Position numbers and translations under genes: made by a program. From positions 1 to 7,167 of the forward strand of contig JAPWUY010000087.1 of NCBI GenBank assembly GCA_028275295.1: 7,167 nt of DNA, given 5' to 3'. A model generated the notes under the pieces. It was not told where the DNA came from. It saw only the letters and a program-made list of their open reading frames with translations, and searched no databases. Shown here piece after piece: positions 1 to 7,167 of this stretch (its first letter is position 1; each line of letters opens with the position of its first letter). Source of the DNA: Thermodesulfobacteriota bacterium. Lineage in GTDB: Bacteria; Desulfobacterota; Desulfocorpusculales; Desulfocorpusculum.

Positions 1-1
1 C

Positions 2-574
2 CGCCAATGGTATTCCATTTATCTGGCTTTCACATTCAGCGTCTCGGTGGTCCTTCTTTTCGGAGCTCATATGAAGACCATGGGGACATATTACTCCCTT
101 CCCGAGGGATACATGAAGATCCTCATGGTTCTCTTTCCCCTCGCCAATGGGTTGAGCCGGGTGATGGCTGGCGCAATATCCGACAAGTTGGGAAGGGAGA
201 ACACATTGGCCATCTTCTACACTCTTCTTGGAGGGGCCATATTGAGTCTGGCCCTGCTGGGAGATATCTCAACTCTGTTCGTCTCCATGGTGATATTGGC
301 CTCCCTTTTGGGGGGAGCTCCTTTCGCCATCTATCCAGCGACCATAGGCGACTATTATGGCTCCAGATACGCCACAGCGAACTATGGAATCACTTACACT
401 GCGAAGGCATGGGCTGGCCTCATCTCAGGATGGCTGAGTGGCTATCTAGTGACCAAGTTCGGCTCTTACAATGGTCCACTGCTCTTCATGGCTGGAGGTT
501 GTCTCATCGCCGCAGTGCTCTCGAATCCATGGGTTCTAAAGCCTCCCCTCCCGAAAAGACAGGGGCATACCTGA
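2..574 (+). CDS. OFA-family MFS transporter, C-terminal half (5' end off window)
   Basis: This frame is open from the first bases of the window to a TGA at 572-574 and gives 190 residues with no start, so the N-terminal half lies upstream. Several long hydrophobic stretches fit the last six membrane helices of a Major Facilitator protein. The cytoplasmic loop NGLSRVMAGAISDKLGREN is the MFS repeat signature in the second half. The stretch around PATIGDYYG followed by NYGITYTAKAWAG is characteristic of the oxalate/formate antiporter (OFA) group, which exchanges or imports small carboxylates at the inner membrane. The tail after the last helix is short and basic (PPLPKRQGHT). The substrate cannot be told from this half. 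The gene converges on the leu operon and is probably functionally separate from it. The family call is confident and the substrate is unknown. Confidence 0.88.
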   Translation, partial: RQWYSIYLAFTFSVSVVLLFGAHMKTMGTYYSLPEGYMKILMVLFPLANGLSRVMAGAISDKLGRENTLAIFYTLLGGAILSLALLGDISTLFVSMVILASLLGGAPFAIYPATIGDYYGSRYATANYGITYTAKAWAGLISGWLSGYLVTKFGSYNGPLLFMAGGCLIAAVLSNPWVLKPPLPKRQGHT

Positions 575-670
575 ACGGGATCATTGGATGAAGCCCATGG
601 CCTGGGGAGTTGAGCCCCAAGCCTCCGACGGGCAACCACATAGTGAGAGTCGGGGTATGCGCAAATCCGT

Positions 671-730
671 GAAAAGGGGGCTTTGGAGGGTGAACAGGTC
701 CGGCCAATCATCTCCTCACCCTAGGCCCCC
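671..730 (-). terminator. Probable intrinsic terminator of the leu operon
   Basis: This lies 33 bp past the leuD stop on the minus strand. An outer stem pairs GCCCCC-type arms (676-681 with 725-730) and an inner stem pairs TCACCC (688-693) with GGGTGA (716-721), separated by an asymmetric internal loop. The outer stem is followed on the minus strand by TTTTC (675-671). The hairpin is imperfect, has a large apical loop and only four U's, so it is weaker than the leader terminators. The rest of the 575-762 gap has a small GGGG/CCCC stem-loop near 606-622 and no recognisable gene, tRNA or promoter. Confidence 0.45.
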
Positions 731-762
731 TAACGGATGGAGCGGGGAAAGAGTCATGCTCC

Positions 763-1269
763 TCAGAGGGACGATACCCTCCACCCACCCTTCTTCAGAA
801 GGGGGACCAATCCCCCTTCCCTCAAGAGGTCCCTCATGAAGGGAGGGATGGGATTGAAGAAGTAGCTCTCGTCTCTGGTCAAGTTCTTTATCTCGCCTTT
901 TTCCAGGTCAAGAGAGAGCCTGTCCCCCCTTTTCACCCTCTCGAAGGCCTCTTTACACTCTACAAGTGGCAGGCCAATATTGAATCCATTCCTGTAAAAG
1001 ATCCTCGCAAAGCTCTGGGCAATTATGGCCGATATGCCCAGGGCCTTTATCACAGCAGGTGCGTGCTCCCTCGATGAACCACATCCGAAATTTCTCCCTG
1101 CCACTATCACATCTCCTGGCTCCACCTCTCGGGCGAATCCACTGTCCACATCTTCCATGCAGTGGGGAGCCAGGAGAGAGACGTCCCAAGTGGTCAAGTA
1201 TCTAGCTGGAATTATAGTATCTGTGTCCACATCGTGTCCGAAAATCCAAGCCTTTCCCTCGTACTTCAA
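763..1269 (-). CDS. leuD: 3-isopropylmalate dehydratase small subunit (LeuD, LeuD2 type)
   Basis: This is the swivelling-domain subunit that joins LeuC to interconvert 2- and 3-isopropylmalate in the cytoplasm. From the start chosen it has 168 residues, the usual length of the compact LeuD2/HacB group. Visible family motifs are FGHDVDTDTIIPARYL (10-25), the GRNFGCGSSREHAP signature (58-71), which carries the substrate-binding serine and arginine, and FYRNGFNIGLP (91-101). The specificity loop reads YLTT. I chose the TTG at 1269 because AAAGGAGG lies 7 nt before it and the protein then begins MKYEGKAW, as relatives do. A GTG at 1287 would add six residues encoded by the ribosome binding site itself. 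It starts 21 bp after leuC and is the last gene of the operon. The C-terminal GGWRVSSL is a few residues longer than typical. Homoaconitase is the alternative for this clade, but leuA and leuB in the same operon favour isopropylmalate. Confidence 0.93.
   Translation of the reverse strand: MKYEGKAWIFGHDVDTDTIIPARYLTTWDVSLLAPHCMEDVDSGFAREVEPGDVIVAGRNFGCGSSREHAPAVIKALGISAIIAQSFARIFYRNGFNIGLPLVECKEAFERVKRGDRLSLDLEKGEIKNLTRDESYFFNPIPPFMRDLLREGGLVPLLKKGGWRVSSL
798..819 (-). other. Perfect 9-bp inverted repeat inside the 3' end of leuD
   Basis: GAAGGGGGA (798-806) and TCCCCCTTC (811-819) are perfectly complementary around a 4-nt loop. It lies within leuD codons for the LVPLLKK tail and has no following U-run, so it is not an intrinsic terminator. 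It might stabilise the mRNA 3' end or be a by-product of the codons; the sequence does not decide. Confidence 0.4.
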
Positions 1270-1276
1270 TTGAGTG

Positions 1277-1284
1277 CCTCCTTT
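1277..1284 (-). promoter_or_regulatory. Ribosome binding site of leuD that fixes a TTG start
   Basis: AAAGGAGG on the minus strand, followed by 7 nt and then TTG at 1269-1267. It overlaps the alternative upstream GTG frame (1287), which has no comparable site, so the TTG is the better start. Confidence 0.8.
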
Positions 1285-1290
1285 CACCTC

Positions 1291-2565
1291 TTACTTTAGA
1301 ACCTCCCCAGGGTGAGCGATCCTGCCGAGCACAGCAGATGCCGCAGCGACAATGGGACTCGCCAAGTATATCTCGCTTTGGGGATGGCCCATACGGCCCA
1401 GAAAATTGCGATTTGTAGTTGAGACGCACCTCTCGCCCTTTCCCAGCACCCCCAAGTGGCCTCCGAGACATGGACCGCAAGAGGGAGGGCAGATGGTGGC
1501 CCCTGCATCGGCGAAGATCTCCAAAAGTCCCTCTTTGAGGGCTTGGAGATAGATGCGCCTTGTAGCAGGCAAAATGAGAAGCCTCACTCCAGGGGCGACC
1601 TTTCTCCCAGATAAGGCGCCCGCTGCGGCCCTCAAATCCTCCATTCTCCCATTGGTGCAGGAGCCTATTACCACCTGATCTATCCTCACCCCGGATAGCT
1701 CCTCTACTGGTCTCACATTTCCTGGGGAATGGGGAATGGCCACAACTGGACCCATGGAGGATACATCGTAGGTTCTCACCTCCTCGTATTCGGCCCCATC
1801 ATCCGGAACCGGAATCTCCCAGCCTTGTGGGAGGAAAGAGGCCAAATACTCCCTGGTCTTCCCATCCACCTCGAAGATCCCAGCCTTCGCCCCTGCCTCT
1901 ATGGCCATGTTGGCCATGGTCATCCGACCCTCTACCGAGAGCCTAGAGATGGTGCCCCCCGAGAACTCCAGGGCCTTGTAATTGGCCCCATCAACTCCGA
2001 GGTCGGAGATGGTCTTGAGGATGAGATCCTTTGCCGTGACCCAGGGAGACAATTCCCCCTCGTAGACGAGCTTTATGCTCGCAGGCACTTTGAGCCATGC
2101 CTTTCCCGTCACCCAAACCGCCGCGATATCCGTGCTCCCAACACCTGTGGCAAGGGCACCCAGGGCTCCGTAGGTGCAGGTGTGGCTGTCGGCCCCCAAG
2201 ACGAGCTGGCCTGGAAGCACAAGGCCCCTTTCGGGAAGAAGTGCGTGGGCGATTCCATCGTTCTCGAAGTACAGGGAGATCCCCTGCTCCCTGGCGAATT
2301 CCCTGCATTCTCTCACCTGCTCGGCCGAGGCAATGTCCTTGTTGGGCGTGAAATGGTCCATGACGAGCACTATTCGGGAAGGGTCCACAACCCTCTCAGC
2401 CCCTGCCTCCCTGAAGGATCTTATGGCAATGGGCGCTGTGACGTCATTGGCCATGGTCAAGTCCACATCCACGAGGAGCAATTCCCCTGGCTCCACCCTA
2501 TCCCTTCCCGAATGCCGGGCGAGAATCTTCTCAGCTAGAGTGCTTCCTCTCTTTGCCTTTCCCAT
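1291..2565 (-). CDS. leuC: 3-isopropylmalate dehydratase large subunit (LeuC, LeuC2 type)
   Basis: This is the aconitase-family [4Fe-4S] subunit that dehydrates and rehydrates isopropylmalate together with LeuD. From the ATG chosen it has 424 residues, typical of the shorter archaeal-like LeuC2 form rather than the roughly 466-residue enterobacterial LeuC. The three cluster ligands are visible: Cys303 in GSCTNGRMEDL, and Cys363 and Cys366 in CPPSCGPCLGGH. Other family signatures are HFTPNKD (71-77), GADSHTCTYGALGALATGVG (124-143) and STTNRNFLGRMG (382-393). A GTG at 2571 is in frame and overlaps the leuA stop, but the GAGGAG site at 2574-2579 is only 2 nt from it and 8 nt from the ATG at 2565. 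The ATG lies 2 bp past the leuA stop, so the two genes are probably translationally coupled. Homoaconitase or a broader isomerase is the alternative; the neighbours favour LeuC. Confidence 0.95.
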   Translation of the reverse strand: MGKAKRGSTLAEKILARHSGRDRVEPGELLLVDVDLTMANDVTAPIAIRSFREAGAERVVDPSRIVLVMDHFTPNKDIASAEQVRECREFAREQGISLYFENDGIAHALLPERGLVLPGQLVLGADSHTCTYGALGALATGVGSTDIAAVWVTGKAWLKVPASIKLVYEGELSPWVTAKDLILKTISDLGVDGANYKALEFSGGTISRLSVEGRMTMANMAIEAGAKAGIFEVDGKTREYLASFLPQGWEIPVPDDGAEYEEVRTYDVSSMGPVVAIPHSPGNVRPVEELSGVRIDQVVIGSCTNGRMEDLRAAAGALSGRKVAPGVRLLILPATRRIYLQALKEGLLEIFADAGATICPPSCGPCLGGHLGVLGKGERCVSTTNRNFLGRMGHPQSEIYLASPIVAAASAVLGRIAHPGEVLK

Positions 2566-2567
2566 GT

Positions 2568-4106
2568 TCACATCTCCTCTTTTATCTGAAGGGGGTATCT
2601 CTTCCTGTACTCCAGCCTGTTGAGGGCATTCACGTATGCCTTGGCACTCGCCACTAAGACATCTGGATGGGTGCCCTGCCCCACTACCTCGTGCCCATTT
2701 GCCTCCAGTCTCACCGTGACCTCTCCTTGAGCATCTGATCCTCCTGTTATGGCATTTATGGCGAACCTCTTGAGCTTTGCCTTGGTGCCAGTTATTCGAG
2801 CTATGGTCTGGAACGTGGCGTCCACTGGACCTATGCCGAAGCCAGCTCCCGCATGCTCCACCCCATCTATCTCGAGCTTGACACTGGCCGTCGGCACAGT
2901 GACACTTCCGCTCGTAACATGGAGATAGACGAGCTTGTACTTCTCGGGAACTCTGAGGACCTCGTCCTCCACTATGGCCTCCAGGTCCTCATCATATACA
3001 TCCTTGTTCTTGTCGGCCAGAGCTTTGAAGCGCTGGAAAACTCGATCCAGATCCTCAGGCGTCAATTCATAGCCCAGTTTCTCGAGCCTGTCCTTCAGGG
3101 CATGTCTTCCTGAATGCTTTCCCAGCACAAGGGATGTCTGGCCCCATCCCACTGATTCGGGTGTCATGATCTCGTAAGTTCTCTTGTCCTTGAGAATCCC
3201 GTCCTGATGAATTCCCGATTCGTGGGAAAAGGCATTGGCCCCGACAATCGCTTTGTTGGGCTGCACGGGAATCCCTGTTATTCTCGAGACCATCCTGCTT
3301 GTGGGATAGAGAAGCTCTGTTCTTATCCTGGTTTCCACCCCGAACCTATCGGCCCTTGTCTTCAGGGCCATGACGACCTCTTCCAAGGCAGCATTCCCCG
3401 CTCTCTCTCCTATCCCGTTTATGGTGCACTCCACTTGTCTTGCCCCTGCAAGCACAGCAGCTAGGGAATTGGCCACGGCAAGTCCGAGATCGTTGTGGCA
3501 ATGGACACTCAGAGTGGCTTTGTCTATGTTGGCCACTGAGTTCCGGATCTGCCTTATGAGCTCACCGAACTCATCTGGAGTCGCGTAGCCCACTGTATCG
3601 GGAATGTTGACGATATTAGCGCCCGCTTCTATGGCTGCCTCCAGGACCTGGAAAAGGAATGTGGGCTCGGTCCTGGATGCATCCATGGGAGAGAACTCCA
3701 CGTCGTCGCACAGTTGCCTTGCGAACCTGACCATTTGAGCCGCCCAATCGAGCACCTCTTGCCTGTCTTTTCTCAGCTGATAGCGGAGATGGATATCCGA
3801 GGTCGAGAGGAACACATGGAGGCCTGGCCTCCTGGCCACCCTGACCGCATCCCATGCTCGCTCTATGTCCATCTTCTCGCACCTTGCCAGAGCGACCACC
3901 TTGGAGTCCTGAATCCTCTCGGCTATCCTCCTGACTGCCTGGAAATCTCCTTCAGAGGCCACTGGAAACCCAGCTTCTATGGAATCCACTCCAAGGCGCT
4001 CGAGCTGGAGCGCCACCTGGATCTTCTCCTCCACGTTCATTGTGGCCCCTGGAGACTGCTCTCCATCCCTCAAGGTAGTATCGAAAATTTGCACATACTC
4101 TGCCAT
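2568..4106 (-). CDS. leuA: 2-isopropylmalate synthase (LeuA)
   Basis: LeuA carries out the committed step of leucine synthesis: acetyl-CoA plus 2-ketoisovalerate gives 2-isopropylmalate. The 512 residues match the usual bacterial LeuA length. The HMGL-like TIM barrel opens with IFDTTLRDGEQSPGATM (metal ligand Asp9, Arg13). It continues with HCHNDLG (His202, His204 metal ligands), TINGIGERAGNAALEE (228-243) and the catalytic HESGIHQDG (295-303). Residues from about 385 to 505 form the C-terminal regulatory domain, with GFGIGPVDATFQTIARITG and the end motif GTHPDVLVASAKAYVNALN; in the family this domain mediates leucine feedback inhibition. The start is the ATG at 4106, 10 nt after GGAGGAGG, giving MAEYVQIFDTT. 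A TTG at 4115 lies too close to that site. The gene begins 17 bp after leuB. Citramalate or homocitrate synthase are the alternatives; the motifs and operon fit LeuA best. Confidence 0.96.
   Translation of the reverse strand: MAEYVQIFDTTLRDGEQSPGATMNVEEKIQVALQLERLGVDSIEAGFPVASEGDFQAVRRIAERIQDSKVVALARCEKMDIERAWDAVRVARRPGLHVFLSTSDIHLRYQLRKDRQEVLDWAAQMVRFARQLCDDVEFSPMDASRTEPTFLFQVLEAAIEAGANIVNIPDTVGYATPDEFGELIRQIRNSVANIDKATLSVHCHNDLGLAVANSLAAVLAGARQVECTINGIGERAGNAALEEVVMALKTRADRFGVETRIRTELLYPTSRMVSRITGIPVQPNKAIVGANAFSHESGIHQDGILKDKRTYEIMTPESVGWGQTSLVLGKHSGRHALKDRLEKLGYELTPEDLDRVFQRFKALADKNKDVYDEDLEAIVEDEVLRVPEKYKLVYLHVTSGSVTVPTASVKLEIDGVEHAGAGFGIGPVDATFQTIARITGTKAKLKRFAINAITGGSDAQGEVTVRLEANGHEVVGQGTHPDVLVASAKAYVNALNRLEYRKRYPLQIKEEM
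2574..2579 (-). promoter_or_regulatory. Ribosome binding site of leuC inside the end of leuA
   Basis: GAGGAG sits in the last codons of leuA. It is 8 nt from the ATG at 2565 but only 2 nt from an upstream in-frame GTG, which decides for the ATG. Confidence 0.75.
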
Positions 4107-4123
4107 GGTCTCCAAACCTCCTC

Positions 4124-5191
4124 CTAATCTTCGTCCATTGAGAGCAATTGGGCAATTCTGTCGCCCACCTCTGAGGTGGACATGCCCATTTGCCCGGCAC
4201 CCATTCCCCTCAACTCCTTGACAACCGTTCTCACAGCCCGATGTATCCTGGAGGCCGCCCTTTTTTCTCCGAGATGCTCGAGCATCATGGCACCGGCAAG
4301 GATCGCCGCTATGGGATTTATGGTCCCCTTCCCAGCGTGCTTCGGAGAGGACCCGTGGATGGGCTCGAACATGGACACCTTGCCGGGATGGATGTTCCCA
4401 GATGCAGCAAGACCTAAGCCCCCCTGAAGGGCTGCCCCCAGATCGGTGATTATGTCCCCGAACATGTTGTCCGTGACTATCACATCGAACTCTTCAGGGT
4501 TCTTGACCATCCACATGCATATGGCATCCACGTGACCGTAATCTGTTTGCACATCGGGATACTCTCGGGACAATTCCGAGAACACCCTGTCCCAAAGGTC
4601 GAATATGTAAGTGAGGACGTTCTTCTTCCCGCAAAGGGTGAGCTTCTTCCTGGGCCTCGTTCTGGCGAGATCGAAGGCGTACCTGAGACACCTCTCAACG
4701 CCTCTTCTCGTCTGTATTGACTCTTGAACAGCCACCTCGAAGGGAGTGCCCTTGGCAATGGTTCCTCCAGCCCCGATATAGAGCCCTTCTGTGTTCTCCC
4801 GCACCACCACAAAGTCTATGTGCTCGGGGCCCTTGTCCTTGAGAGGGGTTTCGACTCCAGGAAGGAGCTGTACTGGCCTCAGATTTATGTAGAGATCCAG
4901 CTCGAACCTGATCCTGAGGAGGATCTCCTTTTCCAAGAGCCCTGGTTTAACATGGGGATGCCCTATGGCCCCCAAGTATATGGCATCCATCTCCCTGAGC
5001 TCTTGGAGGGCCGTCTCTGGAAGGGTCTCCCTTGTCCTGAGAAAATGCTCGCCCCCAAAGGGATACTCCACGGTCTCGAGTGGGAAGCCTTCTATCTCCG
5101 AACACCTCCTCAGGACCTTGAGGCCCTCCCTCACTACCTCCGGTCCCACACCGTCCCCTGGTATCAAAGCCACACGATATGCTCTCTCCAT
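4124..5191 (-). CDS. leuB: 3-isopropylmalate dehydrogenase (LeuB)
   Basis: LeuB oxidatively decarboxylates 3-isopropylmalate to 2-ketoisocaproate. The protein has 355 residues, normal for the isocitrate/isopropylmalate dehydrogenase family. Visible family residues include [10 protein letters not shown] near the N-terminus and the substrate-arginine region [16 protein letters not shown]. The catalytic Tyr138 lies in [10 protein letters not shown], Lys190 in GKKNVL and Asp222 in HVDA, and the metal-binding aspartates 246 and 250 lie in [10 protein letters not shown]. The overall pattern resembles the actinobacterial (Mycobacterium-like) LeuB from memory. The coenzyme loop reads HGSSPKHAG (279-287), with Lys284-His285 where NAD-dependent enzymes usually have Asp-Ile, so NADP use is possible. 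The start is the ATG at 5191, directly after a perfect ribosome binding site; an ATG at 5209 would place that site inside the gene. It is the first structural gene of the operon, behind an attenuator leader. Confidence 0.93.
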
Positions 5192-5201
5192 GATCACCTC
5201 C
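5192..5201 (-). promoter_or_regulatory. Perfect ribosome binding site of leuB
   Basis: GGAGGTGATC on the minus strand is complementary to all ten bases of the usual bacterial 16S 3' end (GATCACCTCC) and is followed directly by ATG. It fixes the leuB start at 5191 and rules out the in-frame ATG at 5209. Confidence 0.9.
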
Positions 5202-5206
5202 CCTTT

Positions 5207-5220
5207 CATGCGGTCGCATG
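5207..5220 (-). repeat. Short inverted repeat just upstream of the leuB ribosome binding site
   Basis: CATGCG and CGCATG flank a 2-nt centre. As RNA this would be a 5-bp stem with a 4-nt loop, ending 5 nt before the GGAGG core. It could tune translation or be a DNA operator half-site pair; it could also be chance. The GCATG motif occurs again near 5250. Confidence 0.4.
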
Positions 5221-5263
5221 CCTCATCTGGGCCAGGTCAAAGACCCAAGACATGCCTTTCCCC

Positions 5264-5302
5264 AAAAATCGAAGAGGCCGTTGGTTGCCCAACGGCCTCC
5301 TC
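5264..5302 (-). terminator. Intrinsic terminator 2 of the leu leader (segments 5:6)
   Basis: The 14-bp stem pairs 5289-5302 with 5271-5284 and includes one G-U pair, with a GCAA tetraloop. It is followed after GA by five T's (5268-5264) on the minus strand. It begins immediately after the T-run of terminator 1 and shares its sequence plan, suggesting duplication. Confidence 0.85.
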
Positions 5303-5327
5303 AAAAATCCAAGGGCCGCGAGCAACC
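5283..5327 (-). promoter_or_regulatory. Possible second antiterminator helix (segments 4:5)
   Basis: The 3' arm of terminator 1 (5314-5327) can pair with the 5' arm and loop of terminator 2 (5283-5297). That gives 14 base pairs, two of them G-U, with one bulged base (5291) and a 16-nt loop. It can form only when terminator 1 is open, and it would then block terminator 2. The complementarity is visible; its use in the cell is inferred. Confidence 0.5.
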
Positions 5328-5343
5328 CCTTTGCCCGCGGCCC
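5303..5343 (-). terminator. Intrinsic terminator 1 of the leu leader (segments 3:4)
   Basis: The 13-bp GC-rich stem pairs 5331-5343 with 5313-5325, with one G-U pair and a 5-nt AGGGG loop. It is followed by TTGGA and five T's (5307-5303). Its 5' arm is also complementary to the segment just after the leucine codons of the leader peptide, as an attenuator requires. Confidence 0.87.
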
Positions 5344-5380
5344 CACCTTTCCTACGCCATGACCCAATGGGACAGCGGGC
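5333..5380 (-). promoter_or_regulatory. Antiterminator helix of the leu attenuator (segments 2:3)
   Basis: Positions 5366-5380 and 5333-5347 pair at 14 of 15 positions (three G-U pairs, one T-C mismatch) across an 18-nt loop that carries the leader peptide stop codon. The helix uses most of the 5' arm of terminator 1, so the two are mutually exclusive. Segment 2 begins 4 nt after the last of the clustered leucine codons. Confidence 0.75.
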
Positions 5381-5429
5381 TCTGGAGAAGGCTAAGGCCG
5401 AGAAGGAGGATCGTCTCCCTTTCAACCAT
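5352..5429 (-). CDS. leu leader peptide (LeuL-like), leucine-codon-rich
   Basis: This is a 25-codon reading frame ending in TAG, with the core ILLLGLSLL followed by QSPLSHW. Six leucine codons fall within eight consecutive codons (5408-5385: CTC CTT CTC GGC CTT AGC CTT CTC) and a seventh, CTG, follows at 5375-5373. The chosen ATG (5429) is 9 nt after GAGGG. An in-frame ATG at 5453 would give 33 residues and one more leucine, but its nearest good site, GAGGAG, is 13 nt away. The frame ends 8 nt before the 5' arm of terminator 1. In the known leu attenuators of proteobacteria, a ribosome stalled on leucine codons favours the antiterminator. I expect the same here: the peptide itself is probably not functional, and its translation is the sensor. 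No homology to a specific named leader was recognised. Confidence 0.82.
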   Translation of the reverse strand: MVERETILLLGLSLLQSPLSHWVMA

Positions 5430-5453
5430 TTTCCGAAGCCCTCTTGGTCCCAT
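5367..5453 (-). promoter_or_regulatory. Protector stem of the leu attenuator (segments 1:2)
   Basis: ATGGGAC (5447-5453) pairs perfectly with GTCCCAT (5367-5373), and GGGCTT (5436-5441) pairs with GAGCCC (5377-5382), separated by a small internal loop. The stem encloses the leucine codons and captures segment 2, so an untranslated leader would fall into the terminator state. Confidence 0.6.
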
Positions 5454-5489
5454 GCTCAATTCCCGTCTCCTCGAGTAAGAGTTTTGATA

Positions 5490-5518
5490 ATGCTACCCTA
5501 TCCCCGGACCCCAGTCAA
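5490..5518 (-). promoter_or_regulatory. Sigma70-like promoter of the leu operon
   Basis: TTGACT (5513-5518) and TAGCAT (5490-5495) are separated by exactly 17 bp on the minus strand, matching the -35 and -10 consensus at 5/6 and 4/6. Transcription would begin near 5483, about 30 nt before the first possible leader-peptide ATG. It lies 27 bp past the mtaB stop. Confidence 0.65.
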
Positions 5519-5545
5519 GGCCAATGGGATCCATTCGCCCGCTCC

Positions 5546-6844
5546 TCACACTTCCCTTCCCAGAAGCTCACCATCGAGCCCGCCCTCTATTCTTACCCGG
5601 ACCATATCCCCTTCCCTCCTCTTTCCCTGAGGGATGAGCACCTTGAGATAATTGGACGTTTTCCCCTGCATCCATCCATGGATTCTCTTGCTGGGCCCTT
5701 CCAGGAGAACCTCCACCTCCCTCCCCACAAAGCTCTCCATCCACTGAGATCTCCTCTCCCGGGACATTGCCCTCAGGAGAGAGGCCCTCCTCTTTATCTC
5801 CCCTTGGTCCACCTTTCTCTCCATGGTATACGCCTCTGTCCCCGGCCTCGGGGAAAAGGGAAACACATGCAAGTAGCTCCACGGGATGGACTCCAAGAAC
5901 TCGAGGGTCTTTCGGAATTCCTTCTGGCTTTCGCCAGGGAAGCCCACGATGATGTCCGCGCCTATGGTGAGATCCGGAATCCTCTCCTTGAGCCAGAGGA
6001 TCTTTTCTCGGCACTCCCTGGCTGTGTAAGGTCTCTTCATGGAGCTCAAGATTTGGTCGCTTCCGCTTTGAATGGGGATGTGTATGTGATGGCAAATCTT
6101 GGAGCTCGAGCATATGACATCCATGACCTCTTTGTCCAAGTAGTGTGGCTCTATGGAACTGAGTCTGATCCTGGGTATTGAGAAACTCTGGATCTCCTCT
6201 ATCAATCGAGGGAGGCTAAAGGGAGGATCCAGATCCATCCCGTAGGCAGCAAGCTGAACACCTGTTATCACGACCTCCTTTGTGCCCGACTCCTCCATAG
6301 CCCTCAAAGTCCTCAATATGGACTCTATGGGCCTCGACCTGCTAGGCCCCCGGGCCTTGGGCACTATGCAATAGGAGCAAGCCCCGCTACAGCCATCTTG
6401 CACCTTGAGGTAAGCCCTTGTCCTTCCTGGCAACCGCACCAGGCCTTCACCCCACAATAGTTCCTCTTCCCTCAACTCGATGGGAGCCTCGCTCCTCTGG
6501 CACAGATGGGCCACGTGTTCTATGAGCTCTCCTCTTTTGCAGTTGGGATATGCGAGATCTACCCAGGGAGATCCTTCCAGGATCTCTCCATGAGCTTGGA
6601 CCTGACAGCCCGATGCGATTATCAGGGCCTGAGGGTTTCTCATCTTGAGTTTTCTCATGAGCTGAAGGTTTTGCCTCTCAGCTTCCCCGGTCACTGTACA
6701 GGTCTGAACGATTATGATGTGAGGAGAATCCCCTTCCTTCGCCCTCCTGAGCCCCAGCTTCTCGAGGGCGAGACTCAAGGAAGCAGCGTCGTGTTGGTTC
6801 ACCTTGCAGCCCAGAACGTGAATCGAGAAGATCTTCTCTTCCAC
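5546..6844 (-). CDS. mtaB: tRNA t6A37 methylthiotransferase (MtaB)
   Basis: MtaB is a radical-SAM methylthiotransferase that converts t6A to ms2t6A at position 37 of ANN-decoding tRNAs. From the start chosen it has 432 residues, the usual length. The N-terminal UPF0004 domain carries its three cluster cysteines: Cys13 in LGCKVNQ, Cys49 in QTCTVTGEAE and Cys80 in SGCQVQ. The radical-SAM CxxxCxxC motif is GCSGACSYCIVPKARG (Cys152, 156, 159). Further family signatures are HIPIQSGSDQIL, GADIIVGFPGE and HVFPFSPRPGTEA, and residues from about 370 form a TRAM RNA-binding domain. MtaB rather than MiaB or RimO is chosen from LGCKVN and QTCTVT. I chose the GTG at 6844, 14 bp after the mnmA stop and preceded by GAGGGG/GAGGG. 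An in-frame ATG at 6883 would overlap mnmA and add 13 unmatched residues. No terminator separates it from the leu promoter. Confidence 0.92.
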   Translation of the reverse strand: MEEKIFSIHVLGCKVNQHDAASLSLALEKLGLRRAKEGDSPHIIIVQTCTVTGEAERQNLQLMRKLKMRNPQALIIASGCQVQAHGEILEGSPWVDLAYPNCKRGELIEHVAHLCQRSEAPIELREEELLWGEGLVRLPGRTRAYLKVQDGCSGACSYCIVPKARGPSRSRPIESILRTLRAMEESGTKEVVITGVQLAAYGMDLDPPFSLPRLIEEIQSFSIPRIRLSSIEPHYLDKEVMDVICSSSKICHHIHIPIQSGSDQILSSMKRPYTARECREKILWLKERIPDLTIGADIIVGFPGESQKEFRKTLEFLESIPWSYLHVFPFSPRPGTEAYTMERKVDQGEIKRRASLLRAMSRERRSQWMESFVGREVEVLLEGPSKRIHGWMQGKTSNYLKVLIPQGKRREGDMVRVRIEGGLDGELLGREV

Positions 6845-6858
6845 CTTACCCTCGCCCC

Positions 6859-7167
6859 TCAGGGCCAAGGTCCCTGGATCCATCCGCCTCCCAGAACTTC
6901 CTCCCCCGAGTAGAGGACCACTGCCTGACCTGGGGTAACAGAGGGCTGGGGTTCCTGGAAAAGGACTCGCACCCTCTTCTCGGAGATTACCTCCACAGTG
7001 GCCTCTGCCTCCTTGTGCCTGTACCTTATGCGCGCCTTTACAGAGAACTTGCTTCCCGGTGGTTCTCCCTTGACCCAACAGAAGTCCTTGGCCTCAAGCC
7101 CCATGGAGTTCACCCTCGATCTGGGCCCCACGACTATCTTTCTCTCTTTCGGGATCACCCTCAGGAC
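6859..7167 (-). CDS. mnmA: tRNA-specific 2-thiouridylase (MnmA), C-terminal part (5' end off window)
   Basis: MnmA thiolates U34 of Lys, Glu and Gln tRNAs. Only the last 102 residues are present; the frame is open to the window edge, and the ATP-binding PP-loop and catalytic cysteines lie outside. What is seen matches the MnmA C-terminal beta-barrel: VLRVIPKERKIVVGP, GLEAKDFCWVKGEPP, KARIRYRHKEAEATV and the very characteristic TPGQAVVLYSGEEVLGGGWI near the end. It ends at the TGA 6861-6859 and is followed after 14 bp by mtaB in the same direction, so the two form an operon of anticodon-loop modification genes. Confidence in the family is high despite truncation. Confidence 0.95.
   Translation of the reverse strand, partial: VLRVIPKERKIVVGPRSRVNSMGLEAKDFCWVKGEPPGSKFSVKARIRYRHKEAEATVEVISEKRVRVLFQEPQPSVTPGQAVVLYSGEEVLGGGWIQGPWP

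Follow-up and report, generated by a model that had tools for sequence, protein, structure and literature searches.

Classical enterobacterial leu and trp attenuators combine a leader peptide with the alternative pairings 1:2, 2:3 and 3:4; they have four segments and one terminator, and are not known to use a 4:5 pairing. The leu leader analyzed here resembles them in its leader peptide ORF and its 3:4 hairpin, with 2:3 as a predicted and 1:2 as a doubtful counterpart, and the 4:5 step and the second terminator-like hairpin are its own. The hisL leader of Escherichia coli and Salmonella, according to the accessible part of the source (PMC10989985), resembles our leader in its control-codon peptide, its six segments and its alternation between the competing sets AB/CD/EF (off) and BC/DE (on), but has one terminator, with uridines after EF, whereas both 3:4 and 5:6 are terminator-like in our leader; moreover, the layout described here belongs to a different phylum, where it is found before leu, ilv, trp and aromatic genes. 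The rimP leader of Gammaproteobacteria contains a tandem second terminator and a potential antiterminator (PMC2965389); tandem terminators are thus common to both, whereas the available part of that source describes neither a control-codon peptide nor an exchange of terminator arms for rimP. For the ilvBNC attenuator of Corynebacterium glutamicum, a three-hairpin model has been given with leader peptide, terminator, antiterminator and anti-antiterminator (PMC11857589), which, in the portion of the source at hand, amounts to one terminator as opposed to two terminator-like hairpins; the plural "terminators" is absent from its text. The trpB motif (RF04312), from Firmicutes and Fusobacteria, is a proposed riboswitch for which a classic attenuator is also possible and for which no leader peptide is named; one of our loci (L189) matched it weakly (38.9 bits, below the 59-bit gathering score).

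In the open-licence literature, we found no account of a leader peptide linked through 4:5 pairing to two terminators. What appears new is that a single stall would govern both terminators; hisL already provides the alternating six-segment chain. The original prediction knew of no such cascade for leu leaders, and none was found for the two-terminator version; its six-segment topology has the hisL precedent, and the class turned out not to be leu specific. We assign a probability of about 0.7 to the reading that the leader of the leuBACD operon in our window (the whole stretch of 7,167 nucleotides that was analyzed) is a Leu-codon ribosome-stall attenuator in which two terminator-like hairpins are joined by 4:5 pairing, so that one stall would open both.

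The leu leader and its predicted switch

The leuBACD operon lies on the minus strand, as do all window features described below. Upstream of it are a Leu-rich leader ORF and then two tandem terminator-like hairpins, T1 and T2. The operon's first gene, leuB (4124..5191; 3-isopropylmalate dehydrogenase), matched NF002898 with 514.9 bits (cut-off, 393), and leuA (2568..4106; 2-isopropylmalate synthase) matched TIGR00973 with 741.6 bits (cut-off, 598.7); the ORFs at 1291..2571 and 763..1287 we take to be leuC and leuD, encoding the large and small subunits of isopropylmalate dehydratase. A consensus scan placed a promoter-like site (TTGACT-17-TAGCAT) at 5490..5518, downstream of a MiaB-like gene named by eye from its ORF. 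The TTGACT of this site is conserved at the aligned position in G001, the nearest relative among the genomes compared (LeuB, 80%). The leader peptide ORF (5352..5453; 33 codons with an ATG start, MGPRGLRKMVERETILLLGLSLLQSPLSHWVMA) is aligned with a Leu-rich ORF in G001 and carries the control codons CTC CTT CTC GGC CTT AGC CTT CTC (LLLGLSLL; 5385..5408), with LLLGLSL conserved in G001; its stop codon is located 7 bases ahead of T1.

Segment 2, the 5' half of the antiterminator (5369..5380; GCCCGCTGTCCC), was defined by the lowest-energy 2:3 fold, and segments 3 to 6 were defined by consensus scan and folding. Segment 3 (5331..5344) is the 5' arm of T1, segment 4 (5312..5325) is the 3' arm of T1 as well as the partner of segment 5, segment 5 (5285..5304) comprises the 5' arm of T2 and a GCAA loop and is similar to segment 3, and segment 6 (5269..5284) is the 3' arm of T2. 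T1 (5344-5312) has 14 bp and T2 (5304-5269) has 16 bp in the consensus scan. Both hairpins, which scan and fold agree in predicting as intrinsic terminators before the first gene, are present in the minimum-energy fold of 5380-5264 (z of −5.9 versus shuffles). The U-run of T2 is located at 5264..5268, and that of T1 (5303..5307) is separated from its stem by UGGA; because it stands off from the stem, T1 may terminate poorly in the window. Two bases (5303-5304) belong both to this U-run of T1 and to the base of the T2 stem, so that the full 16-bp T2 stem uses part of the T1 U-run. A search of the window against Rfam gave no match at an E value of ≤1.

A candidate segment 1 (5432..5441) was taken from the minimum-energy fold of the free leader, in which its partner (5386-5377) overlaps the start of segment 2. 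This 1:2 pairing has its 5' half (5441-5432) upstream of the Leu codons and not over them, which makes the classical role of segment 1 the least supported part of the scheme.

As modeled, the leader is likely a his-type six-segment switch with 3:4/5:6 as the off state and 2:3/4:5 as the on state, in which 3:4 and 5:6 would both be terminator-like. The pathway codon run of a ribosome-mediated attenuator is represented by Leu in the window and G001, as read from the sequence, and the counterpart of the conserved DE pairing of the his type, 4:5, is conserved and covarying. Instead of a sole terminator at EF, the window, G001 and many relatives have U-runs behind 3:4 as well as 5:6. With Leu-tRNA plentiful, the ribosome would proceed towards the stop codon, passing over segment 2, and 3:4 would form and T1 terminate; with segment 4 occupied in T1, polymerase escaping T1 would then meet 5:6 (T2), and the off state would be kept by the passing ribosome or by 1:2. 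With Leu-tRNA scarce, the ribosome would stall at Leu codons 16-20 and segment 2 would take segment 3; the freed segment 4 would take segment 5, loop included, ahead of the synthesis of segment 6, and T2 would fail to nucleate, since 4:5 covers the T2 loop and segment 6 is unlikely to nucleate there.

Energetics of the alternative pairings

Segment 4 (5325-5312) forms 14 pairs with segment 5 (5304-5285), with energies of −20.9 kcal/mol as a duplex (RNAduplex) and about −20.5 kcal/mol as a hairpin. The tandem terminators and the complementarity between segments 4 and 5 that had been predicted for this leader were thus recovered by consensus scan, minimum-energy fold and RNAduplex; the predicted number of pairs was correct, and in place of the one bulge expected, RNAduplex placed two single-base bulges, both on the side of segment 5. 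Among shuffled versions of segment 5, 87 of 5,000 paired with segment 4 as well as the native one, and 4 of 120 terminator-like 5' arms from outside the leaders matched the strength of 4:5. Judged from sequence, 4:5 in the window alone is moderately above chance, and it is the relatives that make the case convincing.

When the leader was folded up to the T1 loop with the ribosome at Leu codon 16, 17, 18 or 20, 2:3 was the lowest-energy fold in all four cases (−27.5 to −30.8 kcal/mol). Once segment 4 was added, the equilibrium preferred 3:4 over 2:3 in 3 of 3 stall positions folded, so that 2:3 must hold by forming first, as in any such attenuator. With segment 3 occupied, the stretch from segment 4 to the T2 loop folded as 4:5 (−20.5 kcal/mol). 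At full length, 5:6 (−29.8 kcal/mol) is stronger than 4:5 (−20.9 kcal/mol) in the window; because 3:4 beats 2:3 and 5:6 beats 4:5 at equilibrium, both on-state steps would be kinetic there. In G001, 4:5 remains the stronger of the two at full length. To pass from 4:5 to 5:6 by the direct path, the window must overcome a barrier of 19.9 kcal/mol with 6 of the 16 bases of segment 6 out and 11.2 kcal/mol from 8 bases on, values that, for the direct path alone, are upper bounds; in G001, the barrier was 16 kcal/mol with most of segment 6 out. A stepwise cotranscriptional folding script, which failed its control (masking of segment 2 gave full T1 in 0 of 4 runs) and therefore carries no weight here, formed T1 and no 2:3 in one stalled run and, over 20 stalled settings, gave 2 clean 2:3/4:5 outcomes, 6 with full 4:5 without 2:3, and 2 with 5:6. 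Among the classical pairings that the original prediction presupposed, 3:4 is recovered in the fold, 2:3 is favored as far as the T1 loop and yields to 3:4 at equilibrium beyond it, and 1:2 is present in the free-leader fold, with a doubtful role for segment 1.

The 4:5 pairing in relatives

The class of the window was represented by three genomes, its own, G001 and G002. G001 has the same leader layout before leuB, with a Leu-rich ORF. Its segment 4 differs from that of the window at three places, all of which pair with segment 5 in G001: a U.G pair has become C-G, a C-G pair has become U-A with both sides altered, and a C-A mismatch has become U.G. Two of these changes weaken a T1 pair from G-C to G.U; 4:5 has therefore been kept, and even improved, as 3:4 weakened. 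The 4:5 hairpin of G001 reaches −23.9 kcal/mol, versus −21.0 kcal/mol for its own T2. In G002, a tandem pair with 4:5 precedes leuA, and the peptide run is LILLLVVEVLLVLIL. The upstream regions of leuB at 110 loci (L004-L113, with L004 being the window; the 108 loci besides the window and G001 were taken irrespective of gene order) showed tandem terminators only in the window and G001, which makes leuB a poor handle; an RNA model and trpE were used instead.

The covariance model, R1, was built from the two leu leaders of the window and G001 and was given the structure of 3:4 and 5:6 only. It matched in 46 of 395 genomes of the phylum, which we take to be Desulfobacterota, at an E value of ≤0.01, both source genomes included. 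From 39 R1-hit loci, L122-L124 were left out (opposite strand or parts of places already included), and 8 of the 36 examined gave no tandem call (L119, L121, L125, L129, L139, L143, L144 and L148). Besides those of the window, G001 and L119, leader ORFs were read at 26 of the 36 loci (L121, L125, L129, L139, L143, L148 and L153 were left out), and 24 of the 26 contained a codon run, with none in L144 and L145. Where the downstream gene was known, the runs mostly matched it: W runs precede trpE, trpD, trpB-like genes and some DAHP synthases; F/Y/W runs precede other DAHP synthases, ADH synthases and an aminotransferase; L/I/V runs precede leuA and ilvB; and F runs precede paaK and an ABC substrate-binding protein named by eye. 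No obvious fit between codon and gene was seen for L120 (Ile; acyl-CoA dehydrogenase) and L140 (Phe; paaK). Strong tandem terminators made up 12 rows in 0.79 Mb of loci (one place listed twice), a count that is not independent because many of the loci were chosen by the model; three of the 12 rows were located outside leaders, with 4:5 energies of −8.3, −9.2 and −14.0.

Several individual loci deserve mention. In L120 (G001), an ORF with an Ile run (SNIIIRGYI) and a tandem leader precede a gene resembling acyl-CoA dehydrogenase or acryloyl-CoA reductase, and its 4:5 helix, with 17 pairs, is the longest among the model-hit loci. In L126, two tandem attenuators lie about 1.4 kb apart, one with a WWWW leader before trpD and one with an FYFSFYY leader before the next gene, which is DAHP synthase-like by its start. 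L147 and L149 have WWCWWW leaders before TrpB-like genes (assigned by TIGR01415 in L147 and by likeness in L149), which supports a role of these genes in Trp synthesis. The paaK gene of L140 (phenylacetate-CoA ligase, with a score slightly below the cut-off of its family) follows an FRFFFWGFFF leader and tandem terminators; Phe attenuation of such a gene would be unusual. L130 and L142 have FFFCFF leaders and tandem terminators before the ABC substrate-binding protein, for which no NCBIfam match was obtained; it resembles a branched-chain amino acid binder and may serve the uptake of Phe.

A second set of leaders was chosen by the protein score of trpE and not by RNA. Matches to the trpE protein were present in 346 of the 395 genomes, and 150 places were listed. 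The 110 upstream regions examined comprised the 30 best of these and 80 of the 120 others, hand-picked before the upstream DNA was viewed (although the model had already hit places in G067, G106 and G142). Of the 110, 45 contain a short ORF with WW; this filter let in a few spurious ORFs and did not pick up L198, which coincides with L150. A second finder called 22 of the 45 tandem and 20 single-terminator (three of these had been called tandem by the first finder) and saw no terminator in 3, indicating that the second terminator is optional. After removal of two misregistered leaders (L180 and L210) and addition by hand of three (L172, L177 and L181), 23 tandem leaders remained, which span eleven families, with six of the 23 in one family. 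In their alignment (A3), the 8 core 4:5 pairs were formed in 91.8% of cells, and 4 of the 8 showed changes on both sides; the covariation score was reached by 0 of 500 shuffles, a figure that is a count and not a probability for related sequences. With the partner slid out of register, 4:5 pairing fell to 26 to 46%. For comparison, 3:4 was paired in 94.7% and 5:6 in 95.0% of cells, and both-side changes occurred in 18 cells for 3:4, 12 for 5:6 and 8 for 4:5. L225 illustrates the pattern: its segment 4 reads GGUU (GGCU or GGCC in most), its segment 5 has the matching AACC, and G is retained in segment 3. A C-A mismatch occurs in L187.

Arm-swap tests compared each leader's own 4:5 with pairings to arms of other leaders, by permutation sums in which additive effects of arm length and GC content cancel. 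For trpE (22 leaders, with L180 and L210 in and L172, L177 and L181 out), the mean was −18.95 for own arms versus −15.70 for swapped ones (z = −4.6; −5.0 without L180 and L210). The set of other leaders contained 18 of the 28 tandem loci, window and G001 included, after L131, L134 and L150 (trpE), L132, L142, L146 and L149 (near copies), and L128, L145 and L153 (unclear context; L128 has a WWWW ORF) were dropped, and gave −21.98 versus −19.12 (z = −4.2). In neither set did any of 20,000 permutations, which ignore kinship, reach the own pairing. The own arm is best only on average, ranking first in 4 of the 22 trpE leaders and 5 of the 18 others, and last of the 18 in L138. A terminator pool containing leader terminators proved a poor background and was replaced by 120 terminator-like hairpins from outside the leaders (108 loci, both strands, coding stretches included). 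For this and the following two comparisons, L132 was restored. The own 4:5 ranked within the best 5% of the outside arms in 33 of 42 leaders and beat all of them in 16, against a background that is lenient because these hairpins are weak on average (−12.9); the 4:5 of L253 was beaten by 17 of the 120, and that of L179 by 11. Of the 42 leaders, 33 have a 4:5 pairing that outweighs its mirror, 3:6 (Wilcoxon P = 3e-4, kinship ignored); the non-trpE leaders in this set had been picked with a model whose consensus already favors 4:5, and when only trpE was considered, the count was 17 of 23 (P = 0.04).

Segments 5 and 3 were identical at 361 of 432 compared positions. Where they differ, 62 of 71 positions still pair with segment 4 in a register optimized for pairing. 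In a fixed register, 23 of 34 cells with such a difference pair with segment 4, weak evidence given the 60% reached by unrelated rows; 9 of the 11 losses fall in the innermost column, where the helix ends. The fixed-register count is the fair one and is the weakest result for 4:5. Covariation between segments 4 and 5, which the original prediction had named as decisive, was nevertheless positive in the leu pair, the 23 trpE leaders and the arm-swap tests. The proposed alternation of 1:2/3:4/5:6 (off) with 2:3/4:5 (on) thus gains support through the conservation and covariation of 4:5, with segment 1 as its doubtful member.

Alternative readings and significance

The window's T1 might be nonworking, in which case the leader would be a plain his-type switch with 3:4 as anti-antiterminator, 4:5 as antiterminator and T2 as sole terminator. 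The four-base offset of the T1 U-run would fit this, as would the hisL topology, which in the accessible text has its uridines after EF (PMC10989985), and the poor or absent U-run after T1 in L214, L218, L253, L256 and L128. The window's own genome (G000) also has, on contig C130 (L119), a trpD-like gene whose Trp leader (VNWCWRNL) shows six-segment-like arms by eye and no U-run after the first hairpin. We nonetheless consider a nonworking T1 unlikely, as T1 is directly followed by a U-run in G001 and many relatives (e.g., L116, L118, L126, L135 and L248), from which it follows that the two-terminator form is common. Another possibility is that T2 arose as a copy of T1 and acts independently as a backup, with 4:5 as a functionless by-product. 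The identity between segments 5 and 3 and a fixed-register retention barely above background point that way, but a mere copy predicts that 3:6 equals 4:5, whereas 4:5 is the stronger in 33 of 42 leaders; own arms pair better than swapped ones on average, and a constitutive T2 would shut the operon in starvation too. Copying alone thus seems rather improbable.

Two further explanations carry less weight. Segment 2 or the stalled ribosome could influence T2 differently, for example, through 2:5 pairing or through pausing, leaving 4:5 secondary, and segments 2 and 5 do share GCCC/GGGC complementarity; this appears quite improbable, as the free-leader fold contains no 2:5 pairing, segment 3 holds segment 2 when the stalled leader is folded as far as the T1 loop, and 4:5 shows covariation. 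That the complementarity merely reflects chance between two GC-rich hairpins would be in keeping with the 87 of 5,000 shuffles that equal the native pairing in the window alone, and it is highly improbable given that G001 and trpE leaders from eleven families retain 4:5 and show compensating changes in it.

On the preferred reading, that of two terminators coupled through 4:5, we lean somewhat towards a broader proposal, namely, that one stall flips the whole pairing chain so that both terminators are always in the same state, that this relay is a standard phylum-wide form of amino acid control (of Leu, Ile/Val, Trp, aromatic and some Phe-linked genes), and that segment 5 is selected as a near copy of segment 3 to pass the signal on. 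If true, one sensor would give tight two-terminator shutoff with induction kept, the second terminator being slaved to the first through base pairing. The rule of 3:4/5:6 versus 2:3/4:5 would predict attenuators that Rfam misses, and the relay would offer a design for low-leak switches. The codon runs hint at substrates, for example, Phe for transporters behind Phe-run leaders, and with the relay class, trp, aromatic, leu and ilv operons would gain further control signals.
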